Part shown: positions 1 through 59,414 of the stretch, piece after piece
Position numbering within the stretch: position 1 is the stretch's first letter
How the letters are laid out: every line of letters starts with the position of its first letter
From: an uncultured Magnetospirillum sp.
Lineage (GTDB): Bacteria > Pseudomonadota > Alphaproteobacteria > Rhodospirillales > Magnetospirillaceae
DNA: 59,414 bases
Assembly: GCF_903853455.1 (NCBI RefSeq)
Contig: NZ_CAINTR010000155.1
Coordinates: forward strand, 1 to 59,414
Direction of reading: 5' to 3'
Position numbers and translations under genes: made by a program
The notes under the pieces: model-generated
What the model saw: the letters and a program-made list of their open reading frames with translations, nothing else
Databases searched by the model: none
What the model was told of the DNA's origin: nothing

Positions 1-133
1 GACAGGGCGGCATGATGGGCGGCCTCATGGGCAGGGCATCGATCCCGCATTGCCCTTCGGCCAGCGTCAGGCGGCGACGGAGATCGGCTCATACCATGGC
101 GAAAATTGTGCTTGTTTAATAGAACGAGACACT
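1..133. mobile_element. Possible end of an inserted element (partial)
   Basis: The chemoreceptor that enters from the right loses its family sequence at about base 133, directly after the codons for LNAT. The bases to the left are unrelated and contain an AT-rich stretch (about 105-125) unlike the surrounding GC-rich DNA. A plus-strand frame is open from base 3 to a TAA at 118-120, just before the break, as would be seen if a transposase gene ended near the element's terminus. I do not recognise that protein and no terminal inverted repeat can be checked because the other end lies outside the window. A rearrangement junction is the alternative. Confidence 0.35.
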
Positions 134-1383
134 GTGGCGTTGAGCGCCAGCAGGTTGGTCTGGCTGGCGATGTCGTTGATCAGGTTGACCACCGCGCCGA
201 TCCGGCCGACGGCCTCGGCCAGCCCCTGGACGATGGAGCCGGTGGCCTCCGCCTCCTGCACGGCGGTCCGCGCCACCTCGGCCGAGGTGGCGACCTGACG
301 GCTGATTTCCGACACCGAGGCCGACAGTTCCTCGGTCGCCGCCGCCACCGCCTGAACGTTGTCGGCGGCCCGGTCGGAGGAACTGGCCACGTCCCGCGCC
401 TGGGCGGCGGCCTGGTCCATCTGGACCGTCATCCCCTGCGCCGACGACGCCATGGCGCCGGCCGCGCGGTCCACCCGCTCGGCGACCTGCTTGACCTCGG
501 CCTCGAACTGACGGGCGATCTGACGGCTGGCCTCGCGCCGCTCCGCTTCGGCGGTCGCCTTGGAGGCTTCCTGCTCGGCCCGCAGGCGTTCGACCTCGCG
601 GCTGGTCCCCCGCAGCACGTCGAGGCTGCGGGCCATTCCCCCGATCTCGTCGCCGCGTTCGGTCCCGGCGATCTCGCAATCCAGCCGGCCGCCGGCGATG
701 TCGGCCATGGCGCCCGACAACCGGGCCAGAGCCTTGGCCAACTGACTGCCGATCACCAGCGACAGAGCCGCCGCCAGGGCGACCAGCACGACGGCGACGC
801 TGCCGCCCGCCATCAGGACCGAGCGGAATTCGGCCTCGATGTCGTCCACATAGGCGCCGGTCCCCACCACCATGCTCCAGGGAGCGAACCGCCGGACGAC
901 GAGAATCTTGGGCTGGGGAACTTTCTGGGGATCGCCCAGCTTGGGAAAGACATAGTCCACGATCCCGGTCTCGGAACTCCGCACCGATTCGATGACCGCG
1001 GCGGTGATGGGCTTGCCGTTGGAATCCTTGCTGTCCATGCGGCTCTTGCCGATCCAGTCCGGATTGGCCGGATTGGCGATCATGATCCCGTCCGTCCCCC
1101 AGACCATCAGGTAGTCGTTGTCGCCATACCGCATGGCATGGATGGTCGAACGGAACCGGGCAATCGCTTCCGCGTGATCGAAATGCCCGGCGACCACCTC
1201 CGCCTCCAGCGACCGGGCGACGCCGACCGCGACCTCGGTGACGGCATTGAGGGATTGCAGGCGATCTTGCAGCATTCGCTCATGCATCATCCTTGCGACG
1301 CCGATCAACAATAGAGCAACCATCGCCACCATGACGCCGATTGGAAGCATCATCCTGGTGCGGACTTTGAGATTATTGAACAT
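67..1383 (-). pseudogene. Methyl-accepting chemotaxis protein, 3' truncated
   Basis: Transmembrane chemoreceptor that would signal to CheA/CheW. The N-terminus has a membrane helix (about residues 8-30), then a periplasmic single-Cache-like sensor with motifs such as DYLMVW and VGTGAYVDDIE, a second helix (about 185-205), a HAMP linker and the start of the coiled-coil signalling domain. The conserved hairpin tip begins (INDIASQTNLLALNAT) but then switches to unrelated residues (VSRSIKQAQF...) and stops, so the hairpin's return arm and any CheR/CheB sites on it are missing. Full-length receptors of this type are normally around 550 residues; this one is 438. The start at MFNNLKVR places a membrane helix at the N-terminus. 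The truncated protein probably cannot form a functional signalling hairpin. Confidence 0.85.
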
Positions 1384-1494
1384 GGCGTCCCCCGACTCGC
1401 TTGAGCGCGATTTATAAGCCTCGGCGCAGAGCATACCACGCCCTCCCGCCAGGGAAGCAAGACCGGGGAAATACTGCGCCGTATAATAAGAGGA

Positions 1495-2403
1495 TCAGGG
1501 TTTGGCTGCCATTTGCGGCCGGCGCGACGGCAGGGATTCGACCACCACCTTGTTGGCGACGGGGCGCGGCGGCGGCGGCGGCAACCGCTCCAGACCGCCC
1601 AGCACCTCGCCGGCATGGGCGGGGCGCTGGGCGGGATCGGAGGCGGTGCAGGCGCGGACCAGATCGACCAGCATCGGCGGAAAATCGCCGGGAAGTTCGG
1701 CGGCATCGGCGGTGGGATCGGGCAGCCGTCCGGTCAGCAGACGATAGGCGACCACCCCCAGGGAATAGACGTCGGCGCGGGTGGTGACGGCGGTGGCGTT
1801 CTCGCGCTGCTCGGGGGCGGTATAGTCGACTCCGCCCATCCAGTGGTCGGGCATGGGCAGGTTGCGTTCAGGCAGCTTCACCATGCTGAGGTCGCACAAC
1901 TTGACGGCGCCGTTCTGGGTGGCGGTCAGCAGGATGTTGGACGGCTTGATGAAACGGTGAACCAGATTGCGGCGATGCAGCGCCAACACCGCCGAACTCA
2001 ACTGCTTCAGCGCCACCAGGGCGCGCGGCGGCGCCATGCGCCGGGGCTTGTCGCGCTCGTCGGCGGCCAGTGCCTCGGCGGGGTCGGCGAAGTCCTTGCC
2101 GATTTCATAGGGCAGGTGGGCCGCCATGAACGGCATGACGAAATAGGGCCGCCCGTCGCCGAGATGCTCCATCACCTTGACGCCGATGACATAGGGGTGG
2201 TCGAAGCTGGCGAGAACGCGCGCCTCGGTCTGGAAGCGGGTCAACTGCTGCGCCGGACTGAGCAGGCTGTCGTCGCCGGGACGGGGATCGAACAGCTTGA
2301 TGGCCACCGGAACCTGGAGATCCGGGTCGTGGCACAGGAAGATCCGGGCATAGCCCGACGTGACGACCGCCTTGTGGATGACGTATTTGCCGATGCGCTC
2401 CAT
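1495..2403 (-). CDS. Ser/Thr protein kinase homologue, probable pseudokinase
   Basis: Eukaryotic-like (Hanks-type) kinase fold of 302 residues, almost only the kinase domain, without membrane segment or PASTA repeats. Visible landmarks are the VAIK lysine (K36), the alpha-C glutamate (E60), YTAPEQ of the activation segment (194-199) and the DVYSLGVV helix. The catalytic loop reads HRFIKPSN, so the base Asp of HRD is Phe (F151), and the metal-binding DFG is DLS (171-173). The glycine loop is also poor (VVTSGYARIF). It lies downstream of vapBC and uvrB on the same strand, separated from vapC by a G-rich tract. Weak nucleotide binding or a scaffold role is likely; phosphotransfer is doubtful. 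Confidence 0.8.
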   Translation of the reverse strand: MERIGKYVIHKAVVTSGYARIFLCHDPDLQVPVAIKLFDPRPGDDSLLSPAQQLTRFQTEARVLASFDHPYVIGVKVMEHLGDGRPYFVMPFMAAHLPYEIGKDFADPAEALAADERDKPRRMAPPRALVALKQLSSAVLALHRRNLVHRFIKPSNILLTATQNGAVKLCDLSMVKLPERNLPMPDHWMGGVDYTAPEQRENATAVTTRADVYSLGVVAYRLLTGRLPDPTADAAELPGDFPPMLVDLVRACTASDPAQRPAHAGEVLGGLERLPPPPPRPVANKVVVESLPSRRPQMAAKP

Positions 2404-2478
2404 GAGATCGTCTCGCCCGCCCAGCCCTCAGTTGGAGCCAGTCTAACAGAGACGACGGACCGAGTCGCCCTGGTCAAT

Positions 2479-2517
2479 GGGAGGGTGAGCGGGGGGAGGG
2501 TGGGCGGGGGGAGGGGG
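2479..2517 (+). repeat. G-rich 15-bp tandem repeat, potential G-quadruplex
   Basis: Almost three tandem copies of a 15-bp unit (GGGAGGGTGRGCGGG, then a partial GGGAGGGGG) fill the gap between the end of vapC and the start of the pseudokinase gene. The plus strand carries more than four runs of at least three G separated by short loops, which fits the usual G-quadruplex pattern. On the minus-strand transcript of these genes the tract is C-rich. Confidence 0.7.
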
Positions 2518-2532
2518 AATGGCCGCAATGGG

Positions 2533-2949
2533 TCATGACCCGGCGTCGAGCGCCTTGACGTGGCCAGCCTTGGCGTAGGACAGGATCTTTTGATCGGCCG
2601 TAACCAGGAGCGCATCCAGGTGACGCGCCGTCGCGATGATGATGCGGTCGGCCGGATCACCATGGGGGTCCGCCGGAAGGCTGTTGCTCCCGACGGCGAC
2701 CGCAATCGACAGCGGGTGAACAGAGAATCCCGGCCGCGCGAGGTGAGACTCCAGCCATTCACCCAGGTCACGGGACAAGGACAGCCTGCCCCGGGCGACA
2801 AGCATCGAAATCTCCCACAGGGTAATCGCGGAGAGAACGGCGCCATCACCCCGGGCCGCCGCCTCGATCCCGATCCGCGCGTCGCGCCCAAGTCTTGGAT
2901 CGGCATTGAGGAACCAAATCCAGCTATGGGTATCGAGAACGACGATCAT
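2533..2949 (-). CDS. vapC: VapC-family PIN-domain toxin
   Basis: Small PIN-domain ribonuclease of 138 residues, expected to cleave RNA when released from its antitoxin. The first acidic residue is in VVLDTHSWIWFLN (residues 2-14), a conserved acidic centre in ITLWEISML, and the C-terminal acidic part in HGDPADRIIIATARHLDALLVTAD, the usual PIN metal-binding pattern. The ATG at 2949 overlaps the TGA of the upstream antitoxin gene (ATGA), so the pair is translationally coupled. Length and motifs match the subgroup paired with Phd/YefM-type antitoxins. Confidence 0.9.
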   Translation of the reverse strand: MIVVLDTHSWIWFLNADPRLGRDARIGIEAAARGDGAVLSAITLWEISMLVARGRLSLSRDLGEWLESHLARPGFSVHPLSIAVAVGSNSLPADPHGDPADRIIIATARHLDALLVTADQKILSYAKAGHVKALDAGS

Positions 2950-3176
2950 CTGTCGGCGTCCCACGCCTCGCCGGTCGAGAGGAGGTCGTCATCCTCGGCG
3001 TAGGACATGCTCCCCTTGGCGATGCCGTAACTGCTCCCTGTTTCAGCGGGGATGGGGACGACACGCGCCACCGGCTTGCCACGCTTGGTGACCGTCACGG
3101 GCTCACGCGTCTTCTTTACCTCGTCGAGAATGTGCAGGCACTTCGCTTTGAATTCCCCGGCAGCGATGACACTCAC
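2946..3176 (-). CDS. vapB: Phd/YefM-type antitoxin of VapBC
   Basis: Antitoxin of about 76 residues: an N-terminal AbrB/Phd-like DNA-binding fold (VSVIAAGEFKAKCLHILDEV...REPVTVTKRGKPVARVVPI), then a short acidic toxin-wrapping tail (MSYAEDDDLLSTGEAWDADR). The GTG at 3176 is chosen because an excellent GAGGAGGG ribosome site lies just upstream. An ATG 54 bases further upstream is possible but would place the operator palindrome inside the coding region. It probably represses its own promoter through the 18-bp palindrome at 3194-3211. Confidence 0.85.
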   Translation of the reverse strand: MSVIAAGEFKAKCLHILDEVKKTREPVTVTKRGKPVARVVPIPAETGSSYGIAKGSMSYAEDDDLLSTGEAWDADR

Positions 3177-3193
3177 GGCACCCTCCTCGCTTG

Positions 3194-3211
3194 TGACCAT
3201 AAATATGGTCA
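3194..3211. promoter_or_regulatory. Palindromic operator candidate of vapBC
   Basis: Perfect inverted repeat TGACCATA-aa-TATGGTCA, 17 bases before the chosen vapB start and inside an AT-rich patch that could hold the promoter -10. The position fits autoregulation by the VapB-VapC complex. Binding is inferred from position and symmetry only. Confidence 0.55.
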
Positions 3212-3246
3212 TGGAACCGGGCTGGCGCAAGAAGATCGAGAGGGGG

Positions 3247-5361
<2,115 letters not shown>

Positions 5362-5517
5362 GGCGCCATTATAGACGAGACGCGGCCATCGGTCTTGCCT
5401 CGGTGCGGAAAAATCGCGGCATCCCGGTTTCGAAACTTTCGTCCGGCACAATGAGGCATCGGCCATTCATCTCTGCTATGCTGGCGTGAGCTTCGTCCGG
5501 GAGGAGAGACAGGGGGA

Positions 5518-7137
5518 ATGGTTCGTAACCTCGGCGAGCGCCGCCTACCCCGCGGGGTCTGGCTGACGGGGGGCTTGTTTGTCGCCTTCGTCATCTCCTT
5601 CTCGCTTTACGTCTTTTCCGAAAAGCAGATCGACCACGCCAACGAGCAACGGTACCTGTCCTACAAGCTGGCGGATCAACTCCGCCAATCCTCGGACGAC
5701 CTCACCCGCATGGTCCGCACCTATGTGGTGACCGGCGAGCCCATCTATAAACAGTCGTATCTGGACATCCTCGACATTCGGGACGGACTCAGGCCGCAGC
5801 CGGAGAATTACGACAGGATCTACTGGGATCTGGCATTGTTGGATCCGCATTTCCGGCGCCCCGACCTGGGGCCGGGGATTCCATTGCTGGAGCAGATGCG
5901 CCGCGCCGGGTTCACCGCCGAGGAATTCCGCACATTGGCCGAGGCCAAGGCCAGTTCCGACGAATTGACCAACCGGGAATTCGAGGCCATGGCACTGGTG
6001 GAGTCCGCTGGCCCGGACAGGGCGGACCGCCGGATGCGAGCCGTCCTGATGCTGCATGACGACGTCTATCATCGGGCCAAGAGGGCGATCATGACGCCCA
6101 TCAACGCGTTCTACGACCTGGTGGAAACGCGGACCCTGGCCACCGTCCACCAGGCCGAGACCATCGCCCTGGTGTTCCGCCTGACCTTCATCGCCCTCAC
6201 CGTCGCGGTCGGAGCCCTTATCTGGCAGACCGCCGCCGAATCGCGGGCCATCCTGGGCGGCACGGTGCAAGACGTCCACGCCCGGATCACCCGGATCGGC
6301 CAGGGGGACTTCTCCCCCTCCCCGTCCTCCGCCAAGGGCGACAGCGTCCTCGCCGGATTGGACCAGATGGCCGCCAAGCTCGCCACCCTGGAAGCCGAGC
6401 GCATCCTGGCGACGGCGGAACTGCGCGACATGAACGAGGCGCTGCTGCGATCCAACTCCGACCTGGAGCAGTTCGCCTATGTGGCGTCCCACGACCTTCA
6501 GACGCCGCTGCGCAACATCGTCAGCTACACCCAGTTGCTGGAGCGCCGCTACAAGGGCCAGATGGACGCCGACGCCGACGACTTCATGGGGTTCATCGTC
6601 GAAAACACCAAGAAGATGACGCAACTGATCTCCGACCTGCTGGAATATTCCCGCGCCTCCGGTCAAGCCGAACCGCTGGAGCCCGTTCCCGCCGACGTAG
6701 CGGTTGCCCAGGCGTTGAACAACCTCAAGCAGGACGTGGCGAGCAGCGGGGCGGACATCCGCATCGGCGACCTGCCGCGGGTGATGGCGGTGCAGTCCCA
6801 CCTCGTCAGCCTGTTCCAGAACCTGCTGGAAAACGGCATCAAGTATCGCTCACCGGATCGAAGGGCGCGGATCTCCGTCACGGCGGAGCGGATCGCCCCC
6901 GACCAGTGGCGATTTGCCGTCGCCGACAACGGCATCGGCATCGATCCGCAATACCACGCCAAGGTGTTCGAGATTTTCCAGCGCCTGAACCCGGCATCCG
7001 AGACGACGGGGACCGGCATTGGCCTGACCTTGTGCCGCCGCATCGTCCACCGCTTCGGCGGAACCATCTGGGTGGACTCCGAGCTGGACAAGGGGGCGAC
7101 GTTCTTCTTTACCCTGCGCGACGCGGAGGGGGAGTGA
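5518..7137 (+). CDS. Membrane sensor histidine kinase
   Basis: A 539-residue two-component kinase. It has an N-terminal membrane helix (about 15-35), a periplasmic helical sensor resembling CHASE3 or 4-helix-bundle domains (40-215), a second helix (about 220-240) and a HAMP-like linker (ITRIGQGDFSP). The HisKA dimerisation domain carries the phospho-accepting His in YVASHDLQTPLRN, and the HATPase domain has N (NLLENGIKYR), G1 (DNGIGIDP) and G2 (GTGIGLTLC) boxes. An AGGGGGA ribosome site precedes the ATG. No response regulator is adjacent, so the partner is unknown. The catalytic half closely resembles that of the REC-PAS kinase at 38016-39497, which suggests the two are paralogues. Confidence 0.88.
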   Translation: MVRNLGERRLPRGVWLTGGLFVAFVISFSLYVFSEKQIDHANEQRYLSYKLADQLRQSSDDLTRMVRTYVVTGEPIYKQSYLDILDIRDGLRPQPENYDRIYWDLALLDPHFRRPDLGPGIPLLEQMRRAGFTAEEFRTLAEAKASSDELTNREFEAMALVESAGPDRADRRMRAVLMLHDDVYHRAKRAIMTPINAFYDLVETRTLATVHQAETIALVFRLTFIALTVAVGALIWQTAAESRAILGGTVQDVHARITRIGQGDFSPSPSSAKGDSVLAGLDQMAAKLATLEAERILATAELRDMNEALLRSNSDLEQFAYVASHDLQTPLRNIVSYTQLLERRYKGQMDADADDFMGFIVENTKKMTQLISDLLEYSRASGQAEPLEPVPADVAVAQALNNLKQDVASSGADIRIGDLPRVMAVQSHLVSLFQNLLENGIKYRSPDRRARISVTAERIAPDQWRFAVADNGIGIDPQYHAKVFEIFQRLNPASETTGTGIGLTLCRRIVHRFGGTIWVDSELDKGATFFFTLRDAEGE

Positions 7138-7218
7138 CTTAAACGCCTCGACGACCGTGGACGGCCGGCATCGAGTATGACACTGTAATGACCCGCGACC
7201 ATCATCGGGTTCACGACC

Positions 7219-7494
7219 ATGCGCACCAGCAAACCCATCACCGTGACCCTCGGCCCCCAGCAGGCCAGCCTGGAAGCCCGCCTGAAGTCGGGGGCCTATG
7301 GCTCCGCCAGCGAAATCGTGCGGGCGGGACTGCGCGCCCTCGACCGCGAGGAGACGGCCCTGGACGAAATCCTCCGCCGCAAGGTGGAAGCGTCCCTGGC
7401 GGATTCACGTCCCAGCGTCGCGGCGGAGGATGTGTTCACACGGTTGCGCCATCGTCACGCCGAACGGATGTTGGACGAAAAGCGTGACGATTAG
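7219..7494 (+). CDS. parD: ParD-family antitoxin
   Basis: A 91-residue ribbon-helix-helix antitoxin. The N-terminal DNA-binding fold (KPITVTLGPQQASLEARLKSGAYGSASEIVRAGLRALDREE) is typical of ParD/CopG, and the C-terminal half should wrap the toxin. Its last 11 bases overlap the following toxin gene. It stands alone between a histidine kinase and an acyltransferase and probably represses its own operon from the 80-bp gap upstream. Confidence 0.88.
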   Translation: MRTSKPITVTLGPQQASLEARLKSGAYGSASEIVRAGLRALDREETALDEILRRKVEASLADSRPSVAAEDVFTRLRHRHAERMLDEKRDD

Positions 7495-7789
7495 GGTCGT
7501 CTTCCGCCCGGCGGCGGAAGCCGACCTGTTCGCGCTGTATCGCTACATTGTCGAAGCCTCCGGCGCATCGCGGGCCGGCGCTTATCTCACACGGATCGAA
7601 CAAGCGTGCATGGGGTTGGCCACCTTCCCCGAGCGTGGCACCCGGCGCGACGACCTCGCGCCGGGCCTTCGCACCATCGGCTTCGAGCGGCGGGTGACCA
7701 TCGCCTTCCGGATGCTGGACCGGGTGGTGGAGATCGTCGCCATCGCCTATGCCGGCCGGGACTTCGAGGGAGAGGTCCGGGAGGAGTGA
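7484..7789 (+). CDS. parE: ParE/RelE-family toxin
   Basis: A toxin of about 101 residues with the ParE fold: VVFRPAAEADLFALYRYIVEASG, a central helix pair (AYLTRIEQACMGLATFPERG) and the closing strands (RTIGFERRVTIAFRMLDRVVEIVAIAYAGRDFE). ParE proteins usually poison DNA gyrase, whereas RelE relatives cut mRNA; the target here is not determined. The GTG at 7484 is the start that overlaps the antitoxin stop, as is usual for these coupled pairs. Confidence 0.85.
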   Translation: MTIRVVFRPAAEADLFALYRYIVEASGASRAGAYLTRIEQACMGLATFPERGTRRDDLAPGLRTIGFERRVTIAFRMLDRVVEIVAIAYAGRDFEGEVREE

Positions 7790-7839
7790 GCGGTGATGCC
7801 GGTCGGGTTCTCCCGCCGTCATGACATCCGCCGGCCGCG

Positions 7840-9843
7840 ATGTTAGGCTTGCCGATCGATGGCCGCCGGAGGTGGGGAAAATTGACCGTTAGCTCCCCCC
7901 CGTCGGCCCCGCCATCATCCCTGGCCGCTGCGGCCCACCGCACCGACATCGACGGTCTGCGCGCCATCGCCATCGCGCTGGTGGTCGCCTTCCATGCCTT
8001 CCCCGCTATCCTGCCCGGCGGCTTCGTCGGGGTGGACATCTTCCTGGTCATGACCGGCTATCTGGTCACCTCGTCCCTGTCCCGGGAGGTGGGCCGCGAC
8101 GGGGCCGGCATCCTGCGCTTCTATCTGCGCCGCGCGCGACGCATCGTGCCATCCCTGATGGTGGTGCTTGCCGCCTGCCTGAGTCTGGGCTGGGTCCTGC
8201 TGCTGCCGGGAGAGTTCCGGCAACTGGGCAAGCATGTGGCGGGCGGCGCCGCCTTCGTCTCCAACATCCTGCTCTACAACGAGGCCGGCTATTTCGACGT
8301 CGGGTCGGAGACCAAGCCGCTGCTGCATCTGTGGTATCTCGGGGTCGACGCCCAGTTCTGTCTGGTCTGGCCGCTTGCCGTGCTGCTCCTGCGCCGCTGG
8401 TGCCGGCCGCTCTGGCGTGGCATGGCGGCGCTGTTGCTCCTGTCCTTCGCCTTCAACCTGTTCCAGGTGGCCCATGATCCTTCGGGGGCCTATTTCCTGC
8501 CCCTGTCGCGCCTGTGGGAGTTCATGCTTGGCGGCATCCTGGCGGCTTGGCGGCCGGGCCAACCGACTCAAGCGGCCCAACAAACGGCGGGGGGAGGCCG
8601 CGACTGGATCGCCCTGGGGGGCCTAGCCCTGGTGACGGCAGCGGCCTTGGCCCTGGACAAAACCAAACCCTATCCCGGCTGGTGGGCATTGCTGCCGACG
8701 CTGGGAACGGCGGGACTGATCCTGGCGGGGCCGCAATCCTGGCTGAACCGGCGGGTTCTCGCCCATCCCCTGACGGTCGGCATGGGAGGGATCAGCTATC
8801 CGCTCTATCTGTGGCACTGGCCGCTGCTGACCATGCTGCGGCTACAGACCGAGGGGGATCCTTCACCGGGTCTGGTCGGCCTGGTGGTCGCCATCAGTTT
8901 CGTCCTGGCCTGGACCACCCGACAACTGGTCGAACGCCCGCTGCAAGGACGATGGCGGGGGAAGGTCGCCGATCGGATATTGGCCGGCGGGCTGGCCACC
9001 TGCGCCCTTGCCGGGCTGGTCGTCGCCGCCAGCGGCGGCGTGCCGTGGCGCATGCCGCTGATCGCCCGCTATGACGCCTTCTTCGCCAACCAGAACTACG
9101 CCGAGGCGCACGACCTGTTCCATCAGGACCGCCAGGAGTGCAACTTCTACGACGTCCGCCACAACGCGGGAAAAACCGCCATTGATCGCGGCTGTTACGT
9201 TCCCGAGACCGACAAGGTGGTGTTCGTGTGGGGCGATTCCCACTCGCAACACCTGCAACACGGCCTGAGAAACGCCCTGCCGCCGGAGGTTTCGCTGCTA
9301 CAGGTGGCTGCGTCGGGCTGCATCCCCACCCTGACGGTGCAAGACGACGATCCCGTGGGCGCCTGCAACCGGGCCAACGCCTTCGCCATCGACCGCATCA
9401 AGGCCTTGCGGCCGTCGGTGGTGATCCTCGCCCAGGAAGGCCATCACGAGGACAACGACTTCCCCGCCCTGATCGCGCGCTTGCACCAGTTGGGGGTCGG
9501 CCACGTCATCCTGCCGGGCCCGGTACCACACTGGAAGCCCTTCCTGTATCAGGTGGTCGAGCGGAAATACCACGGCCAGCCGCCCCGGCGCACCTGGGAC
9601 AACCTCCAGCCGGAAGCGCTCCGCACCGACCGTTTGCTGCGCGACCGGTTCGCCGGCTCGACCGAGGTGGTCTACATCTCGCTGATCGAGCGCCTGTGCG
9701 ATGCCGAAGGCTGTCTGGTCTATCTCGGCGATGATCCGCTCGAGGGGCTGACCACCTACGACTATGGGCATTTCACCTTGCCCATGTCGGATTACGTGGC
9801 CCGCACCCTGCTGGCCCCAGTGATTCTCAAGGCGCTACAGTAG
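7840..9843 (+). CDS. Acyltransferase-3 / SGNH O-acetyltransferase (OafA/OafB-like)
   Basis: Membrane enzyme of 667 residues that probably adds acetyl groups to a surface polysaccharide such as O-antigen. The N-terminal acyltransferase-3 domain (about 30-380) starts with HRTDIDGLRAIAI, includes FVGVDIFLVMTGYLV, and has about ten membrane helices. The C-terminal periplasmic SGNH domain (about 425-665) shows the nucleophile block VWGDSHSQH and the D/H block YDYGHFT. A strong GGAGG site precedes a TTG at 7882, which may be the real start; it would remove 14 residues without touching a domain. There is no polysaccharide cluster next to it. Confidence 0.9.
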   Translation: MLGLPIDGRRRWGKLTVSSPPSAPPSSLAAAAHRTDIDGLRAIAIALVVAFHAFPAILPGGFVGVDIFLVMTGYLVTSSLSREVGRDGAGILRFYLRRARRIVPSLMVVLAACLSLGWVLLLPGEFRQLGKHVAGGAAFVSNILLYNEAGYFDVGSETKPLLHLWYLGVDAQFCLVWPLAVLLLRRWCRPLWRGMAALLLLSFAFNLFQVAHDPSGAYFLPLSRLWEFMLGGILAAWRPGQPTQAAQQTAGGGRDWIALGGLALVTAAALALDKTKPYPGWWALLPTLGTAGLILAGPQSWLNRRVLAHPLTVGMGGISYPLYLWHWPLLTMLRLQTEGDPSPGLVGLVVAISFVLAWTTRQLVERPLQGRWRGKVADRILAGGLATCALAGLVVAASGGVPWRMPLIARYDAFFANQNYAEAHDLFHQDRQECNFYDVRHNAGKTAIDRGCYVPETDKVVFVWGDSHSQHLQHGLRNALPPEVSLLQVAASGCIPTLTVQDDDPVGACNRANAFAIDRIKALRPSVVILAQEGHHEDNDFPALIARLHQLGVGHVILPGPVPHWKPFLYQVVERKYHGQPPRRTWDNLQPEALRTDRLLRDRFAGSTEVVYISLIERLCDAEGCLVYLGDDPLEGLTTYDYGHFTLPMSDYVARTLLAPVILKALQ

Positions 9844-9864
9844 GATCTTCCGAAACCGCCCTTC

Positions 9865-10551
9865 TCACCCCTCCCGCCAGCCGCACGCCGTCAGCGCCTC
9901 CTTCATATGCTCCGGCGGCGGGGCGGTGACGCGGATGGGGGGCTTGGATGGCGCCAGCGGCGGGATGGACACTTCGCGGGCCAGCAGGTGCAGCGGCACC
10001 CGAGGGGCCGGATCCTCGCCGTAATAGGCATCGCCCAGCAAAGGGCAGCCGAGATGCTTGGCGTGGACCCGGATCTGGTGGGTGCGCCCCGTTCGTGGCC
10101 GCCACTCAATCCAGGTGAGGTCGTCGCAGCGTCCCTTGACCGACCAGTCGGTAAGTGAAGGCTGCCCCAGCGGATCGACCTTGATCCGCCAGCCCTGACC
10201 GCGTGACGACACTTTGAGGATGGGAACATCGACGGTGCCGCGCTCGGTGGGCGGCGATCCTAGACTGACCGACCAGTATAGTTTTTCGATGCGGTGGGCG
10301 GCGAACATCTTGCCCAGGCGCTTCAGCGCCTTGTCGTGGCGTCCCAGGATCAGGCAGCCGGAGGTATCGCGGTCCAGCCGGTGGGCCAGACGCGGCGGCT
10401 CGGCCCAGCCGAATTTCAGCGCGTCGAAATACAGTTCGAGATGATCGGGCGAATTGGGTCCGGCATGCACCGCCAACCCGGCCGGCTTGTCCAGGACGAT
10501 GACGTCCTGGTCCTTGTACAGAACGCGTCCGAGGATTTCGGCGGGGGTCAC
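9865..10551 (-). CDS. RluA-family RNA pseudouridine synthase
   Basis: Converts uridine to pseudouridine in rRNA or tRNA. The protein has 228 residues and lacks the N-terminal S4 domain of RluC/RluD, so it resembles the short RluA/TruC type. The catalytic Asp sits in RLAHRLDRDTSGCLIL, followed by KLYWSVSLG and the RTGRTHQIRVHAKHLGCPLLGD motif. The start is a GTG with an AAAGGAAA site upstream. It lies 31 bases after the small secreted protein gene on the same strand and may be read together with the lactate operon. Its exact RNA target cannot be told from sequence. Confidence 0.88.
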   Translation of the reverse strand: MTPAEILGRVLYKDQDVIVLDKPAGLAVHAGPNSPDHLELYFDALKFGWAEPPRLAHRLDRDTSGCLILGRHDKALKRLGKMFAAHRIEKLYWSVSLGSPPTERGTVDVPILKVSSRGQGWRIKVDPLGQPSLTDWSVKGRCDDLTWIEWRPRTGRTHQIRVHAKHLGCPLLGDAYYGEDPAPRVPLHLLAREVSIPPLAPSKPPIRVTAPPPEHMKEALTACGWREG

Positions 10552-10582
10552 GGGGATTTTCCTTTGATCAAGGAGAGGCCGG

Positions 10583-10966
10583 CTACCAGTCCTTGATGAC
10601 GACTTTCGTCGCGCTTGTCACGCAAACCCGCCGCATCACCCCCGGACGATCAGGGGCCAGCGGGCAGACGGTGAACTCGCCGAACGCCGCCTTGGAGCAG
10701 GGCGTCGCCGAGAACATCGCGTCATCAAGCGGTCCGGGCAGCAGGCGTTCGCCCGCCGGATGCCCGTTGACGTCAACGACACCAAGGATGCGGTTGGTGC
10801 CGACGATCCAGATGGTGGCGTTGGGCACTCCGGTGCAGGTGGTCAAACGCCCATGGACGGTGAAGCACTCCCCCACCCGCAACGGACTGGCGGCGCAGGC
10901 GGAGTCCTCCGCCCGTCCCGCCATGGGAAGCAGCAGAACCGCCAGGGCCGCAAGAACCCGCGTCAT
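10583..10966 (-). CDS. Small secreted Cys-rich protein, function unknown
   Basis: A 127-residue protein with a clear signal peptide (MTRVLAALAVLLLPMAGRAEDSA, cleavage after ...GRA) and five cysteines in the mature part, which suggests periplasmic disulphides. A compact beta-rich domain of about 100 residues follows (VHGRLTTCTGVPNATIWIVGTNRILGVVD...). I do not recognise the family. Its ATG directly abuts the TAG stop of the D-lactate dehydrogenase gene, so it is very likely translated as the last lactate-operon gene. That position hints at a periplasmic accessory role but does not prove it. Confidence 0.7.
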   Translation of the reverse strand: MTRVLAALAVLLLPMAGRAEDSACAASPLRVGECFTVHGRLTTCTGVPNATIWIVGTNRILGVVDVNGHPAGERLLPGPLDDAMFSATPCSKAAFGEFTVCPLAPDRPGVMRRVCVTSATKVVIKDW

Positions 10967-13768
10967 CTACCGCGTCACCCGGTCCAGCAGGGTGACGATG
11001 GAGCGGTACGGCCGGTCGGCGTGGTCGGCAAGTCCGATTTCACAGGTGCGGTTGGAGGAATAGCCGGCCTCGCAGCCGTCCGGCACCTGGGATGCCAGGT
11101 TGCGCAGCGCATGGTCGTTGAGTTCGGGCTGGGTGAAGCCCTTGTCGCCGGCGAAGCCGCAGCAGCCGACACCGTCCGGCACCACCACCGTGGTGGCGCA
11201 GGCCTTGGCCAGCCCGATCATCTTGTCGTCGAGCCCCATCTTGCGGGCGCCGCAATTGACATGGACCAGCACCGGCGCGACCTGGGGCCGGGGAGCGAGG
11301 CGCGGCAGCACCGCGTCGTGGAGGAATTCCACCGAGTCCAGGACCGCCAGCCGCTCGCCCAGGAAGGTCTTCATCCGCCAAGTGCAGGCCGAGGCATCCA
11401 TGACGATGGGCAGGCGGCCATTGTCGCTGGCCTTGACCAGGGCGGCCTCCAACTCGGCGGCCTTGCGGTCGGCGGTGGCCTGGAGGCCCTTGCTCTCGAA
11501 CGCCTGACCGCAGCACAAGCCATCGACGCCGTCCGGGACCACGACGCGATAGCCGGCCCGCGCCAGGACGCGGCTCATGACGGTGGGCAGCGAGTCCCGC
11601 TCGGGATCGCTCGCCGACGGCCCCATGCTGCGGGCGGCGCAGGTGGGGAAATAGACCACCGCCTCGCCGCCGGCCTCGCCCGGCGACATGGTGTAGGCGG
11701 CGGCGGTGGGCAGATGCGCGCCGACCTTGGGAACCAATCCGCCGGACAGCTTGCGCGCCGCCTGGGCCATGCCGGCCATGGCATCGGGGCCGGCGACGCG
11801 GCTGACCAGGGCGGCGGCGCCGAGGCCCAGCCTTGTGGCGGTCAGCATGCCGCCGTAATGCCGCGCGGCCCAATCGCCCACCGCCTGGGCGGTGCCGCCC
11901 TGACGGCGGCCGCGCAGGGACTTGGTCAGGCGGCCGGTCTCGATCCCCACCGGGCAGGCGGTGGCGCAAAGACCGCAGGCGGCGCAGGTGTCGATGCCCT
12001 GATAGTCGTAGAGGGCGCGCAACTCCACCGCCGGATCGCCCAGGCTGCCGCGCCGCGAGATCTCGCGCCAACTGGTGATGCGCTGGCGCGGGCTGAGGGT
12101 CAGGCCGTGGCTGGGACACATGCGCTCGCAGAAGCCGCATTCGATGCAGGTGTCCACCAGCACGTCGGCCGGCGGCAGCGCCTTCAGATTCTCCAGATGG
12201 GCCTGGGGGTTGGTGTCCAACACCACGCCGGGGTTGAGCAGCAGGCGGGGGTCGAGCAGGCGCTTGATCTCCCACATCAGCGCCGTCGCCTCGGCCCCCC
12301 ATTCCATCTCGACGAAGGGGGCCATGTTGCGGCCGGTGCCGTGCTCGGCCTTGAGGCTGCCGTCGTATTTCTTCACCACCAGCTCGGCCACCTCGTCCAT
12401 GAAGCGGGCATAGCGCTCGATCTCGGCCTTGGAGCCGAAATCTTGGGTGAAAACGAAGTGGAGGTTGCCGTCCAGGGCATGGCCGAAGATGATCGCCTCG
12501 GCATAGCCGTGCTTGGCGCACAGATGCTCCAGATCGACGGTGGCGGCGGCCAGCGAGTGCAGCGGAAAGGCCACGTCCTCGATGATGACGGTGGTGCCGA
12601 TGGCGCGCACCGCGCCCACCGCCGGAAACAGGCCCTTCCTGATCTTCCACAGCTTGCCGTATTCGGCCGGATCATCGGTGAATTCGGCGGGAAACAAGGT
12701 GGTGACGCCGGCCAGGACCAGACCGATGGCGACCATGTTGGCGGTAAGGGCGCCGGCGGTCTCGCCCCTGGTCTCCACCAGCAGGGCGGTGACGCCCTCG
12801 GCCAATCCCCGGATCTGGGCCGGCATGCCCGGCTTGTCCTCCACCGAGCGCAAGCTGGCGCGGTCCATCAGCTCCACCGCCGAGACCGGCGCCGATTTCA
12901 GCAGCGCCACGGTGCGGCAGGCTTCGGCGATGTCGGGGAACAGCAGCAGGGCGCTGGCCTTGTGGGCATGCTCGGGCACGGTGCGGTAGGTGATCTCGGC
13001 GATGAAGCCCAGCGTGCCTTCCGAGCCGATCATCAGATGGCTGAGGATGTCCAGCGGATCGGTGTAGTCCACCAGGGCGTTGAGGGAATAGCCGGTGGTG
13101 TTCTTGATGGCGAATTTGTGCCGGATGCGGCCCGCCAAGGTCTCGTCGCCGCGCACCCGCCGGCCCAGGGAGGCCAGCGTTCCCAGCAGATCCGCGTGGG
13201 AGGCCCGGAAGGCCTTGACGCTGTCGCCGTCGCCGGTGTCCACCAGGGACCCGTCGGCCAGAACCAGGCGCATGGAGGCCAGCGTCTGGTAGGAATTGTC
13301 GGCGGTGCCGCAGCACATGCCGCTGGCATTGTTGGCGGCGATGCCGCCGATCTTGCACGAATCGATGCTGGCGGGATCGGGGCCGATCTTGCGGGCGAAC
13401 CCGGCCAGACGGCGATTGGCCTCGGCGCCGATGACGCCGGGCTGAAGGCGGATGGCCGCGCCGCCGTCCTCCACCACCACCTTGTTCCAGCCATTGCCGA
13501 GAATCATCAGTACCGAATCGCTGACCGCCTGGCCCGACAATGAGGTTCCGGCGGCGCGGAAGGTGACGGGAGCGCCATGGCGGCGGCAGGCGGCCAGAAC
13601 TCCCTTGACCTCGGCCTCGTCGGCGACCTCCACCACCACCTTCGGCGTCAGGCGGTAGAAGCTGGCATCGGTGCCATAGGCCAGCCGCCGCAGCGGATCG
13701 GTGATCAGCCGAGCGGCGGGGACCACGCCGGCAAGCTCCAACAGAAGGGTGGAGGAGTCGGCCATCAT
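10967..13768 (-). CDS. FAD/Fe-S D-lactate dehydrogenase (Dld-II type)
   Basis: A 933-residue fusion of a GlcD-like flavoprotein with a GlcF-like iron-sulphur protein. The FAD-binding-4 domain comes first (VTFRAAGTSLSGQAVSD; CKIGGIAANNASGMCCG), then the FAD-oxidase C-terminal domain, then two [4Fe-4S] motifs (CIECGFCERMCPS, CAACGLCATACPVG) and two CCG-type cysteine-rich segments (CCGQAFESKG; GCCGFAGDKG). It should oxidise D-lactate or a related 2-hydroxyacid and pass electrons to the quinone pool. The first ATG overlaps the TGA of lldG (ATGA). The neighbours lldE, lldF, lldG and a lactate permease match the Shewanella dld-II/lldEFG locus, which supports lactate rather than glycolate as substrate. 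Confidence 0.88.
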   Translation of the reverse strand: MMADSSTLLLELAGVVPAARLITDPLRRLAYGTDASFYRLTPKVVVEVADEAEVKGVLAACRRHGAPVTFRAAGTSLSGQAVSDSVLMILGNGWNKVVVEDGGAAIRLQPGVIGAEANRRLAGFARKIGPDPASIDSCKIGGIAANNASGMCCGTADNSYQTLASMRLVLADGSLVDTGDGDSVKAFRASHADLLGTLASLGRRVRGDETLAGRIRHKFAIKNTTGYSLNALVDYTDPLDILSHLMIGSEGTLGFIAEITYRTVPEHAHKASALLLFPDIAEACRTVALLKSAPVSAVELMDRASLRSVEDKPGMPAQIRGLAEGVTALLVETRGETAGALTANMVAIGLVLAGVTTLFPAEFTDDPAEYGKLWKIRKGLFPAVGAVRAIGTTVIIEDVAFPLHSLAAATVDLEHLCAKHGYAEAIIFGHALDGNLHFVFTQDFGSKAEIERYARFMDEVAELVVKKYDGSLKAEHGTGRNMAPFVEMEWGAEATALMWEIKRLLDPRLLLNPGVVLDTNPQAHLENLKALPPADVLVDTCIECGFCERMCPSHGLTLSPRQRITSWREISRRGSLGDPAVELRALYDYQGIDTCAACGLCATACPVGIETGRLTKSLRGRRQGGTAQAVGDWAARHYGGMLTATRLGLGAAALVSRVAGPDAMAGMAQAARKLSGGLVPKVGAHLPTAAAYTMSPGEAGGEAVVYFPTCAARSMGPSASDPERDSLPTVMSRVLARAGYRVVVPDGVDGLCCGQAFESKGLQATADRKAAELEAALVKASDNGRLPIVMDASACTWRMKTFLGERLAVLDSVEFLHDAVLPRLAPRPQVAPVLVHVNCGARKMGLDDKMIGLAKACATTVVVPDGVGCCGFAGDKGFTQPELNDHALRNLASQVPDGCEAGYSSNRTCEIGLADHADRPYRSIVTLLDRVTR

Positions 13769-14418
13769 GCGTCGTCTCCGATCACCAGCACGATCAGCTC
13801 CTTGGGACCGTGGACGCCATAGGCCAGGGTCTGCTCGATATCGGCGGTCTTGCTTGGTCCCGACACCAGCACCGCGTTGGTGGGCATGCTTCCGGCCCAG
13901 CCCTCGACTTGCATGGTCTCGGCCAGGGAATCGCGGATATTGCCCTTGTCCACCAGCACCACATGGATGGGCGGCAGCAGGCTCATCAGCCGCGGCTCGT
14001 CCGGGGTCGGCCACAGCACCAGCGAGCCGGTCTGGGCGATGCCGCTGCGCGCGGTGGTGACCGAGGCCTGGACCTCGTGCACCAGCACCGCCTTCATCTC
14101 CTCGATGGAGCGGTCGTAGGGAACCAGCTTGGGGGCGTCACCGGCCGCCCAGGCCTCGGCCAATTGCCTGCCGGTCGCGGTGGCCGGCGCGAACAGCACC
14201 CGGCTCACTCCCTTGTTGGCCAGGATGACCCGCAACCGTTCCGGCCAGTCGGCCCGCGCCACCTCGCAGACATCGGCATGGGCGGCTTCCAGCATGGCGC
14301 GGAACTGGGTGACGCGGCCCTCGCCATAGCGGGGCGCCGCCCAGTCGGGGCGCTCCGGCATGGTGCGCCGGGGGGCGGATTTGAGGCGAACGAGGATGCG
14401 GTCTCTAGCGCTCGTCAT
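13765..14418 (-). CDS. lldG: L-lactate dehydrogenase complex subunit LldG/LutC
   Basis: Small subunit (217 residues) of the LldEFG (LutABC) L-lactate oxidising complex. It is a LUD-domain protein: the C-terminal part (SVTTARSGIAQTGSLVLW...LLPPIHVVLVD...GPSKTADIEQTLAYGVHGPKELIVLV) is the family core. It overlaps lldF by 14 bases at its start and the dehydrogenase gene by 4 bases at its end, so the four genes form one tightly coupled operon. Confidence 0.92.
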   Translation of the reverse strand: MTSARDRILVRLKSAPRRTMPERPDWAAPRYGEGRVTQFRAMLEAAHADVCEVARADWPERLRVILANKGVSRVLFAPATATGRQLAEAWAAGDAPKLVPYDRSIEEMKAVLVHEVQASVTTARSGIAQTGSLVLWPTPDEPRLMSLLPPIHVVLVDKGNIRDSLAETMQVEGWAGSMPTNAVLVSGPSKTADIEQTLAYGVHGPKELIVLVIGDDA

Positions 14419-15838
14419 GGGAGTACCCCCTCTCGCGGGCCAGCTGGTGCAGGCTCTTGGCGGCGAATTTCGGCTTGGTCCGCACGCTGGTCCATTGCCG
14501 CAGCATGGGCAGCCAGGCCGGCATCCAATTGCCGAACAGCCCCAGCAGCCGGGCCGACAGCCGGTAGACCCGCGGCGAGGAATACAGCGCCGCCCAACCG
14601 CCCCAGCCCAGGCTCTCGGAGAGCGAACGGCCGCTGCCGCCGCCCTTGACGGCGAGCGAGGTGGGGCTGACCGCCTCGGTGCGCAACCGGGCCAGCAGGT
14701 CGGGAATGGGGATCTGCACCGGGCAGACCTCGGCGCAGGCGCCGCACAGGGTCGAGGCGTGCGGCTGGTCGCCGGCGCAGTCGAGCCCTTCCAACTGTGG
14801 CGTCAGGATTTTGCCGATGGGGCCGGGATAGGTGAAGGTATAGGTGTGGCCGCCGACCCTGGTATAGACCGGACAGTGGTTCATGCAGGCGGCGCAGCGG
14901 ATGCAGCGCAGCGTGTCGGCCAGTTCCACGTCGCCGTAGACCTTGGAGCGGCCGTTGTCCAGCAGCACCAGATGCACCGCCTTGGGGCCGTCCTTCTCGC
15001 CCGGCTGGCGCGGATGGCTGATCATGTTGACATAGGTGGTGACCACCTGGCCGGTGGCGGAGCGCGGCAGCAGCGACAGCAGCGGCGCCACGTCCTCCAG
15101 CTTCTCCAGCACCTTCTCGATGCCGGTCACCGCGATGTGCAGCGGCGGCAGGGTGGTGGACAGCCGGCCGTTGCCCTCGTTCTCGATCAGCACCAGGGTG
15201 CCGGTCTCGGCCACCGCGAAATTGACCCCGGAAATGCCGGCGTCGGCGTCGGCGAAGCGGTCGCGCAGCACCCGGCGGGCGGCGGCGGTCAGCTCGTCCA
15301 CGTTCTCGGTGTAGGTCTGGCCCTCGATCTTGTCGGCGAACAACTCGGCGATCTCGGCCTTGTTCATGTGGATGCAGGGCATGACGATGTGGGACGGCGC
15401 CTGGCCCGCCAGTTGGATGATGTATTCGCCCAGATCGGATTCCACCGCCCTTATGCCGTTGGCTTCGAGATGGGCGTTGAGATGCATCTCCTCGGTGACC
15501 ATGGACTTGCCCTTGATCACCCGCTTGACCCCGGCCGCCTTGAGGATGTCCAGCACCACCGCGTTGGCCTCGGCGGTGGTCTCGGCCCAATGGACGATGA
15601 CGCCGTTGGCGGTGAGCTTGGCTTCCAGCTGCTCCAGCAACTCCGGCAGCCGCGCCAGGGCGCGGGCGCGGACGGCGGCACCGCGCGCCCGCAGGGTCTT
15701 CCACTCCTCGGCATCGGGGAACTGGGCGGCGCGCTTGGCCATCAGCCCGTCCATGGCGCGGCGGAAATTGGCCCGCAGCTTGGGGTCGTTCAGCGCCACA
15801 TGCGCCTTGCCGCCGAAATCGGATTTAAGAGCCTCCAT
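14405..15838 (-). CDS. lldF: L-lactate dehydrogenase complex iron-sulphur protein LldF/LutB
   Basis: A 477-residue iron-sulphur subunit of LldEFG. The N-terminal two thirds form a LUD domain (ISGVNFAVAETGTLVLIENEGNGRLSTTLPPLHI), followed by two ferredoxin clusters (CIRCAACMNHCPVY and CGACAEVCPVQIPI) and a C-terminal segment ending in KPKFAAKSLHQLARERGYS. It passes electrons from L-lactate toward the respiratory chain. It overlaps lldE by 14 bases and lldG by 14 bases. Length and motifs are normal for the family. Confidence 0.94.
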   Translation of the reverse strand: MEALKSDFGGKAHVALNDPKLRANFRRAMDGLMAKRAAQFPDAEEWKTLRARGAAVRARALARLPELLEQLEAKLTANGVIVHWAETTAEANAVVLDILKAAGVKRVIKGKSMVTEEMHLNAHLEANGIRAVESDLGEYIIQLAGQAPSHIVMPCIHMNKAEIAELFADKIEGQTYTENVDELTAAARRVLRDRFADADAGISGVNFAVAETGTLVLIENEGNGRLSTTLPPLHIAVTGIEKVLEKLEDVAPLLSLLPRSATGQVVTTYVNMISHPRQPGEKDGPKAVHLVLLDNGRSKVYGDVELADTLRCIRCAACMNHCPVYTRVGGHTYTFTYPGPIGKILTPQLEGLDCAGDQPHASTLCGACAEVCPVQIPIPDLLARLRTEAVSPTSLAVKGGGSGRSLSESLGWGGWAALYSSPRVYRLSARLLGLFGNWMPAWLPMLRQWTSVRTKPKFAAKSLHQLARERGYSHDER

Positions 15839-16589
15839 GGCAGCGCTCCAGCAGGAATTCGGCGATGTGGCGGCCGGTGACCGCCTTGCGGCTTTTCCCG
15901 GCGGCGCCGGTGATGTTCATCAGGCAGCCGCAATCGCCCGACACCACCTGGGCGGCGCCGGTCTGCTCGATGGAGGCGACCTTGTCGGCGACCATGGCCG
16001 CCGAGATCTCCGGCTGCTTGACCGAGAAGGTGCCGCCGAAGCCGCAACACTCGGTCTCGCGCGGATTCTCCACCAGGGTGACGTTGGCCAGTTGGCGCAG
16101 CAGCGCCTTGGGCTGGTCCAGCACCCCCATCTCGCGCTGGGAATGGCACGACGGGTGCCAGGTCACGGTGACCGGCCGGCCCTTGTCGGCCAGCTTGACG
16201 TCGAGCACGTCCACCAGGAACTGAGTCAGCTCAAAGACGCGGGCCGAGAACGCCACGGCGCGGGCATGGTCGGGATCACCCACGAACAGCTCGGGATAGT
16301 GCAGCTTCATCATGCCGGCGCAGGAGCCCGACGGCACCACGATGGGCCAGTCGCCGGGAAAGGCGTCCAATTGCAGCCGGGCGACGGCGCGGGCCTCCTC
16401 GGGGTGGCCGTTGTTGCGGGCGGGCTGGCCGCAGCAGGTCTGCTTCTGGGGGAAGACCACCTTGAGGCCCTCGCGGCTCAGCAGCTCCATCCCGGCCAGA
16501 CCGGCCTCGGGATAGAACAGGTCCACCAGACAGGTGCCGAAGAAATAGACGGTATGCGGGCGGCCGGGCTTGGACGCGGACATGGGCAT
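15825..16589 (-). CDS. lldE: L-lactate dehydrogenase complex subunit LldE/LutA
   Basis: A 254-residue protein with two CCG (cysteine-rich) domains. The first has FFGTCLVDLFYPEAG and QTCCGQPARNNG, the second WHPSCHSQREMG and ECCGFGGTFSVK; these bind iron-sulphur clusters or heterodisulphide-type cofactors. It is the first gene of lldE-lldF-lldG-dld-II and so lies nearest to the probable operator region at 16636-16690. The length is typical. Confidence 0.93.
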   Translation of the reverse strand: MPMSASKPGRPHTVYFFGTCLVDLFYPEAGLAGMELLSREGLKVVFPQKQTCCGQPARNNGHPEEARAVARLQLDAFPGDWPIVVPSGSCAGMMKLHYPELFVGDPDHARAVAFSARVFELTQFLVDVLDVKLADKGRPVTVTWHPSCHSQREMGVLDQPKALLRQLANVTLVENPRETECCGFGGTFSVKQPEISAAMVADKVASIEQTGAAQVVSGDCGCLMNITGAAGKSRKAVTGRHIAEFLLERCHGGS

Positions 16590-16635
16590 GGGGGGCGCTC
16601 CATGGGGCTAGGCCGGCACATGGCGCCGACGCACT

Positions 16636-16690
16636 AATGGTTATGCCATTTTACCCATCACGTAAAGTGGTAAAAAATATTGTCCACTTT
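16636..16690. promoter_or_regulatory. Palindromic operator candidates of the lactate operon
   Basis: Several inverted repeats lie in this AT-rich gap between lldE and the regulator gene. AATGG-ttatg-CCATT (16636-16650) resembles PdhR/LldR-type operators of the form TGGT-N3-ACCA. AAAGTGG (16664-16670) pairs with CCACTTT (16684-16690) across 13 bases, and TTTTACC overlaps GGTAAAA in the same stretch. The second pair could instead be a weak terminator for the regulator gene. On the other side of the regulator, before the permease gene, GGTA and TTACC face each other at 17394-17410. Confidence 0.45.
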
Positions 16691-16700
16691 TTTATGGCGG

Positions 16701-17282
16701 TCAGCTTCCGGCGCGAGCGCGGGCGACCAGGTCCGAGCCGGAGCGGCGGCGCAGCGCCACGTCACGCCGGGCGTCGGCATGCTGGGCCTCGCGCAGCGCC
16801 TCCTCGATGGATCCGATATGCGCCTCGGCCATGCTCCGCGCCACTTCCGGGTTGCCGTCGGCGATGGCCCGCCAGATGGCCTGATGCTGCCGCAGGAAGC
16901 CGTCGCGCACCCCCCGGCGGCGATACAGGTCGGCGCGGTCGTAGAACACGCCCCCCTTCAGCATGTCGAAGATGCGATGCATCACCTGGGTCATCACCAG
17001 ATTGTGGGCGGCCTCGTAGATGGCGAGGTGGAAGTCGGCATCCGCCGCCGCCTCCTGCTCGTGGTCGTCGATGGCATGGGCCTCCTCCATGGCACCCATG
17101 CAGGCGGCGAGGCGGGCCAGATCGCTTTCGGTCGCCCGTTCGGCGGCCAGGGCAGCGGCGTTGCCGGCCATCAGGCGGCGGAACTCCAGATAGTCGTAGG
17201 CGGTCTCGGGGTGCGCCTGAAGCAGGCGTGCCAGGGGATCGACGGCCGGCTCGGCCTTGGACGTGGGTTTTGATCGGGTCAT
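16701..17282 (-). CDS. FCD-domain (PdhR/LldR-like) protein lacking the GntR helix-turn-helix
   Basis: A 193-residue protein that begins where the effector domain of PdhR/LldR regulators begins (DPLARLLQAHPETAYDYLEFRRLMAGNAAALAAERAT) and ends after the last FCD helix. The metal- and ligand-binding pattern is present (DADFHLAIYEAAHN, RQHQAIWRAIADGN, MAEAHI). The usual ~70-residue N-terminal winged helix is absent: only about 15 residues precede the FCD domain, and the 184 bases up to the permease gene encode no helix-turn-helix. It sits between lldE and lldP, the normal place for a lactate regulator. It may act through a partner or have lost function. Confidence 0.8.
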   Translation of the reverse strand: MTRSKPTSKAEPAVDPLARLLQAHPETAYDYLEFRRLMAGNAAALAAERATESDLARLAACMGAMEEAHAIDDHEQEAAADADFHLAIYEAAHNLVMTQVMHRIFDMLKGGVFYDRADLYRRRGVRDGFLRQHQAIWRAIADGNPEVARSMAEAHIGSIEEALREAQHADARRDVALRRRSGSDLVARARAGS

Positions 17283-17466
17283 GCCCTTCAAGATAGGCCC
17301 ATGACGCCACGCTTCCAACCCCTGAAAAAATACGGGCCTAAAACTTTCCCATTTACAGGGGCGAATAAAATGAGTTATCCACAAAAACACGATGGTATAA
17401 AAACTTTACCGCGTCGCCGACGCCGACATCCCCGCGATGCGTCGTCCAGACGCTCAGGGAGGAATC

Positions 17467-19110
17467 ATGCAACCTTGGACACAGGTCTACGATCCGGCCG
17501 GGAATCTCTGGCTCTCGGCGCTGGTCGCCGCCATTCCCATCATCTTCTTCTTCGCGGCCCTGGCGGTGTTCCGCATGAAGGGCCATGTGGCCGGCACCAT
17601 CACGGTGCTGCTGGCCTTGGCCGTGGCGGTGGTGTTCTACCACATGCCGGTGGCGGCGGCGGTGATGTCGGTGGTCCAGGGCTTCGTGTTCGGCCTGTGG
17701 CCCATCGCCTGGATCATCATCGCGGCGGTGTTCCTCTATAAGGTCACGGTGAAGACCGGCCAGTTCGAGATCATCCGCGCCTCGGTGGTCTCCATCACCG
17801 AGGATCAGCGCCTGCAGATGCTGATGATCGGCTTTTCCTTCGGCGCCTTCCTGGAAGGCGCCGCGGGCTTCGGCGCCCCGGTGGCCATCACCGCCGCCCT
17901 GCTGGTGGGATTGGGCTTCAATCCGCTCTATGCCGCCGGTCTCTGTCTGATCGCCAACACCGCCCCGGTGGCCTTCGGCGCCATGGGCATTCCCATCATC
18001 GTCGCCGGTCAGGTCTCGGGCCTCGACGCCTTCAAGATCGGCGCCATGGCCGGCCGCCAGCTACCGCTGCTCGCCGTGTTCGTGCCGTTCTGGATCATCT
18101 TCATCATGGACGGGGTCAAGGGCGTCCGCGAGACCTGGCCCGCCATCCTGGTGGCCGGCGTCAGCTTCGCCGTGGGGGTGTTCTTCACCTCCAACTTCAT
18201 CGGCCCGGAGCTGCCCGACATCACCTCGGCCCTGATCAGCCTGGTCTGCATCACCGTCTTCCTGAAGTTCTGGAAGCCCAAAAACATCTTCCGCTTCAAG
18301 GCCGAGACCGCCGAGGAGAAGCACTCCCACGACTACAGCTTCGGCCAGATCATCCGGGCATGGTCGCCCTTCCTGATCCTGACCGCCATGGTCACCGTCT
18401 GGAGCCTGAAGCCGTTCAAGGCGATGTTCGCCAAGGGAGCCGAACTGGCCTTCACCAACATCGACTGGCCGGTGCCCTATCTCCACAATCTGGTGGCCAA
18501 GGCGCCCCCCATCGTCGCCGCCGTCAAGGCCGTGCCGGCGGTCTACACCCTCAACCTGCTGTCGGCCACCGGCACCGCCATCCTGATCGCCGCCATCATC
18601 GCCATCGTCTTCCTGTCCATGAAGCCGTCCGAGGGGCTCAAGACCCTCGGCGAGACCTTCAACGAGCTCAAGCGGCCGATCTACACCATCGGCACCGTGC
18701 TGGCCTTCGCCTTCGTCGCCAACGCCTCGGGCCTGTCCACCACCCTGGCGCTGCTGCTGGCCGGAGCCGGCGACACCTTCCCGTTCTTCTCGCCGATCCT
18801 CGGCTGGATGGGCGTGTTCCTGACCGGCTCGGACACTTCGTCCAACGCCCTGTTCTGCGCCCTGCAAGCCACTACCGCCCATCAGGTGGGCGTCAGCGAC
18901 ATCCTGCTGGTGGCGGCCAACACCACCGGCGGCGTCACCGGCAAGATGATCTCGCCGCAATCCATCGCGGTGGCCTGCGCCGCCGTGGGGCTGGTGGGAC
19001 ACGAAGCCGCCCTGTTCCGCTTCACCTTGAAGCACAGCGTCTTCTTCGTGGCGATCATCGGCGTGATCACCACCCTGCAGGCCTATGTGTTCCCTGGGAT
19101 GATCCCGTAA
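17467..19110 (+). CDS. lldP: L-lactate permease
   Basis: A 547-residue LctP-family transporter with about twelve to fourteen membrane helices, importing lactate with protons. Family hallmarks include [42 protein letters not shown] and the late [21 protein letters not shown] chose the ATG at 17467 because of the GGGAGGAATC ribosome site; another ATG 30 bases upstream is weaker. The gene is divergent from the lactate dehydrogenase operon and the FCD protein, so uptake and oxidation are probably co-regulated. A strong terminator follows. Confidence 0.95.
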
Positions 19111-19141
19111 CCCTCCCGCATCTCCCCGATGCAGGAAAACT

Positions 19142-19178
19142 GGCCCGGACGAGAAATCGTCCGGGCCTTTCTTTTTTC
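19142..19178 (+). terminator. Rho-independent terminator of lldP
   Basis: Perfect 11-bp stem GGCCCGGACGA / TCGTCCGGGCC with a GAAA loop, followed by a T-rich run (19168-19178). It lies 31 bases after the permease stop codon. Confidence 0.9.
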
Positions 19179-19179
19179 T

Positions 19180-19300
19180 CCCTCAGTCGCCGGGCGGGAT
19201 GCGTCCCGACGAGCCAAAGGCGAGGAGTTGCGGGCAAGGCCCGGCGCGCCTCGTGGCGCGAAAGCCAAGGGCGCGGAGGCGCCCGCCCGGCGCCTGAGGG
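19180..19300. repeat. Fold-back repeat element, family 2 (copy A)
   Basis: A 121-bp element bounded by 19-bp inverted repeats (19180-19198 and 19282-19300) that match except at one position. Inside are two further hairpins, one around CGCGCCTCGTGGCGCG and one GGGCGC-ggag-GCGCCC. It fills the gap between the convergent lldP and DUF1178 genes. The right-hand half (AAAGCCAAG..., then ...CCGGCG.CTGAGG) recurs at 49210-49330. Confidence 0.7.
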
Positions 19301-19312
19301 ACGATGAAAAAC

Positions 19313-19555
19313 CTAATGCTGGCCGGCGTAGGCGCAGCCGCCGCAGCCCATGGGGGTGCCGCAGGTCGGGGCCGGAGCGGGTGCGCCATGGGACTTGCCC
19401 ACATTGGGGGCCATGATGGCCTTGGCCACTTCCTTGTCGCCGCAATCGGGGCAGACCAGCGCGGCGGCCTGCTTCTTGGCGTCGTATTCGGCGCTGTTGG
19501 AGAACCATTCCTCGAAGTGGTGGTCGTGCGAGCAGCGCAGGGTATAGAGAATCAT
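19313..19555 (-). CDS. Short DUF1178-type zinc-ribbon protein
   Basis: An 80-residue protein opening with MILYTLRCSHDHHFEEWFSNSAEYD and the knuckle CPDCGDKEVAKAIMAPNVG, as in DUF1178 proteins and related FmdB zinc ribbons. The C-terminus is Cys/Gly-rich (CGTPMGCGGCAYAGQH). DUF1178 members are usually about 140-160 residues, so this one is short; it ends just before the repeat element at 19180-19300. Function is unknown. Confidence 0.7.
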   Translation of the reverse strand: MILYTLRCSHDHHFEEWFSNSAEYDAKKQAAALVCPDCGDKEVAKAIMAPNVGKSHGAPAPAPTCGTPMGCGGCAYAGQH

Positions 19556-19630
19556 GACGGAGTCACCTCGGATGAAGACCGCCCCTTATAGGGGAGCGGT
19601 CCCCACCGACGCAATCGTCTCATCCCGAGA

Positions 19631-20395
19631 CTAGAAATCGGACCCGCTGTCGTCGAAGCCGCCCGTGTCGAAACCGCCGCCGTCGTCATAGCCGCCGGTA
19701 TCGGAGACATTGGTGTCGTATTGCGGCTGGACGTCGTTGACCGGCTGGGTCGGCGGCGCCGAGCCGTAGTAGTTGTTGACGGTGGTGTTCTCGGTGATGG
19801 TCTCCGAGGCCGGACCGGCGCCGCCGCCCCAGGGGCTGCCGCCGAAGGCGCTGCCGGCATGGCCGCCGCCGCCGAACATGTGCGAGACACCCTCGGCCAG
19901 CAACATGCCGCCGGCCACCCCCACCGCCGCTCCGGCGGCGGTGCGCAGGAAGCTGCCGCCGGCCGGCTGGCCCCACGGAGCCTGCGGCTGGGCGTATTGC
20001 TGGGGCTGCGCGTATTGTTGCGGCGGAGCATATTGCTGAGGCGGCGGAGCATACTGCTGCGGCTGGGCGTATTGCTGCGGCTGGGGCGGCACCGACGGCA
20101 CCGAACCGCGTCCCCACGGATTGGCGGCGGCGCCCTGGCCGAAGCCGCCGCCCTGCTGCTGCTGGGGAGGCGGCGCGGCGGCGAGGCGGCGCTCCAGCTC
20201 GGCGATGTGGGCCTCGCGCTCCTTGATGGCCATTTCCTGCACCACCACCGCTTCCACCAGATTATAGGCGGAATCGGGGATCGCCCGCATGCGCTCGGCG
20301 ATCAGAGCCTCGGCCTGGGGATCCTTGGGACCGCCCGCCAGTCGGCTGAGACGGTCGAACACGCTTTGGATCAGGTCATGTTCCTGCGGAGTCAT
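19631..20395 (-). CDS. DUF2076 family protein
   Basis: A 254-residue protein starting MTPQEHDLIQSVFDRLSRLAGGPKDPQAEALIAERMRAIPDSAYNLVEAVVVQEMAI, the diagnostic N-terminal helical region of DUF2076. The middle (about 80-150) is a Gln/Pro/Tyr-rich low-complexity stretch with repeats of the type QQYAPPQ. A glycine-rich membrane-like segment follows (TAAGAAVGVAGGMLLAEGVSHMFGGGG), then an Asp/Gly-rich tail (DDGGGFDTGGFDDSGSDF). Proteins of this family are thought to be envelope-associated. Function is unknown; it may be read together with the DUF1178 gene downstream. Confidence 0.75.
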   Translation of the reverse strand: MTPQEHDLIQSVFDRLSRLAGGPKDPQAEALIAERMRAIPDSAYNLVEAVVVQEMAIKEREAHIAELERRLAAAPPPQQQQGGGFGQGAAANPWGRGSVPSVPPQPQQYAQPQQYAPPPQQYAPPQQYAQPQQYAQPQAPWGQPAGGSFLRTAAGAAVGVAGGMLLAEGVSHMFGGGGHAGSAFGGSPWGGGAGPASETITENTTVNNYYGSAPPTQPVNDVQPQYDTNVSDTGGYDDGGGFDTGGFDDSGSDF

Positions 20396-20565
20396 GGCGG
20401 CTTTCCCGGTTGGCGAAAGAGGTTGAAAACTGTCGCGGGGAAATATGTAGGCGCGAATGGCCGCCTGTCCATGCGGCCGGCGGGGACCAAGCCGGAGGGT
20501 GCCGGAAAACAAGAACGAAAACAACGCCATATCGGAAATATGAAAGAATCTTCACCCGAAGCTGC

Positions 20566-20594
20566 TTGACTCTCCCGTCCCACCCCCCTAGATC
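20566..20594 (+). promoter_or_regulatory. groESL promoter
   Basis: TTGACT (20566-20571) and TAGATC (20589-20594) are separated by 17 bases and precede the CIRCE element by one base, as expected for a housekeeping promoter under HrcA control. The bases CTTG...CCCTAGAT also fit the alphaproteobacterial heat-shock sigma-32 pattern (CTTG-N17/18-CYTAT), so both sigma factors may use it. Confidence 0.6.
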
Positions 20595-20595
20595 A

Positions 20596-20622
20596 TTGGC
20601 ACTCGTCGGCATGGAGTGCTAA
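20596..20622. promoter_or_regulatory. CIRCE operator (HrcA binding site)
   Basis: TTGGCACTC-N9-GAGTGCTAA, matching the CIRCE consensus TTAGCACTC-N9-GAGTGCTAA except for one base in the left arm. It lies 46 bases upstream of groES, where the HrcA repressor binds in many bacteria. Confidence 0.93.
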
Positions 20623-20668
20623 CAGCGCCCCGGCCGGCATTGAGATATCTTATCGGAGGTTCCAAGGA

Positions 20669-20956
20669 ATGAAGTTCAGACCGCTCCATGATCGCGTGCT
20701 GGTGAAGCGCCTCGACGCGGAAGAGAAGACCGCTGGCGGCATCATCATCCCCGACACCGCCAAGGAAAAGCCCATGCAGGGCGAAGTCGTGGCCGTCGGC
20801 TCCGGCACCCGTGGCGATGACGGCAAGCTCGTCGCTCTGGACGTCAAGGCCGGTGACCGCGTGCTGTTCGGCAAGTGGTCGGGCACCGAGGTCAAGATCG
20901 ACGGCGACGAGCTGTTGATCATGAAGGAATCCGACATTCTCGGCATTCTCGCCTAA
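20669..20956 (+). CDS. groES: Co-chaperonin GroES
   Basis: A 95-residue co-chaperonin that caps GroEL. It has [35 protein letters not shown], including the mobile loop, and the closing [15 protein letters not shown] sequence and an AAGGA sequence precede the ATG. It is controlled by the CIRCE element and promoter just upstream and co-transcribed with groEL, 23 bases downstream. Confidence 0.98.
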
Positions 20957-20967
20957 TCACGACATAG

Positions 20968-22647
<1,680 letters not shown>

Positions 22648-22678
22648 GTCCAAACCCTCCTAACCGTCACCGTTACGG

Positions 22679-22721
22679 AACCCCCTCCCTCGCGGCCAGG
22701 GGTTCGCGATAAGTGTGGAGG
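22679..22721. repeat. Inverted repeat, left copy (flanks the Hxs region)
   Basis: Starts 31 bases after groEL. The core 22694-22721 (28 bases, beginning GGCCAGGGGTTCGCGATAAG) is identical to the reverse complement of 25886-25913, and the outer AACCCCCTCCC (22679-22689) matches 25919-25929 inverted. Each copy sits shortly after the stop codon of an unrelated gene on its own strand (groEL here, a histidine kinase at the other end). It may be a dispersed 3'-UTR repeat or the boundary of a mobile segment. Confidence 0.8.
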
Positions 22722-22770
22722 GGCGCTCGGTCGAGCATCACTTCATAAGGGGTTGAAAGAACAACCATTT

Positions 22771-22815
22771 ATGCCGGGCGTGGTCGAAAGGCCCCGCCCG
22801 GCATTCTTTTTTGTT
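22771..22815 (+). terminator. Rho-independent terminator of groESL
   Basis: Ten-bp stem ATGCCGGGCG (22771-22780) / CGCCCGGCAT (22795-22804) with a 14-base loop, followed by a T-rich tract. It ends the groESL transcript before the hxs genes. Confidence 0.88.
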
Positions 22816-22848
22816 CTTTTTCTCTCAATATGAGACATGGCCCATTTG

Positions 22849-22864
22849 CACCCATCAATGGGTG
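22849..22864. promoter_or_regulatory. Palindrome upstream of hxsA
   Basis: Perfect inverted repeat CACCCAT-ca-ATGGGTG, 71 bases before the hxsA start codon and directly after the groESL terminator. Size and position fit an operator for the hxs transcript. No cognate regulator gene is adjacent. Confidence 0.4.
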
Positions 22865-22935
22865 TCCATCCCGACTGGCAAACGATTCCAACCAGTGGTA
22901 TCCTTCGCGGCGAAACGCAATCCAAGGGGGATTCC

Positions 22936-23253
22936 ATGGACAAGGACAAGATGAAGGCCCAGTTGTCGACCACTGCACTGGGAATCGCTGAGAAGTGTGT
23001 CGTCGGCGCTCTGGCCGCCACGGGCATCACCACCATGGTCGCAACGGACGCCAACGCCACGACGTCCGCCCTCACCGAGGCAGCCGTCGCCGCCGCCTCG
23101 AGTGTCATCGCCGCCGCGCCATCGTCCGAAGGGGCGATACTGCTCGACATCATGCGGCGCGACCCGGCCACCGGCGTCATGGTGGCGGATCACTATTCTC
23201 ATGCCTCCCACGCTTCCCACGAGTCGCACTCCTCGCACTATTCGTCGCGCTGA
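22936..23253 (+). CDS. hxsA: His-Xaa-Ser repeat precursor peptide (HxsA-like)
   Basis: A 105-residue protein whose C-terminus is six consecutive His-Xaa-Ser triplets (HYS HAS HAS HES HSS HYS, residues 86-103) before a final Ser-Arg. This is the defining feature of HxsA, the presumed substrate of the Hxs radical-SAM maturation system. The N-terminal part has a hydrophobic stretch (CVVGALAATGITTMVATDANATT) that could be a membrane or leader segment. The ATG at 22936 has a strong AAGGGGGA site. hxsD starts five bases after the stop and hxsB follows, so the substrate and its likely enzymes are one operon. The modification itself is unknown. Confidence 0.85.
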   Translation: MDKDKMKAQLSTTALGIAEKCVVGALAATGITTMVATDANATTSALTEAAVAAASSVIAAAPSSEGAILLDIMRRDPATGVMVADHYSHASHASHESHSSHYSSR

Positions 23254-23258
23254 TCGCC

Positions 23259-23609
23259 GTGGTTTTTCCGAGCCGTGCCGGGGTCGTCGTAGATGAGCGG
23301 GGCACCACCGTCGTCATCGCTTTCGACCCCGGACTGTATCCAGAGGACGTGGCGCTGAAGGCGGCCTATTGGCTGGGCGAACATTGCCACGTCCATATCG
23401 GGCGAGGTCAAGAGGGCGGGCTGGTCGCGGAGATCCGCACCAAGGACGGGTGTGAAGGTCCTGAACTGACCGCCGCGTGCGGGGAGTTCTGTAACGCCCT
23501 CATCGACTTCGCTCTGCGCGCTCGCATCGCTGAAGAAACAAAGGGAACGCAGGAAGCTCTCTTGCAGCGCGCCTTTGTCCAACTTTTGCCAAGGGCGGCA
23601 GGTGGCTGA
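23259..23609 (+). CDS. hxsD: His-Xaa-Ser system protein HxsD
   Basis: About 116 residues. The conserved core (YPEDVALKAAYWLGEHCHVHI) and the C-terminal motif FCNALIDFALRARIAEETKGTQEALLQRAF match the LLNDYxLRE-type signature of HxsD, a small partner found with the two radical-SAM enzymes HxsB and HxsC. The start is uncertain: GTG at 23259 lies just after the hxsA stop but has a poor ribosome site, so translation probably depends on coupling to hxsA. Its 3' end overlaps hxsB by eight bases. Confidence 0.78.
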   Translation: MVFPSRAGVVVDERGTTVVIAFDPGLYPEDVALKAAYWLGEHCHVHIGRGQEGGLVAEIRTKDGCEGPELTAACGEFCNALIDFALRARIAEETKGTQEALLQRAFVQLLPRAAGG

Positions 23610-25098
23610 CACCCGCTTCAAGGGACGGGACGCCTACGTCGAGGCCGGTCCCTACCGCCTGATGCCGTTCCGCTTCGAACGACTCGACGCTGAACGCGTC
23701 CTGATGACGCATTCGGGCGGCGAATTCGCCATCCTCAAGCGGGCCGTCTTCGAGGACTTCCTCGCGGGAGCGCTCGCAGTCGGCTCTTCGGAGCATCTCG
23801 ACCTGAAATCCCGCTCCTTCCTGACGCACGGTCCCGACGCCGCGTCGCTTCGTGCGTTGGCCTCGCAGTGGCGGACCAAGAAGGCGTTCTTGGAGGGTGG
23901 TCCGAAGCTTCACATCTTCGTGCCGACGCTTCGCTGCAACCAAAGCTGCGGCTACTGCCAGGTCTCCCGCGCCGACGTATCGACCACGGGCGTGGACATG
24001 ACACGCGAAGCCGCCTCCCGCGCCATCGACCTCATGCTGAAGGCGCCGGCGACGACACTCACCATGGAGTTCCAAGGCGGTGAGCCGCTGCTCGCCTTCG
24101 ACACGGTGCGCTGGATGGTCGAGGCCGCCGCCGAACGCTCCGTCGGAACCGGTAAAAACCTGCGCTATGTCATTTGCACCAATCTGACACTGCTGACCGA
24201 CGAGCACATCGCCTTCTTCAAGGAGCACGACGTCGCCATCTCGACGTCGCTGGACGGGCCCGCCGATCTCCACGACCGCAACCGCCCCCTGACGGGCTCG
24301 GCGGCCCACGCCATTGTCGTCGCCAACATCCGGCACTGCCATGAGGCGCTGGGCCCGGGCAGCGTGTCGGCGCTGATGACGACCACCAAGCACAGCCTCG
24401 GACAGGTGCGGGAGATCATCGACGAATACGTCGCGCTCGGCCTGAACTCGATCTTCCTGCGCGAGCTCAATCCCTACGGCTTCGCGACCAAGTCGGCCAA
24501 GGCCGTCGGCTACGACACAGCCGAGTTCGCCGCCTTCTACAAAGAGGCGCTGGCGCACATTCTCGACCTGAACCGCCGCGGCGTTCCCATGGTCGAAGGT
24601 TACGCCTCCATCCTGCTGCGGAAGATATTGACGCCGTTCGGGGTCGGGTTCATCGATCTCCAATCACCCACCGGCGAAGGCTTCGGGGGCGTTCTCTACA
24701 ACCACGACGGCGGCGTCTACGCCTCCGACGAGGCCCGCATGTTGGCCGAGATGGGCGACGAGACCTTCCGGCTCGGCACCGTGTCGGACACCTACATCGA
24801 CCTGATGACCGGCAAGACGATGCAGCTTCTAGCCGCCGCCGGTGTCGCGGAATCGCTGCCGGGCTGCTCGGACTGCGCCTACGTTCCCTACTGCGGCGCA
24901 GACCCCATTCGGCACTACCGCACCCAAGGTGACCTTGTCGGGCATCGCCCGACCAGCGGGTTCTGCCGAAAGCAGAAGGCGATCTTCGCCACCCTGTTCG
25001 ATCTGCTGGACGGAGCCGACAAGGAGACGATGGACATTCTACTGGGGTGGCTGAACATCGGAAATGTCTGTCTGCCGAGGCCGCAATGGCTGTTGTGA
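23602..25098 (+). CDS. hxsB: His-Xaa-Ser system radical SAM maturase HxsB
   Basis: A 498-residue radical SAM enzyme. The [4Fe-4S]/SAM motif is RCNQSCGYCQ (Cys 112, 116, 119), followed by FQGGEPLL (158-165), ISTSLDGP and the HxsB-typical stretches IFLRELNPYGFA, LQSPTGEGF, ASDEARMLAEMGD. The C-terminal cysteines 422, 425, 431 and 455 (GCSDCAYVPYCGADPIRHY...FC) probably hold auxiliary clusters. The GTG start at 23602 has an AAGGGCGG site and overlaps hxsD. The last ~15 residues (NIGNVCLPRPQWLL) run into the antisense transposase-like fragment and are probably not original. The usual partner radical SAM protein HxsC is absent. Confidence 0.92.
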   Translation: MADTRFKGRDAYVEAGPYRLMPFRFERLDAERVLMTHSGGEFAILKRAVFEDFLAGALAVGSSEHLDLKSRSFLTHGPDAASLRALASQWRTKKAFLEGGPKLHIFVPTLRCNQSCGYCQVSRADVSTTGVDMTREAASRAIDLMLKAPATTLTMEFQGGEPLLAFDTVRWMVEAAAERSVGTGKNLRYVICTNLTLLTDEHIAFFKEHDVAISTSLDGPADLHDRNRPLTGSAAHAIVVANIRHCHEALGPGSVSALMTTTKHSLGQVREIIDEYVALGLNSIFLRELNPYGFATKSAKAVGYDTAEFAAFYKEALAHILDLNRRGVPMVEGYASILLRKILTPFGVGFIDLQSPTGEGFGGVLYNHDGGVYASDEARMLAEMGDETFRLGTVSDTYIDLMTGKTMQLLAAAGVAESLPGCSDCAYVPYCGADPIRHYRTQGDLVGHRPTSGFCRKQKAIFATLFDLLDGADKETMDILLGWLNIGNVCLPRPQWLL

Positions 25099-25480
25099 TG
25101 GTCGCCCAAGGGCGCTTCCCCCTTCCGTTCGAGTCGGTGATCCGTTCCAGCTCCTCCCGGATGCCTGCATTGCTCTTGATCGACGACTTCTGCCCGCACT
25201 TCGTGCACAACAGGCCTTGATGCGCATGCCGTCCGGTGAGAGCGAGCCGATAGCCGTCCCCACCTGTCTTGGATGGGCCACGCGGCACCTGGGCCAGCGG
25301 CTCGACGCCGAAGTTATCGCAGTTGATGTCCCGGCAGAAGTTCGACTGGATGCCGCCGTCCGCAGGCGGCACGCGCGGCCCGCCAGGGTTCCTCCTGACG
25401 TAGGGGCGCTTCGGTGCCGGCGGCTTCGGAGGCTGGTATGGGATGATGTCTGTGGAGGATGAATCGTCGGGCATGGCCAA
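25099..25480 (-). pseudogene. Truncated transposase-like zinc-ribbon protein
   Basis: The antisense frame starts at the ATG at 25480 and encodes a Pro-rich leader, then a zinc-ribbon-like unit (FCRDINCDNFGVEP...LLCTKCGQKSSIKSNAGIREELERI) resembling the N-terminal DNA-binding part of some large transposases. Only about 110-125 plausible residues remain. Past about 25100 the frame runs antisense through hxsB and is no longer convincing, so the gene lacks any catalytic domain. The family call rests on recollection of the zinc-ribbon pattern and is tentative. Its position directly after hxsB suggests that insertion and deletion here removed the rest of the hxs operon. Confidence 0.5.
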
Positions 25481-25885
25481 TGCTCACAGGCAGTGTTCTG
25501 TTTATGTTCTTACCACATCAAGGAGACGGGAGCAATGGAAGGATCGTCCGCCCAGCCCCGCCAGTCAACGAGCCCCGGCGCGAAAGAGGAACACATGGAG
25601 AACGCCCATCGGGGCCTTTGGTTCGTCCTTGCTCGCGGGTATAATCGGACTGGACTCCAAGAGATCGGTTGAATAGAATTCCAAATAACTTCACGCGATG
25701 GCCCCATGATTTGGGCGTCGCGGCAGTCATTACCAAAACGAGAATATAGTGCTCGCGATAGTCCAACGAAGATTTCTTCGGGGGCCGCTTTCGATTCCGC
25801 CTACTTCAAGATCGCGCGGCAACGCATTGACGGGCCGATGCTATTTGCCCCCGGAAATGGGAAGGCCCCCCACCGAAATGAGGGA
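25481..25885. other. Gene-poor stretch, no convincing coding region
   Basis: Between the transposase-like fragment and the right-hand inverted repeat the sequence is AT-richer than its surroundings. All frames give short peptides without recognisable domains, and I find no remnant of hxsC. A plausible promoter-like patch lies near 25667-25685 (GGTTGAATAGAATTCC). It looks like the scar of an insertion or deletion. Confidence 0.4.
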
Positions 25886-25929
25886 CCTCCACACTTATCG
25901 CGAACCCCTGGCCCTCGCGGGAGGGGGTT
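25886..25929. repeat. Inverted repeat, right copy (flanks the Hxs region)
   Basis: Reverse-complement copy of 22679-22721: a 28-base identical core at 25886-25913 plus the outer GGGAGGGGGTT at 25919-25929, with a 4- versus 5-base difference between the two parts. On the minus strand it begins 19 bases after the stop codon of the histidine kinase at 25949, mirroring the position of the left copy after groEL. Confidence 0.8.
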
Positions 25930-25948
25930 TTCGTTTTGGGGAAAGGGG

Positions 25949-28257
25949 TTAGGCCCGGAGGCTTTCCACCAGTGCCGCCGCCCGGACGGATTTGGGGAAG
26001 CGCAGGTTGAAGGTGGTGCCCTTGCCGGGCTCGCTGGCCACGTCGACCTGACCGTTCAGCGAACTGGTGACCACGTTGAACACGATGTGCAGCCCCAGGC
26101 CGGAGCCGCCGTTGCTGCGCCGGGTGGTGAAGAACGGATCGAAGATGCGGGGCAGGTTCTCGGCCGGAATGCCCTTGCCGTCATCGGCGAAGCTGAGGAC
26201 CACGTCGTCGCCCAGATCCTTGACCGTGATGGTCAGGGTGCCGGCCTGATGGGTGTCGTCATAGGCGTGGACCAGGGAATTCATCACCAGATTGGTCAGC
26301 ACCTGCGACAGAACGCCGGGATAGGAGTTCATCTCGATGCCGTCGGGGCAGAACACCTCCACCGCCAGACGGTGCTTCCTGATGCTGGGGTTCAGGCTGT
26401 TGAGGATTTCCTCGATATAGGTTTTCAGGTCGAAGCGCCGGCGTTCGGCGCTGGTCTGGTCCACCGCCACCTGCTTGAAGCTTTGGATCAGCTCGGCGGC
26501 GCGGTTCATGTTGGCCAGCAACAGCCGCGCGGTTTCGGCGGCGGTGCCCAGGTAATCGAGGAAATCGTCCTCGGTCATGGCCTGCTCGCCGTAGAGCTTG
26601 CGCAGCTTCGCCGTTTCCGAGGCCAGGGTCGAGGCCCCGGTCAGACCGATGCCGACGGGCGTGTTGATCTCGTGGGCGACACCGGCCACCAGCCCACCCA
26701 GCGACGCCATCTTCTCCGCCTGGATCAGGCTTTGCTGCGCCTGTTGCAGATCGGCCAGGGCGGTCTCGGCGCGATTCTTGGCCCCCAGCAGTTCCTCCTC
26801 CATGCGCTTGCGCTCGCTGATGGGGATGATGGTGGTCAGCAGCGCCTTCTCCCCCTGGTAGACCAGCAGCCGGGCCGACATCAGCGCCCAGAACGGCGCC
26901 CCGCCCACGCCATGGACCTGGGCCTCGAACTCGTTGACCGCCCCGTGCAGGTCGAGCTGCTGCAACAACCGGTCGCGGTCCTGGGGGCTGAGATGGTCCT
27001 CGGCGGCGTCGTGGTCGCCACGCAGCCCCAGCAGGCGCGCCGCCGGCTGGTTGACATGCAGCAGGGCGTGGTCCGACAACCGCGACACGGTCAGCGGGGT
27101 GGGAATGGCCTCCAGCAGGTCGCGCTGGGCCTCGGCGGCGCGGGTCTGGGCCGCCAGTTCCTCGCGGCGGAGGCCTTCGGCCTGAAGGCGCTCCAGCATG
27201 GTGTTGAACGCCCCCACCAGCCGGCCGATCTCGTCGGTGCTGTCCCATTGGGCGCGCAGGTCGTAATCGTTGGTCTGCCGTACCGTCTCGGCCACCTCGG
27301 CCAGACGGCCGATGGGAACGGCGATGCGCCGCGCCACCAGCAGCACCAGGACCAGAATCACCGCCAGCAAGGCCCCGGCCAGCCCGAAATGCTCCCACAT
27401 GCGGTGGAAGAAGCCATCGATGCGCAGATCCAGCAGCCGGTTCAATTCGCGGCTGGTCTGCACCCAGACGGCCTGGGTCGCCCGCAACGACGCATCAATG
27501 GCCTGCGTCACCGGCTCGGCGTCGATGGTCCCGCTCTGGTCGATGATGCTGGCCCGCAGCGAGGTCACCAGACCGGACAACGCCCGGTCCAGAACGGCGA
27601 AGCCGGGCGACAGGGCGGCTTGCAGCGAACCGTCGGGATTGCCGTTGTAGCCGGCCTGGCGGTCGCCCTCGATGCCCTTGATGACGTTGGCCAGCCGCCC
27701 TTCCAGGATCAAGAACTCGGTGCGGTCGTCGGCGGACAGGCCGCCGTCGCGAGCGGCATGATGAGCCTGGGCGCGGGCCTGCACCAGAAGCTCGACCAGT
27801 TCCGGGAACCGCAGCAGGACCAGCGACATGGAATAGTAGGAGTCCAGGTCGGGATCGAGAATCAGGTTGGACTGGTCGCCGATCTTGGAAATCAGCGTCC
27901 GCGCGCCGGCCACCGCCTTCAGGGCGGCGTCGTCCGCCAGGGCGGGATGCACCGCCACCAGGGCGCGGCTGCTCTCCAGCAGCTCGTCCAGCTCGGCGCG
28001 GCTGGACATGCCGGGACCGTAAACCTCCTCGGCCCGTTGCAGGGCGGCAAGCTGGGGCTCCGCCACCACCCCCCGCTCGGCGATGGCGAACAAGGTGTCG
28101 CGCGACGCGTCGATATAGGCGTTGCCGGCCACTTCCTTGCGGGCGAAGTTGATGGAGATGTATTTCTCCTCGGCCAGGGAGAAGCCGAGAAAGACCACCG
28201 CGATCATGTCGAGGGCGTAGATCAGCAGCAGCTTGCCGGACACACTGATGCGCGAGA

Positions 28258-28261
<4 letters not shown>
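25949..28261 (-). CDS. Membrane sensor histidine kinase with HAMP and PAS-like domains
   Basis: A 770-residue kinase. Membrane helix about 10-30, long helical periplasmic domain, second helix about 295-318 (GLAGALLAVILVLVLLVARR), HAMP, a PAS-like segment (about 385-490), then HisKA with the phospho-accepting His in GGLVAGVAHEINTPVGIG and a HATPase domain (NLVMNSLVHAY, FADDGKGIP, GGSGLGLHIVFN). The ATG overlaps the TGA of the hybrid kinase upstream (ATGA), so the two are co-translated and probably part of one phosphorelay. Reading upstream of 28261 merely shadows that gene. The output regulator is not evident. Confidence 0.9.
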
Positions 28262-31203
<2,942 letters not shown>

Positions 31204-31473
31204 TCTGCGACACTCCCCAAAAGCTCGCATCGGTACGGTCAAATTATAGGCGATTGATTGTTCATGCTTATTTTAAAGGCATCCGGCGCGACGGGGCAAG
31301 ACGTCAACGCCGACCGGCCGGCCATCCAAACTTTTGGCCTGACCATCCCGGTCATGTGGAAATCGCCGCTGTTTTCCGCAAGATCGCCATTGCCGCAAGG
31401 CCGGCCTTCTCGGATGGGACGGGATTGGCTAAGCTAGGCGCCTCAATTCCGGCCAGACCAGGGGGTTCCCACC

Positions 31474-31959
31474 ATGCCGTCCTTCGACATCGTCTCCAAG
31501 ACCGACCTCGCCGAGGTGGACAACGCCCTGGCCGGCATCACCCGCGAAGTGGCGCAGCGCTTCGACTTCAAGGGCTCCAAATGCTCGGTCGAGCGCAAGG
31601 AGCAGATCATCACGGTGCTGGCCGACGACGACGCCAAGCTGAAGCAGATGCACGAGTTGCTGAAGGTTCACTTCACCCGCCGCAACGTCGATCCCAAGGC
31701 GCTGGACTACAAGACGGTGGAAAAGGCCTCCGGCAATTCGGTCCGCCAGCAGATCCGCATCAAGGACGGCATCGAGAAGGAATTGGCCAAGACCCTGGTC
31801 AAGGACATCAAGGACAGCAAGATCAAGGTTCAGGTCTCGATCCAGGGCGACGAGTTGCGCGTCACCGGCAAGAAGCGCGACGAGTTGCAGGAAACCATCG
31901 CCATGCTGCGCAAACTCGACGTCGATCAGCCGCTTCAGTACATCAATTTCCGCGACTGA
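31474..31959 (+). CDS. yajQ: YajQ-family nucleotide-binding protein
   Basis: A 161-residue protein starting MPSFDIVSKTDLAEVDNALAGITREVAQRFDFKGSKC, with the second repeat GNSVRQQIRIKDGIEKELAKTLVKDIKDSKIKVQVSIQGDELRVTGKKRDELQ. Members (two ferredoxin-like domains) bind nucleotides, and in Xanthomonas and Pseudomonas act as cyclic-di-GMP effectors. The surrounding HD-GYP and PilZ genes fit such a role, but this is inference. It is divergent from the hybrid kinase, with a 270-bp gap. Confidence 0.95.
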   Translation: MPSFDIVSKTDLAEVDNALAGITREVAQRFDFKGSKCSVERKEQIITVLADDDAKLKQMHELLKVHFTRRNVDPKALDYKTVEKASGNSVRQQIRIKDGIEKELAKTLVKDIKDSKIKVQVSIQGDELRVTGKKRDELQETIAMLRKLDVDQPLQYINFRD

Positions 31960-31995
31960 CCCCACCAGCCATGCGCCGGCACAAGGCAGCCATGC

Positions 31996-32078
31996 TGCTG
32001 CGGCGCAGCAAATCCCCCATGAAACGGCCTTGGATCAATGACTTCGTAAGAAGTTTGGGGTTATGCTGCATTGCATCA
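31996..32078. promoter_or_regulatory. Two PhaR-like palindromes
   Basis: TGCTGC-ggc-GCAGCA (31996-32010) is a perfect palindrome with the CTGC-N3-GCAG pattern known for PhaR operators in Rhodobacter. TGCTGC-att-GCATCA (32064-32078) is a second match with one mismatch. They lie 53 bases apart, upstream of a 70-residue gene at 32167. PhaR normally controls phasin and polyhydroxybutyrate genes, none of which is seen here, so the assignment is tentative. Confidence 0.35.
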
Positions 32079-32094
32079 TCAAGGCGTCGGCCTT

Positions 32095-32137
32095 TCCGGC
32101 GCCGTGATGGCAAAGGGCGCGAAGGCGCCCCCTCAGG
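32095..32137. repeat. Possible remnant of the family 1/2 repeat core
   Basis: GGCAAAGGGCGC-gaa-GGCGCCC followed by CCTCAGG resembles the hairpin core and right end of the element at 19180-19300 (CCAAGGGCGC-ggag-GCGCCC ... CTGAGG). The rest of the element is not recognisable. It lies 30 bases upstream of the gene at 32167. Confidence 0.35.
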
Positions 32138-32166
32138 CAGAGGGGCATTTGAGTGTGGAGTCTGTT

Positions 32167-32379
32167 ATGAAACCGTCGTCCGGCCTTCGTTTCGTTCATA
32201 CCCGGCTGCTGTGCCAGGACGCACTCGCCACCGGCGAGTCCAAGCCCGCGGTCTGCGAGATCATCCGGGTCGCCGAGAATATCGTCTGGTACTCGGTCCT
32301 CGGCCGCAATGGCGCTCCCGTCAGCCGGGAGTGGTGCGAAACCTCCCGCTTCCCGGAAATCTGCGCCGAAGCCGCCTAG
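32167..32379 (+). CDS. Small conserved-looking protein, function unknown
   Basis: A 70-residue protein (MKPSSGLRFVHTRLLCQDALATGESKPAVCEIIRVAENIVWYSVLGRNGAPVSREWCETSRFPEICAEA) with a GGAG ribosome site at proper distance. Three cysteines, no signal peptide, no membrane segment. I do not recognise it. The compact alternation of hydrophobic and charged residues looks like a real folded protein. It is preceded by the PhaR-like palindromes and a repeat remnant, and converges on the HD-GYP gene. Confidence 0.55.
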   Translation: MKPSSGLRFVHTRLLCQDALATGESKPAVCEIIRVAENIVWYSVLGRNGAPVSREWCETSRFPEICAEAA

Positions 32380-32410
32380 AGTTCCCGAACGCCCCGGCCG
32401 GTGGCCGCCC

Positions 32411-35400
32411 TCACCCCAGATACGCGCCGATATCGACCGCGTCGATCTGGTCCGGCTTGAGGAATCGCTCGGCGTAGCGCAGATAGACCCCCGACGTCAG
32501 GAACAGATCGAACAGATCGGGATCGATATGGCGGTCCTTCTTGAAGAAGCTGAGGATCTTGACGCATTCCGACAGGGTCTTGGGCTTCTTGTAGGGCCGA
32601 TCCGACGCGGTCAGGGCCTCGAAGATGTCGGCGATGGCGGTGATGCGCGCCGGAATCGACAGCTCTTTTTCATCCAGGCAGCGGGGATAGCCGCTTCCCG
32701 TCAGGGTCTCGTGATGGGTCCCGGCGTATTCCGCCACCCGTGACAGCTGCTTGGGGAACGGCATCCGCTCCAGCATGATGATGGTCTGGATGATGTGTTC
32801 GTTGATCTTGAAGCGCTCTTCCTCGCTCAGCGTCCCGCGCCCGATGCCGAGATTGTAGACCTCGCCGAAATTGTAGAGGTTCTCGGGGATCTTGGTCTTG
32901 AAGCGCAGGGCCGGGTCGAACACGGCTGAATTCTTGGGGCGGGGAATAACGTGGTTGGGCTTGTCGGCCAGCAGCGTCTCCACCGCCGGCAGCGGCGCGG
33001 GCGGAAGGGCTTCCAGCCGGCGCAGCTCTTCCTGGGACAGCCCCAGCCGGTCGTCGAAATGGCGCATCCAGGGGCGCCCGGCGATCGCCTTCATCCGCTC
33101 GACCAGGGCCGGGGCCATGAACTCGCCGCCCTGATTGCATTCGGCGATGAAGGCGTAGTCGGCCACCAACTCCGCCTTGGCCGCCTCGAAGGCCGCCTCG
33201 GCCTCCGCCGCCGGACGCCCCGCCGTCACCGCTTCCAGCATCGTGATCCGGGCATCGCGCAGCAGCACTTCGAACCGCGTCCGCACCTCGTGGATGCGGT
33301 TGTAGATGGTCTCCAGCTTGGTCGCCTTATCGACCACGTATTCCGGCGTGGTGACCTTGCCGCAATCGTGCAGCCAGGCGCCGATCTTGAATTCGCGCCA
33401 TTCGTCCGGGGTGTGGAAGGCGAAGTCGGCCAGCGGCCCCTCGGTCACCTTGCAAGCCTCCTCGGCCAGCATCAGCGACAGTTCCGGCACCCGTTCGCAA
33501 TGGCCGCCGGTATAGGGGCTCTTGGCGTCGATGGCGCCCGCCAGGATCTGGATCATGGCGTCCATCAACCGCTCCTGGGCGTCGAGCAGTTCGCGGTTGT
33601 AGAGGGCGGTGGCGGCCTGGGCCGCCAGGGCCTCGACGAAGCGCTGGATCTCGGGCGAGAACGGCACGATCTCGTCGCTTCCCGGCGGCCGGGCGTTGAT
33701 CAGTTGCAGCGCCCCGATGACGCCGCCGCCGCGCGGCTTCAGCGGCACGGTCAGGAACGAGGTCGAGTGATAGCCGGTCTTCTGGTCGAACGCCTTGGTG
33801 CCGGAGAAGTCGAAGCGGCTCTCGTCATAGGCGTCGGGAATGTTGATGGTCTGCTGCTGGTGAACCGACTGGCTGACCACGTTGGTGCGGTTGGGCTTGC
33901 CGTCCGCCAGGGTCAGCGGTACCGGCGGCAGCGATGGCGGCGGTTCGCCCTCGCCACCCATCTTGATGCTCAGCGTGTCGTTGCGGATGATCTGGAACCG
34001 CAGGTCATGGTCATCCTTCATGTAAAGGGTGCCGCCGTCGGCGTTGGACAGCTCCTTGGCTCCCATCAGAATCATGTCCATCAGGCGGCCGGAATCCCGT
34101 TCGGCCGACAGCGCGATGCCGAGGTCGACCAGCCGCTCCAGCCGCTTTTGCGCCGCCGCCAGATCGCCCGAGCGGTGGGAGATGGTGTCCTTCATCAGCC
34201 CGAAGGCCTCGGCCAGATCCTGGAACTCGCCGATGAACGAGGCGCTGGGTTGGGCGCCGGAGAAATCGAAGTGCCGCACCCGGTGGGCTTCGGCCACCAG
34301 ATCCTTCACCGAGCGGGCGATGTTGCGGGCCAGCAGCATGGCCAGCGGCACCACCACCAGCAGCACCAGGGCGGTCGCCTTGAGAATCCGCAGCTGCATC
34401 TCCCGGATGGGACCGGTGAAATCGGCGAAGGGCGAGACGATGCCGATGGAAATCGCCTGACCGTTGCGATCCCGCCAATCGGTGGCCTGAACCAGAACCT
34501 GACCGCGCTCGGTCGGCACCAGGGCGGCGACGGGACCGGCGACGGTTTCGGACAGCACCCGGATCAGCGGGTCGTCCATGTCGGCCAGCTTGGCCAGCGG
34601 CCCGATGTCCTTGGACAAACCGGCCACCAGGACCGGCGCCACCGCAAGGATGCGGCGCTTCTGATCGACCAGGACGATGCCGCCATGGGGCGAGATGACC
34701 TGCCGGCCGACCAGATCGGCCATGCCGCGCAAGGTAATGTCCACGCCGAACACGCCGTCGCCGACGGACAGACGATGGGACGCGGTCAGCCCCGGCTCCT
34801 GCAACGAGCTGAACACATAGGGCTCGGACAGGCTGCTGTCGGGGCTGGCCGCCGCCGCCGTGTACCACGGCCGCAGGCGGGGATCGTAGGCGGGGTTGTC
34901 CTTGACCTCGGATCCAAGCGGCGCCAGGGCCGGCCCGAGGAAGGTCCAGCTCTCGTGGCGGATGCCGTCCTCGCCGCCGTCGATGGCGCGCAGGATGAAC
35001 CGGGTGCCGGCCGGAGCGTTGTGCGCCGCCAGGATGCGCCCGTCGTCGCGGGTGGCGATGAGCTGAAGGAAACGGCCGTCGGCCTGGCCCACATAGGCGG
35101 AATAGAGATTGGGATTTTGCTCCAGCGCCCGCAGCAGGAACGGCACCAGCCCATGTCCGCCGCCGCCGCCACCGATGGGCTCGGCCGCCGCCGGCAGCGA
35201 CGCCCCCAGATCGGCGAGGTCGAGCAGGTCGGTGATCTGGTTGTCGACGCGGTCGGCGACACGCGCCGTGATCTCCGAGAACAGCCGCTGCGCCCCCTCT
35301 TGGGCGGCATGGGTGCTGGCGAAGTAGATGCTGGTCGCCGTGGCAATGGTCAAGCAGACGACCACAAAGGCGATGATCAGAACAATACTGACCTGCAATC

Positions 35401-35428
35401 CCAGACGCGGTCGCCCCGTCGTCGCCAT
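32411..35428 (-). CDS. Membrane HD-GYP cyclic-di-GMP phosphodiesterase with Cache, HAMP and GAF domains
   Basis: A 1005-residue protein predicted to hydrolyse cyclic di-GMP. Membrane helix about 12-35, periplasmic dCache sensor (about 40-340; SAYVGQADGRFLQL, YDPRLRPWYTAA, FGVDITLRGMADLV), second helix about 350-370, HAMP, a GAF domain (about 430-605) and the HD-GYP domain (about 620-990). The catalytic motifs are GGHCERV, WLHDCGKVTTPEYVVDK, THHETLTGSGYP and ITAIADIFEALTASDRPYK. About 130 residues separate HD from GYP, longer than usual (region GRPAAEAEAAFEAAKAE...). It probably links an external ligand to motility or biofilm control. Confidence 0.92.
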   Translation of the reverse strand: MATTGRPRLGLQVSIVLIIAFVVVCLTIATATSIYFASTHAAQEGAQRLFSEITARVADRVDNQITDLLDLADLGASLPAAAEPIGGGGGGHGLVPFLLRALEQNPNLYSAYVGQADGRFLQLIATRDDGRILAAHNAPAGTRFILRAIDGGEDGIRHESWTFLGPALAPLGSEVKDNPAYDPRLRPWYTAAAASPDSSLSEPYVFSSLQEPGLTASHRLSVGDGVFGVDITLRGMADLVGRQVISPHGGIVLVDQKRRILAVAPVLVAGLSKDIGPLAKLADMDDPLIRVLSETVAGPVAALVPTERGQVLVQATDWRDRNGQAISIGIVSPFADFTGPIREMQLRILKATALVLLVVVPLAMLLARNIARSVKDLVAEAHRVRHFDFSGAQPSASFIGEFQDLAEAFGLMKDTISHRSGDLAAAQKRLERLVDLGIALSAERDSGRLMDMILMGAKELSNADGGTLYMKDDHDLRFQIIRNDTLSIKMGGEGEPPPSLPPVPLTLADGKPNRTNVVSQSVHQQQTINIPDAYDESRFDFSGTKAFDQKTGYHSTSFLTVPLKPRGGGVIGALQLINARPPGSDEIVPFSPEIQRFVEALAAQAATALYNRELLDAQERLMDAMIQILAGAIDAKSPYTGGHCERVPELSLMLAEEACKVTEGPLADFAFHTPDEWREFKIGAWLHDCGKVTTPEYVVDKATKLETIYNRIHEVRTRFEVLLRDARITMLEAVTAGRPAAEAEAAFEAAKAELVADYAFIAECNQGGEFMAPALVERMKAIAGRPWMRHFDDRLGLSQEELRRLEALPPAPLPAVETLLADKPNHVIPRPKNSAVFDPALRFKTKIPENLYNFGEVYNLGIGRGTLSEEERFKINEHIIQTIIMLERMPFPKQLSRVAEYAGTHHETLTGSGYPRCLDEKELSIPARITAIADIFEALTASDRPYKKPKTLSECVKILSFFKKDRHIDPDLFDLFLTSGVYLRYAERFLKPDQIDAVDIGAYLG

Positions 35429-35533
35429 TCGCTCGCTCCCGCCCTCGTCATCCAGCCGGCATTCTGCACGAGAACGAGAAGAATGTAAGGTTTCCCATTG
35501 GCGGAAATAAGAGGCTCTCGGATCGAAATCCGA

Positions 35534-36235
35534 TCAGTCCTGGAGGGTCGAGAGAAACGCCCAGAGATTGGCCCAGTCGGCCGGCGTCTTGGCGCGCAGG
35601 ATTTCGAGGTCGTCGTGGCCGCGCTTGCCCGACAGGAAGCTCTCCACCTGGGCCTTGAGGTAAGGGATGTGCTGGGCGGCCAAGGGCGGCCGCTTCACGC
35701 GGCCCTCGCCGTTGCGGCCGTGGCAGGGGGCACAGTCTTGCGCGAAGAACGCCTTGCCCGCCGCCACGTCGCCCGGCTCGTGCGGGATCACCAGCACCCG
35801 CTTCATGACCTGGAGGCGGGCATAGCCGTCGGCGGGCAGGTCGGCCGGCGGCTTGGTGTCCAGCTTGATCTCGGACAGGAAGCGCGTGACGTCGAGCACG
35901 TCTTGTTCGGACACTTCGCGATCCACCGCGAAGGGGATCATGGGGATGTTCTCGCGCTCGCGGGTCTTGAACTTATGGAACTGCTCGGCGAGATAGTCGG
36001 CGTTCAGCCCTCCCAGCCGCGGATAAACGCCGCCGCCGCCGCCGGCTCCCAGGTCGCCATGGCAGCCGGCGCAGGTGCGCATGACATCCTTGGCATTGTC
36101 GGGATCATAGACATAGGGCTTGCCCTTGATCATGACGGCGCCGGCCTCCTGGGCCGCCACCGGGGTGCCCCCCGGCGAAGCCAGCCCCCAGAACAGGGCG
36201 GCGAAGGCCAGTCCCAGGCGCAGTTCAGGTCTCAT
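35534..36235 (-). CDS. Periplasmic diheme cytochrome c (c4-like)
   Basis: A 233-residue protein with a signal peptide (about 1-29, ...GTPVAAQ) and two heme-binding motifs, CAGCHG (Cys55/Cys58/His59) and CAPCHG (Cys168/Cys171/His172), each in a class I cytochrome domain, as in cytochrome c4/c553. Likely axial methionines are in NIPMIPFAV and the second domain. It should shuttle electrons in the periplasm, for example to a terminal oxidase. It stands alone between an HD-GYP gene and a divergent hydrolase gene. Confidence 0.9.
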   Translation of the reverse strand: MRPELRLGLAFAALFWGLASPGGTPVAAQEAGAVMIKGKPYVYDPDNAKDVMRTCAGCHGDLGAGGGGGVYPRLGGLNADYLAEQFHKFKTRERENIPMIPFAVDREVSEQDVLDVTRFLSEIKLDTKPPADLPADGYARLQVMKRVLVIPHEPGDVAAGKAFFAQDCAPCHGRNGEGRVKRPPLAAQHIPYLKAQVESFLSGKRGHDDLEILRAKTPADWANLWAFLSTLQD

Positions 36236-36358
36236 CGCGGGCCTCCCTTGGCAATCGAGCCGCTGTGGTTACCCCCTCGGCGGCCCTCCCGCCTTGAGCG
36301 CGGTCAAGTTCCTCACATCCATGGACGAAGCGAGGTCGATCACGCTATACACGACACC

Positions 36359-37399
36359 ATGCTCGGACGAATCCTCAAGATTGTCGCCATCAATGTCGGC
36401 CTGCTGCTGATCGGGCTGCTGGCGGTCGAACTGACCTTCGGCGGCTGGTTCAGCCGCGACCCCATCGACCATCTCAACATCGCGCGGTCCAGCGCCATCC
36501 AGGTCGATGCCACCGGGCTTTATCCCGGCGGCGCGCCGTTCACCTATCGCCGGGACGCCTGGGGCTTTCGCGGCCGCGGCATCGACCCCGCCGCCATCGA
36601 CATCCTGACGGTGGGCGGCAGCACCACCAACCAGCTTTACCTGCCCGACGACGCCACCTGGCAGGCCGCCCTGGCCAAGGGGCTGGCCGAACGGGGCAAG
36701 CCGGCGGGAATCGCCAATTCCGGCATCGACGGCCAAAGCACCGTCGGCCATCTGTTCAACTTCGAGTCCTGGTACCCCTACGTTCCCGGACTGAAGCCCC
36801 GGATCGTGCTGGTCTATGTGGGCGTCAACGACGCCATGATCGGCGTCAACGCCACCGATTCCCTGACCTTCTCCAGCGTCTTCAAGTGGTTCCGCCACAA
36901 TTCGGCGCTGTTCCGTCTCAGCCACACGGTGACGGGAATGCTGGAAGCCCGACGCGCCCATCTGACCCATGTGGCGCTGGACTACGCCCACGCCCAATGG
37001 ACCGACACCCCCAACACCGCCGACAATCGCGAGGCCCGCCCGGTCGCCGACCCGGCGGCCTATGCCGAGCGCCTCCGCCAGATAGCCGACCGCATCGAGG
37101 CCATGGGAGCAAAGCCGGTCTTCGTCACCCAGGCCCGCGGCGACTACAAGCGGATCGACGGCAAGGTCTGGGGAATCGTCGGCTCCCACCGGCTGAACGG
37201 CGTCGACAACTGGCGTCTGCTGGCCGAGTTCAACGCGGTGACCCTGGCGGTCTGCGCCGAACGCAAGGTGGTCTGCCTGGACCTCGCCGAGGAACTGCCC
37301 TTCGGCGAAGGCGACTTCTACGATCACGTCCACAACACCCCGGCCGGCGCCGCCAAGATCGGCGCCTGGCTGGCGGAGCGGCTGGCGCCCCTACTCTAG
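36359..37399 (+). CDS. Membrane-anchored SGNH/GDSL-type hydrolase
   Basis: A 346-residue protein with an N-terminal membrane helix (about 5-28) and a periplasmic SGNH-hydrolase domain. Block I carries the nucleophile Ser in ILTVGGSTTNQ, the Gly block is NSGIDGQSTVGH, block III is VYVGVNDAMIG with the Asn, and block V is FYDHVHNTPAGA with the Asp and His. Such enzymes de-esterify or transfer acyl groups on polysaccharides. Substrate unknown. It ends nine bases inside the convergent CBS gene, so the two 3' ends overlap. Confidence 0.82.
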   Translation: MLGRILKIVAINVGLLLIGLLAVELTFGGWFSRDPIDHLNIARSSAIQVDATGLYPGGAPFTYRRDAWGFRGRGIDPAAIDILTVGGSTTNQLYLPDDATWQAALAKGLAERGKPAGIANSGIDGQSTVGHLFNFESWYPYVPGLKPRIVLVYVGVNDAMIGVNATDSLTFSSVFKWFRHNSALFRLSHTVTGMLEARRAHLTHVALDYAHAQWTDTPNTADNREARPVADPAAYAERLRQIADRIEAMGAKPVFVTQARGDYKRIDGKVWGIVGSHRLNGVDNWRLLAEFNAVTLAVCAERKVVCLDLAEELPFGEGDFYDHVHNTPAGAAKIGAWLAERLAPLL

Positions 37400-37774
37400 C
37401 CGGATCTTGACCAGGTCGCCCATGGTGACCATGCCGACCACCAAGCCGTCGCGCACCACCGGAAGATGGCGGCAGCGCGTCTCGGTCATGACCGCCAGCA
37501 GGTAATCCATCTCGTCTTCCATCCGGCACGAGATCACGTCGCGGGTCATGGTTTCCGAGACCGACATGTCGACGCAATCCCAGCCGAACCGGGCCACGGC
37601 CCGCGAGATGTCACGCTCCGAGATCACCCCGATCACCCCGCCGGTCGGATCGGTGCAGACCAGCGCCCCGATATTCATGTCCTGAAGCATCGTCGCCGCC
37701 TCGTGCACCGAGGCGCCGGGGCCGATGGTGTGGACGACGCCACCCTTTATGGCGAGAATCTCTTCGACGCGCAT
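37391..37774 (-). CDS. CBS-domain-pair protein
   Basis: A 127-residue protein made of two CBS motifs (VHTIGPGASVHEAATMLQDMNIGALVCTD...GVISERDISRAV and MTRDVISCRMEDEMDYLLAVMTETRCRHLPVVRDGLVVGMVTMGDLVK), which together bind adenine nucleotides and sense energy state. The ATG at 37774 has an AAGGGGGG site. No enzyme is fused, so it probably works as a stand-alone sensor. It is convergent with the hydrolase gene, and a repeat element lies upstream. Confidence 0.9.
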   Translation of the reverse strand: MRVEEILAIKGGVVHTIGPGASVHEAATMLQDMNIGALVCTDPTGGVIGVISERDISRAVARFGWDCVDMSVSETMTRDVISCRMEDEMDYLLAVMTETRCRHLPVVRDGLVVGMVTMGDLVKIRLE

Positions 37775-37870
37775 GTCTACCCCCCCTTGCCGAAAAGCAC
37801 CGACCACCCGCCGGCGCCGAGGACAAAGTATGAGGCAAGCGCCCCCAATCGGCAAACGAGGCGTTTTTCC

Positions 37871-38018
37871 TGATACCGTATCCCGCTGATCGGAACCGAT
37901 CAGCGGCGCCCTCGGCGGGCGGGCGCGAGCGCCCTTGCCTTCCGCGGCATGGGCCGCGCGTCGCGTTGCTCCTAACCAAATCCCGCTGATCGAAACCGAT
38001 CAGCGGGATTTGGTATCA
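37871..38018. repeat. Structured repeat element, family 1 (copy 1)
   Basis: A 148-bp element with termini TGATACC...GGTATCA (perfect 7-bp inverted repeats). Four consecutive hairpins follow: CCCGCTGATCGG-aa-CCGATCAGCGG, GGGCG-cgag-CGCCC, CGCGGC-atgg-GCCGCG, and the terminal AAATCCCGCTGATCG-aaa-CCGATCAGCGGGATTT. On the minus strand its first three bases, TGA, are the stop codon of the REC-PAS kinase gene. Copies 2 and 3 lie at 41172 and 59272. Confidence 0.85.
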
Positions 38019-39497
38019 GGGCGAGTCCGGCAGCGTGAAGAGGAAGGTACAGCCCGCCTCTCCCGGCTTCGACTCCACCCAGATCCGGCCATGGTGGTGC
38101 TGGATGATGCATTTGCACACCGCCAGGCCGACCCCGGTGCCGGGATATTCGGCATGGGTGTGCAGACGCCGGAAAATCTCGAAGATATCCTGGTCGGTGG
38201 TGGAGATGCCGATGCCGTTGTCTTGAACCGAAACCATCCATTCGCCGGTGCGGCGCTGGGCGGAAATGGCGATCTCGGGAGGCACGCCGGGCCGCCGGAA
38301 CTTGATGGCGTTGCCGACCAGATTCTGGAACAGCTGCATCAACTGCACCTCGTCGGCCACCACCTCCGGCAATTCGCCCACCGTGATCACGGCGCCGGCT
38401 TCCTCGATGCTGCATTTCAGATTCCGCAGGGCGACGTCGCAGGTGTTGGCCATGGACACACGGGAAAATCCCCGGTCGGCGTTAGTGACGCGCGAATAGG
38501 TCAGCAGATCGTTGATCAGCCGGTGCATGCGCTTGGCGGCATCGACGATGAAGGCCATGTATTCGTCGGCCTCGGGGTCCATGCGGTCGTGAAAGCGGCG
38601 GTCGAGCAGTTGGGTGAAGGAGGTCAGGGTCCGCAGCGGTTCCTGCAGGTCGTGCGAGGCCACATAGGCGAAGCGCTCCAACTCGGAATTGGCTTCGGTA
38701 AGATGCTCGATCGCCTTGTGCAGTTCCTGGTCCTTGATCTGCCGCTCGGTGACGTCCAGCGTGATGCCGACGAAATGCGAGATGTTGCCCGACAAATCGC
38801 GAACCGGCGAAATGGACGCCTCGTCCCAATAATACGAGCCGTCCTTGCGCCGGTTGTGAAACATGCCCCGCCAGACATGGCCGCTGGTGATGGTCTGCCA
38901 CAGGGTCCGATATTCCTCGGGCGAGGTCTCCCCGCCCTTGACGATGTCGGGCGTCCGCCCCACCGCCTCGTGGGCCTCGTAGCCGCTATTGGCGCAGAAA
39001 CAGGGGTTGACGTAGGTGATGACGCCGTGGGTGTCGGTGATCATCACCGCCACCGGACTTTGCTCCACCGCCATGGACAGCACCCGGACCCGCGCCTCCG
39101 CCTCACGGCGCTGGGCGCGGTCGGCCGCGTCGCGCATCTCGCGCTCGATGGCCGGCACCAGCCGGGCCAGGGCCGCCTTGTCGAGAAAGTCGCAGGCGCC
39201 GCGCTTCATCAGCTTGACCGCCTCTTCCGCCCGCACCATGCCCGACAGGATGATGAACGGCAGATCGAGGCCGCTGGCTTGCAGTGTTTCCAACGCCGCC
39301 TCGGCGCCGAAGGCGGGAAGATGGTAGTCGCTCAGCACCACGTCCCAACCGCCCTGGCTCAGACAGGCCCGCATCTCCGCCGCGGTCTCCACCCGAACCA
39401 TGTCCGGAATCAGCCCGCCATGGATCAGTTCGAGCTCCACCAGTTCGGCGTCATCGACCGAGTCTTCGACCAGGAGTACGCGCAACGACTTGGGCAT
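38016..39497 (-). CDS. Receiver-PAS histidine kinase
   Basis: A 493-residue cytoplasmic protein. N-terminal receiver (VLLVEDSVDDAELVE...VVLSDYHLPAF...CDFLDKA, 1-125), PAS/PAC (about 140-255; ITYVNPCFCANSGYEAHEAVGRTP, GSYYWDEASISPVRD), then HisKA (RFAYVASHDLQEPLRTLTSF) and HATPase (NLVGNAIKFR; DNGIGIS; GTGVGLAVC). The ATG at 39497 follows GGAGTGGGGGA. Its stop codon is the end of the family 1 repeat, which could also terminate its transcript. The kinase core is very like that of 5518-7137. It could act as a receiver-regulated kinase in a multi-component pathway. Confidence 0.92.
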   Translation of the reverse strand: MPKSLRVLLVEDSVDDAELVELELIHGGLIPDMVRVETAAEMRACLSQGGWDVVLSDYHLPAFGAEAALETLQASGLDLPFIILSGMVRAEEAVKLMKRGACDFLDKAALARLVPAIEREMRDAADRAQRREAEARVRVLSMAVEQSPVAVMITDTHGVITYVNPCFCANSGYEAHEAVGRTPDIVKGGETSPEEYRTLWQTITSGHVWRGMFHNRRKDGSYYWDEASISPVRDLSGNISHFVGITLDVTERQIKDQELHKAIEHLTEANSELERFAYVASHDLQEPLRTLTSFTQLLDRRFHDRMDPEADEYMAFIVDAAKRMHRLINDLLTYSRVTNADRGFSRVSMANTCDVALRNLKCSIEEAGAVITVGELPEVVADEVQLMQLFQNLVGNAIKFRRPGVPPEIAISAQRRTGEWMVSVQDNGIGISTTDQDIFEIFRRLHTHAEYPGTGVGLAVCKCIIQHHHGRIWVESKPGEAGCTFLFTLPDSP

Positions 39498-39737
39498 TCC
39501 CCCACTCCTCGCGCCGGCCGTTCCATGCTGCTCGCAGCCCACCGGCGGAGTTCCCTCAAAGTTGTAATGGTCCAGGATAGCAACCCGCGAGAGATTTGTC
39601 CCATCCTGGATGGGGCGGATGAAAACATGGCATTCATCCGCCATTCAAACGCGCCGCGAACGCCATTCATGGCCAGACGGTATAGCTTCTGCGATACTCA
39701 CCAGATGAGCTGGGATAATCACCAGATGGGATTCCCG

Positions 39738-40067
39738 ATGGCGCAGGACACAGATAGACGGCGGCAGCTCCGCAAGATCGGCCAGGGCCTCGTCGTCCTG
39801 ATCGACGGCCGCGCCCATCCGGTGGTCGACATCTCCACCGCCGGCATCAGCTTCCAGTCCGTAGGCCATAAGGCAGGGGCGAAGGTCAGCCTGAAAATCG
39901 CTCAACTGACGAATATTAGCGACTGCATCGACGGCATAATCACTGTAAAATCAGTCAGCGACACCACCACTCGCGGCGAGTTTCATCCGACCATGCCGCT
40001 CCTGCGCTATATCATCCGCCATATCGGTGAAACCACGGGGGCGGAGCCGGCGTATTTCAGAAAATAG
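39738..40067 (+). CDS. PilZ-domain cyclic-di-GMP receptor
   Basis: About 109 residues, essentially one PilZ domain: the RRQLR motif near the start and DISTAGISF (DxSxxG) are the c-di-GMP contacts, followed by GAKVSLKIAQLTNISDCIDGIITVKSV. The ATG at 39738 (MAQDTDRRRQ) is the innermost that keeps the RxxxR motif. ATGs at 39726 and 39705 are also in frame and none has an outstanding ribosome site. It is six bases upstream of the HD-GYP regulator gene, so receptor and phosphodiesterase are co-expressed. Confidence 0.85.
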   Translation: MAQDTDRRRQLRKIGQGLVVLIDGRAHPVVDISTAGISFQSVGHKAGAKVSLKIAQLTNISDCIDGIITVKSVSDTTTRGEFHPTMPLLRYIIRHIGETTGAEPAYFRK

Positions 40068-40073
40068 CGATCG

Positions 40074-41174
40074 ATGTCCCATACTGGTTACGTCTCCCTT
40101 ATCGCCGTCGTCGATGACCATGCCGGCTTTCGCTCGCAGGTGACGCAGGCGTTGATCTCGCTCTATCGCGTCAACGAATACCCTGACACCGAACGCGCCC
40201 TGCCCGGTCTGCGCACCGCTCCGCCCGCCGTGATCCTGGTGGACGAGCAGGTCGCGCCCAGCGGCGCCTGCGATTTCATCGCCCGCCTGAAGCAAGAGCC
40301 GTCGCTGGCCAACATCCCGACCGTCATCACCTCGAAGCACGAGGAGGCGGGGACCGGCAACGGGTCGTATCCTTGCGGCGCCAATGGCTGGCTGACCAAG
40401 CCGTTCCGGCGCAGCACCCTGATTCAGACCATCACCGCCCTGGTCAACACGCATGTGGAGGCCGACTGGGAGAACCTGCCCCTGGGAGCCCGCGCCGCCC
40501 TCAAGGGGACGGTCCAGATCTTCAACAACATTTCCGATTTCATCGCCGCCGGCGAACCGGTTCCGTTCAGCTCGGTGAAGGAGGCCTGCGCCCCGCTGGT
40601 CGACGCCATCGGCAAGAACGACTTCAAGAGCATCCTCAACGGCGTCAAGGAACACGACAACTATTCCTACGCCCACAGCCTGCGGGTGGCGACCCTGCTG
40701 TCGCTGTTCGGCCACACCCTGGGGCTGACGCCCGAGGACCAACTGGTCCTGGCCAGTGGCGGCCTGCTCCACGACGCCGGCAAGATCTCCATTCCGCACG
40801 AGGTGCTGAACAAGGCCGGCCGCCTCACCGAGGCGGAATTCACCGTGATGAAGAGCCACGTCACCGAAACCGTCAAGTTCCTCAACATCAACCCCGACAT
40901 CCCCAAGCCGGTGATCATCATCGCCGCCCAGCATCACGAAAAGCTGGACGGCAGCGGCTATCCCCACGGCCTGAAGGGCGACGATCTCAACGATCTGGCG
41001 CGCATGGCCTCCATCGTCGATGTGCTCAGCGCGCTCACCGACCGCCGGGTCTACAAGCCGCCCATGCCGGCCGAGAAGGCGCTGTCCATCATGACCGACG
41101 AGATGGGACACCACCTCGACCAGCACTTCCTGTCCATGTTCAAGGCCATGCTGCTGGACGCGGTGGTGGACTGA
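40074..41174 (+). CDS. Receiver-HD-GYP response regulator, c-di-GMP phosphodiesterase
   Basis: A 366-residue response regulator. The receiver domain (about 8-125) keeps the acid pair in AVVDDHAGF, the phospho-acceptor Asp in VILVDEQ and the Lys in LTKPF. The HD-GYP domain (about 185-350) has YAHSLRVATL, GGLLHDAGKISIP, AAQHHEKLDGSGYPHGL and SIVDVLSALTDRRVYK, so it should be active on cyclic di-GMP. It follows the PilZ gene by six bases. Its TGA stop is the first three bases of the family 1 repeat. Confidence 0.93.
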   Translation: MSHTGYVSLIAVVDDHAGFRSQVTQALISLYRVNEYPDTERALPGLRTAPPAVILVDEQVAPSGACDFIARLKQEPSLANIPTVITSKHEEAGTGNGSYPCGANGWLTKPFRRSTLIQTITALVNTHVEADWENLPLGARAALKGTVQIFNNISDFIAAGEPVPFSSVKEACAPLVDAIGKNDFKSILNGVKEHDNYSYAHSLRVATLLSLFGHTLGLTPEDQLVLASGGLLHDAGKISIPHEVLNKAGRLTEAEFTVMKSHVTETVKFLNINPDIPKPVIIIAAQHHEKLDGSGYPHGLKGDDLNDLARMASIVDVLSALTDRRVYKPPMPAEKALSIMTDEMGHHLDQHFLSMFKAMLLDAVVD

Positions 41175-41320
41175 TACCGTATCCCGCTGATCGGAACCGA
41201 TCAGCGGCGCCCTCAATCGGCGGGCGGGCGCGAGCGCCCTTGCCTCCCGCGGCATGCGCCGCGCGTCGCGTTGCTCCTAACCAAATCCCGATGAGTTGCT
41301 CTCATCGGGATTTGGTATGA
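41172..41320. repeat. Structured repeat element, family 1 (copy 2)
   Basis: A 149-bp copy with TGATACC at the left end, whose TGA is the HD-GYP stop codon, and GGTATGA at the right end, four bases from the stop of the convergent ettA gene. The first hairpin is identical to copy 1. The terminal hairpin is AAATCCCGATGAG-ttgct-CTCATCGGGATTT: the stem is kept although both strands differ from copy 1. It could terminate transcription from both sides. Confidence 0.85.
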
Positions 41321-41324
41321 GCCC

Positions 41325-43004
<1,680 letters not shown>

Positions 43005-43132
43005 CGGGCTTCTCCGGTCGAGGCAGGGCTGAGTGTTGGGAATTGAGTAGACTTCGGCCGCGCTCAGGTCAAGCTTGGGGAGTCCATGGCTGATGCGCTA
43101 TAACGAGGGTGGATAATCACGGATCGGCAGCC

Positions 43133-43435
43133 ATGGCCAGACTCGACGACGTCCTTTCCTGTTTGCGCGCCCATGCCGCCGAATTGCGGGCGCGCGGCGT
43201 GCTGCATGCCGGCGTGTTCGGCTCGGTGGCGCGCGGCGAGGATGGGCCGGACTCCGACGTGGACGTGGCGGTGGAGTTGGATCCCGCCCGCCCTATCGGC
43301 CTGTTCCAGTTCGTCGCCATCGAACGGGCCATCAGCACGTTCGTCGGCCGTCCGGTGGATTTGATCGAACTGCACGACATGAGCCGGCCCCGTTTTCGTG
43401 ACGCCGTCGAGAAGGATCGTGTCTATGCCTTCTGA
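43133..43435 (+). CDS. MNT-domain nucleotidyltransferase (orphan antitoxin type)
   Basis: A 100-residue minimal nucleotidyltransferase: GVFGSVARGEDGPDSDVDVAVELD carries the GSxARG motif and the two catalytic Asp (DSDVDV), and the third acidic site is in RPVDLIELHDM. In MntA/HepT pairs such proteins neutralise a HEPN toxin by adding AMP. Here no HEPN gene follows; only a 14-codon frame starts in the place where the toxin start would overlap (43425). A GTG at 43109 would extend it by eight residues. Confidence 0.85.
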   Translation: MARLDDVLSCLRAHAAELRARGVLHAGVFGSVARGEDGPDSDVDVAVELDPARPIGLFQFVAIERAISTFVGRPVDLIELHDMSRPRFRDAVEKDRVYAF

Positions 43436-43469
43436 GGCCCGCTGCGCGCCGCCTGTGTCGAGGCGCTGA
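43425..43469 (+). pseudogene. Possible remnant of the HEPN toxin gene
   Basis: An ATG overlapping the MNT stop codon by 11 bases, the normal arrangement for a HEPN partner, begins a frame (MPSEARCAPPVSRR) that stops after 14 codons. No HEPN motif (RxxxxH) is found downstream. It could equally be chance. Confidence 0.25.
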
Positions 43470-43490
43470 GAGTGCATTTCGGGGACAAAT

Positions 43491-43886
43491 CTACCGCCGG
43501 ATAACCAGACGCGGCACGCCCGGCAGTTCGGCCAGCAATTCCTCGGCCAGCCGCCGCGACCATGACCAGGTGGCGCCGAACGAGGCCTGGAGAGCGGCGT
43601 CGCAGCGCATCCGCCAGTCGTCCACGGGAAACAGCGCCACCCACTCCACCCCGTCGTCGAAGCGAAACAGCGGCTCGACCACCTCGCGGGTCATGCGCCA
43701 GGGGGTGTCGGCATGGAGACAGCGGCCGCTGTTCTGCAACAGGCAGCGGGGACCGTCGGCATCATGGACCAGCACCGCATGCCGGCCATGGCCGGTTTCG
43801 CCGCAAATGGCGATGGCGAAGCGGCGGAAGATGGCGGCCGCCTGCGGGTCGTCCAGGGTGCAGCGAAACTCCTCGGGGGCGGTCAT
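43491..43886 (-). CDS. Conserved-looking protein, function unknown
   Basis: A 131-residue protein (MTAPEEFRCTLDDPQAAAIFRRFAIAICGETGHGRHAVLVHDADGPRCLLQNSGRCLHADTPWRMTREVVEPLFRF...). The ATG at 43886 follows GGAG at good distance; an upstream ATG is in frame. No signal peptide or membrane helix, three cysteines. I do not recognise the family. It lies between the MNT gene and rnr, converging on the former. Confidence 0.6.
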   Translation of the reverse strand: MTAPEEFRCTLDDPQAAAIFRRFAIAICGETGHGRHAVLVHDADGPRCLLQNSGRCLHADTPWRMTREVVEPLFRFDDGVEWVALFPVDDWRMRCDAALQASFGATWSWSRRLAEELLAELPGVPRLVIRR

Positions 43887-43997
43887 CGGGTTCTCCATGG
43901 GACGCCGCATCAGAGCATGACCGCCGCCACCGCCCCTTGACCCCTGTCAAGGCGGGGTTTTCTTGCCCTCGCCGACCGGTGGGTCTACCCTGCGGCC

Positions 43998-46232
43998 ATG
44001 ACAAAGCCCCCGCACAAAGCCCCCAAGCAGGTCCCGATTCCCTCCAAGCAGGAAATCCTCGACTTCATCAAATCGTCGCCCGGTCGGGTCGGCAAGCGCG
44101 AGCTGGCGCGGGCCTTCTCGTTGCGTGGCTCCGACAAGATCGACCTCAAGGCCATCCTCAAGGAGCTGGAGAAGGACGGCGCGGTGGAGCGCGGCCATCA
44201 GAAGCGCTTCGCCCGTCCCGGCTCGCTGCCCGACGTCGGCGTGGTGGAGATCATCGCCACCGACACCGACGGCGAACTGCTGGCCCGGCCGCTGGCCTGG
44301 GAACACGAAGGCCGCCCGCCGCGCATCTTCATGGCGCCGTTCCGTCCCGGCGAGCCGGCGCTCGGCATCGGCGACCGGGTGCTGTGCAAGCTGCGGCGCC
44401 AGCGCGACGACACCTATGAGGGCCGGGTCATCCGGGTGGTGGGCGAGGCCAGGGCGCGCGTGATCGGGGTGTTCGAGCCCAATCCCGACGGCTCCGGCCG
44501 GCTGCGGCCCACCTCGCGCAAGGAAAAGTCGGAGTATCTGGTGCCCAAGGGCGAGAGCGCCGGCGCCCTGTCGGGCGAGTTGGTGCTGGCCGACATCATG
44601 CCCGGCCGCCTCTACGGCCTGCGCCAGGCCAGCGTCAAGGAACGGCTGGGGCTGATGAGCGAGGCGCGCTCGGTCAGCATGGTGGCCATCTACACCAACG
44701 ACATCCCGTTCGAATTCCCCGCAGAGGTCCTGAAGCAGGCCGCCGCCGAGGGCGCCGCCCCCCTGGACAACCGCACCGACCTGCGCTCCATTCCGCTGGT
44801 CACCATCGACGGCGAAGACGCCCGCGACTTCGACGACGCCGTCTTCGCCGAGCCCGACCCCGACCCCAAGAATCCCGGCGGCTGGCACTGTCTGGTGGCC
44901 ATCGCCGACGTGTCCTGGTATGTGCGCCCCGGCGACGCCCTGGACCGCGAGGGGTTCAAGCGCGGCAACTCGGTCTATTTCCCCGACCGGGTGGTGCCCA
45001 TGCTGCCGGAGGAACTGTCCAACGGCTGGTGCTCGCTGAAGCCCGACGAGGACCGCCCCTGCATGGCGGTGCATTTCTGGCTCGACAAGCTGGGCAACAA
45101 ACTGCGCCATCGTTTCGTGCGCGGAATGATGCGCTCGGCGGCGCGGCTGACCTATGCCCGCGTCCAGGCGGCCAAGGACGGCAATCCCGACGCCGGCACC
45201 GCCCCGCTGCTGTCCACCGTGATCGAGCCGCTGTATGGCGCCTGGAACGCCCTGTTCGCCGCCCGCAAGGAGCGCGGCGTGCTTGAACTCGACCTGCCCG
45301 AGCGCAAGGTGGTGCTGGACGAGGCCGGCAAGATCGCCAAGATCGAGGAGCGCGAGCGCTTCGACAGCCACCGGCTGATCGAGGACTTCATGATCGCCGC
45401 GAATGTCTGCGCCGCCGAGACCCTGGAACAGATCCACCAGCCCTGCATGTACCGGGTCCACGACCTGCCCAGCCAGGAGAAGCTGGACGGCTTGCGCGAA
45501 TTCCTCGGCAGCATGGAGCTGAAGCTGGCCAAGGGTCAGGTGCTGCGCCCCGAGCATTTCAACCGCATCCTGGAGGCGGTGGCCGACACCCCCAACGCCC
45601 TGCTGGTCAACGAGGTGATCCTGCGCAGCCAGGCCCAGGCGGTCTACCAGCCGGAGAATATCGGCCATTTCGGCCTGGGACTGGCCAAATACGCCCACTT
45701 CACCTCGCCCATCCGCCGCTATGCCGACCTGCTGGTCCACCGCGCCCTGGTGACCGGGTTGAAGTTCGGCGAGGGCGGCCTGCCTGCGGATGCGGTTGCC
45801 AGCTTCGACGATTGGGGCCAGCACATTTCGATGACGGAACGACGCGCCGCCACCGCCGAGCGGGAAGCCGTCGACCGCTACGTCACCGCCTTCCTGGCCG
45901 ACCGGGTCGGCGCCAGCTTCAAGGGCAAGGTGTCGGGCGTCACCCGCTTCGGCCTGTTCGTCACCCTGGACGGCACCGGCGCCGACGGGCTGATCCCCAT
46001 CTCGTCGCTGCCCGAGGACTTCTACGTCCATGACGAGCCCCGCCACGCCCTGGTGGGCAAGCGCACGCGGCGCACCTTCCAACTGGGCCAGCGCCTGGAG
46101 GTGGAACTGCGGGAAGCCAACACCCTCACCGGCTCCATGGTGTTCAACCTGGCCGGCGAAGCCCAGCGCGGCCCCCTGCCCCCCAAGCGCGGCTCCGCCC
46201 CCTTCCGGCCACCCCGGCGCAAGGGGCGGTAA
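43998..46232 (+). CDS. rnr: Ribonuclease R
   Basis: A 744-residue 3'-to-5' exoribonuclease that degrades structured RNA. N-terminal winged-helix and cold-shock-like domains (about 10-230), the RNB catalytic domain with TIDGEDARDFDDAVF (metal-binding Asp) and YAHFTSPIRRYADLLVHRAL, and a C-terminal S1 domain (FKGKVSGVTRFGLFVTLDGTGADGLIPISSLPEDFY). The tail (PLPPKRGSAPFRPPRRKGR) is basic. An inverted-repeat cluster follows its stop codon. Confidence 0.96.
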   Translation: MTKPPHKAPKQVPIPSKQEILDFIKSSPGRVGKRELARAFSLRGSDKIDLKAILKELEKDGAVERGHQKRFARPGSLPDVGVVEIIATDTDGELLARPLAWEHEGRPPRIFMAPFRPGEPALGIGDRVLCKLRRQRDDTYEGRVIRVVGEARARVIGVFEPNPDGSGRLRPTSRKEKSEYLVPKGESAGALSGELVLADIMPGRLYGLRQASVKERLGLMSEARSVSMVAIYTNDIPFEFPAEVLKQAAAEGAAPLDNRTDLRSIPLVTIDGEDARDFDDAVFAEPDPDPKNPGGWHCLVAIADVSWYVRPGDALDREGFKRGNSVYFPDRVVPMLPEELSNGWCSLKPDEDRPCMAVHFWLDKLGNKLRHRFVRGMMRSAARLTYARVQAAKDGNPDAGTAPLLSTVIEPLYGAWNALFAARKERGVLELDLPERKVVLDEAGKIAKIEERERFDSHRLIEDFMIAANVCAAETLEQIHQPCMYRVHDLPSQEKLDGLREFLGSMELKLAKGQVLRPEHFNRILEAVADTPNALLVNEVILRSQAQAVYQPENIGHFGLGLAKYAHFTSPIRRYADLLVHRALVTGLKFGEGGLPADAVASFDDWGQHISMTERRAATAEREAVDRYVTAFLADRVGASFKGKVSGVTRFGLFVTLDGTGADGLIPISSLPEDFYVHDEPRHALVGKRTRRTFQLGQRLEVELREANTLTGSMVFNLAGEAQRGPLPPKRGSAPFRPPRRKGR

Positions 46233-46242
46233 GGGACAGAGC

Positions 46243-46351
46243 CCCTCTCCCTCGAGGGAGAGGCTGGGTGAGGGGGAATTGCCCCCACCCCACGACTGTG
46301 TCCGTTGACGCAACCCTCCCTCACCCCGGCCCTCTCCCGCTGGGAGAGGGA
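46243..46351. repeat. Paired inverted repeats downstream of rnr
   Basis: The perfect palindrome CCTCTCCCTCGAGGGAGAGG (46244-46263) and the hairpin CCCTCTCCC-gct-GGGAGAGGG (46330-46350) are two inverted copies of one unit of about 32 bases that also includes GGTGAGGG / CCCTCACC. This type of palindromic unit (CCCTCACCC...CCCTCTCCC) is widespread in proteobacteria. It may end the rnr transcript. Confidence 0.75.
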
Positions 46352-46363
46352 GAAACAGCGTCC

Positions 46364-46384
46364 ACCCGGCAAAAATTGCCGGGT
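46364..46384. repeat. Hairpin upstream of the flagellar operon
   Basis: Perfect 9-bp stem ACCCGGCAA-aaa-TTGCCGGGT between the rnr repeat cluster and fliF. There is no T-run, so it is not a classical terminator. It may be a regulator site. Confidence 0.5.
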
Positions 46385-46386
46385 CG

Positions 46387-46401
46387 TTAACCATCTGTTC
46401 A
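46387..46401 (+). promoter_or_regulatory. CtrA-like binding site upstream of fliF
   Basis: TTAA-ccatctg-TTCA matches the CtrA box TTAA-N7-TTAA with one mismatch. CtrA is known to control flagellar genes in Caulobacter, and has been reported to control motility in Magnetospirillum. Position is 97 bases upstream of the fliF start. Confidence 0.4.
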
Positions 46402-46497
46402 GTGACATGGACTTAGGCTGGCAGCCTGAAGCGAGGCTGGGTGGGGCGCGTGCGCCCTGCCGCTACCGCCCGGGGGGTCCGGGCCGATGGAGACGAC

Positions 46498-48162
46498 GTG
46501 AACGCATTCCTGCAGATGCTGCGCGGCCTTGGGCCCATGCGCCTGGCCGCCATCGCTGGCGTCGGAGTCAGCATCCTCGGATTCTTCATCTACCTGATGA
46601 GCCGCGTCGCGGCGCCGCAGATGGAACTGCTGTACGGCGACCTCGACCTGGGCGATTCCAAGCAGATCATCGAGAAGCTGACCACCGAGAAGGTCCCCTA
46701 CGAGCTGCGCAAGGACGGCACCGAAATCTGGGTGCCCAAGGACCGTAAGCTGGACCTGCGGGTGCGCATGGCCGAACAGGCGCTGCCCACCGGCGGCCGC
46801 ATGGCCGGCTACGAGCTGTTCGACAAGCAGGACGCGCTGGGCTCGACCAGTTTCCAGCAGAACATCACCATGATCCGCGCCATGGAAGGCGAGCTGGCCA
46901 AGACCATCCGCGCCATCGACAAGGTCAAGTTCGCTCGCGTCCATCTGGTGCTGCCCAAGCGGGAAGCCTTCTCGCGCGACACCCAGGAGCCTTCGGCCTC
47001 GGTCATCCTCAAGATGCAGGGCAACCAGCGGCTGGACAAGGGCCAGACCTCCGCCATCCAGCACCTGATCGCCGCCGCCGTGCCCAAGATGAAGCCGTCG
47101 CGCATCTCCATCGTCGATGACAAGGGCACCTTGCTGGCCAAGGGCTTCGAGAACAGCGCCGAATACATGGCCCAGAACGCCGACGAGATGCGGCTCAACA
47201 CCGAGGCGCGGCTGGTCAAGACCATCGAGGACCTGCTGGAACGCTCGTTGGGGCCGGGGCGCGTCCGGGCCGAGGTGACGGTGGACATGGATATGAGCCA
47301 TGCCGTCACCACCGAGGAAACCTTCGACCCCGAGACCAAGGTGGTCCGGTCGCAGGTCACCACCACGGAAGGCGAGCAGAGCCAGGACGCCGACCCCACC
47401 CCGGTGACGGTGCAGCAGAACCTGCCCGATCCCAACGCCACCGCCTCGGGCAACGTCCGCACCTCGACCAAGAGCAACAAGAACCAGGAAACCGTCAACT
47501 ACGAGATTTCCCGCAAGACCAAGAACACGGTCCGCGAAATCGGCGAGATCCGCAAGGTCTCGGCCGCGGTGATCGTGGACGGCGTGCGCGAGAAATCCGC
47601 CGACGGCAAGCAGACCACCTATCGCGACCGCACCCCCGAGGAACTGGCGCAGATCGAGGCGCTGGTCAAATCGGCCATCGGCTTCACCAAGGACCGCGAC
47701 GACCAGGTCAAGGTCGCCTCCATGCCGTTCTACAAGGGCGAAGAACTGGACATGGCCGAGGAGCCGGGCGAGTTCATCTTCGGCATGCGGCGCGACTTCG
47801 TCGAGAAGGTGGCCTCCAACCTGGGCCTGTCCATCGTCGCCATCCTGTTCCTGCTGCTGGTGCTGCGGCCGCTCATCAGCCGCGCCATCGAGTCCATGCA
47901 GGGTCAGGTCGGACCCGACGGCCGCCGCCTGCTGACCGCCGAGGGCGGCGCCATCCCGCAGCTGACCGGCCCCGGCGCCGTCGCCATGGCCGCCCCCGGC
48001 CTCGGCGGCGAGGAAGAGGTCATCGCCGACGAGTTGATCGACATCGACAAGGTGGAAGGCCGCGTCAAGGCGTCGTCCATCCGCAAGATCGGCGAAATCG
48101 TCGAGAAGCACCCCGAGGAAGCCTTGTCGATCGTTCGCAACTGGCTCTACCAAGAAACCTGA
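46498..48162 (+). CDS. fliF: Flagellar MS-ring protein FliF
   Basis: A 554-residue protein forming the inner-membrane ring of the basal body. First membrane helix about 15-37 (LAAIAGVGVSILGFFIYLMS), YscJ/FliF ring domains (about 40-220; KVKFARVHLVLPKREAF), the C-terminal MS-ring domain, second helix about 440-460 (LSIVAILFLLLVLRPL) and the FliG-binding tail (SIRKIGEIVEKHPEEALSIVRNWLYQET). I chose GTG at 46498 because GGAGA precedes it and it gives the normal N-terminus. First gene of the flagellar operon; fliG follows after 12 bases. Confidence 0.95.
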   Translation: MNAFLQMLRGLGPMRLAAIAGVGVSILGFFIYLMSRVAAPQMELLYGDLDLGDSKQIIEKLTTEKVPYELRKDGTEIWVPKDRKLDLRVRMAEQALPTGGRMAGYELFDKQDALGSTSFQQNITMIRAMEGELAKTIRAIDKVKFARVHLVLPKREAFSRDTQEPSASVILKMQGNQRLDKGQTSAIQHLIAAAVPKMKPSRISIVDDKGTLLAKGFENSAEYMAQNADEMRLNTEARLVKTIEDLLERSLGPGRVRAEVTVDMDMSHAVTTEETFDPETKVVRSQVTTTEGEQSQDADPTPVTVQQNLPDPNATASGNVRTSTKSNKNQETVNYEISRKTKNTVREIGEIRKVSAAVIVDGVREKSADGKQTTYRDRTPEELAQIEALVKSAIGFTKDRDDQVKVASMPFYKGEELDMAEEPGEFIFGMRRDFVEKVASNLGLSIVAILFLLLVLRPLISRAIESMQGQVGPDGRRLLTAEGGAIPQLTGPGAVAMAAPGLGGEEEVIADELIDIDKVEGRVKASSIRKIGEIVEKHPEEALSIVRNWLYQET

Positions 48163-48174
48163 TAGAGGCATCCC

Positions 48175-49194
48175 ATGGGTCGCGTCAAAGAAGACTACCG
48201 CAGCCTCACCGGCCCCCAAAAGGCGGCCATGTTCATGCTGTCGCTCAACGAGGAGCATTCCTCGAAGCTGTTCGGCATGCTGGGCGACGACGAGATCAAG
48301 GAACTGTCCCAGATCATGGCCAGCCTTGGCACGGTGTCGTCCAATCTGGTCGAGCGCGTCTTCGTCGAGTTCGCCGACGCGCTGTCGTCCACCGGGTCGC
48401 TGACGGGCACCTTCGACACCACCGAGCGGTTGCTCATGAAGAGCATCCCCAAGGATCGCGTCGCCGCGATCATGGAAGAAATCCGCGGCCCAGCCGGCCG
48501 CACCATGTGGGACAAGCTGGGCAACGTCTCCGAGCAGGTGCTGGCCAACTACCTGAAGAACGAATACCCGCAGACCGTGGCGGTGGTGCTGTCCAAGATC
48601 AAGGCCGACCACGCGTCGCGGGTGCTGGCGGTGCTGCCGGAAAACTTCGCCATGGAAGTCATCATGCGCATGCTGCGCATGGAGGTGGTGCAGAAGGAAG
48701 TGCTGGACGGCATCGAGAAGACGCTGCGCAGCGAGTTCATGACCAATCTGGCCCGTACCCAGCGTCGCGATTCCCACGAACTCATGGCCGATATCTTCAA
48801 CAACCTGGACCGCAACACCGAGAATCGCTTCATGAGCGCCTTGGAAGAGCGCAACCGGGAAAGCTCGGAGAAGATCAAGGCCCTCATGTTCACCTTCGAC
48901 GACCTCATCCGCATCGACGCCGCCGGCATCCAGGTGCTGCTGCGCTCGGTGGAAAAGGACAAGCTGGCCATCGCCCTCAAGGGCGGCGCCGACGCGGTCA
49001 AGGAGCTGTTCTTCAAGAACATGTCGGAACGCGCCGGCAAGATGCTGCGGGAAGACATGGAAGCGCTGGGGCCGGTGCGCCTGCGCGACGTGGACCAGGC
49101 CCAGGCCGCCATCGTGGTCATGGCCAAGGAACTGGCGTCGTCCGGTCAGCTGGTCATCTCCGAAGGCCGCGAGGAAGACGAACTGGTGTACTAG
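48175..49194 (+). CDS. fliG: Flagellar motor switch protein FliG
   Basis: A 339-residue switch protein that links FliF to FliM and carries the torque-generating helix. It shows the N-terminal FliF-binding part ([25 protein letters not shown]), the [26 protein letters not shown] middle domain and the charged C-terminal helix ([27 protein letters not shown]). Length typical. Part of fliF-fliG-fliH-fliN-flbD, the same order as in Caulobacter. Confidence 0.96.
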
Positions 49195-49209
49195 CCGCCG
49201 CGTAACCGG

Positions 49210-49330
49210 CCGGCGACCGAGGTGGAGCGAAGCGACTAGCCCGATGAGGGCGCGCGCCTCGTGGCGCGGACCGCAGGGAACGCGTAGCGGACAAAGCCAA
49301 GCGGGCGGAGGCCCGCGCCGGCGACTGAGG
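49210..49330. repeat. Repeat element, family 2 (copy B), in the fliG-fliH gap
   Basis: A 121-bp element between fliG and fliH. CCGGCGACCGAGG (49210-49222) and CCGGCGACTGAGG (49318-49330) bound it as direct repeats. The right part (AAAGCCAAGCGGGCGGAGG, then GCCGGCGACTGAGG) matches the right half of copy A at 19180-19300, and both have CGCGCCTCGTGGCGCG. In copy A the left end is inverted instead, so the two copies differ in end orientation. It sits inside the flagellar operon. Confidence 0.65.
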
Positions 49331-49349
49331 CAAATGAACAAGGACCCCG

Positions 49350-50021
49350 ATGGCCTACAAGAAGTACATGTTCGACCTGGATTTCGGCCCGCCTTCGACG
49401 TCCCGCCCGAAGCCGCAGGTGGAGGAGGAGGTCGAGCACGAGCCCGAGCCGGAAGCGCCGCCGCCGCCCACCTTCACCGAGGAGGACCTCCAGGTGGTGC
49501 GCGAGGCCGCCTACGAGGAGGGCTACCGCGCCGGGCTGAACGAGGCCACCGAGGCCACCGAGCATCGGATGGCCGAGGCCATGACCCGGCTGGCCGAGGC
49601 CATGGCGACCCTGCACGAGGCCCAGGAACAGGCCGCCGACACCAATCAGCGGGTGGCGGCCCGGGTGGCCATGGCGGTGTTGAAGAAGGTGCTGCCGGCG
49701 GCGTGCGAGACCAACGCCTTCGAGGAGGTGGTGCGCACGGTCCAAGACTGCTTCGCCCATGTGCTGGACGAACCGCGTATCATCGTGCGGGTCGAGCAGG
49801 ATCTGGTGGACCCGGTGCGCGACCGCCTGGAGGCGGTGGCGGGAATGCACGGCTTCGAAGGCCGCGTGGTGGTGCAGCCGGATCAGCGGCTGATGCGCGG
49901 CGATTGCCGGGTGGAATGGACCGACGGTGGCGCCGAACGCGATCAGGCCCGCCTGATCGCCGACATCGAGGCGGCGGTGGAACGCTCGGTGGCGCTGCCC
50001 GAAGGGCGGCCGACGGATTGA
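49350..50021 (+). CDS. fliH: Flagellar assembly protein FliH
   Basis: A 223-residue FliH-like regulator of the export ATPase FliI. The N-terminus (MAYKKYMFDLDFGPP) is typical of the alphaproteobacterial form, then an acidic Pro-rich stretch, a long helix with glycine-containing repeats (EEGYRAGLNEATEATEHRMAEAMTRLAEAMATLHEAQEQ) and the C-terminal domain (VRVEQDLVDPVRDRLEAV...VVVQPDQRLMRGDCRVEW). It lies between fliG and fliN, with repeat elements on both sides. Confidence 0.88.
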   Translation: MAYKKYMFDLDFGPPSTSRPKPQVEEEVEHEPEPEAPPPPTFTEEDLQVVREAAYEEGYRAGLNEATEATEHRMAEAMTRLAEAMATLHEAQEQAADTNQRVAARVAMAVLKKVLPAACETNAFEEVVRTVQDCFAHVLDEPRIIVRVEQDLVDPVRDRLEAVAGMHGFEGRVVVQPDQRLMRGDCRVEWTDGGAERDQARLIADIEAAVERSVALPEGRPTD

Positions 50022-50070
50022 GCGGAATGAATGGGACGAGATGGGTCTTGAAGTGATGGCTTCTCATTCT

Positions 50071-50134
50071 CGTCATTCCCGCGAAAGCGGGAATCCATGC
50101 CGCACCATCGACCCCCGCTTTCGCGGGGGTGACG
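50071..50134. repeat. Inverted pair of short repeats between fliH and fliN
   Basis: CGTCATTCCCGCGAAAGCGGG (50071-50091) and its inverted relative around ACCCCCGCTTTCGCGGGGGT (50111-50130), extended by GTGACG, are two copies of the widespread CGTCATTCCCGCGAAAGCGGGAATCC-type repeat. Each folds into a hairpin. It could weaken read-through or stabilise mRNA ends inside the operon. Confidence 0.8.
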
Positions 50135-50188
50135 AAGAAAGAAAAGAACGCCAAATTTTCCGGCTAACTGCCGGCTGTGGAGGGTGAC

Positions 50189-50512
50189 ATGGCAGATTTC
50201 GAGCTGAACGACTTCAAGCCCGAGGGCGAGGAACAGCGCGGCGACGTGCCGGATGTTCCGCGATCGGCCCGCGACCTCGAAGCCGTCTACGACATCCCGG
50301 TGCAGGTCTCGGCGGTGCTGGGCAAAGCGACCATGCAGGTCAACCAACTGCTGAAGCTGGGACGCGGCGCCGTGGTCGAACTGGACCGCAAGGTGGGCGA
50401 GGCCATCGACATCTACGTCAACAACCGCCTGGTGGCGCGTGGCGAAGTGGTGGTGGTCGAGGATCGGCTGGGCGTGACCATGACGGAAATCATCAAGACC
50501 GACCGCGCTTAA
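50189..50512 (+). CDS. fliN: Flagellar motor switch protein FliN
   Basis: A 107-residue C-ring protein with the SpoA domain: YDIPVQVSAVLGKATMQVNQLLKLGRGAVVELDRKVGEAIDIYVNNRLVARGEVVVVEDRLGVTMTEI. It works with FliM and FliG in the switch. The ATG at 50189 follows a perfect GGAGG. No fliM is seen in this window; it must be elsewhere. Confidence 0.95.
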   Translation: MADFELNDFKPEGEEQRGDVPDVPRSARDLEAVYDIPVQVSAVLGKATMQVNQLLKLGRGAVVELDRKVGEAIDIYVNNRLVARGEVVVVEDRLGVTMTEIIKTDRA

Positions 50513-50548
50513 AGCGGCGGGGTCGGGGCTGACGGGGAGAGGGACGAC

Positions 50549-51922
<1,374 letters not shown>

Positions 51923-51947
51923 TCCATGGCCCTGAAGGACGCGCATC

Positions 51948-54062
51948 ATGGCTGAGGGTCAGGCCCCCGGCGGAGCCCTAGCGGCCAGGCAGATTCTCGA
52001 CCGCTTCAACTCGGCCATCCGCCGGGGCGACGTGGGATTGGCGCTGGGCGTCATCCTGATCCTGATGGTGCTGATCCTGCCGCTGCCGCCCTGGGCGCTG
52101 GATATCGGCCTGTCGCTGTCGCTGACCATCGCGGTGCTGATCCTGATGGTCTCGATCTTCATCGAGAAGCCGCTGCAATTCAGCTCCTATCCCACCGTGC
52201 TGCTGATCACCACCCTGATCCGCCTGGCGCTCAACCTTGCCTCGACCCGTTTGATCCTGTCGCACGGCCACGAGGGCGTCGAGGGCGCCGGCCGCGTCAT
52301 CGCCGCCTTCGCCAGCTTCATCATGAGCGGCAACTTCGTCATCGGCATCATCGTCTTCGCCATCCTGGTGATCGTGAACTTCGTGGTCATCACCAAGGGT
52401 TCCGGCCGTATCGCCGAAGTGGCGGCGCGCTTCAACCTGGACGCCATGCCGGGCAAGCAGATGGCCATCGACGCCGACCTGTCGGCCGGATTGTGCGACG
52501 AGCCGACGGCGCGCAAGCGCCGCTCCGAGCTGGAGCAGGAATCGGCCTTCTTCGGCTCCATGGACGGCGCCTCCAAGTTCGTGCGCGGCGACGCCGTCGC
52601 CGGCCTGATGATCACCGGCATCAACATCATCGGCGGCATGGTCATCGGCATGGCCCAGAACGGCCTGTCCTTCAGCCAGGCCGCCGACATCTACACCAAG
52701 CTGACCGTCGGCGAAGGTCTGGTGACCCAGGTGCCGGCGCTGGTGGTGTCGGTTTCGGCCGGTATGCTGGTGACCAAGGCCGGCGTCCAGGAATCGGTGG
52801 ACAAGGCGCTGTTCGGCCAGTTGGCCGGCTATCCCCGCGCCGTCGGCATGGCGGGCGCGCTGATGACCGCCATGGCGCTGGTCCCCAACATGCCGTTCCT
52901 GCCCTTCGCCTTGCTGGGGGTCAGCATGGCGGCGGCTGCCTATTTCCTGGACAAGAGCCAAAGCGCCAAGTTGGAGAAACAGGCGGCGGTCGAGGTCGAG
53001 CAGGCCTTGCAGGCGCCGCCGGTGGCCGAGGAACCCATTTCCACCGCGCTGAAGATCGACCATGTGCGCCTGGAGCTGGGCTACGGCCTGTTGCAGCTGA
53101 TCAACAACCCCAAGGGCCAGCGGCTGACCGACCAGATCAAGAGCTTGCGCCGCGCCGTCGCCTCGGAAATGGGCTTCGTCATGCCCAGCGTGCGCATCCA
53201 GGACAACATGCAGCTGCCGGCCAACACCTATGTCATCCACGTCAAGGAAGTGGAAGCCGGCCGCGGCGACCTGCGCCCCAACATGCTGCTGATCATGGAC
53301 CCGCGCGGCGAGGACATCACCCTGCCGGGCGAGAAGACCCGCGAGCCCACCTTCGGCCTGCCGGCGCTGTGGATCGATCCGGTGGCCCGCGAGGAAGCGC
53401 TGTTCCGCGGCTACACCGTGGTCGATCCGCCCACCGTCATCACCACCCACCTGACCGAGGTGATGAAGGACAACATGTCCGAGCTGCTCAGCCATGCCGA
53501 GACCCAGAAGCTGCTGGACGAGCTGGACAAGGAACACCAGAAGCTGATCGCCGAGCTGATCCCCACCCAGATGACGGTGGGCGGCCTGCAGCGGGTGCTG
53601 CAGAACCTGCTGGGCGAGCGTATTTCCATCCGCGACCTGCCCACCATCCTGGAAGGCATCGCCGAGGCCTGCGGCCACACCCGCAACGTCACCATGATCA
53701 CCGAACATGTGCGCGCCCGGCTGGCGCGCCAGATCTCCGACGGCAACACCGGCGGCCAGGGCTTCATCCCGCTGGTCACCCTGTCGCCGGAATGGGAACA
53801 GGCCTTCGCCGAGTCTCTGGTGGGCACCGGCGAGGAAAAGCAGATCTCCATGGCGCCGTCCCAGTTGCAGGACTTCATCAGCCGGGTGCGCCAGACCTTC
53901 GAGCGCTTCGCCATGCAGGGCGAGACGCCGATCCTGCTGACCAGCCCGCTGGTGCGGCCCTATGTGCGCTCGATCATCGAGCGCTTCCGGCCGATGACGG
54001 TGGTGATGAGCCAGTCGGAAATCCACCCCAAGGCCCGTATCAAGACGCTGGGGCAAATCTGA
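51948..54062 (+). CDS. flhA: Flagellar export apparatus protein FlhA
   Basis: A 704-residue protein of the flagellar type III export gate. Eight membrane helices (about 30-335) with the FHIPEP-type region RFNLDAMPGKQMAIDADLSAGLCDE, then a large cytoplasmic domain (about 365-700) that binds chaperone-substrate complexes. Length and motifs are normal. It lies 25 bases after flbD. Confidence 0.97.
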   Translation: MAEGQAPGGALAARQILDRFNSAIRRGDVGLALGVILILMVLILPLPPWALDIGLSLSLTIAVLILMVSIFIEKPLQFSSYPTVLLITTLIRLALNLASTRLILSHGHEGVEGAGRVIAAFASFIMSGNFVIGIIVFAILVIVNFVVITKGSGRIAEVAARFNLDAMPGKQMAIDADLSAGLCDEPTARKRRSELEQESAFFGSMDGASKFVRGDAVAGLMITGINIIGGMVIGMAQNGLSFSQAADIYTKLTVGEGLVTQVPALVVSVSAGMLVTKAGVQESVDKALFGQLAGYPRAVGMAGALMTAMALVPNMPFLPFALLGVSMAAAAYFLDKSQSAKLEKQAAVEVEQALQAPPVAEEPISTALKIDHVRLELGYGLLQLINNPKGQRLTDQIKSLRRAVASEMGFVMPSVRIQDNMQLPANTYVIHVKEVEAGRGDLRPNMLLIMDPRGEDITLPGEKTREPTFGLPALWIDPVAREEALFRGYTVVDPPTVITTHLTEVMKDNMSELLSHAETQKLLDELDKEHQKLIAELIPTQMTVGGLQRVLQNLLGERISIRDLPTILEGIAEACGHTRNVTMITEHVRARLARQISDGNTGGQGFIPLVTLSPEWEQAFAESLVGTGEEKQISMAPSQLQDFISRVRQTFERFAMQGETPILLTSPLVRPYVRSIIERFRPMTVVMSQSEIHPKARIKTLGQI

Positions 54063-54093
54063 TGACGCGCCGTGATGACGGGTGGAGTGAAGA

Positions 54094-55092
54094 ATGAGGC
54101 TGAAGTCCTTCACCGCGCCGACCATGACCGAGGCCATGGAGCTGGTCCGCCAGGAACTGGGCGACGACGCCATCATCGTGTCGACCCAGCGCGCCGCCGG
54201 CTCCAAGGGCGTGCGCATCACCGCCGCCCTGGAACCGGCCGACGCCGACCTGGCCGTCGCCGAGATGCTGCAAGACAGCACCGAGTCCTCGGCCGCCGAG
54301 GCGGTGCGGAGCGCCCTGGCCGACCACGGCGTGCCTCAGAAAGTGGCCGACCGGCTGGTCAACGCGGCGCGCACCGCCGAGATTTCCGACCCGACCCTGG
54401 CCTGCGCCGCCGCGCTGGAAGCCGGCTTCACCTTCGCCCACCTGCCCGAGCATTCGGCACCGCGCCCGTTCATGCTGGTGGGACCCAACGGCTCGGGCAA
54501 GAGCATCGCCGTGGCCAAGCTGGCGGCGCGCTCGGTGCTCAAGCAGCGTCAGGTCGGCGTCATCACCTGCGACAACATCCGCGCCGGCGCGGTCGAGCAA
54601 CTGGCCGCCTTTACCAGCATCCTGGAAATCGACCTGGTGCGGGCGCGCGGCCCCGAATCCCTGGCCCGGGTGGTGGAAAGCACCAACGGCCTGTTCGACC
54701 TGGTCCTGATCGACTCGCCCGGCCTCAACCCGTTCAAGCAAACCGACATGGACTACCTCCAGGCCCTGATCGAGGCCGCCGACGTCGAGCCCATCCTGGT
54801 GATGGCGGCCGGCGGCGACGCCGTGGAAGCCTCCGAGATCGGCGAGGCCTTCGCCGAAATCGGCGCCACGAGGCTGTTCGCCTCGCGGCTGGACACCACA
54901 AGACGGCTGGGGTCGGTGCTGGCCTGCGCCGAGGCCGGGCAGATGGCCTTCTGCGACGTGTCCGCCAGCCCCCACGTGGCATCGGGGATTTCGCCCATCT
55001 CCGCCATTTCGCTGGCCCGGCTGATCATGCCGCAGCCGGCCGCTCCGCAAACCCGCGATGAAACATTCTGGACCGAGGCACCGACATCATGA
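54094..55092 (+). CDS. flhF: Flagellar SRP-type GTPase FlhF
   Basis: A 332-residue GTPase that sets polar flagellum position. N-terminal MRLKSFTAPTMTEAMELVRQELGDDAIIVSTQ, then the NG domain with P-loop GPNGSGKSIAVAKLAAR, G3 DSPG and the AGGDAVEASEIGEAFAEIGATRLFASRLDTTRRLGSVL C-terminal part. The P-loop is less canonical than the usual GPTGVGKTT. Its TGA overlaps the ATG of flhG. Confidence 0.92.
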   Translation: MRLKSFTAPTMTEAMELVRQELGDDAIIVSTQRAAGSKGVRITAALEPADADLAVAEMLQDSTESSAAEAVRSALADHGVPQKVADRLVNAARTAEISDPTLACAAALEAGFTFAHLPEHSAPRPFMLVGPNGSGKSIAVAKLAARSVLKQRQVGVITCDNIRAGAVEQLAAFTSILEIDLVRARGPESLARVVESTNGLFDLVLIDSPGLNPFKQTDMDYLQALIEAADVEPILVMAAGGDAVEASEIGEAFAEIGATRLFASRLDTTRRLGSVLACAEAGQMAFCDVSASPHVASGISPISAISLARLIMPQPAAPQTRDETFWTEAPTS

Positions 55093-55886
55093 CCACGACG
55101 GAAGCACCCACGCTCGCACCGCGCCCGACCGTTCGGGTCAAGGGCCGCAATGTCGTCGCGGTCGCCTCGGGCAAAGGCGGCGTCGGCAAGACCTGGTTCT
55201 CCATCACCCTGGCCCACGCCCTGGCCCGCGCCGGGCAAAGGGTGCTGCTGTTCGACGGCGATCTCGGCCTCGCCAACGTGGACATCCAGCTGGGCCTGAT
55301 GCCGAAATCCGACCTGGGCAGCGTCGTCGCCGGCCGTCAGACCCTCAACCAGGCCCTGACCCCTTATCCCGAAGGCGGCTTCGACATCATCGCCGGACGC
55401 TCGGGCTCCGGCACCCTGGCCAACATCCCGCTGTCGCGGTTGCAGATGCTGGGCGACGACCTGGCGCTGCTGGCCGGCAATTACGACCGCGTCGTGGTCG
55501 ACCTGGGGGCCGGTGTCGAGAAGACCACCCGCAACTTCTCCCAGCAGGCCGGCACCATCATGGTGGTGACCACCGACGAGCCGACCTCGCTGACCGACGC
55601 CTACGCCTTCATCAAGGTCACCCACATGGAGCGGCCGGGCACCGACATGCGCATCGTGGTCAACATGGCCAATTCCACCCGCGAGGGCGAACGCATCTAC
55701 AACACCCTGCTCAAGGCCTGCGAAGGCTTCCTCAAGATTTCGCCGCCGCTGGCCGGTGTCATCCGCCGCGACCTCAAGGTGCGGGAAGCCATCCGCAACC
55801 AGACCCCGATCATGACCCGCTCGCCCAACGCCGAGGCCGCCGCCGACGTGGAGGCCATCGTCCAGCGCCTGATCCGGCCGAAGTAA
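55089..55886 (+). CDS. flhG: MinD-like ATPase FlhG (FleN/YlxH)
   Basis: A 265-residue ParA/MinD-family ATPase with the deviant Walker A KGGVGKTWFS, the DGDLGLANVDIQLGL switch region and VVVDLGAGVEK. With FlhF it controls flagellar number and placement. ATGA overlap with flhF and one base before the next gene show tight coupling. A C-terminal membrane-targeting helix is plausible (VEAIVQRLIRPK). Confidence 0.94.
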   Translation: MTTTEAPTLAPRPTVRVKGRNVVAVASGKGGVGKTWFSITLAHALARAGQRVLLFDGDLGLANVDIQLGLMPKSDLGSVVAGRQTLNQALTPYPEGGFDIIAGRSGSGTLANIPLSRLQMLGDDLALLAGNYDRVVVDLGAGVEKTTRNFSQQAGTIMVVTTDEPTSLTDAYAFIKVTHMERPGTDMRIVVNMANSTREGERIYNTLLKACEGFLKISPPLAGVIRRDLKVREAIRNQTPIMTRSPNAEAAADVEAIVQRLIRPK

Positions 55887-55887
55887 C

Positions 55888-57729
55888 ATGTCCTCCGTGG
55901 CCATCCCGCCGGCCCCGCCGCCCGCGCCCGCCCCGACCACGGCGGCGCCCCCGGCGGTGCTGACGGTGGCAGCGGGGTCGGACGCCCAGGCCCTGGCCGC
56001 GCTGCCGACGGGATCGGTGGTGACCGTCTCGACGCAGGCCATGGAGGGCAAGGCGCTGCTGGCCATGACCGCCGACGGCGCCAGCCTGGATCTGAAGCTG
56101 CCGCCCAACCTGCAGCTTCCCCCCGGGGCCGACCTGACCTTGCAGCTGATCCAGCAGAACGGCCTGCCTGCCTTCAAGCTGCTGGCCGTCAACGGCCGTC
56201 CCTTCCCGCCCGGCCCGCTTTCGGCGGGAGGGCCGCTGGGCGGCGGCTTGCCGCTGCCGGGCGCCGGCGATCCGTTGCTGGCTCCGGGAGCGCCGGGACT
56301 CGGTGCGCCGACCACGGGACGCGGCGCCGCCGTCACCCTGGGCGCCCCCATGGGCCAGACCGTCACCGGCGGCGCGCTGGTGGCCGGCCCCCTGGCCGGC
56401 GGGCCGCTGGGACTGACGGCCACGGTGGTGCGCCCGGCCCCGGCGGGAGCGGCGATGACAGGCGCCGGAGCCGACGGCCAGCCCCATGGGCAGCAAGCCC
56501 CGCCGGCCGGATTTGCCAACCTGCCGCCCGGAACCCAGCTGACCGTGCGCATCGCCGGCATCACCTCGCCGGGCGCCACGACCACTCCGGCGCAAACCGC
56601 CGCCGGCGCCGCGCTTGCCACTCAGCCCCAGGCGGGGCTTCCTCCCCCAGGCGGCTCTGCCCTGCCGCAAGCCCAGACCGCCACGACCGATCCGAATCAA
56701 GCCCGCCCCGGCACCACGCCCCCCGGCGCTCCGCTCCCGTCTTCCTCGCCTTCCCCTTCCAGCGCGCCGCCCTCCGGCGCTGCGCCACCCGGCACGCCGG
56801 CCACGCCGCAGCAGGCCACCGCGCCGGCCGGCACCGCCGTGCCGCCGCCGGCCACGCCGCCGCCATCCTCCTCCCCGCCGACCGTGACGCTGCCCGGCAC
56901 CGTGACCGCCCATTCCCCGGGCGGCACCTCGCTGCTCCAGACCCCGGCGGGGCTGCTGTCGCTGCCCGCCGGCCCGCCCATGGCGGTGGGAGACACCGTC
57001 CGGTTGGAGGTGGTGCGGCCGCCGGTGCCGCCGCCGCCGCCCACCACCCAGCCGGAGCAGCAGGGACTGGGCCCCAACGGCTGGCCGACCCTGTCCAGCG
57101 CCGCCGACGTGCTGGCCCAGTCCGACCGCCAGATGGCCGACCAGTTGATCCGCATGATTCCCCAGGCCAATCCCCGGCTGGCGGCGGCCATGTCGCTGTT
57201 CGCCGGCGCGGTGCGGGCGGGCGATTTCAAGCAGTTGGGCGGCGACGGCGTGATCAAGGGCCTGGACAAGGCCGGGCGGCGCGATCTGGCCGACCGGCTG
57301 AAACGCGACTTCCTCGACCTGGCCGACGAGGCCCAGCGGCCACGCGGCGACGGCGAATGGCAGGTGGTCACCCTGCCCTTCGCCCATGGCGCCGACATCG
57401 ACCCCATCCACCTCTACGTCCATCGGCCCGGCGACGACGAGGACAAGGACGGCGGGGGGGGGCAGGACCAGCATTTCATCCTGGACGTGCGCATGAGCCA
57501 GCTGGGCCGCATCCAGTTCGACGGGCTGGTCCAGCGCGACAACAAGCGCTTCGACCTGATCGTTCGCACCGCCGAGCCGCTGGGGACGGAGATCTGCCGC
57601 GACATCGCCGGCATCTTCGCCGAATGCGGCCAACTGACCGGCGTCAAGGGATCCGTCGGCTTCCAGTCGGGCCGCAGTTTCGTCGAGCTGCCCCCCTGCG
57701 ACGCCAAGGGCACCCAAATCGTGGTATGA
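55888..57729 (+). CDS. Pro/Ala-rich protein with FliK-like C-terminal domain
   Basis: A 613-residue protein. Residues about 1-30 and 100-400 are Pro/Ala/Gly/Thr-rich low-complexity sequence. The C-terminal ~230 residues form a structured domain (SDRQMADQLIRMIPQANPRLAAAMSLFAGAVRAGD...HFILDVRMSQLGRIQFDGLVQRDNKRFDLIVRTAEPLGTEICRDIAGIFAECGQ). The LGRIQ-type strand and the following helix recall the FliK hook-length-control C-terminus, and FliK proteins also have disordered Pro-rich middles. The start is one base after flhG, so it belongs to the flagellar operon. The FliK call is inference. Confidence 0.65.
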   Translation: MSSVAIPPAPPPAPAPTTAAPPAVLTVAAGSDAQALAALPTGSVVTVSTQAMEGKALLAMTADGASLDLKLPPNLQLPPGADLTLQLIQQNGLPAFKLLAVNGRPFPPGPLSAGGPLGGGLPLPGAGDPLLAPGAPGLGAPTTGRGAAVTLGAPMGQTVTGGALVAGPLAGGPLGLTATVVRPAPAGAAMTGAGADGQPHGQQAPPAGFANLPPGTQLTVRIAGITSPGATTTPAQTAAGAALATQPQAGLPPPGGSALPQAQTATTDPNQARPGTTPPGAPLPSSSPSPSSAPPSGAAPPGTPATPQQATAPAGTAVPPPATPPPSSSPPTVTLPGTVTAHSPGGTSLLQTPAGLLSLPAGPPMAVGDTVRLEVVRPPVPPPPPTTQPEQQGLGPNGWPTLSSAADVLAQSDRQMADQLIRMIPQANPRLAAAMSLFAGAVRAGDFKQLGGDGVIKGLDKAGRRDLADRLKRDFLDLADEAQRPRGDGEWQVVTLPFAHGADIDPIHLYVHRPGDDEDKDGGGGQDQHFILDVRMSQLGRIQFDGLVQRDNKRFDLIVRTAEPLGTEICRDIAGIFAECGQLTGVKGSVGFQSGRSFVELPPCDAKGTQIVV

Positions 57730-57771
57730 ATCTTGCTGGAAAAGCCCCAGACCCCGGATCAAAAGCTTTCC

Positions 57772-59274
57772 ATGAACACCCTGGCACGCGACCCCAAAGG
57801 TTATTACGCGATCCTCGGCCTCGCTCCGGGGGCGGACATCCATGCCATCAAGACCGCCTATCGCTCGCGGGTGATGACGGTCCATCCCGACCGCAACGCG
57901 TCAAGCCGCGCCCGCGAGGAATTCCAGCGTTTGATGGAAGCCTACGCGGTTCTCAAGGATGTGGTCCGCCGCGCCGAATACGACACGACCGGCCGCGAAT
58001 GCATCGACGACGACGACGACATGGCGCTCGACGGCCCCATTCCCATCGCCTGCGGCAGTTGCGGCAGCATTACGGCGCAACCGCGTTATGTGGCCTACCA
58101 CACCGTCCGCTCGTTCCTGGTGTGGGCAAAAACCGGCCGGTTGGAGGGAATTTTTTGCCGGGTCTGCGCCGATCGTGCCGCCGTCCGCGCCTCGATCATC
58201 TCGTGGCTGTGGGGCTGGTGGTCGCCGCCGGGCCTGCTGCTGACCCCGCTGGCGCTGCTGCGCAACCTGTTCGGCGGCTCCAAGCCCCGGCGCGAGAACG
58301 CCCGCATCCTGATCCGCCAGGGCCGCGCCTTCCTGGGCCGCGGCGAGGCGGAACTGGCCCGCTCGCTGGCCATGCAGGCGGCCCGCTTCGCCCGCACCCC
58401 CGACGACCGCGCCCGGGTCGAGGACCTGCTGCACGCCACCGGCGGCGTCGACGACGGCCGCCGCCTGCGCAGCCGCTGGCGGCTGGGCGGCGGCGTCTTC
58501 CTGGCGCAGGCGCTGCCGCTGGTGGCGCTGCCGGTGACGGTGGCGGTATTTTTCCTGATCGCCACCCGCCCGTGGGACCAGCCGGTCTCCACCTCCGGCA
58601 GCATCACGGTGCGGCCGCCCACGGTCGGCGAAATCCGCCATGTGGCGGTGGAGGGACTGAAGGTGCGCATGGCGGCCGGCCCCGGCGCGCCGGTGCTGAC
58701 CCTGCTGGACCGCTTCACCACCGTCGAGGTGACCGGCGAAACCGGGTCGCCCGAATGGGTTCGCATCCGCACCCCCGCCGGAGTGGACGGCTTCGTCGAG
58801 ACCCGCTCGCTCTATGCCGGCTCGGGAACCCGGTTCAAGAGCCAGTGGTGCGCCGAGAACAGCGGCACCCTGCCCGGCGCCGGCGAGATCCTGACCCGGC
58901 GCGTCACCGGCGACCACCGCCTGCTGGTCCACAACGAAAGCCGCCGCGACGGCGTGGTCAAGTTGAAGACCCTGGCGGGCAACACCGTGACGGCGTTCTA
59001 TGTGCCGGCGACCTACCACATCGGCATCGGCGGCATCCCCGAGGGCACCTACCGCATCGAATTCGCCACCGGGTCGCGTTATTCACGCGGCTGCGGCGTC
59101 TTCCTCGACGAGATGCAGGCCATGGTGATGCCGGTGACGCTGACCTTCAAATACATCTCGCCCGGCAGCCAACGGTCGCTGACCAGCATCGCCGAGGTCT
59201 CGCTGTCGCCCACCGCCGACGACCCGGTCCAGCCGCAGCCGCTGTCGGCGGACCGCTTCGCCGCCGACGATTGA
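57772..59274 (+). CDS. DnaJ-domain membrane protein with bacterial SH3 domain
   Basis: A 500-residue protein. N-terminal J-domain with HPD (YYAILGLAPGADIHAIKTAYRSRVMTVHPDRN, about 8-65), two CxxC knuckles (CGSCGS and CRVCAD), a hydrophobic segment (about 150-165), a helical TPR-like part, a membrane helix (about 240-265) and a periplasmic SH3-like domain (about 280-350; LKVRMAAGPGAPVLTLLDRFTTVEVTG...WVRIRTPAGVDGFVETRSL) followed by a beta-rich domain. I chose ATG 57772; an in-frame TTG at 57733 is possible. It follows the FliK-like gene by 42 bases, so it may assist flagellar assembly. Its TGA stop is the start of repeat copy 3. Confidence 0.8.
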   Translation: MNTLARDPKGYYAILGLAPGADIHAIKTAYRSRVMTVHPDRNASSRAREEFQRLMEAYAVLKDVVRRAEYDTTGRECIDDDDDMALDGPIPIACGSCGSITAQPRYVAYHTVRSFLVWAKTGRLEGIFCRVCADRAAVRASIISWLWGWWSPPGLLLTPLALLRNLFGGSKPRRENARILIRQGRAFLGRGEAELARSLAMQAARFARTPDDRARVEDLLHATGGVDDGRRLRSRWRLGGGVFLAQALPLVALPVTVAVFFLIATRPWDQPVSTSGSITVRPPTVGEIRHVAVEGLKVRMAAGPGAPVLTLLDRFTTVEVTGETGSPEWVRIRTPAGVDGFVETRSLYAGSGTRFKSQWCAENSGTLPGAGEILTRRVTGDHRLLVHNESRRDGVVKLKTLAGNTVTAFYVPATYHIGIGGIPEGTYRIEFATGSRYSRGCGVFLDEMQAMVMPVTLTFKYISPGSQRSLTSIAEVSLSPTADDPVQPQPLSADRFAADD

Positions 59275-59414
59275 TACCATGTCCCGGTAATCGCAACCGA
59301 TCACCGGGACCGCCCTCATGCGGCGGGCGGGCGCTGTGCGCCCTTGCCTCCCGCGCCATAAGGCGCGCGGCCCTTTGGGCCTAACCAAATCCCGATGAGT
59401 CCGGCTCATCGGGA
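59272..59414. repeat. Structured repeat element, family 1 (copy 3, cut by window end)
   Basis: Third copy, starting with TGATACC whose TGA is the stop codon of the DnaJ-SH3 gene. All hairpins are kept but with different bases: TCCCGGTAATCG / CGATCACCGGGA, GGGCGC-tgt-GCGCCC, CGCGCC-ataa-GGCGCG, an added GGCCC-ttt-GGGCC, and CCCGATGAG / CTCATCGGG. The last bases of the element lie beyond the window. Confidence 0.8.

Follow-up and report, generated by a model that had tools for sequence, protein, structure and literature searches.

The DNA analysed here (the window, 59,414 nucleotides from an uncultured Magnetospirillum sp.) carries three hxs genes on the forward strand, with groEL as their upstream neighbour. 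Gene identities were assigned by the NCBI curated family cut-offs (TIGR03979 or NF038296 for HxsA, TIGR03978 for HxsB, TIGR03977 for HxsC and TIGR03976 for HxsD). The precursor peptide gene hxsA2 (22936 to 23253; NF038296, 54.5 bits, cut-off 48), hxsD (23259 to 23609; TIGR03976, 55.5 bits, cut-off 50) and hxsB (23602 to 25098; TIGR03978, 601.6 bits, cut-off 370), which encodes a radical SAM/SPASM maturase, are all over their cut-offs and in open reading frames, in agreement with a preliminary description of the locus. Both hxsD and hxsB have GTG starts, that of hxsD being read from the sequence. The C-terminal end of HxsA2 consists of six consecutive His-Xaa-Ser triplets (HYS-HAS-HAS-HES-HSS-HYS), all perfect as described. 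The genes had also been called overlapping, which holds for hxsD and hxsB only; hxsA2 stops at 23253 and the first usable start of hxsD is the GTG at 23259.

HxsB retains all of its cysteines, as had been noted, with the CxxxCxxC motif (C112, C116 and C119) and C422, C425, C431 and C455 invariant in an alignment of six sequences. The protein is complete. Its last residues, those after LLGWL, had been suspected of being replaced by foreign DNA, but the tail GWLNIGNVCLPRPQWLL aligns without gaps with GWLNPNRRCLPGAPWLS and GWLNPGRRFLPEATWQS from the two closest relatives, L031 and L064, respectively. The tail is therefore native, and a foreign HxsB tail is ruled out.

Relatives of HxsB were compared using the best 80 loci from named genomes out of at least 561 confirmed relatives. 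The closest among these 80 are L064, from an uncultured Rhodopila MAG (69% identity), and L031, from an uncultured proteobacterium MAG (65%), which group with the window protein at a support of 100/100 in a tree of 86 proteins; in other parts of the tree some long branches are flagged as unreliable. Both loci have the order hxsA2-hxsD-hxsB-hxsC, matching that of the window, and their precursors include six (L031) and five (L064) triplets. HxsA2 is the best precursor family for both, with 50.2 bits in L031 (over the cut-off of 48) and 43.0 bits in L064 (just under it). Their hxsC genes are complete (335 and 361 bits in L031 and L064, respectively, over the cut-off), whereas that of the window is a stub.

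Remnants of hxsC and of a transposase gene

By the same cut-offs the window encodes the precursor, HxsD and HxsB of the Hxs system but no HxsC. A search of the whole genome assembly (223 contigs, 5.18 Mb, completeness rating 100%) with TIGR03977 gave nine matches, none over the cut-off; the best scored 44.5 bits as compared with 267.9, and the three highest-scoring proteins are assigned by their own family profiles to NirJ, MoaA and HpnH. An intact hxsC elsewhere in the genome, which would have made this an ordinary split system, is contradicted by this search, except for a gene that falls in an assembly gap. The same genome also encodes the radical SAM peptide maturase CbpB (TIGR04163, 718.6 bits; locus L010, G000:C64:12836-13933).

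The statement that hxsC is missing was thus correct for a gene that a profile can recognise, but not for its first approximately 18 codons, which remain at 25086 to 25141 on the forward strand. The ATG of this stub (MAVVMVAQGRFPLPFESV...) at 25086 overlaps the end of hxsB by 13 nt, exactly as the hxsC start does in L031 and L064, and the corresponding L031 sequence is MAVVMVIYGRPTVQFGTV. Past the stop codon of hxsB, the window is identical in register to hxsC of L031 at 28 of 43 bases, a level reached at a single one of 15462 offsets of the L031 locus on both strands, namely the true site. The likeness to L064 is weaker (20/43), with 124 of 26890 offsets equally good. Past 25141 identity drops to 13/43 with L031 and 9/43 with L064 over the next 43 bases, and the open frame of the stub continues into foreign DNA as far as a stop at 25218-25220. 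The match to the HxsC profile starts only at residue 78-79 of HxsC in L031 and L064; hence the profile search is blind to the stub.

The foreign DNA includes a 5'-terminal portion of a transposase gene antisense to the hxs genes, with its 5' end at 25474 and running down to about 25132. The truncated antisense fragment reported before is therefore real, and comprises about 113 codons (25132 to 25474, reverse strand) of a gene of the 630-aa type, with 75% identity to residues 1-113 of the transposase L152 from a genome of the same family. Family searches with the fragment itself gave no match over any cut-off. The junction between hxsC and the transposase gene lies within 25132 to 25141 and is placed to this interval rather than to the exact base; the join, as assembled, would be a deletion junction. 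Instead of a functional transposase gene, the genome holds the remnant in the window and a separate related piece (residues 163-628) that borders one end of contig C130 (4.4 kb). The DNA before the latter is unrelated and by eye resembles part of an IS21-type gene. The match starts at about residue 163 rather than 114 and follows different DNA, so that the C130 piece is no continuation of the window fragment.

Element ends and the insertion site downstream of groEL

The hxs genes and the transposase remnant lie between two terminal inverted repeats of 26 bp, at 22696 to 22721 (forward strand) and 25886 to 25911 (reverse strand), which match each other perfectly. They are flanked in turn by a 9-bp direct repeat, CCCTCGCGG, at 22687 to 22695 and 25912 to 25920. 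Leader DNA (25475 to 25885, reverse strand) similar to copies in three other genomes of the family (G001, G003 and G008) fills the interval between the right inverted repeat and the transposase start, and from that repeat to about 25132 the window resembles the L152 element (78% over 797 aligned positions). Searched as a 28-mer with up to 3 mismatches, the inverted repeat was found in two copies only in its own genome, at the ends of the unit, and the idea that it is a common genomic repeat was rejected.

When the flanks are joined over one copy of CCCTCGCGG, they give AACCCCCTCCCTCGCGGGAGGGGGTT, which has the shape of the groEL terminator of the relative G046; the longer joined sequence, AACCCCCTCCCTCGCGGGAGGGGGTTTTCG, forms a terminator like that following groEL in this genome, the nearest member of the genus. 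The empty site was compared with this one relative, which has the same terminator stem and a different loop. Among eight genus relatives, only G046 shares post-groEL DNA with the window, its terminator sequence being different, and nothing adjoining groEL in the other seven matches the window. Terminal inverted repeats, a 9-bp target-site duplication and a clean empty site are thus all present, and from the repeats and the joined flanks it follows that the hxs genes lie inside a transposon-like unit within the groEL terminator. As read from the sequence, then, the hxs operon is enclosed by transposon-like element ends.

The next DNA of G046 that matches the window corresponds to 31464-32377. 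Between the element and this shared DNA, two large overlapping ORFs that by eye resemble histidine kinases occupy 25949-31242 on the reverse strand. They are absent at the G046 site, where weaker partial matches (68-70%) are present 14 kb further on, and may have entered the window by a further insertion or have been lost from G046.

A terminator-like hairpin with a U-run is located at 22771 to 22804 on the forward strand, between groEL and hxsA2. The stretch 22760-22830 has a z-score of -6.17, with none of 200 shuffles as stable, although the hairpin is absent from the list given by a simple consensus terminator scan. The left half of the interrupted old groEL terminator has no unusual fold (z -0.37). 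Read-through from groEL into the hxs genes was considered and rejected as unlikely, because the strong hairpin with its U-run separates groEL from hxsA2. A scan for the sigma-70 consensus recognised no promoter before hxsA2.

Proposed history of the locus and alternative explanations

These data are best explained by an Hxs operon carried in a transposon that suffered an internal deletion, with loss of the greater part of both hxsC and the transposase gene (probability about 0.88). An ordinary four-gene operon, hxsA2-hxsD-hxsB-hxsC, would have resided inside a transposon with 26-bp inverted repeats, oriented towards the transposase gene, and the element would have inserted into the groEL terminator, duplicating 9 bp. 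Before or after insertion, an internal deletion would have taken hxsC from about codon 19 onwards and, of the transposase gene, everything from about codon 114, the remnants being joined near 25132-25141. What is left would be a non-autonomous element that still encodes the precursor, the accessory protein and the first maturase intact but lacks the second maturase. Seen directly are the two inverted repeats and the direct repeat, the remnants of hxsC and of the transposase gene, and the complete operons of the relatives. A single deletion would account for the loss of both hxsC and the transposase, and the pathway is presumably incomplete now. The hxs genes likely moved as cargo, but an element already residing at this place could instead have picked up the operon. 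No complete transposon enclosing an entire hxs operon was seen, either among the best 80 of at least 561 hxs loci or among the copies in family genomes. Neither the inverted repeat, allowing up to 4 substitutions, nor the transposase was found in the L031 and L064 loci, and the window transposase gave no match in the same 80 hxs loci (tblastn, E 1e-3).

An import of the operon is suggested by its distribution in the genomes sampled, since the window's own genome is the only one with HxsB among 55 genomes of the family. In a class-level sample, HxsB is over its cut-off in six of 385 genomes, that of the window included. Of the seven further genomes of the class with a strong HxsB match, six encode HxsC; in the seventh, G144, HxsB is below its own cut-off.

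The preliminary description had proposed either a minimal one-enzyme version of the system or a recently broken pathway. A natural one-enzyme system was rejected on account of the stub and of the operons of L031 and L064, in which hxsC has the equivalent position and an identical 13-nt overlap; the favoured reading is a broken copy in which hxsC was cut after approximately 18 codons. The break itself is thereby upheld. That it was recent is consistent with an hxsB free of stops, in which 2 of 78 highly conserved columns are changed, both mildly (F189Y and V351I). The median is 1 in the 86 proteins, 58 of which have fewer deviations than the window, the columns having been picked from the same 86 proteins that were scored. 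Comparison of hxsB with L064 gave dN 0.24 and dS 1.43, and dS with L031 was not computable; dating of the deletion by dN/dS was therefore rejected. Judged by the conserved columns, hxsB has no clear excess of damage and would fit a recent break and continued use alike.

Continued use would mean that HxsA2, HxsD and HxsB were kept after the loss of HxsC and that HxsB alone modifies the precursor usefully, which is compatible with the deletion history. The three open genes, the mild changes in HxsB and the dN and dS values are in its favour, but dN/dS averages over the long time before the deletion, and the stub and the transposase remnant indicate that the present state arose by damage. Nor is the arrangement common in relatives: in 77 of the 80 loci (the best 80 of at least 561) an hxsC match adjoins hxsB downstream, that in L038 being short and weak owing to a contig end, and the three loci without a neighbouring hxsC (L056, L039 and L093) each lie at a contig end or beside mobile-looking genes. 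The contig of L056 stops inside hxsB, and in L039 hxsB is followed by an ORF that by eye resembles a transposase and then by the contig end. A working one-enzyme system is accordingly considered quite unlikely. Still less probable is an assembly artefact, in which hxsC was wrongly joined to the transposase gene and is in reality complete; the division of the genome into 223 contigs and the second transposase piece at the edge of C130 could point that way, but no HxsC over the cut-off is present in an assembly rated as 100% complete, and the C130 piece starts at the wrong residue and after other DNA. For a relocation of hxsC to another place in the genome no supporting point was found, and with the best TIGR03977 match so far below the cut-off this explanation is hardly credible.

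Possible damage to hxs loci was observed elsewhere. In L093, from a Rhodanobacteraceae MAG, an open hxsB without hxsC (2624-4159) has recombinase-like genes, assigned by eye, on both sides, and HxsC gave no match in this genome at E 1e-10; it is possibly a second case of damage by a mobile element. In L022/L024 (G195:C4, 63549-64944) hxsB is present in two overlapping frames, due to a frameshift, beside open hxsA and hxsC genes; here either hxsB rather than hxsC is the damaged gene, or the sequence contains an error.

With the deleted operon as the preferred reading, HxsB most likely performs at best its own step and the mature product is not made. That Hxs operons travel as cargo of IS-like transposons and that a deleted copy persists with HxsB alone still modifying, perhaps partially, is unlikely as a combined proposal. 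Were it true, the HxsA2-HxsD-HxsB set would offer a natural experiment for assigning the individual steps to the enzymes. Tempting as it looked, the locus can no longer be cited as an Hxs system with one enzyme, and in distinguishing minimal from truncated systems, the DNA ahead of the HxsC profile start should be checked for a stub.

Comparison with known systems

Sites like the inverted repeat (up to 3 mismatches of 22) were found in five other genomes among the 55 of the family. The repeat is followed by leader and transposase in G003 and G008 and by leader up to the contig edge in G001, whereas in G020, in G046 and at a second site in G003 the match is confined to the repeat. The left end of the element matches the other copies over the 26-28 bp of the repeat only. 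The G046 site (L153, G046:C34, near 15992) is a lone repeat with 2 mismatches over 28, with neighbours that include a DnaK-like gene (by eye), and its 17.7-kb contig includes no second repeat and no such transposase. A search for the exact inverted repeat in viral contigs and one for the transposon-end DNA in plasmids gave no match.

L152 (G003:C108) is an insertion sequence with a 630-aa transposase and the same inverted repeat and approximately 430-bp leader as in the window, its far end lying beyond its contig. Its protein matches IS1 (NF033558) weakly, over the N-terminal zinc-binding part, with 37 bits against a cut-off of 100, and is 630 aa long as compared with 199 positions of the IS1 profile; this relative, on which membership was scored, is thus below the cut-off of the IS1 family. 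It also matches a transposase family of a phage library with 31 bits. A 9-bp target duplication fits IS1.

The copy in G008 (L155, G008:C468), with repeat and leader as in the window and 84% DNA identity to it over 629 positions, is itself deleted, transposase residues about 63-380 being absent. Since this copy carries an internal deletion of its own, such deletions do happen in this element.

The Hxs system of HxsA, HxsB, HxsC and HxsD is that of Haft and Basu, as cited in PMC9062424, and the passages on it in PMC9062424, PMC8446631 and PMC6537148 give no function for its product. As compared with that system, the window has HxsA2, HxsD and HxsB over their cut-offs and HxsC cut to an 18-codon stub; as compared with L152, it has lost all but about 113 transposase codons and has hxs genes in addition. 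An Hxs operon within transposon ends would represent one possible route for the patchy spread of such systems.
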